Below, piece after piece: positions 1-64,000 of a stretch of DNA of 64,000 nt. A program made the position numbers and the translations under genes. The stretch is taken from positions 1 to 64,000 of the forward strand of contig NZ_SBIS02000013.1 of assembly GCF_004765815.2 (NCBI RefSeq). Reading direction: 5' to 3'. The notes beneath the pieces are model-generated. The model did no database searches and was not told the DNA's origin. It was given only the letters and a program-made list of their open reading frames with translations. The first letter of the stretch is position 1, and each line of letters starts with the position of its first letter. The DNA is from Halorussus salinus (GTDB lineage Archaea > Halobacteriota > Halobacteria > Halobacteriales > Haladaptataceae).

Positions 1-1
1 A

Positions 2-721
2 GACATCGGAGAAACCGCCCTCATCACGGGCTGTGCCCTCAAGGATGGTTCTCCGACTGACCCGTTCGTGTGTAGCGGAAGCAGAGCGAAGCATCTCCGC
101 AAAGAGATGCACACAACCCTGAAACGATTCCAAGAGCGTGACGCATCCGAGTGGCGGATTGAAGACCGCTTCTCGCACTACCAGAACGCGCTCACCGACA
201 TCGTGGAGAAAGCGTCTCGACAGGCCGTCGAGTACGCCAAACGGTTCGATAACCCGGTGTTGGTGATGGAGGATTTGACGTACATCCGTGAACGGTTCGA
301 CTACGGGAAGTACATGAACCGTCGGCTTCACTCGTGGGCGTTCGCCCGACTCCAAGGGCGTATCGAGGACAAGGCGACGGAAGCAGGCATCCCTGTCGAG
401 TATGTGAACCCGGCGTACACGTCGCAGACGTGCCACTCGTGCCACCGTATCGGTCGACGGGACTCCCAAGCCGAGTTCCGGTGTCCGAACGACGACTGCC
501 ACGTTTCGACGTTTCAGGCCGACATCAACGCTTCCGCGAACATCGCACGACGGATTGACCCGTGGGGAGAGAGCGTCCCGCTTGACAAGGCGGAACGCGA
601 TGACTCACCTCGGGATGGGAGCGGTTGTGACACCGCCACGACTCACCGTGAGAAGAGCGCACCCGCGCAGATGACGCTCACGGCCTCCGAAGAGTCGAAA
701 CCCTCTGCCAGCGACGACTAA
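2..721 (+). CDS. tnpB: TnpB RNA-guided nuclease, 5' end outside window
   Basis: TnpB of an IS1341-type element in the IS200/IS605 group. The frame is open from base 2 and 239 codons are present; the start lies left of the window. Counting codons from base 2, the visible part holds the whole RuvC core: the first Asp in DIGETALITG (codon 1), the Glu of VLVMEDLT (codon 90), a four-cysteine zinc ribbon (codons 144, 147, 161 and 166) and the last Asp of ADINASANIA (codon 174). All three catalytic residues are intact. The tail is acidic and of low complexity. The element's right-end hairpin starts 25 bases after the stop, where a guide (omega) RNA would be expected by analogy with studied TnpB systems. 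No tnpA is seen; it could lie outside the window. Confidence 0.9.
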   Translation, partial: DIGETALITGCALKDGSPTDPFVCSGSRAKHLRKEMHTTLKRFQERDASEWRIEDRFSHYQNALTDIVEKASRQAVEYAKRFDNPVLVMEDLTYIRERFDYGKYMNRRLHSWAFARLQGRIEDKATEAGIPVEYVNPAYTSQTCHSCHRIGRRDSQAEFRCPNDDCHVSTFQADINASANIARRIDPWGESVPLDKAERDDSPRDGSGCDTATTHREKSAPAQMTLTASEESKPSASDD

Positions 722-740
722 CTGGTATTCCCCATGCGTG

Positions 741-775
741 GGAAGCCTCGCCGTTTACGGCGAGGAGGATGTCAC
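741..775 (+). repeat. Right end of the IS1341-type element, with hairpin
   Basis: A perfect 8-bp stem CCTCGCCG / CGGCGAGG (746-753 and 758-765) with loop TTTA is followed by GAGGATGTCAC. This hairpin plus GGATGTCA(A)C pattern recurs at the right ends of the other TnpB elements in this window, so it marks the right end of the element at the left edge. Confidence 0.75.
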
Positions 776-784
776 ATCCGAGCA

Positions 785-1185
785 AACACCCATGCGTGCA
801 ACCAGCGGTTCATGAACCGACCGGAGTCCAACTGCTCACGGCTATCCGTCAAGTCCTCCAAAACGCTAACCCAATTCTCGAACCGTTATGCGTACTCAAC
901 AGCTTTCTGAGACGCTTTCTCAACAAGATTGGTCAGTTGTTCTGGTAGAGTCAAATCATTCGTCTACGCGCCACGCGGCGGCCTCACGAGATTGGAGCCG
1001 CCGGAGTGTGGTGAAGATCTCTTTGAAGAGGTGTTGCACCCACCTGTAGCTGACGAACATGGACTTCCGTAGGACGTCGCGTTCGAGGACTGCTCGTCGT
1101 CAATGCGCTCTCACAAACGTTGAACCGATGTATGTCTCATCGTGTTTGTCCGAATCGTCCGGCTCTTTGACCGCGTATCGGCGCG
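785..1185 (-). pseudogene. Degenerate tnpB remnant
   Basis: Read on the minus strand from about 1080 down to 785, the translation follows the TnpB at 2-721 closely: KEIFTTLRRLQ, REAAAWRVDE, then LTNLVEKASQKAVEYA, a stop, RFENWVSVLEDLTDSRE and FMNRWLHAW. Matching stretches in the intact copy are KEMHTTLKRFQ, LTDIVEKASRQAVEYAKRF and MEDLTYIRE. Stops (for example near 890 and 955) and frame changes show that it is dead. A weaker, frame-shifted match continues to about 1185. The match stops abruptly near 785, ten bases from the right end of the neighbouring element, which suggests that element landed in or next to this older one. Confidence 0.75.
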
Positions 1186-1463
1186 GTGACGTGCAACTCT
1201 CACGACGTGCGGTTTTGCTGTAACCGCAGTTCGCCTACCGTTGTATCCTTACCTAGCAAGTCGAACCACAGCGATTCCTGTCCGGGTGAATGCGGAGTGG
1301 AATCCAAAAATTCGTGCCGCGTCCGGTTGCGGAGCCTGCCAGACGAAGTCGAGTTCGCGCTCCTCAGCGTACCCGAATATTGGATTCCAGATCAAGAATT
1401 TCTAAAGCTCGTGGGAGTTGTGCGCTTTCCATGAATCGGCTAAGTTGCTCGAGCTTTGGGGGC
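1186..1463. other. Intergenic stretch, nothing recognised
   Basis: Short open frames exist on both strands but none resembles a protein I know, and none has a convincing start. It may be the decayed N-terminal part of the tnpB remnant next to it. The periodic repeats start at its right edge. Confidence 0.4.
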
Positions 1464-2143
1464 TGTGCGATTCGCACGATTCGTAGGAGCTGTAGGATTC
1501 GTTCAGTTGTTTGATATCGCGTGGAAGTCTACGACGTTCCCGAATTGTACGAGTTCCCCGAGGTCTACGAACTATAAGATTCGTACGATTCGCAGGAAAT
1601 GCAAGAATCCTATTGGAATCATATTTACGACAAACCTTACGGGTTTCACGAATCGCAGACGCCGCTAAGACCGTACGAACTGTGCAACTCGTACAGTCCG
1701 TACGGTCTTTAAGAGCCGTGTAAGCGCTATTCCTGGCAGAGGGAGATTCCAATTCACATGAATCGTGTCGTTCCATCGATGTATACGATTCGTGCGATTC
1801 TCACAGTTCGTGCGAGATCGCGGCGGGGCCCATCTGAGTGTCAGGTCTCTAAAGAAAACATGTGCTGTCTCAGGCCTGAACGAGCGAGTATTGCGATTCG
1901 TATACTTCGTGTGGTGTATGGAATTCGCACGAAGTATACAAATCGTTAAGCTCGTGCGAACTTCGCGAAATGTTTTTATCGGCTCCATGAGTGGGTCCGA
2001 CTGTGCTACCAACGAAGTGTGGGCGTCGCACGACTCGAACGAACCCCCCGATTTGTACCGGTCGCGAAGTTCGCACGAATCGTGCGGGTTGGAGAGTTCA
2101 CACGAACTGTCTGAGTCCAAGAGTTCGCGCACTTCGAATAGAG
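1464..2143. repeat. Degenerate 9-bp tandem repeat array upstream of parA (consensus CGTACGATT)
   Basis: Blocks of 9-bp units run through this stretch: for example 1464-1508 (TGTGCGATT CGCACGATT ...), 1573-1608 (TATAAGATT CGTACGATT ...), 1663-1725 (CGTACGAAC TGTGCAACT CGTACAGTC CGTACGGTC ...), 1782-1817 (TATACGATT CGTGCGATT ...) and 2054-2134 (CGCGAAGTT CGCACGAAT CGTGCGGGT ...). The cores CGTACG and CGCACG are near-palindromes. Several blocks keep the same 9-bp phase over 100 bp. The period removes stops, so frames are open on both strands, but they are not genes. Lying just before parA, the array is a candidate centromere (parS-like) or replication site; that role is inferred. Confidence 0.75.
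1894..1945. repeat. 18-bp inverted repeat inside the parA upstream array
   Basis: 1894-1911 (CGATTCGTATACTTCGTG) is the reverse complement of 1928-1945 at 17 of 18 positions, with a 16-bp spacer. It is the longest dyad in the array and sits about 215 bp before the parA start. It could be a binding site for the small partner protein, an origin element, or a cruciform. Confidence 0.7.
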
Positions 2144-2157
2144 GGATACAACTATCA

Positions 2158-3111
2158 ATGAGTCAACCTGAACCACGCGCTGTCTGCTTCCCGATGTTGA
2201 AAGGCGGCTTCGGAAAGAGCATCTTCGCAAACACCCTTGGAGGAGTCCTCGGTGACCGGCGCGACCACAACGTACTCGTCGTCGACCTTGACCCCGCCGG
2301 TCACCTCTCGACAGGCCTCGGCTATTACACACGCGAAGACGAAACAGCAACCGATCTCGACGATGTCCTTCTCGATGAGACTCCACCCGAAGACATCATC
2401 AAACACCCCGGCTACGGATTCGATTTCCTGCCGTCATTGAATCTCGAAACCGTAACCGAGAACCTCGCTCGTGACTCCGTACTCGCATCGGACATGAAAC
2501 TCAAACAGGAGCTCGTCGAACCCCTCCTCGGTGACACGTATGACTACATCCTCTTCGACATCCCCGGAAGCCGCAACAAACTCGTGAACAACGCTGTTGT
2601 CGCCGCTCCGAACGCCATTCTTCCGTTAAAGCCAGTGCCCGAAGCGCTGAACGGACTCCGAGAAACCGCAAAAAAACTAATCGGAGAAATCCGAGATGCC
2701 ATCGACTTCGAACTCCTCGCCGTCGTGCCAAACGACTTACAGCGCCGAATCGACCAACAGACAAAAGACCGACGCTTACTGGAAGCGATGAACACCCAAG
2801 AGCAGTTTGCAGCCTACCTACTCGCCGGTCGTGGCGCAGACCCCGATGCAGGAACCCTCCCCGACGGCGTGACGATTGAGGACGTGCTTGACGACCATAT
2901 CCCGCCGTTCGCTCGTCTCACAGAAGACGACTGGAAAGCAATTGACAACGGGGAGCGTGACCCGCCGAAAGTCCCGATTCGCCACGCTGGATCGTTCGGT
3001 GACGCCTACGAAGCGCGGAAACCAGTGACCGCCTACGACCCCGACTGCAGCCAGATACAGCCATTTGAATCACTTGCCGATATCGTCGAACAGGGAGGCA
3101 TCCAGCAATGA
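2158..3111 (+). CDS. parA: ParA-family partition ATPase
   Basis: ParA/Soj-type P-loop ATPase for plasmid or chromosome partition, 317 residues, normal for the family. The deviant Walker A motif KGGFGKS spans residues 15-21, with the signature lysine at 15. Motif A' VVDLDPAGHLS follows at 41-51, and Walker B is YILFDIPGSR near residue 120. The frame stays open upstream to 1765, but only through the period-9 repeats, so I take the ATG at 2158, where the conserved protein begins. The stop overlaps the next start by four bases (ATGA), so the two are co-translated. The repeats around it are the likely centromere of this system. Confidence 0.9.
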   Translation: MSQPEPRAVCFPMLKGGFGKSIFANTLGGVLGDRRDHNVLVVDLDPAGHLSTGLGYYTREDETATDLDDVLLDETPPEDIIKHPGYGFDFLPSLNLETVTENLARDSVLASDMKLKQELVEPLLGDTYDYILFDIPGSRNKLVNNAVVAAPNAILPLKPVPEALNGLRETAKKLIGEIRDAIDFELLAVVPNDLQRRIDQQTKDRRLLEAMNTQEQFAAYLLAGRGADPDAGTLPDGVTIEDVLDDHIPPFARLTEDDWKAIDNGERDPPKVPIRHAGSFGDAYEARKPVTAYDPDCSQIQPFESLADIVEQGGIQQ

Positions 3112-3527
3112 CGGGATTTGACCTCGGACAAGAGGCCGACAATGAAGCCACAGACGAGACCACACGCGAGCCAGCCGAGACAACTGACACGGACTCAGCG
3201 GCCAGTATAGACCACGACGCGGACGAAAACGCAGGTGACGAGGAGCACTCCGAAAAGGACCCTCGTAAGACCCCCGCATTCGAATTCGGAGACAACCTCC
3301 GTGAAAGCTTCTACGTCCGTGAGGAAACGATGGAAGCGTTCGAGGACGCGAAAGACTTGGACGCGACACGACTACTCCGTGAACACGGAGTGCGGAAAGT
3401 CCCGACCCGAGAAGTCCATGACGCTGCCGTCCGACTCGCCGCTGACAATCCTGAGAAACTCGCCGAGTACATTCTCAACGAACGCGGTATTGACGTAGAC
3501 GAGACAGAAGACTCAGAAACAATATAG
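3108..3527 (+). CDS. Probable ParA partner, small acidic DNA-binding candidate
   Basis: A 139-residue protein starting inside the parA stop codon. Residues 1-50 are very acidic and low in complexity; residues 55-130 look folded and helical (FEFGDNLRESFYVREETMEAF ... VRKVPTREVHDAAVRLAADN). No ParB nuclease motif, clear HTH or ribbon-helix-helix pattern is visible. Position and overlap with parA argue for a centromere-binding partner, as in plasmid partition operons where a small unrelated protein plays the ParB part. A second repeat array starts 92 bases beyond its stop. Confidence 0.7.
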   Translation: MTGFDLGQEADNEATDETTREPAETTDTDSAASIDHDADENAGDEEHSEKDPRKTPAFEFGDNLRESFYVREETMEAFEDAKDLDATRLLREHGVRKVPTREVHDAAVRLAADNPEKLAEYILNERGIDVDETEDSETI

Positions 3528-3619
3528 GGTTGATTGCGAAGACCTAATCTCGGTGCATATCGATTTTCCGCATCAGAATCTTTGATATTGACTAAGTTAG
3601 CGTGTGGACTATAGCGGTC

Positions 3620-3691
3620 CGTGCAATTCGTACGATTCGCTCGATTTGTAGAGTTCGTAAGATTCGTACGACTCGTACGATTCGGATGGAT
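3620..3691. repeat. Eight tandem 9-bp units downstream of the par genes
   Basis: Contiguous units from 3620: CGTGCAATT, CGTACGATT, CGCTCGATT, TGTAGAGTT, CGTAAGATT, CGTACGACT, CGTACGATT, CGGATGGAT. This is the cleanest block of the family and gives the consensus CGTACGATT. It lies in an AT-rich gap of about 350 bp with no other gene. Confidence 0.85.
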
Positions 3692-3878
3692 ACTCTTGTT
3701 CCTGGATTTTCTCAGAGACGACAAGATATTAGACCCGAACTGCTTCGGTTGGTCCCCAGATTACTTCGATTCTAATATCGAAATATAAACCCGTTACAGT
3801 GCATTAAGAAGATTAGCCGTCATAGATCAAATCGACTAATTTAAGTTTCTTGTTTTGCCAGGTCACATTGACCGTCCG

Positions 3879-4466
3879 ATGCGTAACCATACAGAAGGCG
3901 ATACTGGCGATAAAAATGTGCTCGTTCATGTTCCTCCGCTTGACGATAAAGGAGATGCCGCCACTCTCGGATTTCTAACGCAAACGCCACCTAGAGAAAC
4001 AAACGTTCTCGTCATTTCTTATATCAGATCGGCAGACGAGTGGTTACGCACATGGCTTGATTATGCTGGCGAGTCGCCAGCTCACCTCGGCATCATTCGA
4101 GTTGGGGAAACCACTCGGTCGGCGACCACAGCTAGCGCGTCTGATTCGCCGTCACATTCGCCGAGTGTTATTGAGACCGTAGCGAATCCCCGCAACTTGA
4201 CTGATCTCGGTATCACGATTAGCGAATATATCTCAGATTGGGATGAGAATCCGTATCAAACGTGTGTTTGCTTTGATTCGTTGACTGCTCTCCTCCAATA
4301 CACCGAGAATGTACAAACAGCATTTCGTTTTCTGCATACCGTCGTTGGACGCGTCAAAACGGCAAATGCCCGTGCCTGCTATCAGATAACTCCGGATGCA
4401 CACGACGACCAAACAGTGGCTCTCATCACCGGTCTATTTGATACTGTTCTTGAGCACAAAGGTTGA
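3879..4466 (+). CDS. RecA/KaiC-like haloarchaeal protein (DUF7504-like), possibly truncated
   Basis: A 195-residue protein, taking the ATG at 3879; a TTG at 3855 would add eight residues. It matches, from memory, the haloarchaeal DUF7504 type: a KaiC/RecA-like fold without a clear Walker A, seen as NVLVISYIRSADEWL, the stretch LTDLGITISEYISDW and the strand TCVCFDSLTALLQY, followed by FRFLHTVVGRV. Such proteins are often found near HalX regulators, and one follows here. The stop TGA lies inside GTTGACATCCTCC, which looks like an IS200/IS605 end, so the native C-terminus may have been cut. Function unknown; a signalling role is inferred from context. Confidence 0.65.
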   Translation: MRNHTEGDTGDKNVLVHVPPLDDKGDAATLGFLTQTPPRETNVLVISYIRSADEWLRTWLDYAGESPAHLGIIRVGETTRSATTASASDSPSHSPSVIETVANPRNLTDLGITISEYISDWDENPYQTCVCFDSLTALLQYTENVQTAFRFLHTVVGRVKTANARACYQITPDAHDDQTVALITGLFDTVLEHKG

Positions 4467-4491
4467 CATCCTCCACACGACTCAAGTCGTG
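4462..4491. mobile_element. Solo IS200/IS605-type end
   Basis: GTTGACATCCTCC is followed by the dyad CACGACT/AGTCGTG (4476-4482 and 4485-4491). This is the inverted form of the right-end pattern seen beside the TnpB genes here. No matching transposase follows, so it is a lone end or a small deletion remnant. It supplies the stop codon of the preceding gene. Confidence 0.6.
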
Positions 4492-4571
4492 GGGAGAGTC
4501 ACTAGAACGGAGTCTGTTTGATACAAAGTTATATTAGAGGCTATTTCATTAAATCAGAATAAGTATAGAAA

Positions 4572-5138
4572 ATGGAAGAATCGTCTTCAATCACGATCTT
4601 AGTGGTCGATGACAACCGGGATTTAGCCGATCTCTATAGCGAATGGCTTACCCCAACCTACGACGTCTATACTGCTTACGATGGCGAAGACGCACTCAAC
4701 CGTCTCGATGAGACCGTCGACATTGTCCTCCTTGACCGTCGAATGCCCAGACTATCGGGTAAGGATATTCTTACAAAAATCCAGAACCGGGGACTCGAAT
4801 GTCAGGTAGCGCTCGTGACCAGTATTGAACCAGATTTTGATATTCTTGATCTTGGCTTTGATGACTACCTCGAGAAACCCACTACCGAAACGACCCTCCA
4901 CAGCCTCGTTGAGTCACTCCTTGCGCGTACACGATATAGTGACCAAATACAGGAATATGCAGCCCTCATATCGAAGCAAGCAACGCTTCAAGCAGCGAAG
5001 GAATCCGAAGAACTCGCCGACAATCCCGACTTCGAGTGCTTACAAAAGCAAATTAACGAGTTACAAAACGAAGTCCAACTCCTCATCAAGGATTTCACAG
5101 CTCAGGATTTTATCGCAGCTTTTCGCCATATTGACTGA
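4572..5138 (+). CDS. HalX-type response regulator
   Basis: A 188-residue cytoplasmic response regulator. The receiver domain covers residues 7-120: acidic pair D13-D14, phospho-acceptor D55 in VLLDRRMP, the conserved Thr/Ser position in ALVTS, and the Lys of YLEKP. The C-terminal part (about 130-188) is helical and fits the HalX domain (LARTRYSDQIQEY ... LQKQINELQNEV), common in haloarchaeal regulators. HalX output is not well understood. No kinase is adjacent; the sensor kinase at 10.4-11.8 kb is the nearest. Confidence 0.85.
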   Translation: MEESSSITILVVDDNRDLADLYSEWLTPTYDVYTAYDGEDALNRLDETVDIVLLDRRMPRLSGKDILTKIQNRGLECQVALVTSIEPDFDILDLGFDDYLEKPTTETTLHSLVESLLARTRYSDQIQEYAALISKQATLQAAKESEELADNPDFECLQKQINELQNEVQLLIKDFTAQDFIAAFRHID

Positions 5139-5293
5139 ATATCATCTCTATTCCAGCTGAAATTGATTTCCTGTGTTTCTATCCGAATGTTATTCGTTCC
5201 GATTGTTGAGGAACTAGTTGTAATCGGAGAAAGTGCGCATTCGCTAGGTGTCTGTTCACAAAGACCACTTTCGCCTAGCACGAAATAGATATA

Positions 5294-5485
5294 ATGAATA
5301 TCGTATTGGTCTTAATCATGATATTGTCCGAGCTTATCTCATGGTGGGGAAACAACACTCAGGCCGACACACTAACCTACAAATGTACATCATGTGGAGC
5401 ACGCTTTGAACTTCAGCGGCAGGCCTGTCCGGAGTGTAGCGGATACAGCATTGAACGATGCTCATGGGAAGACATTCCCGATTAA
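5294..5485 (+). CDS. Small zinc-ribbon protein with hydrophobic N-terminus
   Basis: A 63-residue protein. Residues 1-18 (MNIVLVLIMILSELISWW) are hydrophobic and could be a membrane anchor, although translation might instead begin internally. Residues 29-55 form a zinc ribbon with CTSCG and CPEC pairs and a further Cys at about 55. Small zinc-ribbon proteins are frequent in haloarchaea and are mostly of unknown function. It is flanked by AT-rich DNA with no operon partner. Confidence 0.6.
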   Translation: MNIVLVLIMILSELISWWGNNTQADTLTYKCTSCGARFELQRQACPECSGYSIERCSWEDIPD

Positions 5486-5569
5486 GCTCTCCACTGTCCT
5501 CAAACCGATATTTTAAAATATATATATTATGTATCTGACTTCCACTCTACCTAACATGCTTTATCGATG

Positions 5570-5605
5570 CTCGAGATTCGTACAATTCGCGCGAATCGCA
5601 CGGAC
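5570..5605. repeat. Third block of the 9-bp repeat family
   Basis: Units CTCGAGATT, CGTACAATT, CGCGCGAAT and CGCACGGAC run from 5570 to 5605. They belong to the family around parA although they lie more than 2 kb beyond the par genes, so the family spreads over about 4 kb. Confidence 0.65.
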
Positions 5606-5639
5606 TGGAAAATCCTACAAGTCGGAGATCCCTATGGGG

Positions 5640-5935
5640 AAAGTTAGTGACCCACGACTGCCGTCGTGGGCTTGCTGATCGACTCGCCGTCGGCGTCGAA
5701 TCGACGGAGGCGGTGTAGTCGCCGATTAGTGAAGTTCTCTCAGAGAGGCCCTTTACCTTGGACGGAGTAAGTGGGCCGAGAGAAATCCCGCGTCTCTCGC
5801 CAGCGAAGTATTCAGTTCGCGTGGTCCCTACAGGGATACGCGTGCGTGAATGTCAATATTTTACCCTGGTACCCAGACGTTCACCCAGTTCATGAAAAGC
5901 GATGTCTCTGTCCCGGTGTGATATCCTCCTCCTGG
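5640..5935. mobile_element. Probable decayed IS200/IS605-derived fragment
   Basis: It begins with GTGACCCACGACTGCCGTCGTGGGC, whose arms CCCACGAC and GTCGTGGG form a hairpin, and closes near GTGTGATATCCTCCTCC, which resembles the right-end pattern. No intact frame lies between. It looks like a small non-coding relic (MITE-like), but the ends are degenerate. Confidence 0.4.
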
Positions 5936-5992
5936 AAACATATTGGATTAGTTTAGTGAGAGTAGTGTGTCCAACTTTCAGTACGATGTCTG

Positions 5993-6565
5993 CTACTCCA
6001 ACAAATCAAGCAACTGGGTAACGTATGGACTGTTCTCCCAACTGCGATGCGAGCTAATTGCAGTAATGACTGTCCGTGCGTTCTCGGGGGTCATGTGTCC
6101 ATCGCGAGCGTAGTCACAGATGAGTCGAGGTGTTGGCACGATGCGAGGTCCCTGTAGCGAGGCATGGACGAGTGCGAAATTGGTGCCGCCGAACTCGTCA
6201 GTTAGGAATCCGTCGACCGTAAGTGCGTTTGCAAGAACGATACCGTCGGTTTCACCGTCGTCAAGTCCAAACGTCGGCCGCGAGTCTGGTGTTTCTGCTC
6301 GCTGATACGGATCCTCGACGGTATAGTGGTCACGTGCGGCGAGGACGTTACTGGCTGCTGCGCCGTGGATGTCCTGATACTGCGCAATATCACGGAGTTC
6401 GGTGACGACTTCTGGTGGGGCGAAGACGTCACAAGATGTGAGAAGATACTGAAGCGGGTCGGGGTTAGCATCGGTGTCGTAGTCAGTATCGGCACGAGGA
6501 ACAGCGAGACTTACGAGCGCGCTCGTGTCAGCAACGACGGTTCGGAGCTGTGTCCTACTGCTCAT
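5993..6565 (-). CDS. PIN-domain protein, likely toxin
   Basis: A 190-residue PIN-like ribonuclease candidate. Acidic residues in the expected order are D13 (VVADTSALV), a Glu in PPEVVTELRD (near residue 58), an acidic cluster DDGETDGIV (near 103) and the Asp of LTDEFGG (near 120). Its ATG overlaps the stop of the upstream ribbon-helix-helix-like gene (ATGA), the usual antitoxin-toxin order. The toxin role is inferred from fold and pairing; some haloarchaeal PIN-like proteins of this length may act differently. Confidence 0.75.
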   Translation of the reverse strand: MSSRTQLRTVVADTSALVSLAVPRADTDYDTDANPDPLQYLLTSCDVFAPPEVVTELRDIAQYQDIHGAAASNVLAARDHYTVEDPYQRAETPDSRPTFGLDDGETDGIVLANALTVDGFLTDEFGGTNFALVHASLQGPRIVPTPRLICDYARDGHMTPENARTVITAISSHRSWENSPYVTQLLDLLE

Positions 6566-6942
6566 CGTTCGTCAACGTCGTCGGCTGGATCCGCGGCAGA
6601 GGCCGTCGTGGCATCCCCATCGTAGATGTCGGTGTCTTCGGGCGGGGCGAGGTCGAGCGGTTCGCTTTCGAGATCAGCTTTAAGGAGTCGAAGCCGTTGG
6701 GCGGTTTCAGCTCCGACTAGTTGCTTCACGGTTTCGAACTCCAGTTGGTCGTCGTAGTACTTCGTCGCGACCAACTCTTGGAATGTCTCGCTTTCGGCAG
6801 TGTCTTCGATGTACTCTCGGATGGCGTCGACGAGGAGGTCCGTTCGGTCTTTGTCGAAGAGGTCCGCAATGGCATCGAGGCGGTCGACGAGGTATTCTGG
6901 GGATTTGAAGTGGACTCGTCGCGGGTCGTCACTTGCGCTCAT
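6562..6942 (-). CDS. Ribbon-helix-helix-like antitoxin
   Basis: A 126-residue protein from the ATG at 6942. Residues 8-48 fit a ribbon-helix-helix DNA-binding region: a short strand RRVHFKSP, then helices YLVDRLDAIADLF and RTDLLVDAIREYIED. The C-terminal part is acidic and probably binds the toxin. The frame is open to 7005, but that stretch contains the TGTGTGCA dyad and a TATA-like sequence, so the shorter start is better. It overlaps the PIN gene by four bases. Autoregulation through the dyad is likely. Confidence 0.75.
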   Translation of the reverse strand: MSASDDPRRVHFKSPEYLVDRLDAIADLFDKDRTDLLVDAIREYIEDTAESETFQELVATKYYDDQLEFETVKQLVGAETAQRLRLLKADLESEPLDLAPPEDTDIYDGDATTASAADPADDVDER

Positions 6943-6944
6943 CT

Positions 6945-7006
6945 TGTGTGCATGTTTTGCACACAGACTGATAATCGTTTTGCCTGATGCACACAGTTTG
7001 CACACG
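6945..7006 (-). promoter_or_regulatory. Operator candidates of the RHH/PIN pair
   Basis: TGTGTGCA (6945-6952) and TGCACACA (6958-6965) form a perfect 8-bp dyad with a 5-bp spacer, directly before the antitoxin ATG. Further upstream TGCACACA (6988-6995) and TGCACACG (6999-7006) form a direct repeat. A TATA-like GATTATCA on the minus strand lies between them (about 6968-6976). The sites bracket the promoter, as expected for a self-repressing antitoxin. Confidence 0.7.
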
Positions 7007-7269
7007 AAGAATGGGGAAGGCCGAGGGTAAGAAGGGCTTCCTCAGTCCTCCATTGTATGCTGGGGACACCCCCTATCATGTGTTTCACAGTATTCGTGTG
7101 GGGAAATTTCGCTCACGCTACTTCTACATGGAGGACGTATTTGTCGAGATCTGGTATCTCATCCTTCTTAATTGTTATCCAGTTTGCGGTTTTGTAAATA
7201 GAACTCCAAACCCGCCTGATTGTATGGCACACCTCCGGAGTGTCTGAAGAATGCCATTCACTACAACAA

Positions 7270-8790
7270 TTGACATCCTCCTCCGCGTGAACGCGGAGGA
7301 ATCCCAACCGCGTTTAGGATATTAGGGTTTGCAGTCCACCACTTGTTCCTGCGGTTGGAATCCGCTGGACAAGTCATGAAGGTAGACTGATGGCTGTGCC
7401 AACCAGCCGGTACTCCTATCGTTGTCCAAATCGGACGCAGACTCGGAGTTACTTTCGCCGTTGATGTTGAGACGGATGTTCTCTGCCCCATTCACGTCAG
7501 CGTTGAACGCATCGTCGTGCGCCTCACAGACGTAGAGACCACGTTCGACACGCTGACTATCGTCTTCCCTACCGCACACGCAACACGTCTTGCTCGTGTC
7601 GCGCTCAGACACCTCTACGACTTCGATTCCCTCGACTTTCGCCTTGTATTCGAGGATGTTGGTGAACCGGTCGAACGCCCACCCATGTAGGTCGAGGTTC
7701 CCGTGTTTACCCCAGTTCTTCGACTCTCCGTTCTCGTCTTCGCGGACGCCAGCGAGTTTCCCAACGTTGATGCGACCAACTTCTTGCTCTCCACACCGCT
7801 CAACGATGTGTTTCGCTAAGGAGTGGAAGAAGTGCGTGCGACGCTCTGACCACTTTGCGTGGAGACGAGTGGCTCGCTCACCACCTGAGTCGTCACACTT
7901 GGCGATTTCTTTCGGGAAGTAGTAGCCATCCTGTTTCAGGCGGTTGCCGGGGTACAGATCGGCTTGTTCAGTGCTGTACGCGACCGCCGCGAAGCTGCAG
8001 ATGCCGAGGTCGATACCCGCCGTTTCGTTGCCGGGTGCGTTGGGCGTCTCGATTTCGTATTTGCAGACGAGATGGAGTTCCCACCGCCCCTTCGACTGGT
8101 CATAGACCGCTCTGACCTGTTGTAGGTTCTCAATCGAGACACCGGGACGAGTTTCGTATTCGACAAGGATGTACTCCCATGCTTTCGGGTGTTCCTTGTG
8201 ATTCGCGCCTTTAGACAGGCGAACACGGTTGTTCTTCGAGTCGTGTTTGATGCCGTTTTGCTTCCACGTCACCGTACTGCGAGGGTGTTCTTCGTGGACG
8301 CGGTTTCCATCGTCGTCGTAGTAGTTTTTCTTGCGGTAGCCGGGCGGATTCGCTCGACTATCAGACTTCCTCTTGCCGTACCACGAGTTGAAGGCTTCAG
8401 CGAGTTCCTCCAGAACGCGCTGACTGGACTGACTATGCAGTCCCTTGTACTTTGAATGACCTTTCAACTCGCCTTTGAGGTCGCCGTGGTCAGGGATTTC
8501 GCCCGTTTCCTCCCACACTTGGCGGGAGTGGTAGTTTGCAACGTTCCAGAGTTTGCTGGCACTCCACCCGTGCCGGTCGAGCGAGTCCTCTACTTGTCCG
8601 TGGTTGAGGATTTTCGCTCGGTGGGTGCGGTGGACTTCCAGCATTCTGAACGTCTGTATAATCACTTATACTCACGTCTCTTGTAAAGGCATGGGTTGAG
8701 GACAGTGGAATATCCAGCCCTGCCATCGACTGTGGATTGTTGAAGAGTTGTCGGATTCATCCCGCGCCTAAAGGCGCGGGTATTCTCCTT
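7270..8790 (-). mobile_element. IS1341-type element (tnpB only)
   Basis: The single tnpB gene on the minus strand is bounded by hairpin ends. The right end, on the low-coordinate side, is TTGACATCCTCCTCC with stem CCTCCGCG/CGCGGAGG (7280-7287 and 7292-7299). The left end is the perfect stem CCCGCGCC/GGCGCGGG (8761-8768 and 8773-8780). Exact borders are estimated. No tnpA is present, so movement would need one supplied in trans. Confidence 0.75.
7322..8644 (-). CDS. tnpB: TnpB-family protein, atypical RuvC Glu position
   Basis: TnpB of 440 residues from the ATG at 8644; an ATG at 8665 would add seven, but the TATA-like stretch TGATTATAC overlaps it. RuvC-I is GIDLGICS (Asp 212), the zinc ribbon is CCVCGRED ... 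YVCEAH, and RuvC-III is FNADVNGAENI (Asp 383). Where other TnpBs have (V/I)E(D/Q)L, this one reads INVGKLAG, so Gly 295 stands at the catalytic Glu position. The family is clear; whether the protein cuts DNA is uncertain. An omega RNA would be expected from the 3' end of the gene toward 7270. Confidence 0.85.
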   Translation of the reverse strand: MLEVHRTHRAKILNHGQVEDSLDRHGWSASKLWNVANYHSRQVWEETGEIPDHGDLKGELKGHSKYKGLHSQSSQRVLEELAEAFNSWYGKRKSDSRANPPGYRKKNYYDDDGNRVHEEHPRSTVTWKQNGIKHDSKNNRVRLSKGANHKEHPKAWEYILVEYETRPGVSIENLQQVRAVYDQSKGRWELHLVCKYEIETPNAPGNETAGIDLGICSFAAVAYSTEQADLYPGNRLKQDGYYFPKEIAKCDDSGGERATRLHAKWSERRTHFFHSLAKHIVERCGEQEVGRINVGKLAGVREDENGESKNWGKHGNLDLHGWAFDRFTNILEYKAKVEGIEVVEVSERDTSKTCCVCGREDDSQRVERGLYVCEAHDDAFNADVNGAENIRLNINGESNSESASDLDNDRSTGWLAQPSVYLHDLSSGFQPQEQVVDCKP

Positions 8791-8873
8791 GAACTTTATA
8801 ATACAGTCTAGAATATCCTGAGATTGCCACAACCAGAAATACTATTGGTCAAAAATCATTAGTTACCAGTATA

Positions 8874-10295
8874 ATGTCAGCAGAAGCTGAGTTAAAGTTA
8901 GTCAGTCCCGACGCATTTGATGAGTTTGCTGAGTCCATTCGTGGGGACATTGTGTTCTCTGACGCAGAGAACTACGATGATGTCCGTGAGATTTGGAACG
9001 GCTTGGTTGACAAGCATCCGACCGCAATCGTCCAATGTCAGGGGGCAGCAGATGTAGCGAAAAGTGTGGAGTTCACGACCGAACACAATATTGAGTTCTC
9101 AGTTCGCGGTGGCGGCCATCATCAATCTGGCAGTTCACTCGTCGACGACGGGCTTGTTATCGACTTGTCTGAGATGACCAGCGTCCACGTTGACCCTGCC
9201 GAGCAAGTTGCTCGGGTCGAACCCGGCTGCCGTGCCCGCGATGTTCTCATGGAGACGCAGCACTACGGCCTTGCCACCCCGACCGGAAGTGCCGCTGATG
9301 TCGGCATTCCCGGTTCCACACTCGGTGGCGGCATTGGCTGGATTCGCCGTAAGCATGGTCTCGGCATCGATGCCCTCCGTTCCGTTGACGTGGTGACGCC
9401 AGACGGCGACCTCGTCCACGCAAGCCCCAAGCAGAACGAGGACCTGTTCTGGGCCATGCGAGGTGGGGGCGGCAATTTCGGCATCGTCACCTCCTTCAAG
9501 TTCGATCTCTCTGAGGTCGGTCCCGTCGTCCCTGCCCTCGGGGTGTTCTATCCCGGTGACGAAGCCCACACCGTTCTCAAAACATACCGTGAACTTTCGC
9601 AGGACGCTCCGGATGAACTGACGACTCTTGCGCTCAACAGCCACGTTCCGGATCTTCCGCCGATGCCTGACGAGCTTGTTGGCGAGGAGGCGGTCTCTAT
9701 CATGGGCTGCTATGCAGGGGACGACATGGAGGCCGGGCAGGAGGCGATTCAGCCATTCCGTGAGATTACAGAACCGCTGCTTGACATGAGTGAGCCGATG
9801 CCGTACCTGATGCTTCACGAACTTGGTACGCAACTGTTCCCTGACGGACGGAACTACTGTCACCGGTCGGTGTACGTAGAGCATCTCTCTGATGAGATTC
9901 TCGATCTCGTGGTCGACCATGCAGAAGAAGCTCCGTCCTCCCTATCCGGAATTGGAATTTGGCATCTTGGTGGTGCAATTGCTGACGTAGCAAACGATGA
10001 AACGGCATACCCATGGCGAGATAAGGAGTATCTGATTACGGTTGAAGCGAACTGGGAAGACGGTGGTAACGACGCAAATCTCGAGTGGGCACGTACTGGT
10101 GACGAAGTATTCCGAGAAGTTGGTGGTGTCGGTGCCTATGGCGGCTTCACGGGCGTGAGCGACCAGGACAGTGAAGACTTCACTGACCGGGTCTATGGGG
10201 AGAACGTTGATCGACTAGCCGAAATCAAAGCAAAGTACGACACCGGGAACTCGTTCGACACGAACGTCAATGTCGTTCCGTCGGAGATTGACTAA
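8874..10295 (+). CDS. FAD-binding oxidoreductase, berberine-bridge type
   Basis: A 473-residue flavoenzyme of the PCMH/VAO class. The FAD-binding part covers about residues 40-210: AIVQCQGAADVAKSV, the glycine-rich RGGGHHQSG, LVIDLSEM, GSTLGGGIGW and MRGGGGNFGIVT. The C-terminal BBE segment ends in YDTGNSFDTNVNV, matching the usual DPxNxFxxNxNI. His in RGGGHH may carry the flavin covalently, as in 6-hydroxynicotine oxidase-like relatives. The substrate is unknown. It stands alone between a TnpB element and a kinase; no partner genes are seen. Confidence 0.85.
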   Translation: MSAEAELKLVSPDAFDEFAESIRGDIVFSDAENYDDVREIWNGLVDKHPTAIVQCQGAADVAKSVEFTTEHNIEFSVRGGGHHQSGSSLVDDGLVIDLSEMTSVHVDPAEQVARVEPGCRARDVLMETQHYGLATPTGSAADVGIPGSTLGGGIGWIRRKHGLGIDALRSVDVVTPDGDLVHASPKQNEDLFWAMRGGGGNFGIVTSFKFDLSEVGPVVPALGVFYPGDEAHTVLKTYRELSQDAPDELTTLALNSHVPDLPPMPDELVGEEAVSIMGCYAGDDMEAGQEAIQPFREITEPLLDMSEPMPYLMLHELGTQLFPDGRNYCHRSVYVEHLSDEILDLVVDHAEEAPSSLSGIGIWHLGGAIADVANDETAYPWRDKEYLITVEANWEDGGNDANLEWARTGDEVFREVGGVGAYGGFTGVSDQDSEDFTDRVYGENVDRLAEIKAKYDTGNSFDTNVNVVPSEID

Positions 10296-10423
10296 CCGTT
10301 AATTTCGAGGAGTTCGGGTTTCCCGAACGTCTGCTTCATCTCTTATTTTGACGCGAAGATGGCCAGACGTGCGTCCGCATCGGTAGCACATTCTGAAGGA
10401 ACTCTCTGAGAACGAACGGCTTC

Positions 10424-11833
10424 CTAGGCGATTTCGACGTCAGAAATTTCGAACCGAGCGCCACCATCCGCTCCTTCGGTAATCGAGATATTCCAACCCT
10501 CCGAATCGATTATTTGAGCGACGCTCTTCAAACCGATGCCAGTTCCGCCCTCTTTTGTCGAGTGTTTCCAGTCAAAGACTTCCTCCCGCTCCTCGGCCGG
10601 GATTCCCGGCCCGTCGTCTTCAACAAAGAATCCCTCCCCACTATCGAGATCGCCAACTTGAATCGCGACGGTGTCGCCCCCGTGTTCAATTGTATTGCGA
10701 AACAGGTTCGTCAACAGGCGCTCAACATGTGATTCATTTGCTGTGACGACAATTCCAGCTTCAATTTTGGCGCTTGCGGTGCCTTTGCTGACCTGCGTCC
10801 AGACGTGCTCGGCCATCTCTGAGACCGCCACCTCGGTCGTGTCAAGCACACCATTATTTGAACGGGAGATAGTGAGGACGTCCTCAATTACGTGTTCAAT
10901 TCGGCCCAACGCATTCATGGCTGTGTTGAGGTGGTCGGTCTGTTGATCGGAGTCGATCCCGGTTGCGAGCAGTTCGAGACGACCCTTCATTACTTGAACC
11001 GGATTTTTCAAGTCATGCGAGAGAACGCCAGCAAACTCATCCAGCCGTTCCTTTTCGCGATATATCTCGCGTTCTGACTCCCGCTGCTCAGTGATGTCTC
11101 GGAGAACAGATAGATGCATGCCGGGAAGGATATTCGTACTCGCAGCGTATTCCGCGACCCTGACCGTGCCGTCCGGTCGTTCGACGGGGAAGAGTCCTCG
11201 CTCTTTTTCGACCTTTTGAAACGAGGCCCACGCCGCCTCGAAATCGAACTCCTCATACGTGAAGTCGGCAGCCGTCTTGCCCAGTAACTCGGTCTCAGTC
11301 AGGTCGAAGAGGTCACAAGCTGCTGAATTGACGTCTACATAGGTGCCGTCGTCGTTGGCGAGTATCATCGCATCGGACGCCTGTTCGAACACCGCCTGGA
11401 ACCGGGTACGCTCCTCTTCAAGTTGTTGTTCTGCTCGATAGCGGTCGACGGCGTTCAGTATCCGATTCGCTAACACAGCGTATTGGTCGGTACCCGTCTC
11501 CTTCTGCATGTACTCGGTTACGCCATGAGAAATAGCCTTACTTGCAATCTCCTCACTTCCCTTCCCAGTATATAAAATAAACGGGAGATCCGGGTCGACG
11601 TTCCGGACGGATTCCAGGACGTCAAGACCAGTCAGCTCAGGCATATCAAAATCGCTGACAATCGCGTCGACCGAGTTAGCCTCGAAGAACTCAAGCGCGT
11701 CGGGGCCACTGGACTCTGCATGGACGTGAATACGATCAGTTTCCTGCTCCAGAAACGTCTTAATCAGTTCGCCCAGATCTGGTTCATCGTCGATGCATAG
11801 CACCTGAACCGGGGTTTGTCTGCTGGCAGCCAT
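10424..11833 (-). CDS. Hybrid sensor histidine kinase (REC-PAS-HisKA-HATPase)
   Basis: A 469-residue cytoplasmic signalling kinase from the ATG at 11833. Domain order: receiver at residues 9-125 with phospho-acceptor D61 (IVSDFDMP), PAS at about 145-250 (FEQASDAMILANDDGTYVDV), HisKA with H273 in GVLSHDLKNP, and HATPase with N box NLFRNTIEHGG, G1 DDGPGIP and G2 GGTGIGL. No membrane segments, so it senses inside the cell. The frame stays open to 11989, but the family begins at the later start. Such receiver-first kinases are common in haloarchaea; partner and signal are not evident. Confidence 0.88.
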   Translation of the reverse strand: MAASRQTPVQVLCIDDEPDLGELIKTFLEQETDRIHVHAESSGPDALEFFEANSVDAIVSDFDMPELTGLDVLESVRNVDPDLPFILYTGKGSEEIASKAISHGVTEYMQKETGTDQYAVLANRILNAVDRYRAEQQLEEERTRFQAVFEQASDAMILANDDGTYVDVNSAACDLFDLTETELLGKTAADFTYEEFDFEAAWASFQKVEKERGLFPVERPDGTVRVAEYAASTNILPGMHLSVLRDITEQRESEREIYREKERLDEFAGVLSHDLKNPVQVMKGRLELLATGIDSDQQTDHLNTAMNALGRIEHVIEDVLTISRSNNGVLDTTEVAVSEMAEHVWTQVSKGTASAKIEAGIVVTANESHVERLLTNLFRNTIEHGGDTVAIQVGDLDSGEGFFVEDDGPGIPAEEREEVFDWKHSTKEGGTGIGLKSVAQIIDSEGWNISITEGADGGARFEISDVEIA

Positions 11834-12188
11834 AGCGCGTTTTGTTAGTACCAGTGCATATAGCTGACGACTGCTACGATTTATGTCAAGTAGATAGCCC
11901 ATAGATAAATTCGCTCGGTCATCAAGCGTCGAGAGTTTACTCCGCTCTAGAAGGTGAGAAATGAACGGCTGAACAGTGACCTTTACCATCGACGGAATAT
12001 GAACGAGACGGTCAACGCGATGACCAAACAGAAATTCGGGGCCGTCGTACGGTTACGGAAAATTCAAGGCGAAAGCCTCGCCCTTCAGGGCGGGGATGAA
12101 GCCGACTAACAGTATGCAACTGCCGACGATGGCACAGACGGGGTTCCAACGCAATCTTTAAGCCGACCGACAATGATAGTATACATAG

Positions 12189-13851
<1,663 letters not shown>

Positions 13852-13870
13852 CTGGAGGAATCCTCGCGCT

Positions 13871-15058
13871 TCAGCGCGGGGAGGATGTCAACGTGACGCC
13901 GTCCGGCACGTCAGACTGTAACAGGCCAGTGGTCGCGTCCGTCGTCCGTAATTTCCGGAGCAGGCCTTCAAGCGTGTCGAGTCGGTCGATCGTGTCACTC
14001 CGAGTTTCATTACGCGTCAGATACGCATTCATCGTTCCGATGCTATGCGTCGTCATCGGTCCAATCTGAGCGGGAAACGTGAGATAGTCATGTTCTCGCA
14101 GGGTATTGATCAGGTCGGCCGCAACGGACTGATTTGCCGCAATCCAGACCTTGGTTGGCTGGCCGGCAACCGCCTGCATCCGGTCAGCCGATGAAAACCG
14201 GTCGTCGCGGCCGACAATATTCCGACCGCCACCCTCCACAGTTGTCTTGACCTCGACAGCCAGTTGCGGCTCCCCTGCGTCGGCGACGCCGACATCGAAC
14301 GTTGCAGTCGGGCTCCCCTGCCAATCTTTTGGAAGTTGGATTTCATTGAGAGCGAGCGAATCATAGGCGGGGAACTCACTTCCCGAGATTCCGAGATTAT
14401 ACTGCAGCCACGCTGCAGCGGCGCGGACACCGACCTTGTGGACAACTTTCTCTCCGATACTGTCTGCTTTGCCGGGCCCAGTGAGACTATACTCGAAGGT
14501 ACCATCAGGTGTGAGAACGAACGCGCTACTCTGCATCGGGGTCAGCCACCGGGCTTTCGGCGTCGGACTCCAGTACCGGCGTTTCCCGATTTTCTCACGG
14601 GGTTCGCCGTTCATCCGCGGCCGCTCGATGAAGCCATTATCGAGAAGCCAATTGAGAGCCGTGTCATCGAGTCCGTAGAGGTTTGTCAACCAGCCGTGGC
14701 CTTCGAGAAGTCGGTGACCCGCTGAGTTCGTCGGGGCACCGGTCCTTGGAAGTTCCACCGCGTATGTCCGGCTGTATTGGCTGCGAGTAACTGCTTGCAG
14801 GAACCGGACAACGTTTTCGCCGAATGGTGCATCAGATCGGAAGCCAGCGGCAATCTCTTTGATAGCAGATTGATTAGCGGAATCGGTTTGGTTCAGCTTG
14901 TGTTGGGCGTTCGTGATCCGGTCGGGTGCCCAGCGCCATAAGGTGTCTGCGTAGAGGTCGGGAAGGTTTGTCGGGGCGTCAGGATGCACATATGGTTTGT
15001 CGGGGGTACCTTGCCCATCTTCGGTAAGCGTCGGTTGGTAGCGAGAATTATCTGTCAT
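13871..15058 (-). CDS. PD-(D/E)XK nuclease-like protein
   Basis: A 395-residue protein of unrecognised family. Residues 200-310 fit a PD-(D/E)XK nuclease core: a helix with Glu 203 (GEKVVHKVGVRAAAAWL), then TFDVGVADAG with Asp 255, LAVEVKTTVEGG with Glu 269 and Lys 271, and a later VWIAANQ strand. The N-terminal 190 residues look mostly helical, with winged-helix-like parts. The last six residues (LTSSPR) come from the inserted element's right end, so the original C-terminus may be slightly altered. It faces an upstream region full of CGGCAATAAC repeats. A restriction- or defence-type role is inferred. Confidence 0.65.
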   Translation of the reverse strand: MTDNSRYQPTLTEDGQGTPDKPYVHPDAPTNLPDLYADTLWRWAPDRITNAQHKLNQTDSANQSAIKEIAAGFRSDAPFGENVVRFLQAVTRSQYSRTYAVELPRTGAPTNSAGHRLLEGHGWLTNLYGLDDTALNWLLDNGFIERPRMNGEPREKIGKRRYWSPTPKARWLTPMQSSAFVLTPDGTFEYSLTGPGKADSIGEKVVHKVGVRAAAAWLQYNLGISGSEFPAYDSLALNEIQLPKDWQGSPTATFDVGVADAGEPQLAVEVKTTVEGGGRNIVGRDDRFSSADRMQAVAGQPTKVWIAANQSVAADLINTLREHDYLTFPAQIGPMTTHSIGTMNAYLTRNETRSDTIDRLDTLEGLLRKLRTTDATTGLLQSDVPDGVTLTSSPR

Positions 15059-15100
15059 CTATTCTATTATTTATTTTGTGTCATAATAAGGATTTATTCC

Positions 15101-15563
15101 GTTATTGACGGTCGTAAAGGAGAGAAAGTACGGCAATAACTAAATCGCAATCTATAATCCCAGAATCCGCACGCTCGGAGTAGTATTACCGTCACACACG
15201 GCCATTTTGCGTCGAACCATTGGAGAGAGCCGACTCAGGCCTATTATCCCACCCGTTTAAAGCTCAAAATCCTCAGCAATAACCTATCGCACCTCTATTT
15301 ACCGCCCGTCTGTATTGCCGGATACCACCAACCCCTCTTTGACATGACTTCGAAATTTCTGAGTGGATCTCGGATTCCGGCAATAACGCCTGATTCAGGA
15401 CCGTCTGAAAATTGCCGAAACGACCCGAATCGGCAATAACCGAGAAATCAACAATAACAGTGGCTCATTCCTACGTGTGTTAACCCTTCACAATCCGGTT
15501 TTCAGGCGTTTATCACCGGGAGAAGACGTCTACCTCGGCAATATCCGGAGTTGAGGCAGTAAC
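15101..15563. repeat. Dispersed CGGCAATAAC repeats (iteron-like)
   Basis: Copies of CGGCAATAAC or close variants: 15101-15110 (inverted), 15131-15140, 15274-15283, 15311-15320 (inverted, ends ATTGCCG), 15378-15387, 15411-15417 (inverted, partial), 15431-15440, 15449-15458, 15536-15545 and 15554-15562. They are spread over both strands in a gene-free 540-bp gap upstream of the PD-(D/E)XK-like gene. Three copies match the consensus exactly. They could be iterons of a replication origin, sites of a regulator, or target or protection sites linked to the nuclease. Confidence 0.7.
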
Positions 15564-15653
15564 GAGGACTGATGAAGACGGACTACTAGAATGAGGTATT
15601 GGATTCGTCACTCCAAAGACAGTTCGAGGCCATGAAGGCCAGTACGCCAGCTA

Positions 15654-15840
15654 CCCACCCCTTCAGAGGTGGGTTTCCGCGCTGTTACCGCTGTGAGAGA
15701 ACTCGCCACGGGATGAAGAAGAGAGTCTCCTGTATTTGCAGAGCGGAGTCAACTGCCCCGGCCGACTTTGCTCGCCCCACCGCGGGACACGCTCATAATG
15801 ACTGCAAGGCGGAAACCCGCGTCTTTAGGCGCGGGAGGAA
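15654..15840. repeat. Inverted pair of IS left-end hairpins
   Basis: CCCACC/GGTGGG (15654-15659 and 15668-15673) followed by TTTCCGC mirrors GCGGAAA followed by the stem CCCGCGTC/GGCGCGGG (15816-15823 and 15828-15835). The second is the left end of the TnpB element at 15.9-17.2 kb; the first is an inverted copy about 140 bp away. Nothing recognisable is coded between them. Confidence 0.5.
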
Positions 15841-17225
15841 GCCGACACTTGATGACACAAACCACGTTCGATAGCAGTCCGACTCCCCCACGCCACCCCC
15901 GAACTATTATAAATACAGGCTACTACATATGAAGTACAGATGGTGGAAGATACAAGCACTCGAACCGTGCCCATCAAACTCGATGTGGACGAGAGTAGTG
16001 CTGACCTCCTCCACCAGACAACTGACCACTTCCTCGACGCCGCCAACTACGTCGTAGACGTCGCGTGGGACCCCGACTGGAAAATCACCAGCAAACAAAA
16101 ACTCCACGACCAAACGTACTACGACGTTCGAGACGACTCGCCGCTCCCGGCTAACCTCGTGCAAGCCGCACGAAATCGAGCCGCAGAAGCCGTCAAAGGC
16201 TGTGTCGAACGATGGAAGGACGGCAAGAAAGCCTCGAAGCCACACTTCACCTCACGGTTCGCCAGCTACGACGCGAGAACCGTCACCGTCAACGACGACC
16301 ACGCCACCCTCGCCACAATCGACGGGCGAGTTACCACAGAGTTCGTCCTCCCTGATGAACAGCGTGAGACGCCACACTCGGCGTACCTGTTCAACGATGA
16401 CTACGACGTGAAGGGAGCCACGCTCCACTACGATGAGGTTGAGGACTGTTTTTACCTTCATGTGCGGACAAAGCCCGCCAGGGAGAACGAGGAGGCCGAA
16501 CAAGGCGATGCCAAGCACGTCTCCGTCCTTGGTGTTGACCTCGGCATCACAAACATCGCAACCACCTCAACCGGACGCTTCTGGAGCGGCGGCGAACTCA
16601 ACCACTGGCACCGAGAATACGAGAAACGTCGAGGCGACCTGCAACGAACTGGGACTCGTTGGGCACACGAGAACGTTCAGCGAGTTGGTCGAAAGCAAAC
16701 GGGGCGTTTCGAGCAGATGCTCCATACCATCTCGAACGAACTCGTAGAAGAAGCTCTCGGAAACGACTGTACGCACATCGTGTTCGAGCAACTCAAAGGC
16801 ATCCGCGAACGCCTCCCGCACGCGAAGGCGATTCACAAGTGGGCGTTCCACCGCCTGTACGAGTACGTCACGTACAAAGCGGAATCCGAGGGGCTTGTGG
16901 TGGCACAGATTAACCCGGCGTACACGAGACAACGTTGCTCAAAATGTGGATTCACCCACGAGGATAATCGTCCGCACACCAATGGTCAGGACGAGTTCGG
17001 GTGTCTGAAGTGTGGGTATGATGTTCACGCGGATTACAACGCCGCAAAGAATATTGGCCTGAAGTATCTCCGCGACCAGCAAACGTCTGGGCGTGGAGGC
17101 GCACCCGTAGGCGTGCGCTTGAACAGCGGGATGATGAACGTGAACGGCGAATATTCGCCGACCGCTCTCAGCGGTTAGAACGGGAGTCCATGCTGAATGC
17201 CACGCCCTTCAGGGCGTGGGAGCTT
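15810..17225 (+). mobile_element. IS1341-type element (tnpB only)
   Basis: The left-end hairpin at 15816-15835 and the right-end perfect stem CCACGCCC/GGGCGTGG (17200-17207 and 17212-17219) bracket a single tnpB. No tnpA is present. Borders are approximate. Confidence 0.75.
15940..17178 (+). CDS. tnpB: TnpB RNA-guided nuclease, intact catalytic triad
   Basis: A 412-residue TnpB with all expected parts: RuvC-I LGVDLGITNIA (Asp 200), RuvC-II HIVFEQLKGI (Glu 283), NPAYTRQRCSKCG, zinc-ribbon cysteines 333, 336, 355 and 358, and RuvC-III HADYNAAKNI (Asp 365). It belongs to the same branch as the partial copy at the left edge (shared NPAYT and IRERL/F features) and not to the VGDL branch. It is the best candidate in the window for an active RNA-guided nuclease. 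Its omega RNA would be expected from the 3' end of the gene through the hairpin at 17200-17219. Confidence 0.92.
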   Translation: MVEDTSTRTVPIKLDVDESSADLLHQTTDHFLDAANYVVDVAWDPDWKITSKQKLHDQTYYDVRDDSPLPANLVQAARNRAAEAVKGCVERWKDGKKASKPHFTSRFASYDARTVTVNDDHATLATIDGRVTTEFVLPDEQRETPHSAYLFNDDYDVKGATLHYDEVEDCFYLHVRTKPARENEEAEQGDAKHVSVLGVDLGITNIATTSTGRFWSGGELNHWHREYEKRRGDLQRTGTRWAHENVQRVGRKQTGRFEQMLHTISNELVEEALGNDCTHIVFEQLKGIRERLPHAKAIHKWAFHRLYEYVTYKAESEGLVVAQINPAYTRQRCSKCGFTHEDNRPHTNGQDEFGCLKCGYDVHADYNAAKNIGLKYLRDQQTSGRGGAPVGVRLNSGMMNVNGEYSPTALSG

Positions 17226-17325
17226 ACAATATACAAAGTTGATCCTTAATGCGCTTCTATAACCTCCATGTTAACTACTATCGATAGTAAAAGTTATAAT
17301 TTCTACATTATTAAATTGTGATAAG

Positions 17326-17997
17326 ATGTCGGCTCCGACACCTACTACCGACACAGAACTCCTGACGACGGCGGAACACACCGACCCTGAAATCGCGCCC
17401 GCACCGACAACCAATCCGGCCTATCACGACTCGACTTGGCTTCGCTATCACTATCTCGTCGCGCAACAATCAAGCCGCGAGCTCGGTCGTGTCTGCGGCG
17501 TCAGCCATAAAACAATCCTCAACTGGCTCGACAAACACGATATTGCACGCCGCCCCGCTAACCCAACTGGTGATAAGAGGTATCTCAACGCGGACTGGCT
17601 TGAACGCGCGTACACGGACCGCGGCCACACCGAACGTGAAATCGCCGAAATGTGCGGCGTCCACCGTTCAACTATCAATACCTGGTTACAGAAACACGAT
17701 ATCGAGGTGGATCATGGCCACGGCGTTAGTTGTTACTGGACATCCCAAGGCTATCAACGTGTTCAAATCGGCGACACATCTCTCAACCTGCATACTCTCG
17801 TCGCTCTTGCAAATGGCGCAGACCCTTACAAACTGTTTAACAGCGGCTACGTTGTCCACCACAAAAACGGGATGAAGGCCGAGAATACGCCCGAAAACCT
17901 TGAACTCCAGCGTCGTGACGATCATACTCGCAATCATCACCAGAACGGTGATCTTCGGACTCCCGCCGACTGCTTCGCAACTAAAGACGGTAGTTAG
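17326..17997 (+). CDS. HNH endonuclease with two helix-turn-helix repeats
   Basis: A 223-residue protein. Two similar HTH units lie at residues 48-72 (SSRELGRVCGVSHKTILNWLDKH) and 100-126 (HTEREIAEMCGVHRSTINTWLQKH), followed by an HNH-type nuclease at about 155-205 (LNLHTLVALANG, VVHHKNGMKAENTPENLEL). This resembles free-standing HNH homing endonucleases and phage HNH proteins. The upstream 100 bases are AT-rich with a TATA-like TTATAAT. It sits between a TnpB element and a DNA methyltransferase, so it may be mobile or part of a defence block. Confidence 0.8.
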   Translation: MSAPTPTTDTELLTTAEHTDPEIAPAPTTNPAYHDSTWLRYHYLVAQQSSRELGRVCGVSHKTILNWLDKHDIARRPANPTGDKRYLNADWLERAYTDRGHTEREIAEMCGVHRSTINTWLQKHDIEVDHGHGVSCYWTSQGYQRVQIGDTSLNLHTLVALANGADPYKLFNSGYVVHHKNGMKAENTPENLELQRRDDHTRNHHQNGDLRTPADCFATKDGS

Positions 17998-18029
17998 CCG
18001 TCGCCGGGCACGGGCACCCTCTAGAGAGG

Positions 18030-18060
18030 AGGAAGCCCTCCCCCTTCAGGGGTGGAAAGA
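18030..18060. mobile_element. Solo IS-end-like hairpin
   Basis: GGAAGCCCTCCCCCTTCAGG followed by GGTGG resembles the left-end hairpins of the TnpB elements (stem around loop TTCA). No transposase is attached. It lies in the roughly 300-bp gap between the HNH gene and the methyltransferase gene, which otherwise holds nothing recognisable. Confidence 0.4.
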
Positions 18061-18306
18061 ATCTGACTACAGTCTTCACCTCCAAGTGATAGTAACCCGA
18101 CTCCCCAGAGATTCAAATCCGTATACAGGAGAACCCCCGGCGTCAGCCGTGGGTGGCTCAAATCTATTAAGTTTTCCAAGTCTTCTCTCCAGGATTTGTA
18201 TTTTGAATCCCGATATTATATCGGAAACTCTTTGGACATACGAGCAATTTTCCCTCATCTGAAAATAAAACATAAAGATTTAAAATCGCCCGTTCGAGGC
18301 GGCGAT

Positions 18307-19725
18307 ATGGTCAACGAAGCCACCGCCACGACCGACACAGACCATTTCGCAGACAGTACACCGATGAAGTCCGGTCCGGCATCTCGCCAGCCTCCTCAAG
18401 TAGAGTTTCCGCTGCTGCATTGTATCGACTGGTCGTTCAACGATGCGGACACGGACGAGCATGTCCATGGTCCTCACAACTACCCCGCCCAAATGCCACC
18501 CCAAATCCCCCGTACGCTCTTTCAGTACTTCCAACTAACTGGCGATCTCACGCGTGGAGACTGGGTCTATGATCCATTTAGCGGGAGCGGGACCACTGCC
18601 GTCGAAGCACGACTCGCCGGACTCAACAGTCTCTCGCATGACGTGAACCCGTTCGCCTGTGAACTCACACAGGCGAACGCAATTCCGCTTGACCCGTCCT
18701 TGCTGACAGTCTTCCGAGATCGCCTCCTGACCGGTCTTCAAACAGAGCTTCAAAACGTCCGTGAGCGCCATCACGCTGATGCCGAAATAGCAGTCCAGAA
18801 ACCCGCCGTTCGCGAAGGCTGGTTTCCATACCCGCAACTGTACGAATTGTGTAAAATCCGCGACCGGATCACCGTCCTCAAAGCCGAGACCCCGGACGCC
18901 CCCGTCTGTGACGGTATCATCCGTCTCTTCCGTGTGGCGCTCGCCTACACAACCCGTCGAGTCAGCTATCAGCGAAACGGAGAGTTCAAACGCCATCGGA
19001 TTGCCGACGCGGACCGCGACGACCATGACCCCGATGTGTTCGACATCTTCACAGACCAACTCAGCGAGACCATCGACGCCCTGCGGACGTATACTGCCAT
19101 CGCGCCCCACACGTGTACTACCACTGTCTTGCAGACCGATTCACGGAAAGCCGAGCATCTCGACCCGAACAGCATCGATATCGTGCTGACGTCGCCGCCA
19201 TACGGTGATCACGCCACGACCGTTGCGTATGGTCAGTATTCACAAGATCCCGCCATCGTCGCGTGGGGTCGTGACTACGAGGAGATGCGACAAGTGGACA
19301 AGGATGGCTTAGGTGGCAAGAACGAAATCCTTGAACCGCTTCCCACGCTCGAACAGTGGTCGCCGACACTTGCGGAAACACTCGACAGCCTCCGGAAGAA
19401 AGATGGACGCGCCGACGACGCCCTTGATTTCTTCACTGACTTCTACGCAGTGCTAGAGGATGTCGCACGAGTTGTGAAACCCGGCCAGCCCGTCGTCTGG
19501 GTCGTTGGCAACCGAACAATGTCTCGAGTCCCCATCCCGACCCACCTCATCACGCTCGAACTCTGCAATCATCTTGGGTTCACACACGAGACTACGTTAG
19601 CACGGGATATCCCCGATAAAACGCTCCCGTGGGAGAACGCCCCGGAGAACCTCCCCGGCGTCACAAATGAATTGATGGCGAGCGAATACATCTTACTCAT
19701 GCGAGCCCCAGAGGCTACCGCGTGA
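18307..19725 (+). CDS. DNA methyltransferase, N4-cytosine type
   Basis: A 472-residue SAM-dependent DNA methyltransferase from the ATG at 18307. The SAM motif DPFSGSGTT is at 89-97 and the catalytic TSPPY at 295-299; TSPPY is typical of N4-cytosine enzymes. The roughly 200 residues between the two motifs probably hold target recognition. Motif order (SAM motif first) excludes the beta class. The frame is open upstream to 18196, but that stretch is AT-rich and lacks protein character. No specific restriction partner is certain; the HNH gene 257 bases downstream is the best candidate. Confidence 0.88.
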   Translation: MVNEATATTDTDHFADSTPMKSGPASRQPPQVEFPLLHCIDWSFNDADTDEHVHGPHNYPAQMPPQIPRTLFQYFQLTGDLTRGDWVYDPFSGSGTTAVEARLAGLNSLSHDVNPFACELTQANAIPLDPSLLTVFRDRLLTGLQTELQNVRERHHADAEIAVQKPAVREGWFPYPQLYELCKIRDRITVLKAETPDAPVCDGIIRLFRVALAYTTRRVSYQRNGEFKRHRIADADRDDHDPDVFDIFTDQLSETIDALRTYTAIAPHTCTTTVLQTDSRKAEHLDPNSIDIVLTSPPYGDHATTVAYGQYSQDPAIVAWGRDYEEMRQVDKDGLGGKNEILEPLPTLEQWSPTLAETLDSLRKKDGRADDALDFFTDFYAVLEDVARVVKPGQPVVWVVGNRTMSRVPIPTHLITLELCNHLGFTHETTLARDIPDKTLPWENAPENLPGVTNELMASEYILLMRAPEATA

Positions 19726-19860
19726 ACTACCTCTTCCTACTACGCGACTCGGCCGCTCCCTACGTTACTCCTTGAGGAAGGGGTCTTGCCTGCCTACATT
19801 TTCGATAGAAAGCGTTGCTGGTCCAAGGCTTTATCCTAGTCCAGTAGACAACGTGTGATA

Positions 19861-19970
19861 GCGAAACCCGGAGAACTCGGGACACACATCCGAGTCCGCG
19901 TTCACTGCGTCCATCTCCGATGGTAAGCCACGAAGAGCGACAGGTGTCCTCGCACCTGTCCGGGTTTCGC
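19861..19970 (+). promoter_or_regulatory. Strongly folded leader before the HNH gene
   Basis: GCGAAACCCGGA (19861-19872) pairs perfectly with TCCGGGTTTCGC (19959-19970). Nested inside are CTCGG/CCGAG (19877-19895) and the perfect 8-bp stem GACAGGTG/CACCTGTC (19939-19946 and 19953-19960). The whole could fold into a branched RNA ending just before the ATG at 19983. If translation instead starts at 19920, the second half is coding. A regulatory leader is an inference. Confidence 0.5.
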
Positions 19971-19982
19971 TCGCGAAAACCC

Positions 19983-20843
19983 ATGACCAGAGATGACCCC
20001 GATCCATGTGAAAGATTCGAATCGCTAGACGAAGTCTCCCAACGATCAGCAGAGGCTGACGACAGTGGGATTTCGCAAGTAGCGTCTGTGCTCGAAGCCA
20101 TTGAGACAGGAGACGCTCTTCGGAACTGCCCAGTCGTCATCCTCTGTCCAGGGTGTGGAACCGTCGTTGATTCCTATCCCGACGGATTACCGGCCTATCT
20201 GTGTCATTTCGAGGCGTCCTGTCCGACATGCGAGATGGAATCGCTGCGGCGCTGGAGCGTAATCGCGACTGACGCCTGCTACGCAGACGTGTTGCCGACG
20301 GATGCCCTTCGGAACCTCCTACAGCACTATTGGGAGTCTCATCTGTGGCGCGGAATTGAGACTGCTGAAGGCTGTCCCCGAACCCGAGAGTTCTCGGATT
20401 TATTCGACGACTACTCTGTCCGATGGGGCTGGGACTGGCGCGTCCATTGTCCGCTCTGTCGGCGGACGAGAGACCAGATTGGGACTCGGCGGCTGGATTA
20501 CCATCATTGGCGAAAGAACCCAGATACAGGGATTCTCCTCTGTCGGCAGTGTCACGACGCGATCAATGGTGGACAGGCCGATATGGATCTCGACTGGCAA
20601 GCCCGAGAGCTCTGTTTGCGGGGAAAACATGACCTGCAGATCGCTCGCTTGGCGGCTCGGGAAGCGCTCATCGGCTCCTCCCGTTCACTTACTGAACTTG
20701 CAACATACGTCGTTGACCGGTATAACCTCGTGCAGTCCGTCAGAGAAGTCCAATGCATTCTCGAGCAAACGCTTCTCAGGCCATCACTGCGTAAGGAGAT
20801 TCGTGACGAGTACCTGTTAGCGGGGTTGGATAGAGACGCCTAA
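19983..20843 (+). CDS. HNH endonuclease with zinc-binding cysteines
   Basis: A 286-residue protein from the ATG at 19983; an ATG at 19920 would add 21 residues but lies inside the folded leader. Two zinc-binding regions are seen: CPGC plus CPTC (residues 55-83), and an HNH core with CPLC (156-159), DYHHW (172-176) and CRQCH (187-191), the usual Cys-framed beta-beta-alpha-metal motif. It follows the methyltransferase on the same strand, so the two may form a restriction-modification-like pair, though HNH proteins of this kind also occur alone. Confidence 0.75.
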   Translation: MTRDDPDPCERFESLDEVSQRSAEADDSGISQVASVLEAIETGDALRNCPVVILCPGCGTVVDSYPDGLPAYLCHFEASCPTCEMESLRRWSVIATDACYADVLPTDALRNLLQHYWESHLWRGIETAEGCPRTREFSDLFDDYSVRWGWDWRVHCPLCRRTRDQIGTRRLDYHHWRKNPDTGILLCRQCHDAINGGQADMDLDWQARELCLRGKHDLQIARLAAREALIGSSRSLTELATYVVDRYNLVQSVREVQCILEQTLLRPSLRKEIRDEYLLAGLDRDA

Positions 20844-20870
20844 ATTCGGGGGAATGCATCTTCGCTATAC

Positions 20871-20900
20871 GTGACATCCTCCTCCGCGTTCACGCGGAGG
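20871..20900 (-). mobile_element. Solo IS200/IS605-type right end
   Basis: GTGACATCCT leads into the perfect stem CCTCCGCG/CGCGGAGG (20881-20888 and 20893-20900). It is almost the same as the right end at 7270-7299, but no tnpB follows in the next 130 bases before the DUF624-like gene. It is a lone end, perhaps from a deletion. Confidence 0.6.
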
Positions 20901-21031
20901 ACTCCCGACCGGTGGGAGTTTTTGGTCTCCAACGATGGACGCCGCCACTTTCCGTGTGCGTTCCCAACCCAATACTCGAAATCCCACCAAGACCGACATT
21001 CCCGAACGAGAGTGATACCGCCGTGACGACT

Positions 21032-21691
21032 CTATTCTGCCGGAGCTGAATATGAGATAATTGACCGACCTCCGGCTTGTTGATAGAGGAGATTCGTTCC
21101 AACGAGCGTCAATACGGCAGCGAATCCGAACCCAATAAGCGCCCAACCGACCATTGTCAGAACTCCGAGAACGAGAAGGGACGCGAGTACGAGATCAAGG
21201 AGGATGGTGTACCGGAGGTTTTGTACCGCAAGCACCACCCCGTCACGGACTCCCGTTCTAAGCGATTCAGCCGCGTCAGTGACGACGACGATATACGGGA
21301 GTGCACAGAGCCCAATGAGAGCGGCTGTCAACGACAGGAGGGCAACTAAGCGGACGAGGAATGGGACTGTTCCAGTCAGCATCAAAAGGTTGCCGCCGAC
21401 AAGCCCGACAAGTAACCAAATAAGTGCCGAAAGACCGGCTCCCTGCACCAAATGCGTGCGAACGCCGTCGATGAAAAGCCCGACAGTTTGGCGTGCCGTA
21501 TGCGGTGAGCCTCGTGCGAGAATGACCCGCATTGCGTGAACGACTCCGAGGAGAGCAAACCCGATTGTAACGAGTGGGAGCAGGGCAAGAGTGCCAACGA
21601 ACGAGAGGGTGAGGGCTGCAATAGCGTTGTGAAACGCGGCGTTGATGCTTCGGCGAAGCGGTGTTTCGAGTGCAGCTGCCGGGAGCGCCAT
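21032..21691 (-). CDS. DUF624/YesL-like membrane protein
   Basis: A 219-residue integral membrane protein with about five hydrophobic segments (for example IAALTLSFVGTLALLPLVTI, SALIWLLVGLVGGNLL, LLDLVLASLLVLGVL). The pattern fits the YesL/DUF624 family, commonly coded beside sugar ABC importers. It is the last gene of a minus-strand run and starts five bases after the stop of the Gfo/Idh/MocA gene. I chose the ATG at 21691; the longer frame to 21793 overlaps that gene. Its role in sugar uptake is inferred from neighbours. Confidence 0.65.
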   Translation of the reverse strand: MALPAAALETPLRRSINAAFHNAIAALTLSFVGTLALLPLVTIGFALLGVVHAMRVILARGSPHTARQTVGLFIDGVRTHLVQGAGLSALIWLLVGLVGGNLLMLTGTVPFLVRLVALLSLTAALIGLCALPYIVVVTDAAESLRTGVRDGVVLAVQNLRYTILLDLVLASLLVLGVLTMVGWALIGFGFAAVLTLVGTNLLYQQAGGRSIISYSAPAE

Positions 21692-21695
21692 GTGT

Positions 21696-22766
21696 TCACT
21701 TGCCAGTAGGCAGTCGTGGTGAAACTTCCGCTTCGCAGTCACCGCTCCGATAGACTGCATCGAGGATGCGTTGGACTGCAAGCCCCTCCTCAACCGTATT
21801 CCTCGTATGCGCTCGATCTCCAGTGATTACCCCGTTAAAGTACTGCCATTCTGCTTGGAACGGGTCTTGGTCGGCTACTTGGAGCGTACTCTCTACAATA
21901 TCGCCGTACTCGGTAGTAAACAGGGTTGCGTCTTCCTCGTGTATGCCGAGCGTCGTTCCTGTTTCATCACCGAGTAGTTGGACTGAGCGACGCGGCTCAC
22001 GATTACTCGCCCACGCACAATCAACCCGAATACTCGTGCCGTCACGAGTACGGAGGAGTGCCTTCACCGTATCTTCGACCGTACACGTCCTGTCAGGTGT
22101 CGGGTCGCCACCCCACATATTGAGGTATGTATACTCGGGGTCGTCCCCGAAACGCGTACCAGTCGTAGCGCTCACCGTTGAGATTTCTGGATAGTCCAGT
22201 ATGTAGAGCGTGAGGGCAAGGAGATGCACGCCACAGTCGATGAGTGCGCCGCCGCCCGCTTTCGACTTCTGGGTAAACCAGCTGCCAAGTTGGGGAATTC
22301 CACGCCGACGGACGTATTCGATACCGACGTCGTAGATATCGCCGAACTCATCGTCGTCAACACGGCGCTTAACTGACTCAACAGTCGGTTTGAACGTCAT
22401 CGTGAACCCGACGAAGACAGTGGCACTACTACTTGCCTCTGCACGGGCAATTCTCCGCCCCGCCTCCAACGTATGCGCTAACGGTTTCTCCACGAACGCA
22501 TGAATCCCTGCCTCAAGGCATGCAACTGCACAGTCGGCGTGCAGGTGATTCGGCACCGCAACCAACCCTCCATCAAGAGCCTCCTCGTCAAGCATCCGCT
22601 GGTAATCCTCGTACGTCGCACCGATATCGTACTCCTCAGCGAACGCACTCCGAGTCTCAGTATCGACATCTGCAACCGCGACGATGTCCACATCAAGTGG
22701 AGCGAGCGCTTCTGCGTGCGTCTCCGCAATCGACCCTGCGCCGATGAAGCCAATCTGTACACTCAT
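21696..22766 (-). CDS. Gfo/Idh/MocA family oxidoreductase (copy 1)
   Basis: A 356-residue NAD(P)-dependent sugar or polyol dehydrogenase candidate. The Rossmann motif is GFIGAGSIAETHAEAL (residues 6-21), and EKPLAHTLEAG (near residue 94) is the family signature whose Lys helps catalysis. The C-terminal half fits the alpha/beta domain of the family (GGGALIDCGVHLLALTLYIL). It starts two bases from the stop of the paralogue upstream, so they are one operon. The substrate is unknown; members oxidise sugars, inositols or their phosphates. Confidence 0.9.
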   Translation of the reverse strand: MSVQIGFIGAGSIAETHAEALAPLDVDIVAVADVDTETRSAFAEEYDIGATYEDYQRMLDEEALDGGLVAVPNHLHADCAVACLEAGIHAFVEKPLAHTLEAGRRIARAEASSSATVFVGFTMTFKPTVESVKRRVDDDEFGDIYDVGIEYVRRRGIPQLGSWFTQKSKAGGGALIDCGVHLLALTLYILDYPEISTVSATTGTRFGDDPEYTYLNMWGGDPTPDRTCTVEDTVKALLRTRDGTSIRVDCAWASNREPRRSVQLLGDETGTTLGIHEEDATLFTTEYGDIVESTLQVADQDPFQAEWQYFNGVITGDRAHTRNTVEEGLAVQRILDAVYRSGDCEAEVSPRLPTGK

Positions 22767-22768
22767 GG

Positions 22769-23806
22769 TCAGTGGTTTCGGGATGCGTCAGCCGGGTCTG
22801 ATTGCTCTCTCGGCGTGGAGGCAACGGAAACTGTTTCACCGGTCTCAATCGCTTCGTAGGCTGCTTCAGTAACGGCAGTCACCTTTCGTCCGTACTCGGG
22901 TGGAACCGGTGATGGTTCTCCAGTCTCGACAGCCTCCACGAACGCACCGAGTTTCCGTTCAACGAGCGTCTCAAAGTCCGGCGCGTCGATACTTCGAGTT
23001 TCGCGGTCGTCGCCGGTGATGACCGTCACACCATGGGTATCGTAGACGAGGTGGCCGTCAGTCCCAAAGACGATGAATCCTTCCTCCGGTGCCGGGTTCG
23101 TTCCGTCACCTGAGAGGCAGACACTCGCCGTGACATTCCCGGCTGTCGTTTTGAGCGTCATCGCTAGCGCGCTATTTACATCGACGTCATGGGTTTGAGC
23201 GTCTGCAACCGCTGCAACCGTTTGGGGTTCAGCATCAAGCGTCCAGAGCAGTGTGTCAAGGGCGTGCGATCCGGAATCGTACAGTTGTCCGCCACCGGAT
23301 AGTTCGGGATTTGTTCGCCAACTCCCCTCGTGGACATCAATCCAATCCTGGCCGAGATAGAGGTTTGCGGTATGTGGTCGCCCAATTTCGCCATTAGCGA
23401 TGAGTCGCCGAATTTCAGTGAACCGGGGATCGAAATGTCGCTGATACCCGACCTGAATCAGTTGATCGCTATCCGTCACACGTTCGACGAGCGAGTGAGC
23501 GCGTTCGAGGTCCGTCACCATCGGTTTCTCCAGGAAGACGCTTAGCCCAGCGTCCAAGCACGCAATGGTCTGGTCGTAATGGAGCGTATGTGGAGTAACA
23601 ATATTGACTGCATCGAGATCCGTTTCCGACACCATGGTTTGGTAGTCTTCGTAGACCGGTACGTCGAAGGTATCTCGGAACTCCGCACGCACGTCCGCGC
23701 TGACGTCAGCACCTGCGACGAACTCTACATCATCAAGCTCGGTATATGCTCGACACTCGATCCGGCCGAGCGTCCCCAGTCCAATTGCACCAACTCTAAC
23801 AGTCAT
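22769..23806 (-). CDS. Gfo/Idh/MocA family oxidoreductase (copy 2)
   Basis: A 345-residue paralogue of the preceding enzyme, from the ATG at 23806; a longer frame to 23833 is possible. It shows the Rossmann motif GAIGLGTLGRIE, the signature EKPMVTDLERA (near residue 95) and GGGQLYDSGSHALDTLLWTL in the C-terminal domain. It leads the minus-strand operon with copy 1 and the YesL-like gene, and is divergent from the PIG-L deacetylase gene. Two different dehydrogenases suggest two oxidation steps or oxidation plus re-reduction on one pathway. Confidence 0.9.
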   Translation of the reverse strand: MTVRVGAIGLGTLGRIECRAYTELDDVEFVAGADVSADVRAEFRDTFDVPVYEDYQTMVSETDLDAVNIVTPHTLHYDQTIACLDAGLSVFLEKPMVTDLERAHSLVERVTDSDQLIQVGYQRHFDPRFTEIRRLIANGEIGRPHTANLYLGQDWIDVHEGSWRTNPELSGGGQLYDSGSHALDTLLWTLDAEPQTVAAVADAQTHDVDVNSALAMTLKTTAGNVTASVCLSGDGTNPAPEEGFIVFGTDGHLVYDTHGVTVITGDDRETRSIDAPDFETLVERKLGAFVEAVETGEPSPVPPEYGRKVTAVTEAAYEAIETGETVSVASTPREQSDPADASRNH

Positions 23807-23896
23807 AGTGTTTCTCGGTGGGTTCCCCGACACTAAAAGAATAGATGTGAGTAGTCAAAACAGCTGTCAGCACAACGATTGTATTTACTATCTACG

Positions 23897-23931
23897 TATG
23901 GGTTTATACCCAAACTGCCGGATGTTACCGT
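23897..23931 (+). promoter_or_regulatory. TATA box and short dyad before the PIG-L gene
   Basis: TTTATA at 23903-23908 lies about 26 bases before the ATG at 23932, giving a leaderless or nearly leaderless transcript as is usual in haloarchaea. TGGGT and ACCCA flank it as a short dyad, a possible regulator site in this divergent promoter region. Confidence 0.5.
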
Positions 23932-24636
23932 ATGGAGGTACTTGCAATCGTTGCCCATCCGGATGATGCCGACATTTTCTGCGGGGGCACCCTCGCGAAA
24001 CACGCTGACAGAGGTGACGACGTCACGATAGCGCACATGACTCGCGGAGAGTATGGCGGTTTCGACACTACCCAGCGTGACGTTGCTGAGACACGCACGG
24101 AAGAAGCCGAGCAAGCAGCGTCCACACTCGGCGCAGAGACAACGTTTCTCGGGTTCAAAGACGGCCGAATTACGTATTCACTAGAAAACCGGCTTCGAGT
24201 ACTCGAATGCATCCGCAGCCACGCACCGGACCTCTTGATAACACATTTTGACGACGATATGCATCCGGACCATCAGACGACATCGCGACTTGTGACTGAC
24301 GCCTACTACATGGCTTCGCTTCCGCTTGTCGAAATCGACCAACCGCCCTGTGATCCGGACAACATCTACTATTTTGGTAAACCAACCTCGTCGTTCGAGC
24401 CCTCCGTATTCGTTGACATCTCGCAGTACCAGTCAACCAAGGAGGCGGCAATCGAAGCCCATGAGTCACAGGTTGAGTTCCTTGACGAACACGGAGGAAT
24501 CGACGCGGAGTTCGATAGCCTCGTCGAAGGAGTTCGAGCAGAAGCACGGACACTCGGGAAGCGAACAGGCGCTCAATACGCAGAAGGTTTCGCGCCGATG
24601 CACGAGACGACGACCGCTTACCTAGGTGAACAATGA
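23932..24636 (+). CDS. PIG-L family N-deacetylase
   Basis: A 234-residue zinc hydrolase of the PIG-L/LmbE type, which removes N-acyl groups from amino sugars and related compounds. The zinc and catalytic motif HPDDAD is at residues 9-14, with the second HPDHQ motif near residue 106. Fold markers such as GTLAKHADRGDDVTIAHMTRGEYG are present. It overlaps the next gene by four bases. In this sugar cluster the likely task is deacylation of an N-acetylated substrate; the exact compound cannot be read. Confidence 0.88.
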   Translation: MEVLAIVAHPDDADIFCGGTLAKHADRGDDVTIAHMTRGEYGGFDTTQRDVAETRTEEAEQAASTLGAETTFLGFKDGRITYSLENRLRVLECIRSHAPDLLITHFDDDMHPDHQTTSRLVTDAYYMASLPLVEIDQPPCDPDNIYYFGKPTSSFEPSVFVDISQYQSTKEAAIEAHESQVEFLDEHGGIDAEFDSLVEGVRAEARTLGKRTGAQYAEGFAPMHETTTAYLGEQ

Positions 24637-25661
24637 CTCGGCCTGAATGCGGAACCAGCTACTTCGGCGTTCGTGATCCCGAACACGTGCGAACCGATCT
24701 TGAACGATTGCAAGACCAGGGGCTTAACGCAGTCCTTCACACGTTCAGCGAGCGCGATCAGCTGTATTATCACGAGACGATGAGTGAAATCGTCGATGCG
24801 AGTCACGAACTCGGATTCGACGTGTACGTGAATCCGTGGGGTGTCGGACGAGTCTTCGGCGGTGAGGCGCTTTCAGAATTCATCGGTCGAAATCCCGAGG
24901 CCTGCCAAGTCCTTTCGTCGGGTGACCGCATCCCAGCAGCGTGTTTCAACAACCCCGAATTCCGGGAGTTCATGCGTGACTGGACGCAAGACGCCGTCAA
25001 TATCGGCGCTGACGTGGTGTTCTGGGATGAACCCCACTGGTTCATCCCCGGCTGGCACGAGGAATCATATCCGGATGATGCACGCGCTTGTTACTGTGAT
25101 GCGTGTCGCCAGCAGTACAAACACCAGTACGGTGCTGAGCTTTCCAACGGCGATCCGGATGACGTCGCGGCATTCCGAGAGGAGTCACTCCTCGACTTCC
25201 TCCAGGAAATGATGGCGATAGTACGTGAAGGCGGCTCCGAGAACGCCGTGTGTCTCCTTCCGGGTTCTGGGCATGAATCGGGAATCGACGATTGGGAACG
25301 ACTCGCCCGTGCCGACAATCTCGATGTATTTGCGACCGACCCCTACTGGTTTGGTCACGGGGAAGATGCCAAGGAATTCGTCGGTGAATACACTGAGAAA
25401 GTCACGTCGCTGGCGGCTGACTACGGACTCCGAAGCCAGATCTGGATACAGGGATTCAAGCTCGACGATGATCCCGCGACAATTACAGAGGTCCGTACTG
25501 CAACTGAAACGGCACTCGAAGGTGGCGTTGACAGCGTCTTTATGTGGGGCTGGGACGGGTGTCGGATAATCTCGGACATCGCCTGTGATAACCCTGCCCA
25601 AGTGTGGGAGGCCTACCTCGACACGCTGAAAACAGTCACAGATAGCATGTCCCCGAACTGA
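24633..25661 (+). CDS. Putative TIM-barrel, glycosidase-like protein of unknown function
   Basis: A 342-residue protein co-translated with the PIG-L gene. I recognise no named family, but the pattern is that of a TIM barrel with carboxylates at strand ends: VYVNPWGVGR, ADVVFWDEPHWFIPGW (Asp and Glu near residues 131-132), LDVFATDPYWFGHG, SQIWIQGF and SVFMWGWDGCR. A CYCDAC pair near residue 153 could bind zinc. The aromatic-rich cleft fits a carbohydrate substrate. A glycoside hydrolase-like role is an inference. Confidence 0.55.
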   Translation: MTRPECGTSYFGVRDPEHVRTDLERLQDQGLNAVLHTFSERDQLYYHETMSEIVDASHELGFDVYVNPWGVGRVFGGEALSEFIGRNPEACQVLSSGDRIPAACFNNPEFREFMRDWTQDAVNIGADVVFWDEPHWFIPGWHEESYPDDARACYCDACRQQYKHQYGAELSNGDPDDVAAFREESLLDFLQEMMAIVREGGSENAVCLLPGSGHESGIDDWERLARADNLDVFATDPYWFGHGEDAKEFVGEYTEKVTSLAADYGLRSQIWIQGFKLDDDPATITEVRTATETALEGGVDSVFMWGWDGCRIISDIACDNPAQVWEAYLDTLKTVTDSMSPN

Positions 25662-25675
25662 CTGCGGGGATACCC

Positions 25676-26112
25676 CGACGTGATATCTCCTACAACTACA
25701 GTCGTGGGCTTCCCGAGGTTCTTCTGTTATTCTCGTCGATTCGGATGGTCGGCAATCTACGGCTCGTGGACTGTCGGCCACTGGCGTTGCTACGAAGCCG
25801 TTACTTGTACCCGGCAGAGGCTTCGAGGTCTCTGATTTCTTTTCCGACAGTCGGTGTGGTCGGCTTACGTTTTGGTGAGGCAAACACCGAGTCAACTGCC
25901 AGTTTGCCACGCACCTCTCATCGTACTTGCCGTCTTATAAAACGCTTAAAGCCGGAGGTTTCTGGCTGCTTGAGATTTCCTCGCCTGCAGGCAAAATAGG
26001 GAATGCAGTCTCCACTGATTGTTCGAAAATAGAGGATTTTCGTGATTACTGATAATCGGAGCGGTATTCCTCAACTAGCGTTGTGGGGAGTCGCGCCCTA
26101 CGTCTCAAGAGG
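25676..26112. mobile_element. Gene-free gap with decayed IS200/IS605 end
   Basis: Near 25678, CGTGATATCTCCTACAACTA followed by CAGTCGTGGGCTTCCCGAGG resembles a degenerate right end with its hairpin. The rest of this roughly 440-bp gap has no frame with protein character. It separates the plus-strand deacetylase pair from the minus-strand isomerase operon and was probably left by a lost element. Confidence 0.4.
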
Positions 26113-26871
26113 CTAGATGAGGGATGTTGTCACTTCACCGCCTCGTTTGAGTGCTTGGGTTGGGGATGATGGATCATCATGCTCGAAGACAAGCCAGTCA
26201 GTATTGAGTTCCTTCGCTATAGTCGCGATCTCGTCGAGGGGAACGTCTCCTTCGCCGGGGAGGACAGATTGCTGTGTTGTTTCTGGACTCGGGTTGGGTG
26301 CCGCAACATCCTTGAGATGCACGAGAGGTGTTTGATTACTAATCTCCGTGAGGATTGACGTTGGATCGACACCTGCTGTGATAGCTCCACCGACGTCAAA
26401 TTCGAACTTGACTGACTCATTCGTGTGGGCAATGAGTCGGTCGAACGCGGTTTCACCGTTAGCGAGCGGCTGGAACTCATGAGCTTGATTATGATAGACG
26501 AACTCCGCACCGCGCGCTTCAAGTGCCTCTCCGACTCTGTTCAGTCGGGCAGCCAATGACTCGACTGCCGATGCCGTTTCAAAGTGTTTTGGGGGGAAGT
26601 GTGGGACGATGAACGTCTGGCAATCGACTGGCTGATAGCGGTCGATGACAGCGTCTGGATCCGACTCAAGCGCGTCCATGCCGACGTGTGCACCGACGAC
26701 GTCAAGTTCTAGTTCGGTAAGTGCGCTAGTAATGGTTTCCGTGTCAGCGTCGGCATACCGATGGGCGAACTCGACACCATTGTATCCTGCTGCAGCAACT
26801 TGTTCGAGTACCTCCGCCAATGGGACATCGAGGTCCCGGACACTGTATAACTGTATTCCGGCGTTAGTCAT
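26113..26871 (-). CDS. Sugar phosphate isomerase/epimerase (xylose isomerase-like barrel)
   Basis: A 252-residue AP-endonuclease-2/xylose-isomerase-type TIM barrel. Metal-site candidates are the Glu of YNGVEFAHR, EFVYHNQAHEF, FEFDVGGAI, HLKDV and VFEHDD. Such proteins isomerise or epimerise sugars, ketoses or inosose-type compounds. It ends a minus-strand run after the two FAD oxidoreductases, with 21 bases between, so it is probably transcribed with them. Confidence 0.8.
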   Translation of the reverse strand: MTNAGIQLYSVRDLDVPLAEVLEQVAAAGYNGVEFAHRYADADTETITSALTELELDVVGAHVGMDALESDPDAVIDRYQPVDCQTFIVPHFPPKHFETASAVESLAARLNRVGEALEARGAEFVYHNQAHEFQPLANGETAFDRLIAHTNESVKFEFDVGGAITAGVDPTSILTEISNQTPLVHLKDVAAPNPSPETTQQSVLPGEGDVPLDEIATIAKELNTDWLVFEHDDPSSPTQALKRGGEVTTSLI

Positions 26872-26892
26872 CGTTCACCCTCCACAGCGTGG

Positions 26893-28416
26893 TTAATCAT
26901 TCGTCGAGACCTCCGGAATGGGTGTTGGTGCAGGTTCATCTGGATTCGAATTTGATTGTTGTTTATTTAAAATTGCGTTACACTCGGTTTCCAAGTATTC
27001 TTGGACGTGAGCGATTTCGTCGGCGGTAAATTGCCCTGGGAGTACGTTCTGCTGGAGGCTTACTGCGGCGGCGACTCCGGCGGCGTCGCCGAGGACGCAG
27101 AGATTCGGGAGAACCCGAACCTCGAACCAGGCCTGACTACTAATGCTTGCGGCGTAGCCAGGCAGTAGGAGATTCTGTGGCCGGGCGGGCGTCAGACAGT
27201 CATACGGAAGGTAGACCGGATTCGCTGTGGGTTCGAGTTCAGTTCCATCCGACTTGAGGTCCTTTGTATATCCATTATTGTCGAGCCAGTAATACGCAAG
27301 GCCGATACGAGTATCATAGAAGCGGGCGTCTGCACCGCTGTCCGGTCCGACGCCTGCGTTCTCAACTGCATCTCGACCGACCGCAAACTGACCCTGTCCA
27401 GTCGTCGCGTGAATAGTTTCCCGGATATACAATGTTTCCCCGGTACGGGGTGTCCCATCGTCGCGGCGCACGAGTGTTACGTCGTCGAATCCGGGGAAAC
27501 TCTGGAGTGCATCGATGAACGCCTCCGAGTCAATTGCCTGTTGTCCCCGACGCAGCGCCTCGCTTCGACACCAGGTACTAGCAGTCTCAACTGACTCGGT
27601 ATTCGGTCGATGATACCGACCATCGACGTTGTATATGAGGAGCGTGTTGAGCCAGAAGATTCCATCGTCGTGTTCCGCTGCGTTGAACGGTTTGATTTGC
27701 ATACGCGGCGTCGTTTCTCCGAACTCTCTCATGGCCGATGCGGTCTCGACTGTCTTTGCGCCACCCCAGAACAGTCGATGCCCGCTTCGTTCGTCGACTT
27801 GTGTTCCGTACTCCTCTCCTTCCCCACTATGCTTGAGGATTGTATCCCAGTTAATGTCTTGTATCTGGAACATGAGCGTCGCGGCCATTTGGCGTGAATC
27901 GTGCGACCAGTCTTGCCGCCCGATGGTATGGGGAATTCCGGCATGACGTGCAAGCCGTCCGGATTCAGAGGCGTCGACGAATACCGCTCCCTGAATCTGC
28001 TTTGAGCGACTGTCAGATGCTCCACGCGCTCGAAGGGAGATTGCCGTTAGAAGGTCTGCATCATCAAGGTGGGTCGCCGTTATATCCCATCCATCGAGAA
28101 TATCGATATTCTTCTGTGCGGTCACGTCTTCTCGAAGGGTCTGTTGCATACGGTCGGTATTGTACGCCTGTCCCTGCGAGCGGTACCACTCACGGAACGA
28201 GCCGCCCTGAAGGAGCCAGCGTCTGCCATTGCGTTCCCAGTATCGACAGTCCCAGAAGTTCTGCCCGCCGACTCCACCAATTCCGCCCCAGCCGGGCTGA
28301 GGATTGACGAGAAGGATCCGGCCAGTATCGAGGAGTCGCGCTGCGTTTCGAGCAGCTGCGACTCCGGGCATGGTCGCCCCGTAGACTACGACCTCGTACG
28401 ATGGCGGGCCAGTCAT
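26893..28416 (-). CDS. FAD-dependent oxidoreductase (copy A)
   Basis: A 507-residue flavoprotein of the FAD_oxidored (GIDA-like Rossmann) type. The N-terminal nucleotide-binding stretch is YEVVVYGATMPGVAAARNAARLL. NPQPGWGGIGGVGGQNFWD follows near residue 45, and EGRL/SGRLAR with VFVDASESGRLARHAGIP around 160. Near the end, LLPGYAASISSQAWFEVR and LGDAAGVAAAVSL form the second FAD-contact region. Its ATG at 28416 overlaps the stop of copy B (ATGA). The frame runs on to 28608, but only in the shadow of copy B. Members often oxidise polyols or amines; the substrate is unknown. Confidence 0.82.
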   Translation of the reverse strand: MTGPPSYEVVVYGATMPGVAAARNAARLLDTGRILLVNPQPGWGGIGGVGGQNFWDCRYWERNGRRWLLQGGSFREWYRSQGQAYNTDRMQQTLREDVTAQKNIDILDGWDITATHLDDADLLTAISLRARGASDSRSKQIQGAVFVDASESGRLARHAGIPHTIGRQDWSHDSRQMAATLMFQIQDINWDTILKHSGEGEEYGTQVDERSGHRLFWGGAKTVETASAMREFGETTPRMQIKPFNAAEHDDGIFWLNTLLIYNVDGRYHRPNTESVETASTWCRSEALRRGQQAIDSEAFIDALQSFPGFDDVTLVRRDDGTPRTGETLYIRETIHATTGQGQFAVGRDAVENAGVGPDSGADARFYDTRIGLAYYWLDNNGYTKDLKSDGTELEPTANPVYLPYDCLTPARPQNLLLPGYAASISSQAWFEVRVLPNLCVLGDAAGVAAAVSLQQNVLPGQFTADEIAHVQEYLETECNAILNKQQSNSNPDEPAPTPIPEVSTND

Positions 28417-29933
28417 TCGACAACACCGTACCCCGTCTCTTTGTCGAGTACCGCATCGAACTCCTCTCGGAGTATAGTCTGGATTCGCTCGATTTGTTCG
28501 ATGGCGAAGTCGCGCGGGTCTTGCTCCTCCAGGAGACTCATGGCGGCGGCGACGCCAGCGGCATCGCCGAGAACACAGAGGTTTGGGAGGACACGCATCT
28601 CGAACCACGCTTGACTACTGATACTGGCGGCGTATCCGGGGATGAGGAGATTTGGACAGCGGTGGCTTGTGAGCGTCTCATAGGGGATATAAGCAGGATT
28701 ATCGGGAGCGAGGAATTCGGCGTCGTTCGACGATTGATCGCGGCGATAACCGTTGTTGTTCATCCAGTAGAAGCCGAGCCCGATGCGCTCGTCGTAGTGT
28801 TCGGCATCGGCGCCATCCTGTGGGTCCTGGCCAGCGTCCTGAAGATGATGTCGTTCGAGTGCGAATTGTGTATCGTCATAGTACGTATGGATGGTTTCCC
28901 GCAGATACAGCGTCTCCGCGATGGCGGGTTCGTCGTCATGGAAGACAAGTTCTGCGTCTGAAAGCCCAGGAAAGTCTTGCATTGCGGCGATGAAGCGGTC
29001 ATCTTGTAATGCTTCAAGACCTCGCTGACGGGCGCGGTCGGTGTCCCATGGTCGATGGTCGCCGTCTTCGGTCAGTATTCGGCCGCGTTCGCGGGCGTCA
29101 AATCGACCGTCGACATCGTAGATGAGGACGGCGTTGAACCAGAAGCGTTCCTCGGTGACCTCAGTTGCGTTCATTGCTTTGATTCGAAACCGCGGATGGG
29201 CGTCCTCGAATTCGGCTACGGCATCGGCGTTGTCTGCTTCATAGTGCCCACCCCAGAAGAGCCGCCGTCCGCTTCGGGGGTCGGTCCTGTGACGATACGT
29301 TTCACGTCCGTTCGCGCTTCGGCTCTGCTTGATTTCGGCCCAGTTTACGTTGTCGAGCTGGAAGAGAAGGGTTGCTGCCATCTGTCGGTCGTCAGGTCCC
29401 CAGTCTTGGCGGCCGGTTGTATATGGGATATTGGCTAGCCTGGTTAGACGGCCTGACTCAGAGGCATCGACGAACGTGGTCGCAGTTATGCTAACGCTGT
29501 CGCCCGTCGTCGTTGTATCGCCTTGCTTTCGTTTTAGCGGGGTGACGTCAACCGTCGTGATGCGGCCGGTGTTGTCGGTATGAATCGATTCGATATCCCA
29601 GAAGTCGAGGACGTATATCTGGTCAGATTCTGCAATTTCTGCTTTGAGTGTTTGTTCCATCGAGACTGGATTATAGGCTTGGCCTTCTGATTCGTACCAG
29701 CGACGGAACGACCCTCCATGCGGTGTCATCGCTAGACCATTTTTCTGCCAGTCTCGTCGGTCCCAAGCGGGGAGTCTGCCGACTCCAGCTATTCCGCCCC
29801 AACCCGGCTGGGGGTTAATGAAGAGAATCTTAGTGTCAGCGTCGAGCATCGATGCCGCATTCCGAGCAGCGGCAATGCCCGGCATCGTGGCTCCGTAGAC
29901 GAGAAGTGCGTATTCCTGTGTCGTCTCGCTCAT
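28413..29933 (-). CDS. FAD-dependent oxidoreductase (copy B)
   Basis: A 506-residue paralogue of copy A, first gene of the minus-strand run, from the ATG at 29933 (a longer frame reaches 29957). It shares YALLVYGATMPGIAAARN, NPQPGWGGIAGVG, FVDASESGRLTRLANIPY, GYAASISSQAWFEMR and LGDAAGVAAAMSL. Two related flavoproteins coded with ATGA overlap suggest a heterodimer or two sequential oxidations. No signal peptide, so it is cytoplasmic. It is divergent from the ABC importer genes, with a dyad between. Confidence 0.82.
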   Translation of the reverse strand: MSETTQEYALLVYGATMPGIAAARNAASMLDADTKILFINPQPGWGGIAGVGRLPAWDRRDWQKNGLAMTPHGGSFRRWYESEGQAYNPVSMEQTLKAEIAESDQIYVLDFWDIESIHTDNTGRITTVDVTPLKRKQGDTTTTGDSVSITATTFVDASESGRLTRLANIPYTTGRQDWGPDDRQMAATLLFQLDNVNWAEIKQSRSANGRETYRHRTDPRSGRRLFWGGHYEADNADAVAEFEDAHPRFRIKAMNATEVTEERFWFNAVLIYDVDGRFDARERGRILTEDGDHRPWDTDRARQRGLEALQDDRFIAAMQDFPGLSDAELVFHDDEPAIAETLYLRETIHTYYDDTQFALERHHLQDAGQDPQDGADAEHYDERIGLGFYWMNNNGYRRDQSSNDAEFLAPDNPAYIPYETLTSHRCPNLLIPGYAASISSQAWFEMRVLPNLCVLGDAAGVAAAMSLLEEQDPRDFAIEQIERIQTILREEFDAVLDKETGYGVVE

Positions 29934-30014
29934 TACACGCATTTGAGATGCGTCCACATATAAAACTCGGGTAATCTAATAATCCGTCCTCAATGAAGAG
30001 ACAGAATTTGGCTT

Positions 30015-30138
30015 AGCATTCATATGCTAAAGCGAGACAGGCCCATATTAGATTATAAACCCTTGCCTAATCATCATCAAAGATAATTATTAACTACTGT
30101 TCATGGACGAAGGATTTATAATGTAGTCCTCACATTTC
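30015..30138 (+). promoter_or_regulatory. Divergent promoter region with TTAGCAT dyad and TATA box
   Basis: TTAGCAT (30015-30021) and ATGCTAA (30026-30032) form a perfect 7-bp dyad with a 4-bp spacer, lying between the minus-strand oxidoreductase operon and the importer operon. TTTATAA at 30115-30121 is a good TATA box about 27 bases before the second ATG (30145) of the binding-protein gene. The dyad could bind a substrate-responsive regulator controlling both operons. Confidence 0.55.
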
Positions 30139-31674
30139 ATGTCTATGCCACAGGATGCCAACCAAGGTGGCGGTCAAGAAGAAGCAATGTGGAGCCTCGA
30201 TGAAGCAACCCGGCGGAAATTCCTCGCTTCAACTGCTCTCGCTGGCGGTATGGGGCTTGCAGGTTGTGCCTCTGGAAATCCAGCACAAGATTCGACCACG
30301 ACGACCACAACGACGACGGAATCAAGTTCTACAGACAACACCGACGAAACATCTGAAACCACCGAGAAGCCAGACTCGATTTCACTCTGGAATACGTACG
30401 GGAAAAGTGACCGTGCGAGCAGCAAATGGATCGCTGCAACCGCCGACGCATACACGTCCAAGACGGACGTTGACATCCAGATACAGGGTCACCCCGAACG
30501 GCTAACGGAGAAGGTCCTCGCTGCCTACAAGACCGGAAACGCACCTGATCTTGTCTACGATCACAAGTTCGACAAATACGTCACGCCCGGCAAAGTCGAT
30601 GAGTCACCGCTCCTCGAAATTAACGAGTACACCGAACAGTTACAGAAGGAGACATACGACATCGTCTGGCCGAAAGTGACGTTCGACGGTGACGTATTCG
30701 GCGTTCCTCAAACAGTCAACGCCCGAAACTGGTTTTACAATAAATCGCTCGTCAAGCAAGCAGGCTACGACCCCGAAACATTTGAGCCCCAGACGCTCAG
30801 CGACCTCGAACAGGCGATTAAAGACATTACGAACAACACCGATGCGAAAGGCTGGATTTGGCCTGGCGGAGCCACCGCCTACAACTGGTACTTCCCCGCC
30901 CACTTCATGCGCTCGTGGTTCGGTGTCGAAATGACCGAACCGGTCGTTAAGCTAGGCGACGGAACGAAAGGGGCCTACTCAGAACTCCGCGGGAATCACT
31001 CTGAAACAAAAATCCATGCTGGCGAAGTCGTTGACGTCAAAGTCCGAGTTACCAGTGACGAAATGAAGGCTACGGTCGGATGGATGAAGCGGATGGCCGA
31101 CCAAGGCTACGTGCCGGACAACGTGCTGACAGCTGACAACGGAGCCTGCATGACGAAAATCTTCCCAAGCAGCAAGGTCGGCCTTTACTTCTCAGGGCCG
31201 TGGGCGTATTCGCTGCTGAACAAGCACGTCAAGGATTTCGAGTGGGCCGCGTTCGGACCCGTGACGGAAGCGAAACTCGACGGTCTGAGCGGGTCGGGCT
31301 ACTTCACTGCTTCAGCCGGAAAACCGCTCATGATTATCGACAAGTCCAACAGCCCCGACTACGCAGGGCAGTTCATCCAAGAGTGGTTCTCCACGGACCG
31401 CCAGAAGAAGTTCGTTCAGGAAGTCGGCTCACTCTCTATCCGACCGGAACTCAACACGCAGGAGAACTTCGAAATCCCGCAACTTGCATCCCTTGCAGAG
31501 ATCGTCAAAGACGCGACCTACTACAGTCCACCTCAAGTCCCTGCAGACGTCGATCTGTGGAACACCGTCGGGTCAGTCGTCCAGCAAATCGTGAGCGGCT
31601 CGAAAGAACTCGATCCTGCTCTGAAGAACCTCCAGAGCGTGCTGGAAGACCGGTATGCAGAGGGGCTAAAGTAA
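30139..31674 (+). CDS. ABC sugar transporter, TAT lipoprotein substrate-binding protein
   Basis: A 511-residue extracellular solute-binding protein of the carbohydrate importer class. Twin arginines in TRRKFLAS (R25, R26) and a lipobox ending at C43 (GLAGC) mark TAT export and lipid anchoring, followed by a Thr/Ser-rich linker. The mature part has the family pattern (VDIQIQGHPERLTEKVLAAYKTG, PDLVYDHKF, FGVPQTVNARNWFYNKSLV). An ATG at 30145 is an alternative start and better placed for the TATA box. First gene of the importer operon; both permeases and the ATPase follow. Confidence 0.92.
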   Translation: MSMPQDANQGGGQEEAMWSLDEATRRKFLASTALAGGMGLAGCASGNPAQDSTTTTTTTTESSSTDNTDETSETTEKPDSISLWNTYGKSDRASSKWIAATADAYTSKTDVDIQIQGHPERLTEKVLAAYKTGNAPDLVYDHKFDKYVTPGKVDESPLLEINEYTEQLQKETYDIVWPKVTFDGDVFGVPQTVNARNWFYNKSLVKQAGYDPETFEPQTLSDLEQAIKDITNNTDAKGWIWPGGATAYNWYFPAHFMRSWFGVEMTEPVVKLGDGTKGAYSELRGNHSETKIHAGEVVDVKVRVTSDEMKATVGWMKRMADQGYVPDNVLTADNGACMTKIFPSSKVGLYFSGPWAYSLLNKHVKDFEWAAFGPVTEAKLDGLSGSGYFTASAGKPLMIIDKSNSPDYAGQFIQEWFSTDRQKKFVQEVGSLSIRPELNTQENFEIPQLASLAEIVKDATYYSPPQVPADVDLWNTVGSVVQQIVSGSKELDPALKNLQSVLEDRYAEGLK

Positions 31675-31678
31675 GCAT

Positions 31679-32704
31679 ATGGCCGGGAACACGGAATCAC
31701 AGCCGTCACAGTCGCTCGGAAGCCGATTTGAGAAATGGAGTATCCAATTTGGGCGGTACAGTAAGCTCGAAACGGCAGCTGCATACATCATGTTGCTGCC
31801 AGACATTCTCATCTTCTCGGCATTCGTGTTCCTGCCGGTCGTGTACGCCTTCTGGCTCTCGTTCCACGAGGCGTACTTCTTCTCGAGCCAGTTCCAGTGG
31901 GTCGGACTCGCACACTACAACGACATTCTCTTCCACCCGCTCGCAGAAGCGGCAGGAATCGTCGTCGAGGAGGGGCCAGTCGCGGCCTACGAGTTCCTCA
32001 CCGACCCGCTCAGGCATCCGTTCTTAGCATCACTGAAGAACAACGTCTACTTCGGTCTGCTTTCGATTCCGGGTAGCGTCATCGCCGGACTCGGACTCGC
32101 ACTCCTCGTGAACACCCAACTCAAGGGAATCAAATACATCCGGACGGTGTACTTCCTCCCGGTCGTCACGAGTATGATCGTAGTCGCGTTAGTGTTCAAC
32201 TTCATCTACAACCCGACCTACGGGTTACTGAACTGGCTCCTAACGACGACAGGCATCCTTAACGACGGGGTCATCTGGTTGGCTGACTACCCAATTTTAG
32301 CCATCGTTGCAATGACCATCTGGAAAGGCGCTGGCTACAACATGCTCCTGTACCTCGCGGCATTACAGGGGCTTCCAACAGAGGTCTATAAGGCTGCGCG
32401 CATTGACGGCGCAGGCCGAATTGCTCGGTTCAAGAATATCACGTGGCCGCTGTTGAAACCGACGACGCTGTTTATCGTCGTGATGACGACGATCGGGTCG
32501 TTCAAGGTGTTCACACAGGTGTACGTGATGACCGAAGGCGGGCCAGGATTCAAATCGACCGTTGCGGTCTACTACATCTACGAAAAGGCCTTCGGCGAGT
32601 ACCTGATGGGTGAAGCGTCCGCAATGTCGTTCGTCCTGTTCGGCATCATCTTCGTTGTCACAGTGATCAACATGCGCTATCTGAACACCGACGTGGAGTA
32701 CTAA
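31679..32704 (+). CDS. ABC sugar transporter permease (MalF/UgpA type)
   Basis: A 341-residue permease with six or so membrane segments (for example AAYIMLLPDILIFSAFVFL, TVYFLPVVTSMIVVALVFNF). The EAA loop that contacts the ATPase is EVYKAARIDGAGRIARF (near residue 240). It starts four bases after the binding-protein stop. It carries a charged 40-residue cytoplasmic N-terminus. With the next gene it forms the membrane channel. Confidence 0.92.
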   Translation: MAGNTESQPSQSLGSRFEKWSIQFGRYSKLETAAAYIMLLPDILIFSAFVFLPVVYAFWLSFHEAYFFSSQFQWVGLAHYNDILFHPLAEAAGIVVEEGPVAAYEFLTDPLRHPFLASLKNNVYFGLLSIPGSVIAGLGLALLVNTQLKGIKYIRTVYFLPVVTSMIVVALVFNFIYNPTYGLLNWLLTTTGILNDGVIWLADYPILAIVAMTIWKGAGYNMLLYLAALQGLPTEVYKAARIDGAGRIARFKNITWPLLKPTTLFIVVMTTIGSFKVFTQVYVMTEGGPGFKSTVAVYYIYEKAFGEYLMGEASAMSFVLFGIIFVVTVINMRYLNTDVEY

Positions 32705-32706
32705 CA

Positions 32707-33591
32707 ATGAGCCTCAAAACCAATCCCACCGATCGCATCCAGCGAGTTAAACAACGGTTCGACAATGAGACGATAGGTCGTACCGTTCACATTCTCGCTC
32801 TCGCAGTTGTCGCAACGATCATGATCGGACCGTTCCTGTACATGTTCGCCGTCTCGCTGATGAAACCAGGAACGGTCCAGCAACTCCCACCCAAGTTCAT
32901 CCCCTCAAATCCAGTCAAATGGGGACTCCACAACTATGAGCGAGTGCTCACGAACTTCAACTTCACGCGATTCCTACTGAACTCGCTTCTCGTCACCAGC
33001 ATCGTCACCGTGTTCAACCTGTTCTTCGACACCCTCGCAGGCTACGTCTTCGCGAAGCTAGAGTTCCCCGGCCGGAAGGTGCTGTTCATGACGATTCTTG
33101 CGACATTAATGATCCCGAGCCAGATCACCATCGTTCCATTGTACATCCTGATGGACGCACTCGGGTTCATCAACACGTATATTGGGCTAACAGTGCCGTT
33201 CGCGGCGAGCGCGTTCGGCATCTTCCTCATGAAGCAGTTCATCGAGACGATTCCATCGGATCTGGAACGTGCAGCGATGGTCGATGGCTGCTCTCGCTTC
33301 GAGGTGTTCTACAAGGTCATCGTCCCGTTGAGCAAGCCCGCAATGGCAACGCTCGGCATTTTCACGTTCATCGGGACGTGGAACTCATTCCTGTGGCCGT
33401 TGCTCATCGCCCAGGATCAGTCGATGTACACCCTCGAAGTCGCACTCGCGCAGTTCCAGGGCCGGTTCGAGCAGGACTTAACCGCACTCATGACCGGCAT
33501 GACGCTCACATCAATCCCGGTCATCATCCTGTTCGTATCGCTACAGAAGTACTACGTTCAAGGCATCAAACTCAGCGGCATCAAAGCATAA
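32707..33591 (+). CDS. ABC sugar transporter permease (MalG/UgpE type)
   Basis: A 294-residue second permease with about six membrane segments (HILALAVVATIMIGPFLYMF, SIVTVFNLFFDTLAGYVF and others). The EAA loop is SDLERAAMVDGCSRFEVFYK near residue 185. It starts two bases after the first permease stop, consistent with strict co-expression of the two subunits. Confidence 0.92.
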   Translation: MSLKTNPTDRIQRVKQRFDNETIGRTVHILALAVVATIMIGPFLYMFAVSLMKPGTVQQLPPKFIPSNPVKWGLHNYERVLTNFNFTRFLLNSLLVTSIVTVFNLFFDTLAGYVFAKLEFPGRKVLFMTILATLMIPSQITIVPLYILMDALGFINTYIGLTVPFAASAFGIFLMKQFIETIPSDLERAAMVDGCSRFEVFYKVIVPLSKPAMATLGIFTFIGTWNSFLWPLLIAQDQSMYTLEVALAQFQGRFEQDLTALMTGMTLTSIPVIILFVSLQKYYVQGIKLSGIKA

Positions 33592-33592
33592 C

Positions 33593-34717
33593 ATGGCATC
33601 AGTAACACTCGACAACATCACCCACCGATACTACGAGGATAATGGCGATGCGACAGTCGCAGTCGATGATATAGCACTCGAAATCGAGGACGGAGAATTC
33701 GTCGTGTTCGTCGGCCCGTCCGGATGCGGGAAGACGACGACTCTTGAAACGATTGCTGGGCTGTTACAGCCATCAGAGGGGACCGTCCGGTTCGGCGACC
33801 GAGACGTTACGCCGGACCCTGCTCGCAAGCGTGACATCGCGATGGTGTTCCAGTCGTACGCACTGTATCCCCACATGACCGTCAAGGAAAACATGGCGTT
33901 CCCATTGAAACAGCGACAGGGAATTACAGGCGAACCAGCTGCCCAAAAGGTCACGGAAGCGGCCGAGATGATGGGTATCGACGACTTGCTAGACCGTATG
34001 CCCAGTGATCTCTCGGGCGGCCAAAAACAGCGCGTCGCACTGGGCCGCGCAATCGTCCGAGACCCTGACGTCTTCTTGATGGACGAGCCACTCTCAAATC
34101 TTGACGCAAAGCTCCGACGGCAGATGCGAATCGAATTGCAGGAACTCCACTCCGAACTCGGCACGACCACGATCTACGTCACCCACAACCAGGAGGAAGC
34201 GATGACGATGTCTGACCGCATCGTCATCATGAACCGTGGCGAAATCCAGCAGGTCGGGCGTCCGCAGGAAATCTACGACGACCCAGCGAACCGGTTCGTA
34301 GCTGAATTCATCGGGGAACCATCGATGAATTTCCTTGATGGCCACGTCGGTGCAGATGGCGAAACAATCCAGCTTCACAACACCACAATCACCGTCGCTG
34401 GACTTACGGGCGCGAGCGACGCTGCTGTTGCAGTCGGAATCCGGCCCGAAGAAGTTGAGCTTGTCAGCGACGGCGGCGACCTCACAGGTGAGATTCGCCT
34501 GATAGAGCCGATGGGGTCACACTTCGAAGTACAAGTAGAGGTCGGAGCTGGGACGTCGGTGACCGCGATGGTCGATACGGAGACGAATCTTCGGACTGGC
34601 GACGAAGTCGACATCGTGATGAACGAGTCAGCGGTCCACGTGTTCGATGCTCGCAGTGGTGAAGCATATGACGTTGATCGCGGCCCTGATTCGGAGGTGG
34701 CTCAGACTGGACAATGA
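33593..34717 (+). CDS. ABC sugar transporter ATPase (MalK/UgpC/MsmX type)
   Basis: A 374-residue ATPase. Walker A GPSGCGKTT is at 41-49, the Q loop in VFQSYALYPHM, the signature LSGGQKQRVALGRA near 136, Walker B VFLMDEPLSNLDAKLR near 155, and the switch His in VTHNQEEA. The C-terminal third is the TOBE-type regulatory domain (PEEVELVSDGGDLTGEIRL), typical of the CUT1 sugar importers. It starts one base after the permease stop; its own stop overlaps the next gene (ATGA). Confidence 0.93.
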   Translation: MASVTLDNITHRYYEDNGDATVAVDDIALEIEDGEFVVFVGPSGCGKTTTLETIAGLLQPSEGTVRFGDRDVTPDPARKRDIAMVFQSYALYPHMTVKENMAFPLKQRQGITGEPAAQKVTEAAEMMGIDDLLDRMPSDLSGGQKQRVALGRAIVRDPDVFLMDEPLSNLDAKLRRQMRIELQELHSELGTTTIYVTHNQEEAMTMSDRIVIMNRGEIQQVGRPQEIYDDPANRFVAEFIGEPSMNFLDGHVGADGETIQLHNTTITVAGLTGASDAAVAVGIRPEEVELVSDGGDLTGEIRLIEPMGSHFEVQVEVGAGTSVTAMVDTETNLRTGDEVDIVMNESAVHVFDARSGEAYDVDRGPDSEVAQTGQ

Positions 34718-35244
34718 CCTCGATTCAGTATTACCAGCAGTTGTCGACTGACGACACGGGTGACCCGTGCTTCCTCCACGGCACACCCGTCGGAGGAGAG
34801 GTATACGGCCGCTTGAGTCAAGCCGGAGAGACGGGCATAGAGTGGGTGACCTACTCCGCGGAGGTCCTTGACCGTGTTGTCCCCGACCACGAGTTCAGTC
34901 GCCCCGGTCGGCTTGATTTCACTCAGCTATCCGCCGATCAACGCCGGGTGTTGCAGAACGCCGCCACACAACGCGATTGGCGAGAACTCGCTGTCGACCT
35001 CCATGTAAAGACGCCGTTGACGAACCGAGAAGCGGACGTGTATGTCCTTCGGCAGTGGTTCGCATTGAACCGCCGTGAAATCGCAGACCAACTCGACATC
35101 TCACCGAATACCGTCGATAATCATGTCCAGCGCGTCAAAGAGATTGACGGCGAGATGATCGAGTTAGTGTCGAACACAATCCAGTACTTCGATATCGCGG
35201 AGGAGGTCGCTGCCGAGGTTTCGCAGGTCGAACTTACAGACTGA
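34714..35244 (+). CDS. Helix-turn-helix protein, likely cluster regulator
   Basis: A 176-residue protein co-translated with the importer ATPase. Residues 105-145 form a LuxR/sigma-70-region-4-like helix-turn-helix: LTNREADVYVLRQWFALNRR, then EIADQLDISPNTVDNHVQRV. The N-terminal 100 residues are unrecognised and could sense a ligand or bind a partner. A regulator at the end of a transporter operon probably controls the cluster, perhaps through the TTAGCAT dyad; that link is a guess. Confidence 0.7.
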   Translation: MTSIQYYQQLSTDDTGDPCFLHGTPVGGEVYGRLSQAGETGIEWVTYSAEVLDRVVPDHEFSRPGRLDFTQLSADQRRVLQNAATQRDWRELAVDLHVKTPLTNREADVYVLRQWFALNRREIADQLDISPNTVDNHVQRVKEIDGEMIELVSNTIQYFDIAEEVAAEVSQVELTD

Positions 35245-35304
35245 AACGTACGCTACCACCAGTTTGCGTGGCTGGTAACATGGCCACGTCCCTTCCCTAC
35301 ACCC

Positions 35305-35688
35305 ATGCAGGCAATCGAGACAACCGACGCACCAGCCAGTATCGGGCCCTTCTCACAGGGCATCATCGACGGCGACCGAATCTTCGTCTCCGGCCAGGGT
35401 CCAGTAGACCCAGAAACCGGCGAGGTCATCGACGGTGGGATTCGAGAGCAGACCGACCGGACAATGGAGAACATCGCAGCGGTTCTCGAAGCCGGAGGTG
35501 CCTCCCTTGACGATCTCGTCAAAACAACAGTATTCGTTCAGGACATGGCTGACTATACCGAGATTAACGAGGTGTACGCCACGCACGTGACGGAGCCGTA
35601 TCCCGCGCGAAGCGCAGTGCAGGTCGTCGACCTGCCAGTCGATATCGGGGTTGAAATCGAAGCCGTAGCGACGCTCGGGGGTGACTGA
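35305..35688 (+). CDS. RidA family enamine/imine deaminase
   Basis: A 127-residue RidA (YjgF/UK114) protein, full length. Family marks are ASIGPFSQGIIDGDRIFVSGQ, TMENIAAVLEAGGASLDDLV, the Tyr near the entrance and the Arg in YPARSAVQV that binds the substrate carboxylate. RidA proteins hydrolyse enamine and imine products released by PLP ammonia-lyases, and a SelA-like PLP enzyme is coded 1.3 kb further on. Its stop overlaps the next start (TGATG). Confidence 0.92.
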   Translation: MQAIETTDAPASIGPFSQGIIDGDRIFVSGQGPVDPETGEVIDGGIREQTDRTMENIAAVLEAGGASLDDLVKTTVFVQDMADYTEINEVYATHVTEPYPARSAVQVVDLPVDIGVEIEAVATLGGD

Positions 35689-36707
35689 TGCGGGCAATCG
35701 TGACTGACGGCAAGGAGAATGTCTGGGAAGAACAACGTCCCCGGCCGTCACCTTCGAACGGCGAAGTCCTCATCAAAATCCGTGCAGTCGGCATCTGTGG
35801 AAGCGACATCGGTCTTATCCACGGTGAGGGACCACCCTGGACCAACTACCCGCTCGTCCCAGGGCACGAAGTGTGCGCCGAAGTTGTGGAACTCGGTGAT
35901 GACGTCGATTCATTGTCGGTCGGCGACCGAGTAGCACTCCACGGGTTCATCTACTGTAGTACATGTACCGCGTGCCGAGAAGGCCGATACTACCAGTGCG
36001 ACGATCTGAAGGAAATTGGCTTCACTCTTGATGGCGGGTATCGGGAGTACGCTACGGTACCGGCGTATACTCTCAATCCTGTCCCAGAGTCGCTTTCTGA
36101 CAGCGAGGTGACGCAGGTGGATTCGGCGGCGTGTACGCTACACGCGCTCCAGCGAGTCCAGACGTCATTTACCGACACGGCGGCGGTGCTCGGACCCGGC
36201 TCGCTCGGTCTTTTCGGTGTGCAATTACTAGCGGCGCAGGGTGTCGAGAATATCATTCTCACTGGGACTCGAGATGAACGACTCACAGTTGGCGAGACAT
36301 ACGGTGCGAATCTCACAGTGAACGTCCGTGAGACGGACCCAGTTACTCGAATCAAAGAGTACACGAACGGTGCTGGCGTTGACATCTGTGTCGAAGCGGC
36401 AGGCGGTGGTGATGTACTAAATACCTGCCTCGAAGTCGCTACCCAACAGGGAGATGTAGTATTGACTGGCGTGTTTGACGACCGGAAGGCAATCGATCCA
36501 AATGATATTGTGGCGAAAGAGCTTACCGTCATCGGTGGGGTTACGGCCGCACACGCGACGGATCAAGTGATGGAATTGTTCCAGCGTGGAGACCTCTCGG
36601 TTGACGGTATCGTCACCCATGAGTTCAGTCTTGAAGAGTACGAACGAGCGCTCGAAACCGTACTGAACAGAGAGGACGGAGTTATCAAGGCTATCCTTCG
36701 ACCGTGA
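35688..36707 (+). CDS. Zinc-dependent alcohol/polyol dehydrogenase
   Basis: A 339-residue medium-chain dehydrogenase. Catalytic zinc ligands lie in VGICGSDIG and PGHEVCAEV; the structural zinc site is CSTCTACREGRYYQC near residue 92. The NAD-binding Rossmann motif is VLGPGSLGLFGVQL near 165. Relatives include sorbitol, threonine and inositol-type dehydrogenases. It is translationally linked to ridA, suggesting oxidation of a hydroxyl and imine clean-up in one route. Confidence 0.9.
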   Translation: MRAIVTDGKENVWEEQRPRPSPSNGEVLIKIRAVGICGSDIGLIHGEGPPWTNYPLVPGHEVCAEVVELGDDVDSLSVGDRVALHGFIYCSTCTACREGRYYQCDDLKEIGFTLDGGYREYATVPAYTLNPVPESLSDSEVTQVDSAACTLHALQRVQTSFTDTAAVLGPGSLGLFGVQLLAAQGVENIILTGTRDERLTVGETYGANLTVNVRETDPVTRIKEYTNGAGVDICVEAAGGGDVLNTCLEVATQQGDVVLTGVFDDRKAIDPNDIVAKELTVIGGVTAAHATDQVMELFQRGDLSVDGIVTHEFSLEEYERALETVLNREDGVIKAILRP

Positions 36708-36817
36708 TAGACTATGCGCGGAAACCCACCATTTCAGACGGGAGCGGTATTGACCTCCTTTCGTGTCTGAAGACGAAGGTGTGCGCTATCACACGGTCTC
36801 AAGCCGAGACGGCGGCA

Positions 36818-38026
36818 TCACTCCGAATTGACGTGGGCGATAATCCGGTTGACGACGTACTCGCCCTCTTCGTCGGTGAGGCACATCGGATTGATTGAGA
36901 ACGCTTCCGGAAGACTATCCGCGCCGACGAATACGCGGGGAGTTTCCTTTCGCAAATCACGCACGAGTTCCGTGGTGGTAACGGCTGTGACAGCCGAATC
37001 AAGTGAAACGCTAACTTCCGGTGCAACAGCAACCTTCCCTCCATCGGCCACCTGGGTTGAAACCCCGTTACAGTGTGATAATCCTTCAGCGATTTGAGTT
37101 ACACGGGCGGACCATTCGTCTTGCAATGCCTCTTGGTCTTCCTCCATGAACAATTCGAGAGCGCGAATTAGACCAACCAGTTCTTCTTTGCCAACTTTTA
37201 ACGGCCGACCGATCCCCTGGCGGGGAACACCCGCTAACTCGTCGGTATCGACGAGACCGGATGGCTCCCAAACGGCTTCAGCAGCGTGCATATCGAGATG
37301 CTGTACGGCCACAGATTCGATAAGGTCGCGACGACCGGCAAGGATACCCGTTGTTTGGGGGCCGCGAATCGCTTTCCCCCCACTGAACGCCACAAGGTCA
37401 GCCCCCAGTTCGATGAATCGTTCAAGATTCGACTGCGGCGGCAACTCTGCGGCGGCATCAACAATAACCGGGACGTCGTTCTCGTGAGCGATTTTCACGA
37501 CGGTTTCGAGTGGAGGTTCCGTATACGGCTTTTGCATATAGGCGACCGCAGCTGTGTCCTCCGAGATTGCGTCCCGGATCTCCCACGGTTCGACATTGGC
37601 AGCACCCGTGCCAAGATGATGATCATTCGTGCCAACGTCGACAATAGTTGCTCCGGCCGCCCGAAGCGCATGATCGTACCCTGACCGATGCGTCCGTGGC
37701 ATAATGATTTCATCAGCGACCCCCGTGGTATCGGGAAGTTGCGCCATTGCATCGAGGTTCTCACCAGCGATGCATGCCGCAGCACCGAGAAGCAAGCCTC
37801 CGGCTGCACCCGAGGTGACGTATCCCGCTTCGGCACCTGTGACATCGGTGATAAGATCGCTTGCTCGTGCTTGGAGATCCGAAAGGCGAACAAACGAGTC
37901 GGCCGCTTCGCGCATCGCGTTGAGGGCTTCCGGGCGAATTCGACTTCCCCCGATTCGGGTTTTCGTCCCGGCTGCGTTGATAACGGTTGGCACTCCCAGA
38001 TTGTCGTAGATCGTGTCGTTCTGCAT
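36818..38026 (-). CDS. SelA-like PLP enzyme (ammonia-lyase type)
   Basis: A 402-residue pyridoxal-phosphate enzyme of the SelA/D-glucosaminate-6-phosphate ammonia-lyase group. The PLP lysine is probably K218 in VAFSGGKAIRGPQ, with the pyridine-binding Asp at D190 (VPVIVDAAAE). The opening NLGVPTVINAAGTKTRIGG and AEAGYVTSGAAGGLLL are characteristic. It converges on the dehydrogenase gene. Selenocysteine synthesis is unlikely, because archaea use a different route and the context is sugar catabolism. Deamination of an amino-sugar acid is the favoured idea and fits RidA nearby. Confidence 0.85.
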   Translation of the reverse strand: MQNDTIYDNLGVPTVINAAGTKTRIGGSRIRPEALNAMREAADSFVRLSDLQARASDLITDVTGAEAGYVTSGAAGGLLLGAAACIAGENLDAMAQLPDTTGVADEIIMPRTHRSGYDHALRAAGATIVDVGTNDHHLGTGAANVEPWEIRDAISEDTAAVAYMQKPYTEPPLETVVKIAHENDVPVIVDAAAELPPQSNLERFIELGADLVAFSGGKAIRGPQTTGILAGRRDLIESVAVQHLDMHAAEAVWEPSGLVDTDELAGVPRQGIGRPLKVGKEELVGLIRALELFMEEDQEALQDEWSARVTQIAEGLSHCNGVSTQVADGGKVAVAPEVSVSLDSAVTAVTTTELVRDLRKETPRVFVGADSLPEAFSINPMCLTDEEGEYVVNRIIAHVNSE

Positions 38027-38230
38027 CTGCCTCCATCATCGGGCGGTCTCCGTAAGTATTCAGAGTATCGTAGTAACTTGCAGAACACAATACTGTCACA
38101 GCGATGCAAGAAGGAAGCCTCCGGCATCACCCTCGAGAAAATCCGACAATACATGCCGTTCTCCAAGGTGGAGCACATGGATTTACTATTCTGCCGGAGT
38201 ATTAACCCAGGAGAATGAGACTATTCGAAT

Positions 38231-39199
38231 ATGGAAATTGGTGTTCTGACGGTTCCATTGACTGGACAACCACTTGAAGAGGCAGTTTCGTATCTCGACG
38301 AACTTGGTGTTAGTACTATTGAACTCGGTTGTGGCGGGTATCCCGGTGAGGACCATCTCCCTCGTAACGAGTTTCTCGGTAATCAGACGGCGCAGGCAGA
38401 ATTGAGAGAGATGCTTGACGAATACGGGATGGAAATCAGCGCATTAGCGACGCATAATAATCCACTGCATCCCGATGACGAGACTGCTACACAGGCGGAC
38501 ACTGACCTCCGGGAGGCTATTGAACTGGCTGATGAACTTGACGTGAATACGGTAACCTGTTTCTCAGGGTTGCCTGCTGGTGGCCCAGATGATGAGGTTC
38601 CGAACTGGGTGACTGCACCATGGCCTAGTGATCATAGTGACGCTCACCAGTATCAATGGGAGGAGGTTGCCATTCCGTATTGGCAGACGGTGGCCGACCA
38701 TGCCGCAGAACACGGGGTTGAGATCGCCATCGAAATGCATCCGAATATGCTGGTGTACGAACCAAGTGGCCTGGTAAGACTACGTGAAGCAACTAATGAC
38801 TGTATCGGTGCGAACTTCGATCCAAGTCATCTCTACTGGCAGGGCATCGACGTAGCTGAAGCGATACGGTTCCTTGGCGAACACGACGCAATTCATCACG
38901 TCCACGCGAAGGACGCGAAGGTTTACAAGGCTAATGCACGGACAAAAGGCGTTCTTGACACAACGCCATATACCAGGGAAGGTGAGCGGTCATGGTTGTT
39001 CCGGTCGGTTGGCTACGGCCACGGCGAAGACCACTGGAAGGACGTAGTCAGTACGCTCCGGATGGTGGGCTACGACGGCGCGCTCTCCATCGAACACGAG
39101 GACTCACTAACGAGTTCACGAGAAGGGCTTGAGAAGGCAGTTGATACTCTTGAACGTGCAATCTTTGAGACTACGCCAGGGGATGTCTACTGGGCGTAG
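38231..39199 (+). CDS. Sugar phosphate isomerase/epimerase (xylose isomerase-like barrel)
   Basis: A 322-residue AP-endonuclease-2-type TIM barrel with all metal ligands visible: Glu in EIAIEMHPNM, Asp in GANFDPSHLYWQG, His in HHVHAKDAK and Glu in LSIEHEDSL. Relatives include inosose isomerases and 3-keto-sugar epimerases. It is divergent from the PLP gene, with a 200-bp AT-rich gap between. A different branch from the shorter isomerase at 26.1 kb, so probably another step. Confidence 0.87.
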   Translation: MEIGVLTVPLTGQPLEEAVSYLDELGVSTIELGCGGYPGEDHLPRNEFLGNQTAQAELREMLDEYGMEISALATHNNPLHPDDETATQADTDLREAIELADELDVNTVTCFSGLPAGGPDDEVPNWVTAPWPSDHSDAHQYQWEEVAIPYWQTVADHAAEHGVEIAIEMHPNMLVYEPSGLVRLREATNDCIGANFDPSHLYWQGIDVAEAIRFLGEHDAIHHVHAKDAKVYKANARTKGVLDTTPYTREGERSWLFRSVGYGHGEDHWKDVVSTLRMVGYDGALSIEHEDSLTSSREGLEKAVDTLERAIFETTPGDVYWA

Positions 39200-39233
39200 C
39201 GGATTTCGCTTGTATACGGAACGCAGGAGAAAA

Positions 39234-39266
39234 CCCACGGCTTCAGCCATGGGAGGAGGTCAACGG
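39234..39266 (+). mobile_element. Solo IS200/IS605-type right end
   Basis: Stem CCCACGGC/GCCATGGG (39234-39241 and 39246-39253, one mismatch), then AGGAGGTCAAC. It matches the right-end pattern of the TnpB elements. No transposase is attached. It marks the right border of the metabolic island. Confidence 0.55.
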
Positions 39267-39322
39267 CCTCATAGAGTTCCCGGTCCCAAGAGGGACTGGA
39301 GGATCAGCTACAGCGAGTGTCA

Positions 39323-39652
39323 TCAGTCTCCGGTAAAATGCTGTGTGACACGGGGTTCATCAGATGCCTCAAATTTTCGAGTCGTCACCTTATCTTCGAC
39401 GACTCCGGTCACTTCCTGAATGATATATGGCGTCTGTATTGATGCGGCGATAATGGCGCGTTCGGACGGGCTTGTCTCGTATCCATTGATTTCTCGTATG
39501 TCATCTTGGATGAAGACTGTTTCATCTGTTAGCCCACCAGTAGCTGGGCGGAAGACAACGCAGTATCGGCAGATTGGCGGCTCAATTGGTTCGAAGTCGG
39601 ACGGACTTGGGAGGTAAGTGAGTACTTTCCCTGAGAGGGTTTGTTGCTTCAT
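39323..39652 (-). CDS. Hypothetical protein
   Basis: A 109-residue soluble protein that I do not recognise. It contains PPICRYCVVFRPATG with a CxxC-like pair, and VTGVVEDKVTTRKFEASDEP near the end. The mixed strand and helix pattern suggests one small domain. It stands alone between an IS end and an AT-rich gap of about 280 bp with no feature. Confidence 0.5.
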   Translation of the reverse strand: MKQQTLSGKVLTYLPSPSDFEPIEPPICRYCVVFRPATGGLTDETVFIQDDIREINGYETSPSERAIIAASIQTPYIIQEVTGVVEDKVTTRKFEASDEPRVTQHFTGD

Positions 39653-39931
39653 GATCTACTTCGTGGAAGCCACTCAGCGCTTGATACGCATTTGTCTTAA
39701 TAGTTGTGAAGATGATAGTTCTAGTGTATCTTACAACCCCAGTATCTAGCCAGAAGGGTTCCTCACCTTGAACTACTTCTAAAAATAAGGAACTGTTTGC
39801 CTCTGCTCCCCACAGAACAGAGGAAGTCTTCAAATTCAACTAACCCTGTCCACCATTCCGGATAATTTCCTCTGAGGCAAACAACGAAGCCAACCAAACA
39901 ATTATCCATAGGTTCACCGATTCACAGAACT

Positions 39932-40945
39932 ATGAGGGGGAAGGGAAGAACTTCAATAAGCAGATTTTCCGCACTCTGTATAATACTGCTTTTATGCAGC
40001 TCAGCCACAGCATGGACCGGACCTGTAGAACTAGCTTCTGAAAAACAATCAGTATCCACTCGATCGTATCTGCATGCGAGTTCACAAGAAGATTACTCAA
40101 GCACATTGATACTCTTCTATGAAAACCTTCGCGACGAGGGCGTACCGGTTGAATACGTTTGTGCTGAACAAGTGTCCGAAGACACTGTCTACCTCCACAT
40201 TCGGATGAAAGGTACTGATCAAATCACACGGTTCTACGATGCTGAGGTTGCCGCATTGGTTTATGCGTATGGTGAGCAGGAGTATGATTATAATTTCCGG
40301 GTGATGGAGAGAGTAGTGATGGAATGGCCAGAAGATGGCCGTTGGGAAACGCGGAGAATGTATATAGAGAAGGATTGGATACAAAAATACATAAATAAAG
40401 AAATAACTAGGGGAGTACTTGTCAATTCTATTTTGACCACCGACGATAGCTACGCCCAACCATATCAGCCTAGCGAAAAAACCGAATGTTACCCAAACGA
40501 TGCAGGCGAACTAGAATCTGAAACCGTCAGATCCTCCAAATCTGAAGAAACACGGCAAGCGCCACCATGGAAAAGAATCGGAGGAAACCAAACCCAGATT
40601 TACAACGCCAACATCACCTCGCCCACGGGAGTCGTCGGATCACTGCTTAACGCAACTCTGCCTATCAAAAAATATCGAACCGTCGGAGATGACCTACAAA
40701 TTATACTCCCTAACACAAACCAAACAGAAGCCCGAAATCATGCAAGACAGGCCGCCTTAGTATTCGCTAACGCTCGAAAACAAGGATACAACGCGACAGA
40801 CCGACTGTTCATCTGGTTCCCACCGGAAAAATCAGGCCCCACAGAATTCATGTACATACGAACCAAGTGGGTGGACAAATACCTGAACGGAACGTGGACG
40901 AAAAAAGAATACATCCAGAAAGTCTGGAACACACAAGAGGCCTAA
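39932..40945 (+). CDS. Secreted protein with internally duplicated domain
   Basis: A 337-residue protein of unknown family. Residues 1-28 form a Sec-type signal peptide (FSALCIILLLCSSATAWTG). Residues about 80-167 and 248-335 are repeats of one domain: compare EVAALVYAYGEQ / QAALVFANARKQ, and RRMYIEKDWIQKYINKEITR / EFMYIRTKWVDKYLNGTWTK. The linker between (170-245) is polar. Base use is richer in A and T than in the neighbours, especially around 40370-40420, which suggests recent transfer. Surface or extracellular function; no partner gene seen. Confidence 0.7.
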   Translation: MRGKGRTSISRFSALCIILLLCSSATAWTGPVELASEKQSVSTRSYLHASSQEDYSSTLILFYENLRDEGVPVEYVCAEQVSEDTVYLHIRMKGTDQITRFYDAEVAALVYAYGEQEYDYNFRVMERVVMEWPEDGRWETRRMYIEKDWIQKYINKEITRGVLVNSILTTDDSYAQPYQPSEKTECYPNDAGELESETVRSSKSEETRQAPPWKRIGGNQTQIYNANITSPTGVVGSLLNATLPIKKYRTVGDDLQIILPNTNQTEARNHARQAALVFANARKQGYNATDRLFIWFPPEKSGPTEFMYIRTKWVDKYLNGTWTKKEYIQKVWNTQEA

Positions 40946-40992
40946 GAATCTGCACCACATTTATATAATGTGGGTTTATTTTATTGTTTTGT

Positions 40993-41319
40993 ATGAGTCT
41001 TCCTCCAGACTCCTCGTTGTCCGCCGAAAAACTTCGAAGCATCCTCCTTGAGGCCGCCCCATCTCTCCCGCCGCTTGGCGATTGCGCCACCTCAATTACC
41101 GCTGGAAATACGCCCATCTCTCCTGGTGACGTCATTCAAGATTGTTGGGGACAATCGCCGAAAGTCTCTGATTTCCGCATCATCATCGAGTGCGACCCTC
41201 GCAATGACCGATTCATCTGTTATCATCCATTCAGCGGCGAGTATACCGTCGTCTGGCGTGAACACCTTGATCAGGACCTCCGAGAAGAGGAGCGAGTCCA
41301 TCACGAAAATATACTCTAA
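40993..41319 (+). CDS. Hypothetical protein
   Basis: A 108-residue protein from the ATG at 40993, preceded by a TATA-like TTATATAATG around 40970. The sequence SLSAEKLRSILLEAAPSLPP and FRIIIECDPRNDRFICYH suggests one alpha/beta domain. No known motif. It stops just before a tnpB remnant and could have lost a few C-terminal residues to it. Confidence 0.5.
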   Translation: MSLPPDSSLSAEKLRSILLEAAPSLPPLGDCATSITAGNTPISPGDVIQDCWGQSPKVSDFRIIIECDPRNDRFICYHPFSGEYTVVWREHLDQDLREEERVHHENIL

Positions 41320-41325
41320 CCCGTT

Positions 41326-41880
<555 letters not shown>

Positions 41881-41906
41881 TGTTCGGGTTGTGATCACTA
41901 ACGTCT

Positions 41907-42085
41907 CTACGACGATGAAATGGTGTTTGGCCTTGTGCTAGGGTGGAGTTTCGCGATGTAGGTGATGGCAAGCGCAAGCGACAGGGTGTTTACAATTCCT
42001 AGGACAGTTGCTGGGATTGAGACAGATAGGAGGGGGGTGCTCACGATACTTCCAATCAGGACGATTCGATAGGGGAGTGGTAGGA
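41907..42085 (-). pseudogene. Possible 3' fragment of a membrane protein gene
   Basis: The minus-strand frame from the TnpB element's edge at about 42085 to 41907 codes for two hydrophobic segments (RIVLIGSIVSTPLLSVSI and VLGIVNTLSLALAITYIA) and a short polar tail, without its own start. It looks like the tail of a membrane protein whose 5' part was lost when the element arrived. Weak evidence. Confidence 0.35.
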
Positions 42086-43605
42086 GTTGACATCCTCCCC
42101 GCCCTGAAGGGCGAGGATTCCTCACGTGGGAGTCTCAGTCGTCCGAGTCTCCGTGAGCGATATTCCCGCTCGATGCGGTACTCTGGTCTGTGTACGCCTC
42201 GTTGGCCGTTGTCTCCACCGCGATGGAGGGCGGGCTATGGTCTTCCCGCCACCTGTGATTGTTCCACTTGAGGTACACGGGCCGTGCCATCGACCCAACC
42301 GCGTTGTTCTGCTGTCTCAGGAACGATTCACTCGCCACCAAGTCAGCGTGCCCCTCGAACCCGCACGGACACGTCAACGACTCCTCGTGACGAACTGTCT
42401 CCTCTCTCTCCCCGCACTTCGGACACGTCCGACTCGTCCACGCCTCGGACTCTTGCTCAACCTCAATACCGTACTCCTCGCAGACGCTTTCGAGGCGGTC
42501 GATGAACCGCCGGTACGCCCAGAAATTGTGCGTCTTCTCGTTCACACGCGCTTTCCAGTGCGTCGAAAGCACGTCTTTGATGTCGCCCACGTACAGCGTC
42601 AAGACACCCTCTTCATACAACCGTTCCACGAGGTCGCGGACGAGGCCGTCTTGGGCGTGGTCGCGCCGATTCGTGCGTTTCCGGTACAGACGCTCGATGC
42701 GCTTGCTGGACTTGCGCTGATCGTCGAGGAGTGACTGGTAGTGCGCGATTCGCTCCGTGGTTTCGCGGAACTCGTCGAACAGGTCTCGTCCGTCGTAGAG
42801 GAGTTGCTGGCCGGTCGTCGTCGTGCAGGCGACGAGGTTGTTCGCGCCAACGTCCAGAGCGGCCTTGTGAGAGGCCAGTGGTGAGTCCAGTCGAGAATCA
42901 GGTACGGTGACTGGTTGGAATGCCCTGAACGCGTCTGCGGTTTCGTCGTACACGAGTTCGAGTCGGCCCTGCTCGCCGCTCCACTTCGGGTCGCCAGCGA
43001 CTTCGAGGCGAAGACGTTCCCTGTATCCGAATCCGTACTCGTCTTTCAGGTCGGAGCCAATCGGGACTTCGAGTCGGGAACGTTCGCCGTACTCGAGGGT
43101 GTACTGGTCGTTGCGAACGTAGGTGCGTAGCACTCGTCCGTCGTCTTCGTTGCCCCAGTACCCCGGTGGTGACGGTCGATCATCGAGGGTTCCGGCGTGG
43201 TATTTCTCGTTGAGCGAGAGAAATGACCGCCACGCTTCCGAGTTTTTGCGGATGATTTGCTGGGCGACACTGCTGCTGAGGATGCCCTTGTATTTGCCTT
43301 CGAGACTGCCGGTGTCGGCGTCCCAGACGCTTTCGTCGTCTTCGAGGAAGGCTTGGCGGCGAGCGTAGTTTGCCTCGTTCCAGAGACTCGCAGAAGCGTC
43401 CAACCAGCGAACGAACACCTCGCGCTCTTTCTCGGAGCGAGGGCGAACGTTGAACTGGTTGGTTCGCTTCATCACCGCATCATTCGGAGTGATGGTTTGT
43501 AAAAGTATGCGTTGGCGTGGGAGACTCGACCTTGCCACCGTCGGTTGATTGTGGATGGTTTGTCGGATTCATCCCCGCCCTAAAGGGCGGGGCTTTCTCC
43601 TCGAT
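42086..43605 (-). mobile_element. IS1341-type element (tnpB only)
   Basis: The right end, on the low side, is GTTGACATCCTCCCC with stem CCCCGCCC/GGGCGAGG (42097-42104 and 42109-42116). The left end is the perfect stem CCCCGCCC/GGGCGGGG (43573-43580 and 43585-43592), followed by CTTTCTCC as at the left end of the 7.3-8.8 kb element. No tnpA is present. Confidence 0.75.
42135..43472 (-). CDS. tnpB: TnpB-family protein, Gly at RuvC Glu position
   Basis: A 445-residue TnpB from the ATG at 43472; the frame is open to 43538, but the family starts with MKRTNQF as in the copy at 12.6 kb (MKRVNTF). It is a close relative of that copy throughout: [41 protein letters not shown] ... [11 protein letters not shown]. 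RuvC-II reads [12 protein letters not shown], again Gly instead of Glu. The C-terminal tail after the zinc ribbon differs from its relative. Confidence 0.88.
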
Positions 43606-43837
43606 TCTCCGTAATAACGTTCTAGTAGCGTCTGAGTGTGCATACTGGCCTTTTAAGGCGTCGGAAAATAAAATTTTGCACGACTGCATCTTACAATCCA
43701 GACTGGCCTTCTAGGTCAACTTCTACAGGTGGAGCAGGCCGAGTGCCTTGGGGCGTGACCCCGAGCCGGTTGACAAATAGCGATTACGGGGTTGTGGCCA
43801 TGATTCATATGTCTGCCACTCGTGTTTTTTCAGTGTA

Positions 43838-44632
43838 ATGAATGAGGAAGGTGATCACCAGTCACTAATTGACCTGTTTGATCTCCTTAATACGCGCTCG
43901 GAGTATCTGTCTCGGCTTGACACTGAGGCGTGCGAAAAAAGGGAGCTTGTCGATGACCTCTCGGTGTCACGTTCGACTGTTGATCGTGTCCTTCGGGAGC
44001 TTATCACCGCCGGATTAGTCCAACAATCGAACGGCCAGTATCAACTCACGTTTTATGGGCGAACAGCACTTGCAGTATATAACTCCGTTCTCGCCATGCT
44101 TGAGGATGTCCAGCGGGCACAGCCACTACTTGTCCATTTGCCGCCGGACATCTCCTTTGATGTAGGCCTCCTCCTCAATGGTGAAGTGCTAGTCGCCGAA
44201 GAACCGGCGCTCCATCTCCCTGCCGCTCGTGTCCGGGAGTTAGTTCAACAGGCAACCGAAATCAAAGCACTTGCATATGCCCATACCTCGCCGGAAGCAG
44301 CGAGGGTGTTTCTCAAGCAAATTCGTGCAGATAACCTTAAAGGAGAAATTGTTTTCCGAAAACCGATGTATACTCATCTCCGGGATAGCCATCCTCAACT
44401 CCACACACTTCTCTCCGAATCTCCATCGTTTGCTGTCTCCGTCATTGAAGAGCTACCGTTTGGCCTGTTCCTGTTACGGACGCCAGATGAGTGGCAGGTC
44501 TGTCTCCTTGTCTATGGTCCAGAGCAAAATCTCCGGGGACTCATTGTAAATGATGAACCGCGGGCTGTTGCTTGGGCGCGCCAGTTGTTTGACCAGTACC
44601 AAACAGATGCGACTCCGCTAGCTGATTTTTAG
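43838..44632 (+). CDS. Winged-HTH transcription regulator (FilR1-like)
   Basis: A 264-residue archaeal regulator. Residues 8-70 form a winged helix-turn-helix (KRELVDDLSVSRSTVDRVLR, ELITAGLVQQSNGQYQLT). The rest, about 100-260, fits the FilR1/methanogenesis-regulator middle domain (DISFDVGLLLNGEVLVAEEP, VIEELPFGLFLLRTPDEWQV). Such proteins are common stand-alone regulators in haloarchaea. It follows directly on the left end of the TnpB element; its target is unknown, since no gene is in operon with it. Confidence 0.78.
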   Translation: MNEEGDHQSLIDLFDLLNTRSEYLSRLDTEACEKRELVDDLSVSRSTVDRVLRELITAGLVQQSNGQYQLTFYGRTALAVYNSVLAMLEDVQRAQPLLVHLPPDISFDVGLLLNGEVLVAEEPALHLPAARVRELVQQATEIKALAYAHTSPEAARVFLKQIRADNLKGEIVFRKPMYTHLRDSHPQLHTLLSESPSFAVSVIEELPFGLFLLRTPDEWQVCLLVYGPEQNLRGLIVNDEPRAVAWARQLFDQYQTDATPLADF

Positions 44633-44636
44633 TGGT

Positions 44637-44803
44637 ATCCTCGCCTGCTCTAATGGGCGAGATTTCCTGTTTGTAGTAGGATGAGTTCTGCTATTCGCTA
44701 GTCGTAGTCTGGAGGCGGCGGATATTGCTATGGGAGGTAGTGCACTAGCTATCTTTCTATGAGGAGAGAATCCCGCCGTTTACGCCGGGAAGGATGTCAC
44801 TTG
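44637..44803. mobile_element. Two IS-end-like hairpins in a gap
   Basis: CTCGCC/GGGCGAG near 44646-44668, followed by ATTTCCTG, resembles a left end. CCCGCCG/CGCCGGG (44772-44778 and 44783-44789), followed by AAGGATGTCAC, resembles the right end at 741-775. They may be the two ends of a roughly 170-bp relic or unrelated solo ends; their orientations do not agree well. Confidence 0.4.
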
Positions 44804-44815
44804 CGGTGAGCTTGG

Positions 44816-45979
44816 TTAACTGTGTGTTGATAGTTGAGTGGTTGTTTCCTGAATGCGCTTGTTAATCTCCTCAAGGGTCCGATCTTGTAATTCGCGCGTT
44901 GCTAGTCGTCCTTGGACGAGATCGAGGAGATTGAGTTCTCGTAGGAGGTCGCGGGCTTGTGTGCGGTCAAGGCCAAGCTCGTCTTGTACTTCGTATAATG
45001 TTTTTGCATTTCGGACCGCTGTTTGAATGTCATCTAGACTTAGATGTTTTGGAATTTCAACCTGCTGTTTAATAGCTTCTTCGTCAATCTCTATCTTTTC
45101 TTCGTTCGGGGACTGGGCGTCTTCAGCCTCGAGGAATGGCGTTTGCAGTTCAGACTGTTCCTGTGGTGATTCGGTCTGGCCCTGTTCGTCACTTCCCTGC
45201 TCTTGCTGTATCTGTTCGTCTGATTGGCTCTCGTCGTTTATTGACGGTGTCTGGCCGTCGCGTGACACCGCCTCTTCCATATCTGTGTCTATGGAGTTCT
45301 CCGTCTCTGGCTGTACGTCCTGGTGATTCTTGAGTGGAGATCCCTGTTTCTCAGTATTCGAGTTGTCTGTCTCAGAGATTGTTTTCCCCGGTTTCTTTTC
45401 TGCATCTTGAGCAATTCTTCCCTGTTCTGCTGCCGAGGAGGGTTTGTGAATATCATGCTTGATCATATAGCGCCGGACGGTCTGCCACGTCACCTCTACA
45501 TTGAGCGCATCCGTCATTTCCTTGAACGTATCGTGAACCTCGTAGACCTCCCGAAGTCGATCAGGGTCTCGATATGCCGGAAGAGAAGATTCGTGGTCCG
45601 TCTTGGCTTCACGCCCCTTAGCAACATCCCCATTCGTATCTTTTTCGCGCGGGCGTGGACGGGTATTTTCATCGGGTGACGTTTCTTCTTCGGAGGATGT
45701 TTCGGTAGTGTTCTGCGTGAGGGCAGTAAGCAGAAGTGTAACATCCAGATCCCCTTTGTCAGTAAGCGACACCGCTGATGGCTTAATTTCTATCTCTGGG
45801 TCAATTCTACTCGCATCAAACAGCGGAATTTCGAAGTTAACTTTGACAGAAACCTTCGACGTCGTTTGGACATCTTCTTCTACAGGCGTTACAGCAGTCA
45901 ACGTGTACCCTTTTTCCGTCGTTTGAAACACCTCTAATACGTCTGCGAGACCGTGAAATGCATCTCCAATCTCCGTCAT
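44816..45979 (-). CDS. Unknown two-domain protein with HTH (paralogue 1)
   Basis: A 387-residue protein taking the ATG at 45979, which aligns with the paralogue downstream of it in this listing; upstream ATGs reach 46078. The N-terminal 85 residues are an alpha/beta domain (MTEIGDAFHGLADVLEVFQT). Then comes an acidic linker, an HTH-like block at about 150-185 (DPDRLREVYEVHDTFKEMTD, TWQTVRRYMIKHDIH), a long Gln/Glu/Ser-rich linker, and a C-terminal helical part with a second HTH-like pattern (LYEVQDELGLDRTQARDLLR). I do not know the family. Probably DNA-binding. Confidence 0.6.
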   Translation of the reverse strand: MTEIGDAFHGLADVLEVFQTTEKGYTLTAVTPVEEDVQTTSKVSVKVNFEIPLFDASRIDPEIEIKPSAVSLTDKGDLDVTLLLTALTQNTTETSSEEETSPDENTRPRPREKDTNGDVAKGREAKTDHESSLPAYRDPDRLREVYEVHDTFKEMTDALNVEVTWQTVRRYMIKHDIHKPSSAAEQGRIAQDAEKKPGKTISETDNSNTEKQGSPLKNHQDVQPETENSIDTDMEEAVSRDGQTPSINDESQSDEQIQQEQGSDEQGQTESPQEQSELQTPFLEAEDAQSPNEEKIEIDEEAIKQQVEIPKHLSLDDIQTAVRNAKTLYEVQDELGLDRTQARDLLRELNLLDLVQGRLATRELQDRTLEEINKRIQETTTQLSTHS

Positions 45980-46275
45980 TTTTCCCTCCCCCACAGGGCT
46001 GTTCTGTACAGTTGCAGACACTCCCATATAAAGGAGTACGTCAGTTTGCCACTTGCGAGAGTCTATCGCTTCTTCCATGAACCATTTCTGCGCTCAATGG
46101 ATTCCTTGGCGATTCGCCGACCCCTGTATCGGTAACAGACCGTTTCTAACGAGTATTCCACGTTTCTTCTATAAAGACTACTGGCCACCTGAAAAACCAC
46201 CGGTCACCTACGGAGGAATCAAATAGCGGAAACCGTTAGAAGACGTCAAAGTATCTACAGGCGGTTGAGGCAAAG

Positions 46276-46301
46276 TACCGCGGGTCGGGTGACCCGTGGT
46301 A
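46276..46301 (-). terminator. Hairpin just after paralogue 2
   Basis: TACCGCGGGTC (46276-46286) and GACCCGTGGTA (46291-46301) form an 11-bp stem with one mismatch and loop GGGT, 19 bases beyond the stop of the minus-strand gene at 46320. It could end transcription, although no T-run follows, or be another IS-end relic. Confidence 0.4.
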
Positions 46302-46319
46302 TTTCACTGCAAGCGGACG

Positions 46320-47099
46320 TCAGCTTTTCTGCAGAGGTGGTGATTCGTCAGAGTTGTTGTCGTTCGGGATACGGGGGTCACGCTTTGTGGGGAGATTGTC
46401 TGGGTCGAGGTGAAGGAGGGTTTCCGCGGGTCGTGATCCGGTATTTGATGCTGGCTCGTGGATGCCGTATTTAATCATGTAGCGACGGACAGTTTGGGCG
46501 GAGACTTCGACGTCCAACGCATCCGTCATTTCCTTGAACGTTTCGTGTTCATCATACACGGCCTGTAGGCGATCTGGATCCTGATATGGTGGTAAATCGG
46601 TCGTCTCTGTTTCTGCAGTGACTTTCTCCGTGTCAGAATTTCCCGTATCCTCCTCCAAATCATCAGGTTGATTCCCGTTCTGGCAGCTTACAGCCTGCAA
46701 ATCTTGCTTTTCAGTACTCTCCGCCGGATGTTCGTCGTCCCCGTCGACTATCGCAGTCTTTTCACTTCCGGCCGCAGATTCGCCTTCCATTTCGGTCTGA
46801 ACAGCGGTTTCAGTCCTAGTAGAGTTTTCCTGCGGGACAGAAGCTTCCATCTCAACGTGAAGGCACCCATCCGACTGGATTTCGACCGCTGTCGGGGTGA
46901 GGTCGGCCTTGTCGAACTCTTCGTCGACGAATGGTACTTTCACGCCCATCTCAACGGAGATGGACTCCGTGTTAAGAAGATTCTCTTTAGCCGGGGTTGC
47001 AGTCGTCACAGCAAGATTTGTATTTCTCGTTTCAACTGCTTCGAGGAGGTCGGCAATATCGCGAAAGACTTGGCTGACGTCCTTTCCACCGGTTTTCAT
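46320..47099 (-). CDS. Unknown two-domain protein with HTH (paralogue 2)
   Basis: A 259-residue protein from the ATG at 47099; a longer frame reaches 47135. It shares with paralogue 1 the N-terminal domain (VSQVFRDIADLLEAVETRNT) and the HTH-like block (PPYQDPDRLQAVYDEHETFK, SAQTVRRYMIKYGIHEP). It lacks the long C-terminal extension. The linker is acidic and rich in Glu, Thr and Ser. The two genes are adjacent and on the same strand, a tandem duplication followed by divergence. Function unknown. Confidence 0.6.
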   Translation of the reverse strand: MKTGGKDVSQVFRDIADLLEAVETRNTNLAVTTATPAKENLLNTESISVEMGVKVPFVDEEFDKADLTPTAVEIQSDGCLHVEMEASVPQENSTRTETAVQTEMEGESAAGSEKTAIVDGDDEHPAESTEKQDLQAVSCQNGNQPDDLEEDTGNSDTEKVTAETETTDLPPYQDPDRLQAVYDEHETFKEMTDALDVEVSAQTVRRYMIKYGIHEPASNTGSRPAETLLHLDPDNLPTKRDPRIPNDNNSDESPPLQKS

Positions 47100-47200
47100 G
47101 TACTCACTCGGCAACGTCAACTTTGATAGGTGCAACTACTGAGGGCTTCCTCAAAGCTTGCCTTTTCACATAAATATGTATCGCTAATATCTCGTTCATT

Positions 47201-47243
47201 AGTGGCTGCCAGCACTCTATGCCTGAAGTCGTGGGCAGCCACT
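47201..47243. repeat. 10-bp perfect inverted repeat in divergent gap
   Basis: AGTGGCTGCC (47201-47210) and GGCAGCCACT (47234-47243) enclose GCCTGAAGTCGTGG, which itself resembles an IS-end loop. It lies between the minus-strand paralogue 2 and the plus-strand membrane gene, so it could be an operator or an IS relic. Confidence 0.45.
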
Positions 47244-47372
47244 TACGTTGGGGTTTCCGCCTTACAAAACTAATACTCGCAAATCAGGTAGATGGTTTTG
47301 CTCTCGTCAAAAGTGTCTCTCAGCGTTCCCAAATCGGTGGTTTGGTATAGGGGCTTCCCAAAGGAGTCGCGT

Positions 47373-47648
47373 ATGGCAACCCAGCGACGCATCCAGTTCA
47401 TTTACGGCCAGGCTGCGTGGCTGCTTACTGCGTTCTTCGCGCTGCTTCTGTTAGATGCATTCTCATTCGAGCTGCTTTTCGTCGTGTCCTTTATCGGCTT
47501 TCTCGCGATTACCCAACTCACGGCACAGTTCACTATCACGTCGGCCTGGCGCCGCCGCCTCAAATGGCCTATCCTTGTTGGTCTCCTCATCTTCATCGCA
47601 ATCGTCATCCGGCGGATCCTCGCCATCCTCCCACCGGGGGTGCTCTAA
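47373..47648 (+). CDS. Small two-helix membrane protein of the MoxR locus
   Basis: A 91-residue protein from the ATG at 47373, with two or three hydrophobic segments (WLLTAFFALLLLDAFSFELL, FVVSFIGFLAITQL, WPILVGLLIFIAIVI) and positively charged ends (MATQRRIQ, AWRRRLK). It starts the operon: the DUF4350 gene begins two bases after its stop. Unknown function, presumably part of the membrane complex of this locus. Confidence 0.65.
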   Translation: MATQRRIQFIYGQAAWLLTAFFALLLLDAFSFELLFVVSFIGFLAITQLTAQFTITSAWRRRLKWPILVGLLIFIAIVIRRILAILPPGVL

Positions 47649-47650
47649 CG

Positions 47651-48832
47651 ATGCGCGCACTATCGGAGTACTCATACCCAACCCTCTTCGTCGTCGCATT
47701 CGGCCTCATCGTCGGAGTGGGACTCCTCGTCACCGCCAGCACCTCAACTGCGTCGTTCGGAGCGTTCAATACGGCCTGGGATGGGACCGCGGACTTCCGT
47801 GGACTCGCTGACACAACCGGGACAGAAAGCCAGCTCGTTCAAAACACCTCCGAGTACACAACCCGACCTGCTGGAGAGACACTCGCAGTCATCCTCGCCC
47901 CAGACCAGCCCTATCAGCGCCAAGAAACACAGCACATACGCCAGTTCGTCCGGCAAGGAGGAACACTCGTCGTAGCCGACGAACGTGCAACACCCACAAA
48001 CGAATTATTAGCCGCCGTCGGTGCAGATGCACGCATTGATGGGACACCGCTTCGCGATGGCCGCTATCATTACCAGTCACCTGCAGCACCACAAATTCGG
48101 AATCTCTCAGACCATCCCCTGACGGCCAATGTGAGTACGCTCACGCTCAACCACGGATCTGCGGTCACGCCCAATACGGCAACGACGGTAGCTACCACCT
48201 CCGGCTACGCTTATCGCGACATCAACCAGAACCAACAACTTGACCAAGCTGAATCTGTCAGTCAGTACCCCGTTATCACAACCGAACAAGTCGGCGACGG
48301 ACAAGTAGTGGTCATTGGTGATGCTAGCCTCTTCATCAACACCATGCTGGAGCAGGGAGGGAATCGTCAGTTCGCACGCAACCTCCTTGCGACCCATCAG
48401 CAAGTTCTCTTCGATTATTCGCACACAGCGGCGCTACCACCCATTATGAAGATGGTGCTGTTCCTCCGTCAAACTCCGATTAGCCAGTTCCTCATCGGCG
48501 GCCTGGGCATCCTCGTATTTACGTTCCTGCGGACACATTCGAGATTACTCGCGGTTGTTAATCAGCGTCTTCGCAACCGCCATCCCAGCCTTGCCTCTCC
48601 TCACTCAACACGGATCAACGACGCCGACCGGGGGACTACAGACACATCCTCGCCTGTTGCGGATACAGCCCTTGTTACGCATCTTCGCACCCACTATCCG
48701 GACTGGGATGACGAACGCCTTCATCGAATTGTCGCTGCCCGCCGCCAACCACCTACGGACGCCAGTGCGTCAACTGTCCCTCCCGAAGCAGACGATAGCA
48801 ATGCAAATTCAGCTCTCGATACGAACACGTAG
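47651..48832 (+). CDS. DUF4350 domain membrane protein
   Basis: A 393-residue protein with an N-terminal anchor (YPTLFVVAFGLIVGVGLLV), an extracytoplasmic DUF4350-type domain (ETLAVILAPDQPYQRQETQH, VRQGGTLVVADE, GDGQVVVIGDASLF), a second membrane helix near residue 285 (FLIGGLGILVFTFLR) and a cytoplasmic tail. DUF4350 proteins accompany MoxR ATPases and DUF58 proteins. The ATG at 47651 follows the previous stop by two bases; longer upstream frames are shadows of that gene. Confidence 0.8.
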   Translation: MRALSEYSYPTLFVVAFGLIVGVGLLVTASTSTASFGAFNTAWDGTADFRGLADTTGTESQLVQNTSEYTTRPAGETLAVILAPDQPYQRQETQHIRQFVRQGGTLVVADERATPTNELLAAVGADARIDGTPLRDGRYHYQSPAAPQIRNLSDHPLTANVSTLTLNHGSAVTPNTATTVATTSGYAYRDINQNQQLDQAESVSQYPVITTEQVGDGQVVVIGDASLFINTMLEQGGNRQFARNLLATHQQVLFDYSHTAALPPIMKMVLFLRQTPISQFLIGGLGILVFTFLRTHSRLLAVVNQRLRNRHPSLASPHSTRINDADRGTTDTSSPVADTALVTHLRTHYPDWDDERLHRIVAARRQPPTDASASTVPPEADDSNANSALDTNT

Positions 48833-48950
48833 TGAGAGAAAGCCCATTCTTCCGGAGTGAGAGGCTGATGAGTAGCTTCTGTACACTACTGGTATCACGT
48901 CAATACATATCCCCGTACTTTATCCTTCTTGGGATAAATGGTCTCTCCCA

Positions 48951-49979
48951 ATGACGACGATGGACCCCGAGGCGATGTATGCGGCGCTCCAAGACGAAAT
49001 TGGGACGGTCTTACTCGGGAATGAAGATATCATCGAAAGCCTGACGGTTGCACTTCTGACTGAAGGCCATGTGTTACTTGAAGGCGTCCCTGGGACCGCT
49101 AAAACTACTATTGCGAATCTATTCGCCACTGCGACAAACCTCAATTCAACGCGAATCCAGATGACGCCCGACCTGTTGCCGTCTGACATTACTGGCACAC
49201 ACGTCTATCAAGAGCAAACCGGTGAATTCAACCTCCAACGTGGCCCGATCTTCACGAATCTCGCAGTCGCAGACGAGATTAACCGCGCGACGCCCAAGAC
49301 TCAGAGTGCACTCCTCGAAGCCATGCAGGAGGGCAACGTCACCATTGAGGGGGAAACGCTGTCACTTCCTGAAATCTTCATGGTGATCGCCACCCAAAAC
49401 CCGATTGAGATGGAGGGCACCCACGCGTTGCCGGAAGCCCAACGCGACCGTTTCTCGCTGAAACTAACCGTCGACCTTCCAGATGACGAGACAGAACGCA
49501 ACTTGATGGACCATTTCGATGGCCAACCAAATCTCGGTCCAAGCGATATCTCCGCAGTACTCACACCAGACGACATTCTAGACGCCCGTGACACCGTGAC
49601 AAACGTCCACCTCGATGGCTCGGTGAAAGATTACATCCAGGAACTTGTTTCGGCAACTCGAGCCCACCCGACGATTGCACACGGCTGTTCCCCGCGCGCG
49701 ACGTTGATGTTCATGCAGACCGTCAAGGCGCGAGCCGCCATTCACGGCCGCTCGTTTGTCACTCCAGACGACGTTAAGGCCCTGGCAACGCCGGTTCTGA
49801 CTCACCGACTCGTCCTCGATACAGAAGCAGAACTAAGTGACTACACACCATCGGAGATCGTCGACGATATTCTGGACACGGTGCCTGTGCCAAGCACAGA
49901 TACCGATTTGACGCCACCGGCACAACCAGTTTCAAGCGATGGCGGTTCCCCATCCAACCCTGACGACGAAACTGAGTAA
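48951..49979 (+). CDS. MoxR-family AAA+ ATPase
   Basis: A 342-residue AAA+ ATPase. Walker A GVPGTAKTT is at 44-52, Walker B VADEINRATPKTQ near 105, sensor 1 in MVIATQNP near 145, and sensor 2 in GCSPRATLMFMQ near 245. MoxR ATPases act as chaperones that activate or insert partner proteins, usually with a DUF58 (VWA-like) protein, coded here at 52.3-53.9 kb. It follows the DUF4350 gene by 118 bases and has its own promoter region. Confidence 0.92.
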   Translation: MTTMDPEAMYAALQDEIGTVLLGNEDIIESLTVALLTEGHVLLEGVPGTAKTTIANLFATATNLNSTRIQMTPDLLPSDITGTHVYQEQTGEFNLQRGPIFTNLAVADEINRATPKTQSALLEAMQEGNVTIEGETLSLPEIFMVIATQNPIEMEGTHALPEAQRDRFSLKLTVDLPDDETERNLMDHFDGQPNLGPSDISAVLTPDDILDARDTVTNVHLDGSVKDYIQELVSATRAHPTIAHGCSPRATLMFMQTVKARAAIHGRSFVTPDDVKALATPVLTHRLVLDTEAELSDYTPSEIVDDILDTVPVPSTDTDLTPPAQPVSSDGGSPSNPDDETE

Positions 49980-50202
49980 TACTCTTATTTAGGAGTTGGA
50001 ACGTTCCGGTCGAAGAAACACTGCCAGCGGTCTTGTGGGGACCCTTATATTCTTATAGAAAGATTACGAATTTAAATAGTTAAGGGCATGAATGTCTCAC
50101 GCTCATTGTTTACCTGACCTCGGTCTGATAGAAGGCCATGCTGAATACGGGCGGTATGCTGCAAGCCAAGGGCTATGTTCGATAGCGACGAATAAATAGA
50201 AC

Positions 50203-50583
50203 ATGTCAATGGCAATCGCTCATTTCGCGTTCGGAGCGGCGATGACGACGCTTCTCATTACGTTTCTCGTTCCGGCTGTCCGATATCCCCGAACGCTCCT
50301 GTTAGTCGGCGGTGGATGGGCGATGCTCCCCGACCTCCATTGGGTAAGCCCCATCTTCAACCAACAGCTTCGCACCCTCCACCAAACCTCAGTATGGATG
50401 GATCTCTTCTGGTTCCATCGGACACTAGACCAGGCCGATCCAAGTGACTCAAAGACAATAGCTGGAGGATTCCTCGCATTTCTCATTCTCACGACTGCAA
50501 TCGCGGAACGACGGAGCTATCGCACCCCCAAAGTAGTCAAGTCCACCTACGATTCCTTTCCAAATGACGAATCGACGAAGTGA
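50203..50583 (+). CDS. Small membrane protein
   Basis: A 126-residue protein with three hydrophobic segments (AIAHFAFGAAMTTLLITFLV, TLLLVGGGWAMLPDLHW, GGFLAFLILTTAIAE). HFAFGA near the start and LPDLHW echo the His/Asp pattern of YdjM-like membrane metal hydrolases, but the match is loose and the protein short. It lies between the MoxR gene and the convergent DUF58 operon. Function unknown. Confidence 0.6.
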   Translation: MSMAIAHFAFGAAMTTLLITFLVPAVRYPRTLLLVGGGWAMLPDLHWVSPIFNQQLRTLHQTSVWMDLFWFHRTLDQADPSDSKTIAGGFLAFLILTTAIAERRSYRTPKVVKSTYDSFPNDESTK

Positions 50584-50728
50584 CCCCGCCGATTGTATCT
50601 ACTAAGTGTATTCTTTGTACTCAGCTACCCCATTCTATACAGAGACACCATCGATGTTTTCCTTAACAGACTGAAACGCCAGCAGCAACCAAGCCATCAC
50701 CACGGCCGGTTCCTCGCACCATCATATT

Positions 50729-51772
50729 TCAGGAGTCTTCGCCTGCACTAGCCTCTGATTCAGAGGGCTGTTCGATTGCGCTCGAATCCCACGTACACGT
50801 CACTACGGCGTCAAACTCTGCCTCATCGGCTGTGACAGCGGCAAGCTCAACCGGCGTTTGAAGGCCAACAGCGAGACTCGTTGCAACGAACGATGGGACT
50901 GGATGGTCAACCCGCGTTACGGCCCCGAACGTACTCCCCTGGACACCTACTGTGACACGACCATCGTCGGCTTCAAGATCAACCACTGCCGTCTCGACAA
51001 GTTCAAACCCGGCCTCCAGAGCCTCCGTCAGTTGTTCCGTCAATTCACGCGGTGTCGAAGCTAACTCCTCGACCATTGACTGTCGAAACTCTTGAACAAG
51101 CGCGCTCCCAGTTGGTGGGAGTGAGACACCGCGTGTCTGCTCGTCCGTCTCGACAATAAAGACGGATGTCAACGCGTCTGGATCCGGCACGGTATAGTTC
51201 TGATGAAGCGGCACGAACAGCCGGGCCGCTATCCGCGTCGCCTCCGTCTCCGGTGGCGTTGGCACATATATCTGGGTGTCCTGTAACCCAAGGTCTGCGC
51301 TGATTTCCTGTTCAAGGCGAGCTAATGTGGCGTACGACCGCTCCCCGACAGACGCACTTGCTTCTTGCTGTGGCGTTACGTAGTAAATGAGAATCGCCAT
51401 GACGAAGCCAATGCCAGCAAGCCCGAGCAACGTCTGGCGGCCCGCCGGAAACATAAGCCCGCCGAGACCAGCGACGCCACTAAACAGACAGAGCGCAAGA
51501 GCCGCCCGCCGAAACCGTGATTGACGGGCGCGGACGTAATCTGTCCGCAACCGCCGATTCTCCTCCTGCAGCACCTCCATCTGCGCCAACACCGCCTCAA
51601 TATCAACCGACTGGCTGGACTGCCCGGAGGTTTCCTCACGTTCTGGTTCCGCCTCGGCGGTTGGGTCTAAGCGAAACTCGTATTCCCGATCTGTCTGTGA
51701 CGTCGTTGATTGGTCGGTCTCGTCCCTCGTATCCTCACCATCTACGGTCATAGTTGAATCGGAGTTACTCAT
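50729..51772 (-). CDS. Membrane protein with coiled coil, MoxR locus
   Basis: A 347-residue protein from the ATG at 51772. Order: acidic N-terminus, a coiled coil near residues 60-85 (DIEAVLAQMEVLQEENRRLR), two membrane helices at about 95-135 (ALALCLFSGVAGLGGLMF, LLGLAGIGFVMAILIYYV), then a roughly 200-residue soluble domain rich in beta strands (VGVQGSTFGAVTRVDHPVPS). It overlaps the gene before it by eight bases. I cannot name the family; it is specific to this kind of locus as far as I can tell. Confidence 0.65.
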   Translation of the reverse strand: MSNSDSTMTVDGEDTRDETDQSTTSQTDREYEFRLDPTAEAEPEREETSGQSSQSVDIEAVLAQMEVLQEENRRLRTDYVRARQSRFRRAALALCLFSGVAGLGGLMFPAGRQTLLGLAGIGFVMAILIYYVTPQQEASASVGERSYATLARLEQEISADLGLQDTQIYVPTPPETEATRIAARLFVPLHQNYTVPDPDALTSVFIVETDEQTRGVSLPPTGSALVQEFRQSMVEELASTPRELTEQLTEALEAGFELVETAVVDLEADDGRVTVGVQGSTFGAVTRVDHPVPSFVATSLAVGLQTPVELAAVTADEAEFDAVVTCTWDSSAIEQPSESEASAGEDS

Positions 51773-52307
51773 GTGTATTCGGTTTCTGCGCAGACTGTTG
51801 GGCATGCTGCCAGCGGTCGTAGGACTGTACAAGATAGACGAGCACGCCACCCACTACGAGGAGGCCGCTCGCGACTAGCCAAAGGGAGAAGTCGGTCGTG
51901 ACGCCCAACCAGCCGACGCCCAAGCCAACAACGACTGCTCCCGCAGTAAGCCAGATTGCAGCACGTCCTCGGGGCTGGCGCTGTGAGTAGGACTCGTCGG
52001 GTAAACTCAGCAAAAGACCGATTAATCCGAGTTCACCGAGCGCTAGCAATCCGAGGAGTAATGGCCGGCCAGTTAGCCCACTCTGCTGGAGTGGCGTTGC
52101 GATAATAAGTGCAAACTGCCCAAGGGCAAAGGTCTCTTCGGGGGCAAGTCGCCGCCAGCCAACCAGGAGAACGCCTCCAAGAATAAAGCCAGCTAGCCCT
52201 GCTAAGCCGACGGCGGCAAGTGTGACTATGCCGAGTCCACTCAGACCCAACCAGTGTGTGCGTTCTGGCAAGCCAGTTGAGAGGGGGTTGCGCATAGGGA
52301 GTGTCAC
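51765..52307 (-). CDS. Multi-pass membrane protein, MoxR locus
   Basis: A 180-residue protein with about six hydrophobic segments and few charges. The GTG at 52307 overlaps the DUF58 stop by four bases; an ATG at 52295 is an alternative. It ends in a cytoplasmic tail (YLVQSYDRWQHAQQSAQKP). It probably forms a membrane complex with its neighbours. Function unknown. Confidence 0.65.
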   Translation of the reverse strand: MTLPMRNPLSTGLPERTHWLGLSGLGIVTLAAVGLAGLAGFILGGVLLVGWRRLAPEETFALGQFALIIATPLQQSGLTGRPLLLGLLALGELGLIGLLLSLPDESYSQRQPRGRAAIWLTAGAVVVGLGVGWLGVTTDFSLWLVASGLLVVGGVLVYLVQSYDRWQHAQQSAQKPNTHE

Positions 52308-53863
52308 CTCGAGGTAATTGGCGTAGTTGCCGACGCTGTTTTTTGAAGGGTTGCGAGTCGGTCACCGGGTGCAACTTCGAATGCCGAAACTTGATCAAGC
52401 CCGGCGAGCTGTTGTCTGAATTGCTCAAACTCGGTGTATCGCTCGTATGCCGACTCCATATCAGTGAGGCCAGCCGGCTCGAACAGCACCGTCGGAGTCA
52501 GAAACACCAAGACCTGATCACTTTGCTGGCGCGCTACTTGGACCGTTTCTCGAACCTCTGCGCGATTTGTATCATCGGTCACTATCACAATCCGGTCCGG
52601 CCGGCGGTGTTCCGTATTCTCTCCGGTTGTCAGGAGCGTCCGCACAGTTTGATACAATGGTTTCGTTGCGATGCGTTGGACGTACGTCTGGGCCGCCGTA
52701 TAAAAGGGATGAAGTGACGCTGCGAACGCTGAATCCTCTCTTGCGAGCTCGTCTGCAGTCTGTTTCGCTATTCCGGGAGTAGTTGTTGAATGGTTGTCGC
52801 CCTGTGGGGTCGAATCTGGCACTCCCATCGATGCCGCACGCTGGTCAGCACGGTCTGCTCGCTGTTGGGCGGTTGGGTTTGAGTCCTCGGTCGGAGTGAC
52901 ATCATATATCGTGGTGCGGAGTGTCGCATATGTCTCCATAGTTGCCCGGATCGGCTGGCGGTTCGTCACGCCAGCATCACCGATTGTATGGAGTCCGATG
53001 CTATCGCCGTCGGTTTCGGCTTGGTCGACAACTGCGAGCGCGACTTGACGGGCATACTCAAGTTTTGTTTCGCCCGGAGTGCCAACCTGCATCGCTTCGC
53101 GGTGATCAAGGATGAGTGCGGTTCCGTATTCTGTATGTTTCTCGAACGTCCGGATGTACGGTTGGCTTGATCGGGCTGTGGCCTTCCAGTCGATTTGGCG
53201 GAGGGCGTCACCGGGCGTGTATTCACGGATGGAGTCCGGGTCGAGACCCATTCCTTCTTGGTTGGTTGGATGGTTGCCGATGATTGCCGTTGTCGGGTCG
53301 CCGCCAGCACCAATGTGGAGTGCCCGTGGCTGTGGCGGGACTACCGTTACCGACGGTGGCGTGACGGCTGGCTTCGTAACTGTTGTGCGGAACAGGCTTT
53401 GCGTGTCCGTGATAGTAACCGTTGGATTCTCGAACGTGACTCGGCCGGCGACTGGCCAGCGGACGGTAAACGCCGTGGCAGCCTCTTCGGGTTCACCATC
53501 ACGAGGGACAGCCTGAGTGAGTCGGCGCTGCTGATGAGTTGCTCCATCGCCTGTGGCACCAAGCGGGACACCCGCTTCGATGGTGACTGTCATTGAACAC
53601 CAATCTACGTCCGGAATGGTTGCGGTTAGTCCACACGTCAAGGGTTCCTCAACCATAATCCGGTCGCGCGCAACTGTTTGGGTCACACGCAACTCATCGG
53701 CAAGCTGGTGGGTGGACCATGCAAACAGGTACTGTTGTGCGAGAAGCCACGCGCCAAGCCCGGCCCCACCGACAAGGAGGAGGGGTTGGCTGAGAACGAC
53801 CGCGGCCATCAGGAGGAACCCGATGAGTCCAACGGCAGTCCAATAGCGACGCGTGACCTGCAT
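52304..53863 (-). CDS. DUF58 (VWA-like) membrane protein
   Basis: A 519-residue protein. The N-terminus has two membrane helices (AVGLIGFLLMAAVVL, LLVGGAGLGAWLLAQ), then an immunoglobulin-like part. The DUF58 core is at about residues 215-300: SIREYTPGDALRQIDWKATA, TFEKHTEYGTALILDHREAM, a VWA-like fold. A 100-residue polar insertion lies between 320 and 420. DUF58 proteins are the usual partners of MoxR ATPases. It leads the three-gene minus-strand operon. Confidence 0.88.
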   Translation of the reverse strand: MQVTRRYWTAVGLIGFLLMAAVVLSQPLLLVGGAGLGAWLLAQQYLFAWSTHQLADELRVTQTVARDRIMVEEPLTCGLTATIPDVDWCSMTVTIEAGVPLGATGDGATHQQRRLTQAVPRDGEPEEAATAFTVRWPVAGRVTFENPTVTITDTQSLFRTTVTKPAVTPPSVTVVPPQPRALHIGAGGDPTTAIIGNHPTNQEGMGLDPDSIREYTPGDALRQIDWKATARSSQPYIRTFEKHTEYGTALILDHREAMQVGTPGETKLEYARQVALAVVDQAETDGDSIGLHTIGDAGVTNRQPIRATMETYATLRTTIYDVTPTEDSNPTAQQRADRADQRAASMGVPDSTPQGDNHSTTTPGIAKQTADELAREDSAFAASLHPFYTAAQTYVQRIATKPLYQTVRTLLTTGENTEHRRPDRIVIVTDDTNRAEVRETVQVARQQSDQVLVFLTPTVLFEPAGLTDMESAYERYTEFEQFRQQLAGLDQVSAFEVAPGDRLATLQKTASATTPITSR

Positions 53864-53904
53864 GCGCGATACGAACTTCCGGCACCTAATTGAATGTACT
53901 GGTT

Positions 53905-54165
53905 GTGACCTCCTCCCCGTAGTAAACGACGGGGCTTCCCACGAGTTCGGTCTCGCCGATTTGGGAACTTATGTTTACACACCGACGGGGTGCTGGCGGG
54001 GCCACACCGCCGTTACTCCTATCCGGCAGTGGGGTCACGGTTCTGCCCTGCTGACTCGGAGTTATCTTAGTTGTTTTGTGTCGGTCAGCACCCAGTACGA
54101 CCACCGAACACGTAAATATTCCGTGCGGCGATTCACGCACGCCGTAAACGGCCGGATTCTCTCAC
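53905..54165 (-). mobile_element. Non-autonomous IS200/IS605-derived element (MITE/PATE-like)
   Basis: The right end on the low side is GTGACCTCCTCC with stem CCCCGT/ACGGGG (53915-53920 and 53929-53934). The left end has the stem GCCG/CGGC (54141-54144 and 54149-54152), followed by CGGATTCTCTC as at the left ends near 8761 and 43573. The roughly 260 bp between contain no frame. Both ends without a transposase make this a deletion derivative that would depend on TnpA elsewhere. Confidence 0.6.
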
Positions 54166-54282
54166 CTAATTAAGATAGATTTGGACAAACCCTATCTGGT
54201 ATTTGTTCGCTGGTTCTCATTGATGGACTGCACAGTCAATAAGAAAAACGTCTTTATGCTGGCTTGTCCGAGGTAGCGTATA

Positions 54283-56520
54283 ATGGTTTCAGTCGGGTTC
54301 CGCATCGCCTTCTGTCTCCTGGTGCTTCTAGGAGCCCCGCTTGCGCCACTCGCTGCTGGTCAGGCACATACGACTGCCGGAACTACCGGTGACGTGACTC
54401 CTGATAGTTCTGCTCCACGTACGGTGGGCGTGACGCCAAGTTCACTGCAATCTCCACCGCCAACAAATAATTCGTCTGTGCGGCATGAAAGTCGCGAGGA
54501 ACTGGCTGGCCCTGATGAGCGCGCTGCACTCAGCCAGTGGTTTGGCACCCACCTCAGTTCACAGCTAGGGTCAAGCGTCATTAAGCTTGACCAAGGTGAA
54601 TACGAACAAGCGCGTTCCCTCCTTGGCGACGACTACAACACCCAATTAGGCAGGTACGTCGATGTCGCTGGTGAGACCGCCGGAACGGCGGACGATCAGA
54701 CTGCAGACCGACTCAAAACCACGCAGGAAAACCAAGCAGACTACGTGGAAAGTGTTCAGGAGTACCGCGAGACGTATCGCGACTATGTGGCGGCGAAACA
54801 AGCTGGCAACGAAACGGCGGCTCGTACACACGCACGCGAACTAAACAGTCTGGCGAATCAAATCCAGCAGACCGGGGGTAATCTCACCACTAGTTATCGT
54901 GTCCTAGGCAATCGGACGAACGCCAATCTCACGCAAGGCCAGCAAACCGTCGACCGCATCACGGAGAATATTACAACCCAACAGACTACTGTTCGGCGCG
55001 AAACATTCGTGAACACGACGCTGACACTTAAGTCCGTCTCTACCACCGCTTCAATACTTGACCCCCTGCAGGTTCACGGCCGTCTTGCCGCTACTAATGG
55101 AACTGTATTGGCTGACCGCCATATTGTCATGCAGATCGGCGCACGGACTATCCGCACTCGGACGACGACAAACGGGCAGTTCACGCTCTCATTGCGCCCC
55201 ACGCTGCTCGCGGAGGGCGAACAGTCCCTCTCAGTCCACTATCGCCCACGAACGGATGCGGTTTATTTAGGGTCGAATGACACGGCTACTGTTCGAATCA
55301 CGCAACAGACACCGACTGTGCAACTCACCGGGTCGTCAACCACCGTCGCGTACAACGAGACGGTGACCGTTCACGGCCGAGTACACGTCCAAAACCAAAG
55401 TGTCGGCGATGGCGTCCCCGTCCGCATTACCGTCGAGGGGACATCCCTCACGACAGCCCAGACCAAGTCGGACGGCACGTTCACGGCCACAGCCACACTT
55501 CCGCCAGGGGTGCCTGCGGGCGAGCAAGATCTCCGTGTAGCGCTTCCGCTCGAGGGTCGCGCCCTCAGGGCTGCTAATACGACAACATCACTCCGCGTTC
55601 AACCTACAGAGACACGGTTGACTCTCCGGCAGTCAACCAGTAGTGACACAGCAAGCCTCGCACTCCACGGAGTGTTAACCACTGCATCCGGAGCAGGCGT
55701 CCCCAATCAGGCTGTCCAGCTTCGGGTTGGAGGGCAAACGATTACGACGGCCACCACTAACCAGACCGGCCACTACCGTACTCAGCTTGACCCAGAGGCT
55801 CTCCGTCCCGTAGCGGAGAACCCCTCGATGACCGTGACAGCAGTCTACCCTGGTCCCGGCAATCTCCAGTCGTCACAGGCCCAAACGACGGTTTCCCTTC
55901 CAGCGGAGGCAACCGGTTCAGGGACTGGGCTTGGTGGTCGTGTCATGAAGTGGCTGTCGGGATCGCCCTGGATTGTTGTACTCGGTGGACTCGTTGTCGC
56001 TGGCCTTGGTGGACTAGCACTCTGGCGCTACTTCGGTGAGGGTACATCCGACACCACATCGGATACCACCACGGAGACTGGTAGCGAGGCGTCCGCTACT
56101 GAGACCGCATCTGACACGCCTACGGCGTCAACGCAGTCTGCCAGCCAATCGTTACACGACCAAGCTGAATCCCTGCTTGAGGCAGGAGAAACCGATACCG
56201 CCGTCCAAGCGGCCTACACTGCTGTTCGCCAGCAGGCGACTGAATTGCTGGCGTTGAATGCTGACCAGATGACCGCGCGCACGTACTGGGAATTCTACCA
56301 CCTCTGTCGTTCGCACGACGCAATCAGCGAATCACAGGCAGCGACGCTCAAACACCTCACGGAATACTTCGAGGCGGCCCAGTTCAGCCCAACGCAGCTA
56401 TCAGCGGACCGCGCTGACGAAGCAATCGCACAAGCCACGACCTTCCTCTCAGAGCTTGAATCGTCAACGACACCTACCAGCCAAACTGATGGTGGTCGGG
56501 ACACAACTGACAGCACCTAA
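54283..56520 (+). CDS. Large surface protein with DUF4129 C-terminus
   Basis: A 745-residue type I membrane protein. A signal peptide at 1-27 (IAFCLLVLLGAPLAPLAAG) is followed by a helical region (100-230) and at least three beta-rich, Ig-like or carboxypeptidase-regulatory-like repeats between about 250 and 540 (TVHGRVHVQNQSVGDGVPVR, LHGVLTTASGAGVPNQAVQL). One membrane helix near 565 (PWIVVLGGLVVAGLGGLALW) is followed by a Thr/Ser-rich linker and a cytoplasmic DUF4129 domain (about 625-735). Many N-glycosylation sequons occur outside. Together with MoxR and DUF58 this is a typical envelope locus. Confidence 0.82.
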   Translation: MVSVGFRIAFCLLVLLGAPLAPLAAGQAHTTAGTTGDVTPDSSAPRTVGVTPSSLQSPPPTNNSSVRHESREELAGPDERAALSQWFGTHLSSQLGSSVIKLDQGEYEQARSLLGDDYNTQLGRYVDVAGETAGTADDQTADRLKTTQENQADYVESVQEYRETYRDYVAAKQAGNETAARTHARELNSLANQIQQTGGNLTTSYRVLGNRTNANLTQGQQTVDRITENITTQQTTVRRETFVNTTLTLKSVSTTASILDPLQVHGRLAATNGTVLADRHIVMQIGARTIRTRTTTNGQFTLSLRPTLLAEGEQSLSVHYRPRTDAVYLGSNDTATVRITQQTPTVQLTGSSTTVAYNETVTVHGRVHVQNQSVGDGVPVRITVEGTSLTTAQTKSDGTFTATATLPPGVPAGEQDLRVALPLEGRALRAANTTTSLRVQPTETRLTLRQSTSSDTASLALHGVLTTASGAGVPNQAVQLRVGGQTITTATTNQTGHYRTQLDPEALRPVAENPSMTVTAVYPGPGNLQSSQAQTTVSLPAEATGSGTGLGGRVMKWLSGSPWIVVLGGLVVAGLGGLALWRYFGEGTSDTTSDTTTETGSEASATETASDTPTASTQSASQSLHDQAESLLEAGETDTAVQAAYTAVRQQATELLALNADQMTARTYWEFYHLCRSHDAISESQAATLKHLTEYFEAAQFSPTQLSADRADEAIAQATTFLSELESSTTPTSQTDGGRDTTDST

Positions 56521-56716
56521 TACGGATCTGACAGTCTGGCTAATACGTAGCAATCAAAAGTCACTCCTATAGGGTAGGTGAGAAATAGCATGTCCGAACA
56601 CTTTCCAATACCACTAGTGGTAGAGTTGACGAGTTGGTCTTTCCGCCTTGCATGTTAGTCCCGCCCGGATGTTGCAACCGAGTGATTTTTACAGTCGGTG
56701 GTGAAACGTCACGCCC

Positions 56717-57886
56717 ATGGCCCCAGACCCCGACCGTGCCCGCCTACGGCAGGTTCTCCTCCCACGGTCGGTCGCACACTTACCGGCAGACCTCGCTGCT
56801 GTCGTTGGGACCGTCCTGCTCACCGTGCTGGCCGTGCTAACGCCAGGACTCAACCAGACGCCACTCCGAATCGTGGTTGGTCTACCCTTCGTTCTGTTTG
56901 TGCCAGGGTATGCATTTATTGCGGCGCTGTTCCCCGAGGCAGCCACACCCACAGCGGCCGAGAGCGCATCCGATAACCAAGCAGAAGAGAAAGAGGACGA
57001 TGTGGGTGATGCCAGCCGACTCTCACTCGCAGCAATCCAAGATCGGGGGAGTATTGACGGTATTGAACGAGTAGCACTCTCGTTTGGTACCAGTATCGCG
57101 ATCGTCCCACTGCTTGGGCTCATCCTGAATTTCACACCGTGGGGAATTCGCCTCGTCCCGATCATCATCACCGTCAGTGGGTTCACATTGTTGGCGACTG
57201 CTATTGCAGCCCGCCGCCGGTTGCAGTTACCCGCTGAAGGCCGTTTTCGCGTCCCATACAATGAGTGGCTGGCGACTGCACGAACTGAGCTCATCGAACC
57301 GGATACCCGGACTGACCTGGTGTTGAACGTTCTTCTTGTAGCGAGTGTCCTGCTTGCAGCGGCGAGCGTGACTTACGCTGTGGCGGTGCCCAAACAGGGC
57401 GAGTCGTTCACGGAGTTTTATGTGTTGACCGAAAACGAAACCGGCGAGCTTGTCGCTGATAACTACCCGACAGAGTTCACCGTCGGTGAGTCCAAACCCC
57501 TTCACGTGGGGATTGGCAATCACGAACACCGCCAGATGGACTACACGGTGGTGGTCGAACTGCAACAGGTGCAAACAACGAACAACACAACCCGTGTCCA
57601 AGCTGAACGTGAACTCCAGCGACTGCAAGCGTCGGTGCCAGCGAACGGAACTTGGCGCCAGCAACTCAACGTGACGCCGCCGATGGAGGGCCAACGCATG
57701 CGGCTTACATTCCTCTTGTATCGGGATTCGGCCCCGGCCCAGCCGACGGTTGAGAATGCATATCGAGAGCTGCATCTTTGGGTGAACGTGACGGCCGCAC
57801 AACCGACGGCTCAGCGGCGTCTAAGTGATGTGGATAGTTCCTCGAGGACACCCAGTCGTTTGCTAACCGCCCGTGTCTCAGGTTAG
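56717..57886 (+). CDS. DUF1616 membrane protein
   Basis: A 389-residue protein with four to five membrane helices in the first 230 residues (LAAVVGTVLLTVLAVLTPGL, FVLFVPGYAFIAALFP, SIAIVPLLGLILNF, LVLNVLLVASVLLAAASVTY) and an extracytoplasmic beta domain (about 240-370) with several N-linked glycosylation sequons. This is the DUF1616 layout (PGYAFIAALFP is characteristic). In haloarchaea it is often found with surface glycan or S-layer-related genes. It follows the DUF4129 gene by about 200 bases. Confidence 0.8.
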   Translation: MAPDPDRARLRQVLLPRSVAHLPADLAAVVGTVLLTVLAVLTPGLNQTPLRIVVGLPFVLFVPGYAFIAALFPEAATPTAAESASDNQAEEKEDDVGDASRLSLAAIQDRGSIDGIERVALSFGTSIAIVPLLGLILNFTPWGIRLVPIIITVSGFTLLATAIAARRRLQLPAEGRFRVPYNEWLATARTELIEPDTRTDLVLNVLLVASVLLAAASVTYAVAVPKQGESFTEFYVLTENETGELVADNYPTEFTVGESKPLHVGIGNHEHRQMDYTVVVELQQVQTTNNTTRVQAERELQRLQASVPANGTWRQQLNVTPPMEGQRMRLTFLLYRDSAPAQPTVENAYRELHLWVNVTAAQPTAQRRLSDVDSSSRTPSRLLTARVSG

Positions 57887-57996
57887 TATTTTAACAATAT
57901 GTGTCTGATTTCTGGATGTTGTGTCTTTTTCTAACCGTTATGCTACCAGACAGCTTTGATTAACTATTATACAAATTACGGTGTCCTACTCGTGTG

Positions 57997-58122
57997 ATGG
58001 AGGCCTACTGTTCCTATTGTGGGGAAGAGCAGCCCATACGTCAGACCGTCCCCTGGCAGGCCAACCTCTGCAAGACCTGTGGTCATTCCGTTACGACCAA
58101 TGAGCCACACCAGCAAGGCTAA
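57997..58122 (+). CDS. Small zinc-ribbon protein (41 residues)
   Basis: An ATG at 57997 opens a 42-codon frame for a protein with two CxxC pairs, CSYC near residue 5 and CKTC near residue 30, joined by an ordinary linker (GEEQPIRQTVPWQANL). This is the size and spacing of haloarchaeal mini zinc-finger proteins. ACTATTATAC about 30 bases upstream could serve as TATA box. Function unknown; probably a nucleic-acid or protein adaptor. Confidence 0.6.
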   Translation: MEAYCSYCGEEQPIRQTVPWQANLCKTCGHSVTTNEPHQQG

Positions 58123-58254
58123 GTCCAACAACCCCGATTGGGGTATCCTAACTGTACGCCCGGCAGAGGAAACTCCTTAAACGTAGAGCAACAGTCTAAA
58201 CAATCCATCTGGATTATCCGCCCCCAGGATGATGGCCCATCCGGCAGTACCAGC

Positions 58255-58626
58255 ATGAGACAGATTAGCGCTATCGCGATACTCGGAGTACTCATAGTGA
58301 ACGTGGCGACAGCAGGCGCGCTCGCCCACCCAGTCAGCACACCGGCAACAACCGACGAAGCCAATCTCGAAACTGGAAACCGACACATCACAATCAGTGA
58401 CCTCATAGTCTCAGTCAAGGATACACACATCGAGGGAACGAACCTGCCAACCAAATCCATCGACGAGGCATCCTACACGATTGAAGAGACGTCACTATCG
58501 ACTGACGGCTTCACCGTCACGTTCCAGGGACAGACACATCGGATTGGCGCAGTTACGGTGACGGTCACCGATGTCGGAGTACGACTCCAGAACATCTCCA
58601 TCAGTGACGGAACTAGCGAATCCTGA
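58255..58626 (+). CDS. Small secreted protein
   Basis: A 123-residue protein from the ATG at 58255, with a signal peptide MRQISAIAILGVLIVNVATA and a cleavage region AGALAHP. The mature part is short and beta-rich (HITISDLIVSVKDTHIEGTN, GFTVTFQGQTHRIGAVTVTV). The frame continues upstream to 58138 but without protein character. No family recognised. It may work at the surface with the envelope locus upstream. Confidence 0.6.
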   Translation: MRQISAIAILGVLIVNVATAGALAHPVSTPATTDEANLETGNRHITISDLIVSVKDTHIEGTNLPTKSIDEASYTIEETSLSTDGFTVTFQGQTHRIGAVTVTVTDVGVRLQNISISDGTSES

Positions 58627-58755
58627 CATCCTACGACGCCGATCGTGGACGACTTCTCTCACTCGACCACCTATTTGCGGTTTGCTATGTTCGGGCTCGT
58701 GGGATACAATTGGGATAACAGCTAAGCGGGTGTGCTTCCTATTGGGATACACTCT

Positions 58756-58950
58756 ATGGAACGAGCGAATATCAAGATTCCACGCGAACTCTTCGAGGAT
58801 CTCCGCGACGACAAAGGCTCCAGGACATGGAGTACATACCTTCGGGAAAACTGCCTCCACGAAGAGATAGACGAACTGGCGGAACTCCACCAGCGACTCA
58901 ACGACTTACCACAGGAAACTGCCGAGGAAATCGAACAGCGACTTCGATAA
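58756..58950 (+). CDS. Small antitoxin-like protein
   Basis: A 64-residue protein from the ATG at 58756. MERANIKIPRELFEDLRDDK resembles the strand and first helix of ribbon-helix-helix or VapB-like antitoxins, and the C-terminal half (ELAELHQRLNDLPQETAEEI) is an acidic helix. No toxin gene lies next to it. It may be an orphan antitoxin or small regulator. Confidence 0.5.
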   Translation: MERANIKIPRELFEDLRDDKGSRTWSTYLRENCLHEEIDELAELHQRLNDLPQETAEEIEQRLR

Positions 58951-58987
58951 TCCTCTCCTTCGGGTGTAATAATGGCTCCTTCGGGGA

Positions 58988-59022
58988 ATCCTCGCCCTTT
59001 AGGACGGGGAGGATGTCAACGA
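58988..59022 (+). mobile_element. Solo IS200/IS605-type right end
   Basis: AATCCTCGCCCTTTAGGACG followed by GGGAGGATGTCAAC is the right-end pattern with a hairpin around loop TTTA. No tnpB is attached. It follows the small antitoxin-like gene. Confidence 0.55.
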
Positions 59023-59096
59023 GACCTTATTGCCAATCACCACACCAGTATTTCCAGTAAAGCACCGTCTTCTAATTCTACTAACCTAAACGAAGA

Positions 59097-59420
59097 CTAG
59101 TTCTCCGACTCAACTGGACCCTTGTACTGAGAACGTATCTTCTCTCCATCCCGCCACTGCCAGTAGTAGTACCGATTGTCGTTAATCTCTTTGATCGTGA
59201 TCGTCGCCTTCGACGGGACCCCATCTGGGAGATCGTCCGGTCGTTCTTCGATTTCGTCTTCTCCCTCTTTCTCAGCAAGACGAGCTGCACGCTCACGATA
59301 TTCAGCAAGGTCCTCGGTATAACTGGCGACGTGACGAAGAAGCTCGGGCGAAGAACCGTTGAGGGTATCGACGATGTCGGTGGGGAGTTCGGCTGGGGGT
59401 GTCGGTGGCTCGTAGGACAT
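59097..59420 (-). CDS. Small protein, DUF6788-like
   Basis: A 107-residue soluble protein. The helical first half (SSPELLRHVASYTEDLAEYR) is followed by a beta part with INDNRYYYWQWRDGEKIRSQ and YKGPVE, a pattern of small haloarchaeal plasmid proteins (YYYxQWR...KYxGPV) that I recall as DUF6788-like. The start lies 17 bases from the TTAACCAACA dyad. Function unknown. Confidence 0.55.
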   Translation of the reverse strand: MSYEPPTPPAELPTDIVDTLNGSSPELLRHVASYTEDLAEYRERAARLAEKEGEDEIEERPDDLPDGVPSKATITIKEINDNRYYYWQWRDGEKIRSQYKGPVESEN

Positions 59421-59436
59421 GGAGGTTCAACCCATA

Positions 59437-59478
59437 TTAACCAACATAGGGTGCCAGTACCGTAATTTTGTTGGTTAA
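59437..59478 (-). promoter_or_regulatory. TTAACCAACA dyad (site 1)
   Basis: TTAACCAACA (59437-59446) and TGTTGGTTAA (59469-59478) are perfect inverted copies, 22 bp apart, directly upstream of the minus-strand gene at 59420. A second pair with the same sequence occurs at 62970-63011. Probably the site of one shared regulator. Confidence 0.65.
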
Positions 59479-59510
59479 GAAGATCTTGCGACTCGTCAAT
59501 CCCCGCCGAT

Positions 59511-59560
59511 TGTAACATTACTCGAAACCATTTTATATACTAGTTTCGTATTATGTTACA
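59511..59560 (+). promoter_or_regulatory. 50-bp symmetric operator over the TATA box of the HTH/NTase pair
   Basis: TGTAACAT (59511-59518) and ATGTTACA (59553-59560), and inside them CGAAAC (59523-59528) and GTTTCG (59543-59548), are two perfect dyads sharing one centre at 59535.5. The TATA-like TTTTATATAC (59531-59540) lies exactly in the middle, 23-32 bases before the GTG start at 59563. Binding here would block the promoter, so autoregulation by the HTH protein is very likely. Confidence 0.75.
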
Positions 59561-59562
59561 CC

Positions 59563-60486
59563 GTGTTGCAGAGCATCGAACTGGAGGTCCTCGCCACCGT
59601 CGAACGCGGCGACACGATCTCCGACCTCGCGACGGATCTTGACCACAGTAAGAGTTATCTCTCGCGTGCCGTCGCGGGCCTCGCCGAGAAAGGCTTAGTC
59701 TACACGAAGCGCAACGGCCGCGAAAAACAGGTCATTCCTTCGGATGCTCGGGCGGTCGAACTCTACCAAGATTTCGTGCGCCAGCACTCCCACATCGAGT
59801 TTCCCGAACTGTTGACGGGCAAAACTCTTGAGGTGCTTTACTATCTTGACCAGCCACGAACCGTCGCCGAGATTGCCGAGCAAAGCGGGAACTACCGCAA
59901 CACTGTTAATCGTGTTCTCAAACGGTTACGGGACCGTGGACTCGTCGGCACGGACGACGGGTGCTACTGTTTCAACGGAGACTTCGGGCGACTTCACGAC
60001 TTCGCACGTGAACTTGCCCACCATCTCCACCGGCAGCGCCTCGAATCAGTTGCTCCAAACGGGACACTCCTCTGGGAAGACTACGACGAATTTCTCGCGC
60101 AAACGGAGACGGAAATCGACGTAGAGGGGTTTCACGAAACTGGCCTCGCTCACTTCGCGGCCTTCGACCTCCAGTTCCTGCTGACCGGCCACCGCTACTA
60201 CCTCTACTCCGAGGATCTTGACGCAGTCTCGCCAGCGGAGCTGTGCTGTCACACGTTGCTGATTGACGACGACACTCGTCACCGCTCGTACTGCTTACTC
60301 CTGCTCAGTCGCATTGACGTCGGCGAGGGTGACCTTCGAGATAAAGCGACGAAGTACGGGTTGGAAGACGAAATCGACGCCTTGCTCCGGTATCTCGAGA
60401 CACACGGTGATGTCGAGGACGACTCCCTTCCCAAGTGGTCCGAGTTCCAAGAGTTGGCGGCTGACTACGAGGTGCCACTACAATGA
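59563..60486 (+). CDS. Two-HTH regulator, likely antitoxin of nucleotidyltransferase pair
   Basis: A 307-residue protein with a GTG start at 59563, 23 bases after the TATA-like sequence. Two winged-HTH units: residues 5-60 (DTISDLATDLDHSKSYLSRA, VAGLAEKGLVYTKRNG) and about 85-140 (RTVAEIAEQSGNYRNTVNRV, LKRLRDRGLVGT). The C-terminal half is an unrecognised alpha/beta domain (FAAFDLQFLLTGHRYYLYSE). Its stop overlaps the nucleotidyltransferase start (ATGA). HTH plus NTase in one overlapping operon resembles AbiE/MenAT-type toxin-antitoxin systems. Confidence 0.7.
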   Translation: MLQSIELEVLATVERGDTISDLATDLDHSKSYLSRAVAGLAEKGLVYTKRNGREKQVIPSDARAVELYQDFVRQHSHIEFPELLTGKTLEVLYYLDQPRTVAEIAEQSGNYRNTVNRVLKRLRDRGLVGTDDGCYCFNGDFGRLHDFARELAHHLHRQRLESVAPNGTLLWEDYDEFLAQTETEIDVEGFHETGLAHFAAFDLQFLLTGHRYYLYSEDLDAVSPAELCCHTLLIDDDTRHRSYCLLLLSRIDVGEGDLRDKATKYGLEDEIDALLRYLETHGDVEDDSLPKWSEFQELAADYEVPLQ

Positions 60487-61091
60487 GACCAACATTCGGA
60501 CGCGACTACATCGAGAACGAATTCCAGCAGATTGCAGACGAGCTGTCGAATCCGCTATCAGTCTATCTGATTGGTGGTGGCGCGATGTCGCTCCGCGATC
60601 TCAAAGGGGCGACGAAGGATATCGACCTCGTCGTCACTGATGGTGACGCGTACGGCCAGTTGTGGGCCGTCCTGATGGATCTCGGATATTCAGAGGTCCA
60701 ATCACTCAATTCTGACTATCGGGAGTTAGGCGCGACGAGTTGCGTCGAGAACGACGATGGATGCCGTCTCGATATCTTCAACCAGCAGGTGGCGAACAAG
60801 CTCGTGTTGACTGAGGGGATGCGCGAGCGTAGCGAGCCGTTCCTCACGACGAACCGATTGACTGTTCGCTTGGTCAGCAACGAGGATATCTTCCTGTTCA
60901 AACTGATCGCGGGCCGCGACGACGACATTGAGGACATGAATATGCTCGTGCAAATTGGCTTGGACTACGACGTCGTCCGGATGGAACTTGAAGCGCAGAT
61001 CGACCAACCCGCAGTACCGACCGACGATGTACGCGACGGCCTCCGCTTCGACCTCGCGTTTCGCCCGCTCGGTTTCGTCGGTGATGTCTGA
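60483..61091 (+). CDS. Nucleotidyltransferase-like toxin candidate, 3' end altered
   Basis: A 202-residue NTase-fold protein. GGGAMSLRDL (residues 31-40) and KDIDLVV (D46, D48) are the nucleotide and metal motifs; a third Asp lies in CRLDIF (near residue 97). The pattern fits DUF6036/MenT-like proteins. Homology appears to stop near residue 175 (LEAQIDQP); the last 25 residues are the antisense of the conserved ArdC-like gene opposite. So the native C-terminus is lost and a read-through tail replaces it. Activity is uncertain. Confidence 0.68.
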   Translation: MRPTFGRDYIENEFQQIADELSNPLSVYLIGGGAMSLRDLKGATKDIDLVVTDGDAYGQLWAVLMDLGYSEVQSLNSDYRELGATSCVENDDGCRLDIFNQQVANKLVLTEGMRERSEPFLTTNRLTVRLVSNEDIFLFKLIAGRDDDIEDMNMLVQIGLDYDVVRMELEAQIDQPAVPTDDVRDGLRFDLAFRPLGFVGDV

Positions 61092-61808
61092 GTGGAGGAG
61101 TGCGTGGGCGTACTCGTGAATCAGCGTGACAACGAGATCGGCCTGATTCGAGCGGGCTTTCGCCTCGACGACTGGTTGGAGATCACGCTTACTCCGATAT
61201 TTACAGACACCCTTTGCGTCGCCATGCGCCCACTCGTCAGCATCGACGATACGAACTATCACGCCGATATCAGCGGCTGCATTCTTGAGTGCGGGCACAA
61301 GGTCGTCGACGTCGCCAGTCGCCTCGGTCTCCAGCTCGGGGAGGGGTTCACCTTCGGTCTGGGACACATCGAAGACTGCCGTTGGCTTGAAGCCGACAAG
61401 CCCTTTCGACCACTCGTCCGGCGATGTCTCGTCGTACTCACAGCCGATTTGCTCGTGGTAGCTAGGCGAATTCTCGCACTCGGGACAGCGCTTGGTGATG
61501 ATTGGGGCCCAGATCCAGATGGCCTGTTCGCCTTCCTGGACGTGCCGGTTGAACTCGTTCCGCCACGTGTTGTAACCTGCGACCTTCGTCGCCTCTGGAT
61601 ACTGGTGCTTGATGAGGAGCGTGTTCCGATGGGAATAGTCGTGGAAGCGACTCTGGACGTCCAGCCAGTCTTGGAACTCCTCGCTGGCCTGCGCATCGTC
61701 AACGTGGTCAACGAGGTCGTTGATCCATGCTTCGATGGTACTGTGCATTTCGTCGCGTCGGGCGTCGGTCTCCTCGAACGAGACCGACGAGTCACTGGTC
61801 GTAGTCAT
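60726..61808 (-). CDS. ArdC-like ssDNA-binding and M78 metallopeptidase protein, 3' end replaced
   Basis: The start is taken at 61808 (360 residues). The N-terminal part fits the ArdC ssDNA-binding domain (FHDYSHRNTLLIKHQYPEAT, VAGYNTWRNEF), the middle has a zinc-ribbon-like CPEC, and the M78/IrrE zinc peptidase motif is HEYAHALLH with the third ligand Glu in EAEAVAYIVGRYCGL. ArdC-like proteins protect incoming plasmid DNA from restriction. After GRYCGL (near 61000) the frame runs through the antisense of the nucleotidyltransferase gene, so about the last 90 residues are not native. A broken but possibly still folded gene. Confidence 0.7.
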   Translation of the reverse strand: MTTTSDSSVSFEETDARRDEMHSTIEAWINDLVDHVDDAQASEEFQDWLDVQSRFHDYSHRNTLLIKHQYPEATKVAGYNTWRNEFNRHVQEGEQAIWIWAPIITKRCPECENSPSYHEQIGCEYDETSPDEWSKGLVGFKPTAVFDVSQTEGEPLPELETEATGDVDDLVPALKNAAADIGVIVRIVDADEWAHGDAKGVCKYRSKRDLQPVVEAKARSNQADLVVTLIHEYAHALLHSDITDETERAKREVEAEAVAYIVGRYCGLVDLRFKFHPDDVVVQANLHEHIHVLNVVVAARDQFEQEDILVADQANSQSVRREERLATLAHPLSQHELVRHLLVEDIETASIVVLDATRRA

Positions 61809-61850
61809 GATTTTCAGTAAATCGCGTTCACGGCGACTGCGTCGGAGTAG

Positions 61851-61888
61851 GACGCGCCGCACCCCTCGGGGCGCAAAAAACACTCGTG
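61851..61888 (-). promoter_or_regulatory. Leader motif before the ArdC-like gene
   Basis: On the minus strand: a T6 run, then GCGCCCCGAGGGGTGCGG, with the short dyad CCCC/GGGG. Nearly the same block occurs at 62924-62950 before the DUF6610-like gene. The shared T-run plus GC dyad upstream of two same-strand genes suggests a transcription terminator for the gene before, or a common leader element. Confidence 0.5.
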
Positions 61889-61891
61889 GCG

Positions 61892-62893
61892 TCACGCCGG
61901 TGGGAGGTAGACGCTCTGCTCACCGGCAAGTTCCTCAAGCTTGTTCCGATGGCGGTGGGTGAAGTAGCAGTCGTAGCTGCAGTAGCCACAGATGTCCCCC
62001 GTGTCGTACTCAGCGACGTATGGACCGCGCTCGGTCGTCCACACGTTTGTGCCACATTCGGTACACGCCGCGCTCTCGATATCGCCCGGTGACGGACCCT
62101 GATACGCGATTTCTCGCCCGTCCTCCTGGGGTGTCGACTCGGGCCAGACGCCCTTTGTCTGCCAGAACTCACGAATCCGGGCGAGGCCGTGGCGCACCGT
62201 CTTGCGAATCGTCACATGGTCGGCGTCGCGACCGCTGTCGTCCCACCCGTCGGGCGTCCAGAACTCGCCGAACTGCGCCCCGCGATGGATACCGTTCCAG
62301 TCGAGGCCGACGATATCGGCCGGTGGGTCGCCCGTTAGCGTCGGGCGAGTAAGCTGGTCGATTACGCTGAGTTGCTTGGGCGGGCTTCCACCGAGAATGT
62401 GGACGCGACGGCCACGCCAATCTACGGGGTCAGAGAATTCGTGGGCAAGTCGATCGGCGTAGCCGCGGGAGTACCCGACGACGAGATCATCGGGGACTGC
62501 GCGAATCGCGGCACGGCACTTCGGGACGATCACGAGGTCTGCATCCGGGTAACTTCCCTGGATTTCGCGCGCGGCAGTAACGTATTCATCGACCTCGTCA
62601 ATGTCGTAGGCGTCACCGATTACACCGACTTGCGGTTCGTACTCGAAAAAGCGCTCGACGTATCGATTGAGGTCGGGATTGCGAAAATCGTTGTCGAGCA
62701 TTCCGACTGGTAGTTCCAAGTCTGTGTACTGGTGCTGTTGGTAGGTACAGTCTTCGCGAAAGCCCGTGAGAAAACCGAGTCGGAATGCATCAAGCGCGAA
62801 GGGAACGCGGTGAAGGAACGCTACGTGGTCGGCCTGCCGGGCAGTTGTAATTTCGGTTGCGATGCGACTAGTCGGACGTGCTGAGAGCGCCAT
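61892..62893 (-). CDS. DUF6610-like protein, possible TGT-type barrel
   Basis: A 333-residue cytoplasmic protein that I recall as a haloarchaeal plasmid family (DUF6610). Residues 20-215 look like a TIM barrel: LELPVGMLDNDFRN, PQVGVIGDAYDIDEV, DADLVIVPKCRAAI, DDLVVGYSRGYADR, VHILGGSPPKQLSVI and DIVGLDWNGIHRG. These echo tRNA-guanine transglycosylase/DpdA proteins loosely. The C-terminal part is a zinc ribbon (CTECG, CGYCSYDC). It precedes the ArdC-like gene on the same strand and has its own leader motif. Function unconfirmed. Confidence 0.6.
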   Translation of the reverse strand: MALSARPTSRIATEITTARQADHVAFLHRVPFALDAFRLGFLTGFREDCTYQQHQYTDLELPVGMLDNDFRNPDLNRYVERFFEYEPQVGVIGDAYDIDEVDEYVTAAREIQGSYPDADLVIVPKCRAAIRAVPDDLVVGYSRGYADRLAHEFSDPVDWRGRRVHILGGSPPKQLSVIDQLTRPTLTGDPPADIVGLDWNGIHRGAQFGEFWTPDGWDDSGRDADHVTIRKTVRHGLARIREFWQTKGVWPESTPQEDGREIAYQGPSPGDIESAACTECGTNVWTTERGPYVAEYDTGDICGYCSYDCYFTHRHRNKLEELAGEQSVYLPPA

Positions 62894-62923
62894 CTCGAAT
62901 TACCTCGAAGACGGGGAGTGGTC

Positions 62924-62950
62924 GCCCCGCACCCCTCAGGGGCAGAAAAA
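62924..62950 (-). promoter_or_regulatory. Leader motif before the DUF6610-like gene
   Basis: On the minus strand: TTTTTCTGCCCCTGAGGGGT, then GCGGGGC, nearly the same as the block at 61851-61888. The dyad CCCC/GGGG is kept although the flanks differ, which points to a conserved RNA or DNA element. Confidence 0.5.
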
Positions 62951-62969
62951 CCAGTCGCAGACGCCAACG

Positions 62970-63011
62970 TTAACCAACAATGTCCGTAGCTCGTTCCCTA
63001 TTGTTGGTTAA
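62970..63011 (-). promoter_or_regulatory. TTAACCAACA dyad (site 2)
   Basis: TTAACCAACAAT (62970-62981) and ATTGTTGGTTAA (63000-63011) are perfect 12-bp inverted copies, 18 bp apart. They lie upstream of the DUF6610-like gene and touch the stop of the gene at 63008. Same core as site 1 at 59437-59478. Confidence 0.65.
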
Positions 63012-63307
63012 TCCTCGAAGAGACACCGAGTGGCCGCATCCTCGCCTGTAAGCGTCCGTTGGTCGTCGGCAGTATCGGCGAATAGGGTCGCTTGGTCACT
63101 CTCGGCTGAGCGCGCTACTTCGGGCCGGTCGTCAACGCCGAACTGGTCTGCCTCCGGCTGGTCCAGTTTGGAATCACGCTCACGGTGGTCGACCTCAGCG
63201 CCGAAATCTTCGAGGGATGTCTCGACGTTTTCTTCGACGACTTCAAGTCGGCCGTCGTCTCCAAACGCGGTCTGGTGCCGAATCTCGATTTCTGGTTGAT
63301 TACTCAT
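63008..63307 (-). CDS. Small acidic hypothetical protein
   Basis: A 99-residue, very acidic and polar protein without hydrophobic core segments (SNQPEIEIRHQTAFGDDGRL, VVEENVETSLEDFGAEVDHR). Probably disordered or partner-bound. It sits in a run of minus-strand plasmid-type genes. Not recognised. Confidence 0.5.
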   Translation of the reverse strand: MSNQPEIEIRHQTAFGDDGRLEVVEENVETSLEDFGAEVDHRERDSKLDQPEADQFGVDDRPEVARSAESDQATLFADTADDQRTLTGEDAATRCLFED

Positions 63308-63363
63308 GTTCTTCGAGCCTCCACCCGCCAGAGGCTTGAAAAAACTCTCCGAGAGACGGAGCG

Positions 63364-63579
63364 TTACGCCTGCTCTGCGCGAATTTCTTCTGCACGTCGT
63401 TTGAGCCGTCGGAGGATTTGGATGCGATTCTGGTGGGTGTTTTCGTAGGCGACACAGGCACGGAGGGTGTCCATGTCGTCTATCGCCGCAATGCTTGGAT
63501 CGATGAGCCGGATGTTTCGCGGCTCAAGTCGTTGTTCTGGTGAGAGTCCATTCGATTCGCCGTCTCTGACATTGCTCAC
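63364..63579 (-). CDS. Small helical hypothetical protein
   Basis: A 71-residue protein with a GTG start at 63579; an ATG at 63621 would add 14 residues rich in Arg that look non-native. It contains LEPRNIRLIDPSIAAIDDMD and a helical, basic tail (ENTHQNRIQILRRLKRRAEE). It may bind DNA or RNA. Same strand as its neighbours, 57 bases before the 63307 gene start. Confidence 0.45.
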   Translation of the reverse strand: MSNVRDGESNGLSPEQRLEPRNIRLIDPSIAAIDDMDTLRACVAYENTHQNRIQILRRLKRRAEEIRAEQA

Positions 63580-63700
63580 TTGTTGTCGCCTCCGCTCCTG
63601 TCGGAGGCGACGAAAAAACAACCGAGAGCGATTTTTGGACTCTACGCCGGAAGACTACATGAGACGTGTTTCGAGGTGCGGATGAAAGAGCGCGACCGAA

Positions 63701-64000
63701 CTAGCAGTCGCGGTCGGTGTACCGCTGGCGCTCCGGCCGAATCTCTCCAGCGAGGACCTCGCTTTCGGAGTGATCGCCGACGTTTCTATCGAGATCGACG
63801 AGTTTGAACACGCCGTCACCGGTCCAGCCACAGTCGGCCGAACATCGAGCGACCGCGTACGCATTTGCACCCTCGCCGAGATGGATACCGTTGAGCGTGA
63901 GCGCGCTATCGCACGCTGGACAGATGGGACTGACCGAGGTGTACGTGTTCCCGAGAATAGCCCTGATGTCTACCGTGGAGTTACCGAGCGTTTCGTTGAG
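63701..64000 (-). CDS. Zinc-ribbon protein, 5' end outside window
   Basis: The minus-strand frame from the right edge (64000) to the TAG at 63701 codes for 99 residues of a protein whose start lies beyond the window. It contains a zinc ribbon, SPICPACDSALTLNG ... VARCSADCGWTGDG, with four cysteines, and an ordinary acidic tail. It appears to belong to the same run of minus-strand plasmid-type genes. Function not recognised. Confidence 0.6.
   Translation of the reverse strand, partial: LNETLGNSTVDIRAILGNTYTSVSPICPACDSALTLNGIHLGEGANAYAVARCSADCGWTGDGVFKLVDLDRNVGDHSESEVLAGEIRPERQRYTDRDC

Follow-up and report, generated by a model that had tools for sequence, protein, structure and literature searches.

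Tandem 9-bp repeat arrays around parA point to a widespread, undescribed kind of plasmid centromere in haloarchaea

Introduction

The parS centromere of plasmid pSM19035 is made of contiguous 7-bp repeats, and its ParB protein, omega, has the ribbon-helix-helix (RHH) fold (PMC9499535). At least four contiguous repeats are required for the activation of ParA, and some of the arrays overlap the par promoters (PMC9499535). In archaea, the dedicated partition machines described in a 2016 review are SegAB of Sulfolobus and the system of pNOB8 (PMC5120986). SegB, the RHH protein of the Sulfolobales SegAB system, has as its sites discrete 13-bp palindromes, TCTAGASTCTAGA, which are scattered over the chromosome and are not in tandem (PMC12284271). 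The AspA-ParB-ParA system of pNOB8 comprises three proteins, among them the winged-helix AspA, with a single 23-bp palindrome as the nucleation site (PMC5120986). A full-text literature search, with many subscription papers and the bioRxiv preprints outside its scope, returned no description of a centromere of a haloarchaeal plasmid or secondary replicon, or of a 9-bp array.

The 64-kb stretch of DNA analysed here (the window) takes up positions 1-64000 of a 205,188-bp contig, C8, one of the 11 contigs that make up a 4.75-Mb genome. It carries parA, a partner gene and arrays of 9-bp units (Table 1).

Table 1. Genes and arrays of the par locus, in window coordinates
Feature	Position	Strand	Description
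Main array upstream of parA	1409..2106	.	28 scored 9-bp units, TCGTACGAN-like, some weak; found by periodicity and unit scoring; proposed centromere and operator
parA	2158..3111	+	Walker-type ParA ATPase, 317 aa; Pfam AAA_31 2.2e-19; PDB ParA/Soj relatives
Partner gene, ParB-like	3108..3527	+	139 aa; ATGA overlap with parA at 3108-3111
Duplicated segment, partner stop codon through array	3523..3687	+	165 bp; copy at C8:148134-148298, 96% identity
Array 3' of partner gene	3619..3690	.	exactly 8 contiguous 9-bp units; periodicity and replicon scan
Short array by IS200/IS605-type end	5569..5604	.	4 contiguous 9-bp units; periodicity and replicon scan

ParA and its partner protein

The ParA of the window contains the Walker A motif KGGFGKS near residue 15 and no N-terminal HTH extension. 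In the alignment the partner has a conserved N-terminal FDxL (FDDL-like) motif, then an acidic linker, and a C-terminal domain that is also conserved, with a predicted strand at residues 65-71. Residues 65 and 67 alternate with the hydrophobic residues 68 and 70, ahead of the invariant Tyr69 and the near-invariant Arg71, a pattern that would be expected of an RHH strand. The sequence pattern fits strand-helix-helix, with structure models of low confidence and no family matched, and the partner is probably an RHH protein.

No Pfam or NCBIfam family matched the partner, PHROGs gave one chance-level match only, and no PDB chain was matched in profile searches. By sequence, no RHH family was found in the family libraries or PDB profiles; no solved omega chain was among the PDB profile matches at E <= 10, nor was any SegB chain among them. 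No Pfam ParB domain, the feature of the CTPase ParB/Spo0J proteins with their 16-bp parS, was matched. AlphaFold models of the whole partner and of its C-terminal domain, built on alignments of only seven and eight sequences, were of low confidence and contained no strand, and a fold search with the low-confidence model of the C-terminal domain returned one meaningless match.

The partner family is present in 198 of the 392 haloarchaeal genomes sampled. Its members occur on 96 plasmid records, haloarchaeal in every record whose host was named, and none was found in the viral contigs or phages searched. The parA-partner gene order is maintained in about 100 loci.

Arrays at the par locus

The initial annotation described a 9-bp periodicity in blocks before parA, after the partner gene and further on. 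Autocorrelation against shuffled sequence confirms a strong 9-bp peak, and all three blocks are periodic. For lags 9, 18, 27 and 36, z was 7.1, 6.7, 8.0 and 6.2 at 1464-2134, then 6.4, 5.6, 4.7 and 4.8 at 3600-3700, and 3.8, 3.3, 3.0 and 1.4 at 5565-5615; at other lags z was mostly about 0 or negative, and positions 1-1400 are without a lag-9 peak (z 0.3). With up to 3 mismatches allowed, the doubled unit TTCGTACGATTCGTACGA matches the window 11 times, always inside 1471-5594, against 0.08 expected.

The main array is divided among four main blocks that differ in register (about 1409-1507, 1545-1706, 1790-1960 and 2008-2106), and its strongest units are those at 1472, 1581, 1790, 1925, 1952 and 2071. 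Of its successive unit gaps, 22 of 27 are multiples of 9, so the register survives degenerate stretches, which fits the expectation for a continuous protein coat. Each unit consists of the 8-bp palindrome TCGTACGA plus one base, giving the array two alternating dyads. A census of TATA boxes in the DNA before parA found too few of them to place the promoter relative to the array.

Beyond the par locus, the three-unit model applied to the whole 205-kb contig found a single array, C8:148230-148301, which lies outside the window in the 96% copy of the segment downstream of the partner gene. Genome-wide, 17 of the 23 near-matches to TTCGTACGATTCGTACGA (up to 3 mismatches) are on C8. The repeats are thus not frequent away from par, the arrays of the replicon being those of the par locus and of its partial copy. 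A Halorussus plasmid contains several intergenic arrays (17288-17413, 21533-21586, 68577-69054 and 83448-83492), and two more, at 119767 and 124012, that form a duplicated pair.

Step and word across haloarchaeal loci

The partner gene was surveyed at 115 loci, in most of which parA was found upstream; at 107 of them the 600 bp preceding parA were scored for their best period in the range of 5 to 15 bp. It was 9 bp in 105 of the 107, with z > 4 in 94, although the count overstates the independence of the loci, some of which are closely related. In control tiles of the same loci 9 bp was the best period in 142 of 637, and the others mostly gave other codon-length multiples. The signal is maximal in the 300 bp nearest the start of parA. 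Across loci, 180 of 432 gaps between non-adjacent units are multiples of 9, against 48 expected by chance, which indicates that units stay in register across degenerate copies; a smaller excess at offsets 4-5 corresponds to half a unit.

A 9-bp array before parA is thus a regular feature of the homologous loci, in line with the proposal of the initial annotation, but the CGTACGATT unit is not conserved across them, and the step alone is. The initial annotation called the step unusual beside iterons and parS sites of about 16-22 bp; short-step partition arrays, however, have a precedent in the contiguous 7-bp repeats of pSM19035 (PMC9499535). The window and Haladaptatus have the word TCGTACGAN, Halorussus vallis and Haloarcula AGSTASCTN, Haloferax and others TTNTANAAN, and pNRC200 a NAGTAGANA-like word, while the words of the Natrialbaceae are mixed. 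Most of them are a half-site, TA and a half-site plus one base, repeated every 9 bp.

The genome of the window has two more parA loci (on C7 and C9), in which the small partner is of another kind and the upstream array has a 13-bp step. This second partner family occurs in 87 of 145 genomes, and the best period is 13 bp in 25 of its 27 loci, with no 9-bp signal. The 9-bp step is therefore not general to haloarchaeal parA promoters and belongs to the partner family.

Association of the word with the partner

In the 9-bp family, Ser67 pairs with T at h1, and Ala, Gln or Pro67 with A. Among the Ser67 partners, Arg65 goes with C and Ala or Pro65 with T at h2. Words of the large Gln65/Pro67 group are degenerate, and the code is poorly resolved there. 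When ParA and the remainder of the partner are controlled for, the partial correlation between the word and the strand residues is 0.36, the permutation maximum being 0.11.

A ranking of alignment columns was dropped as proof of a role of residues 65 and 67, since ParA columns associate with the word as strongly as partner columns do and the ranking is confounded by descent. For this reason, loci in which partner and ParA have differing histories were relied on. The window and L030 have a common word and partners that are 61% identical, while their ParAs are only 39% identical. Conversely, the ParAs of L135 and L156 are 72-73% identical to that of the window and those of L030 and L036 are 70% identical to each other, and in both comparisons the words differ. 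Pairs of loci with the same residues 65 and 67 (Gln, Ala), ParAs of 38-44% identity and partners of 28-42% identity have word similarities of 0.92-0.96; L029 and L167, both Gln65 Ala67, reach 0.96 with 43% identity in ParA and 42% in the partner. In a tree-based sign test (independent contrasts) about 3 of 4 supported pairs were concordant and none discordant, too few for significance. The word is thus associated with residues 65 and 67 of the partner rather than with ParA, which lends the putative DNA-binding role of the partner a support independent of gene position.

Alternative explanations

The main array lies directly before parA in nearly all loci, as it would if the arrays were only an autoregulatory operator, the partner a repressor, and segregation were served by another site or none. 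This is unlikely. The array 3' of the partner gene, the one by the IS200/IS605-type end and that at C8:148230 are placed where regulation of parA is impossible, the Halorussus plasmid has arrays at four further intergenic sites, of which a duplicated segment holds two, and 28 units are long for an operator. Moreover, in known type Ib systems the operator and centromere roles coincide. It is very unlikely that the arrays are iterons of a replication origin, to which Orc1/Cdc6 or some other Rep protein would bind: orc1/cdc6 lies within about 5 kb of L026, L030, L032, L033 and L037, but none is annotated in the stretches examined around the array-bearing L025, L029, L031, L034, L035 and L036, and step and word follow the partner of ParA.

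ParAs that bear an N-terminal HTH read par operators, and the array could in principle be read by ParA itself instead of the partner. Word similarity does correlate with ParA similarity as well (partial correlation 0.235), and an association with the word is seen in many columns of ParA. The ParA of the window, however, is without an N-terminal DNA-binding extension; word and partner stay paired despite differing ParAs in the window and L030, and similar ParAs go with different words (the window against L135 and L156, L030 against L036), which makes such a reading extremely improbable. Since 9 is divisible by 3 and the region is overlapped by ORFs on both strands, an artefact of coding (tripeptide repeats) or drift of simple sequence was also considered. 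Coding periodicity was rejected, as lags 3, 6, 12 and 15 show no rise in the upstream block and the sister system has a 13-bp step; the register also shifts between blocks of the main array and the step is conserved across unlike words, leaving this explanation a negligible probability.

Proposed mechanism and significance

The arrays are probably both the centromere (parS) and the operator of a haloarchaeal ParABS system, coated by the partner, which would probably act as a repressor. The proposal of a candidate haloarchaeal centromere surrounding parA is supported by the 9-bp peak, its recurrence in 105 of 107 loci and the confinement of the arrays to par and its copy. A type Ib-like ParABS system is the best reading of the locus, which has a short ParA without an N-terminal HTH, a partner directly downstream in the operon and repeats upstream of parA.

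Dimers of the partner would sit on successive 9-bp units, with a paired beta-strand probably reading half-site, TA and half-site, and would cover each array in a single, fixed register, which would build the partition complex. The FDDL-like N-terminal tail of the partner may engage nucleoid-bound ParA-ATP and stimulate its ATPase, which would move and space the plasmid copies. As the region before parA is occupied by the main array, this binding probably also keeps the parA operon repressed. Coat and repression are proposed by analogy with the RHH ParB of pSM19035. What the sequences show is the arrays, their location, their 9-bp step throughout the class, the differing words of different plasmids and the link of the word to the partner and not to ParA; DNA binding, the RHH fold, ParA contact, segregation and repression are inferred.

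There is about an even chance that the loci form a haloarchaeal class of polymeric centromeres whose step (9 or 13 bp) depends on the partner family and whose word is determined by partner residues 65 and 67. Step and word would then be an identity code by which plasmids with related ParAs segregate independently in one cell, and words would be predictable from the protein sequence of the partner. The results point to a widespread, undescribed kind of plasmid centromere in haloarchaea. For about half of the haloarchaeal genomes in the sample they provide a defined site, a defined candidate for the protein that binds it and what appears to be a protein-DNA code, in a family that includes pNRC200 of Halobacterium salinarum NRC-1. 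Plasmid segregation and incompatibility become directly testable in a polyploid archaeal group, and the 9- and 13-bp steps are a natural experiment on the formation of ParB-like coats on DNA.

Comparison with known systems

The 13-bp loci share with the 9-bp loci a parA gene with a small acidic partner, an upstream tandem array and the same genomes, and differ in partner family, step and words. In geometry, the 8-bp palindrome every 9 bp of the window is nearest to the met boxes, tandem 8-bp palindromes on which RHH dimers of MetJ assemble cooperatively; MetJ is a transcriptional repressor, has an 8-bp step and acts without a ParA. The pNOB8 system is likewise an archaeal plasmid partition system whose small DNA-binding protein spreads along DNA, but it has three proteins, a winged-helix AspA and a single 23-bp palindrome. 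SegAB is similar in its archaeal ParA-type ATPase, in the small archaea-specific DNA-binding partner encoded downstream and in having sites upstream of the operon; its words are different, and the TCTAGASTCTAGA sites are scattered instead of forming tandem arrays.

Like the window, the delta/omega/parS system of pSM19035 combines ParA and a small partner with contiguous short repeats in several arrays per plasmid. Eight and four contiguous units are present in the window, where pSM19035 needs at least four, and its several parS sites are matched by three arrays in the window plus the copy, and by several on the Halorussus plasmid. The steps differ (7 bp against 9 bp), and WATCACW of pSM19035 is a single non-palindromic word, whereas those of the 9-bp family are palindromic or mixed and depend on the plasmid. 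The likeness to pSM19035 concerns mechanism: membership in the omega family, from which the partner differs in its unit and to which it has no detectable homology, is not demonstrated, nor is membership in SegB or the CTPase ParBs. Short-step polymeric parS sites were already known; what is new here is the protein family, and the way in which step and word vary from one partner to another.

Additional arrays and variant loci

The 9-bp array following the partner gene is duplicated on the same 205-kb replicon (contig C8), where a 165-bp copy of positions 3523–3687 of the window, with 96% identity, is found 145 kb away. The copied segment starts at the partner stop codon and contains the entire array. 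In the Halorussus vallis plasmid NZ_CP100004.1 (L219–L221), arrays of the plasmid's own word are found not only at parA but also in several intergenic regions, among them the two copies of a long direct repeat.

In two Haladaptatus loci (L030 and L171), the 9-bp units extend into the partner gene, where they code for part of the disordered linker of the partner (GAATCGTACGACTCGTACGAA, giving ESYDSYE), placing an array within the gene of its own predicted binder.

Two partner genes are orphans, with no adjacent parA. No 9-bp array was found near the one from Halorussus aquaticus, and the strongest 9-bp stretch for that of Haloferax mediterranei lies ~3.3 kb downstream. The parA-partner copy of Haloarcula pelagica (L038, upstream of position 4090) looks disrupted: its ParA has no N-terminal Walker motif of the usual kind, the 9-bp array is absent, and a transposase gene is located upstream. 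One clade of these ParAs (L076–L092 and loci like them) has KGGFAKT as its Walker A sequence in place of KGGxGKT.

The window also contains TnpB-like genes, hairpin-like element ends and a gene pair that, from its sequence and a single very weak Pfam match, resembles a putative PIN-type toxin with an RHH-like (ribbon-helix-helix) antitoxin.

Features of the window and of related loci (L-numbers denote stretches around individual loci, with local coordinates)
Feature	Location	Strand	Source
165-bp array copy	C8:148134-148298 (L022 8135-8299)		Halorussus salinus
9-bp units within partner gene	L030 1658-1850; L171 4001-4200		Haladaptatus
Orphan partner genes	L027 5944-6315; L028 5970-6249		
PIN-type toxin/RHH-like antitoxin pair (putative)	window 5993-7005	-	Halorussus salinus
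Two TnpB-like genes (IS200/IS605, IS1341-type)	window 1-721, 7322-8665		Halorussus salinus
Hairpin-like element ends, alongside TnpB-like genes	window near 730-780, 4465-4500, 5640-5670		Halorussus salinus
13-bp-step parA loci	contigs C7 near 6729, C9 near 113640 (L183, L185)		Halorussus salinus
Further 13-bp-step parA loci	L189-L218		
Small gene after parA	L187 2240-2638		PhiCh1
Small gene after parA	L188 2243-2644		PhiH1

Comparison with other parA systems

The parA genes of haloviruses PhiCh1 and PhiH1 are followed by small genes from a family other than that of the 9-bp-step partner, and the PhiCh1 gene encodes a clear RHH-like stretch (VNMYLPEDLVEELQ). A 9-bp periodicity also occurs in the linker coding regions of both genes, where it possibly reflects mere tripeptide repeats.

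A further haloarchaeal parA system has a small partner unrelated to the 9-bp-step partner and carries an array with a 13-bp step upstream of parA, this period being the best in 25 of 27 loci.
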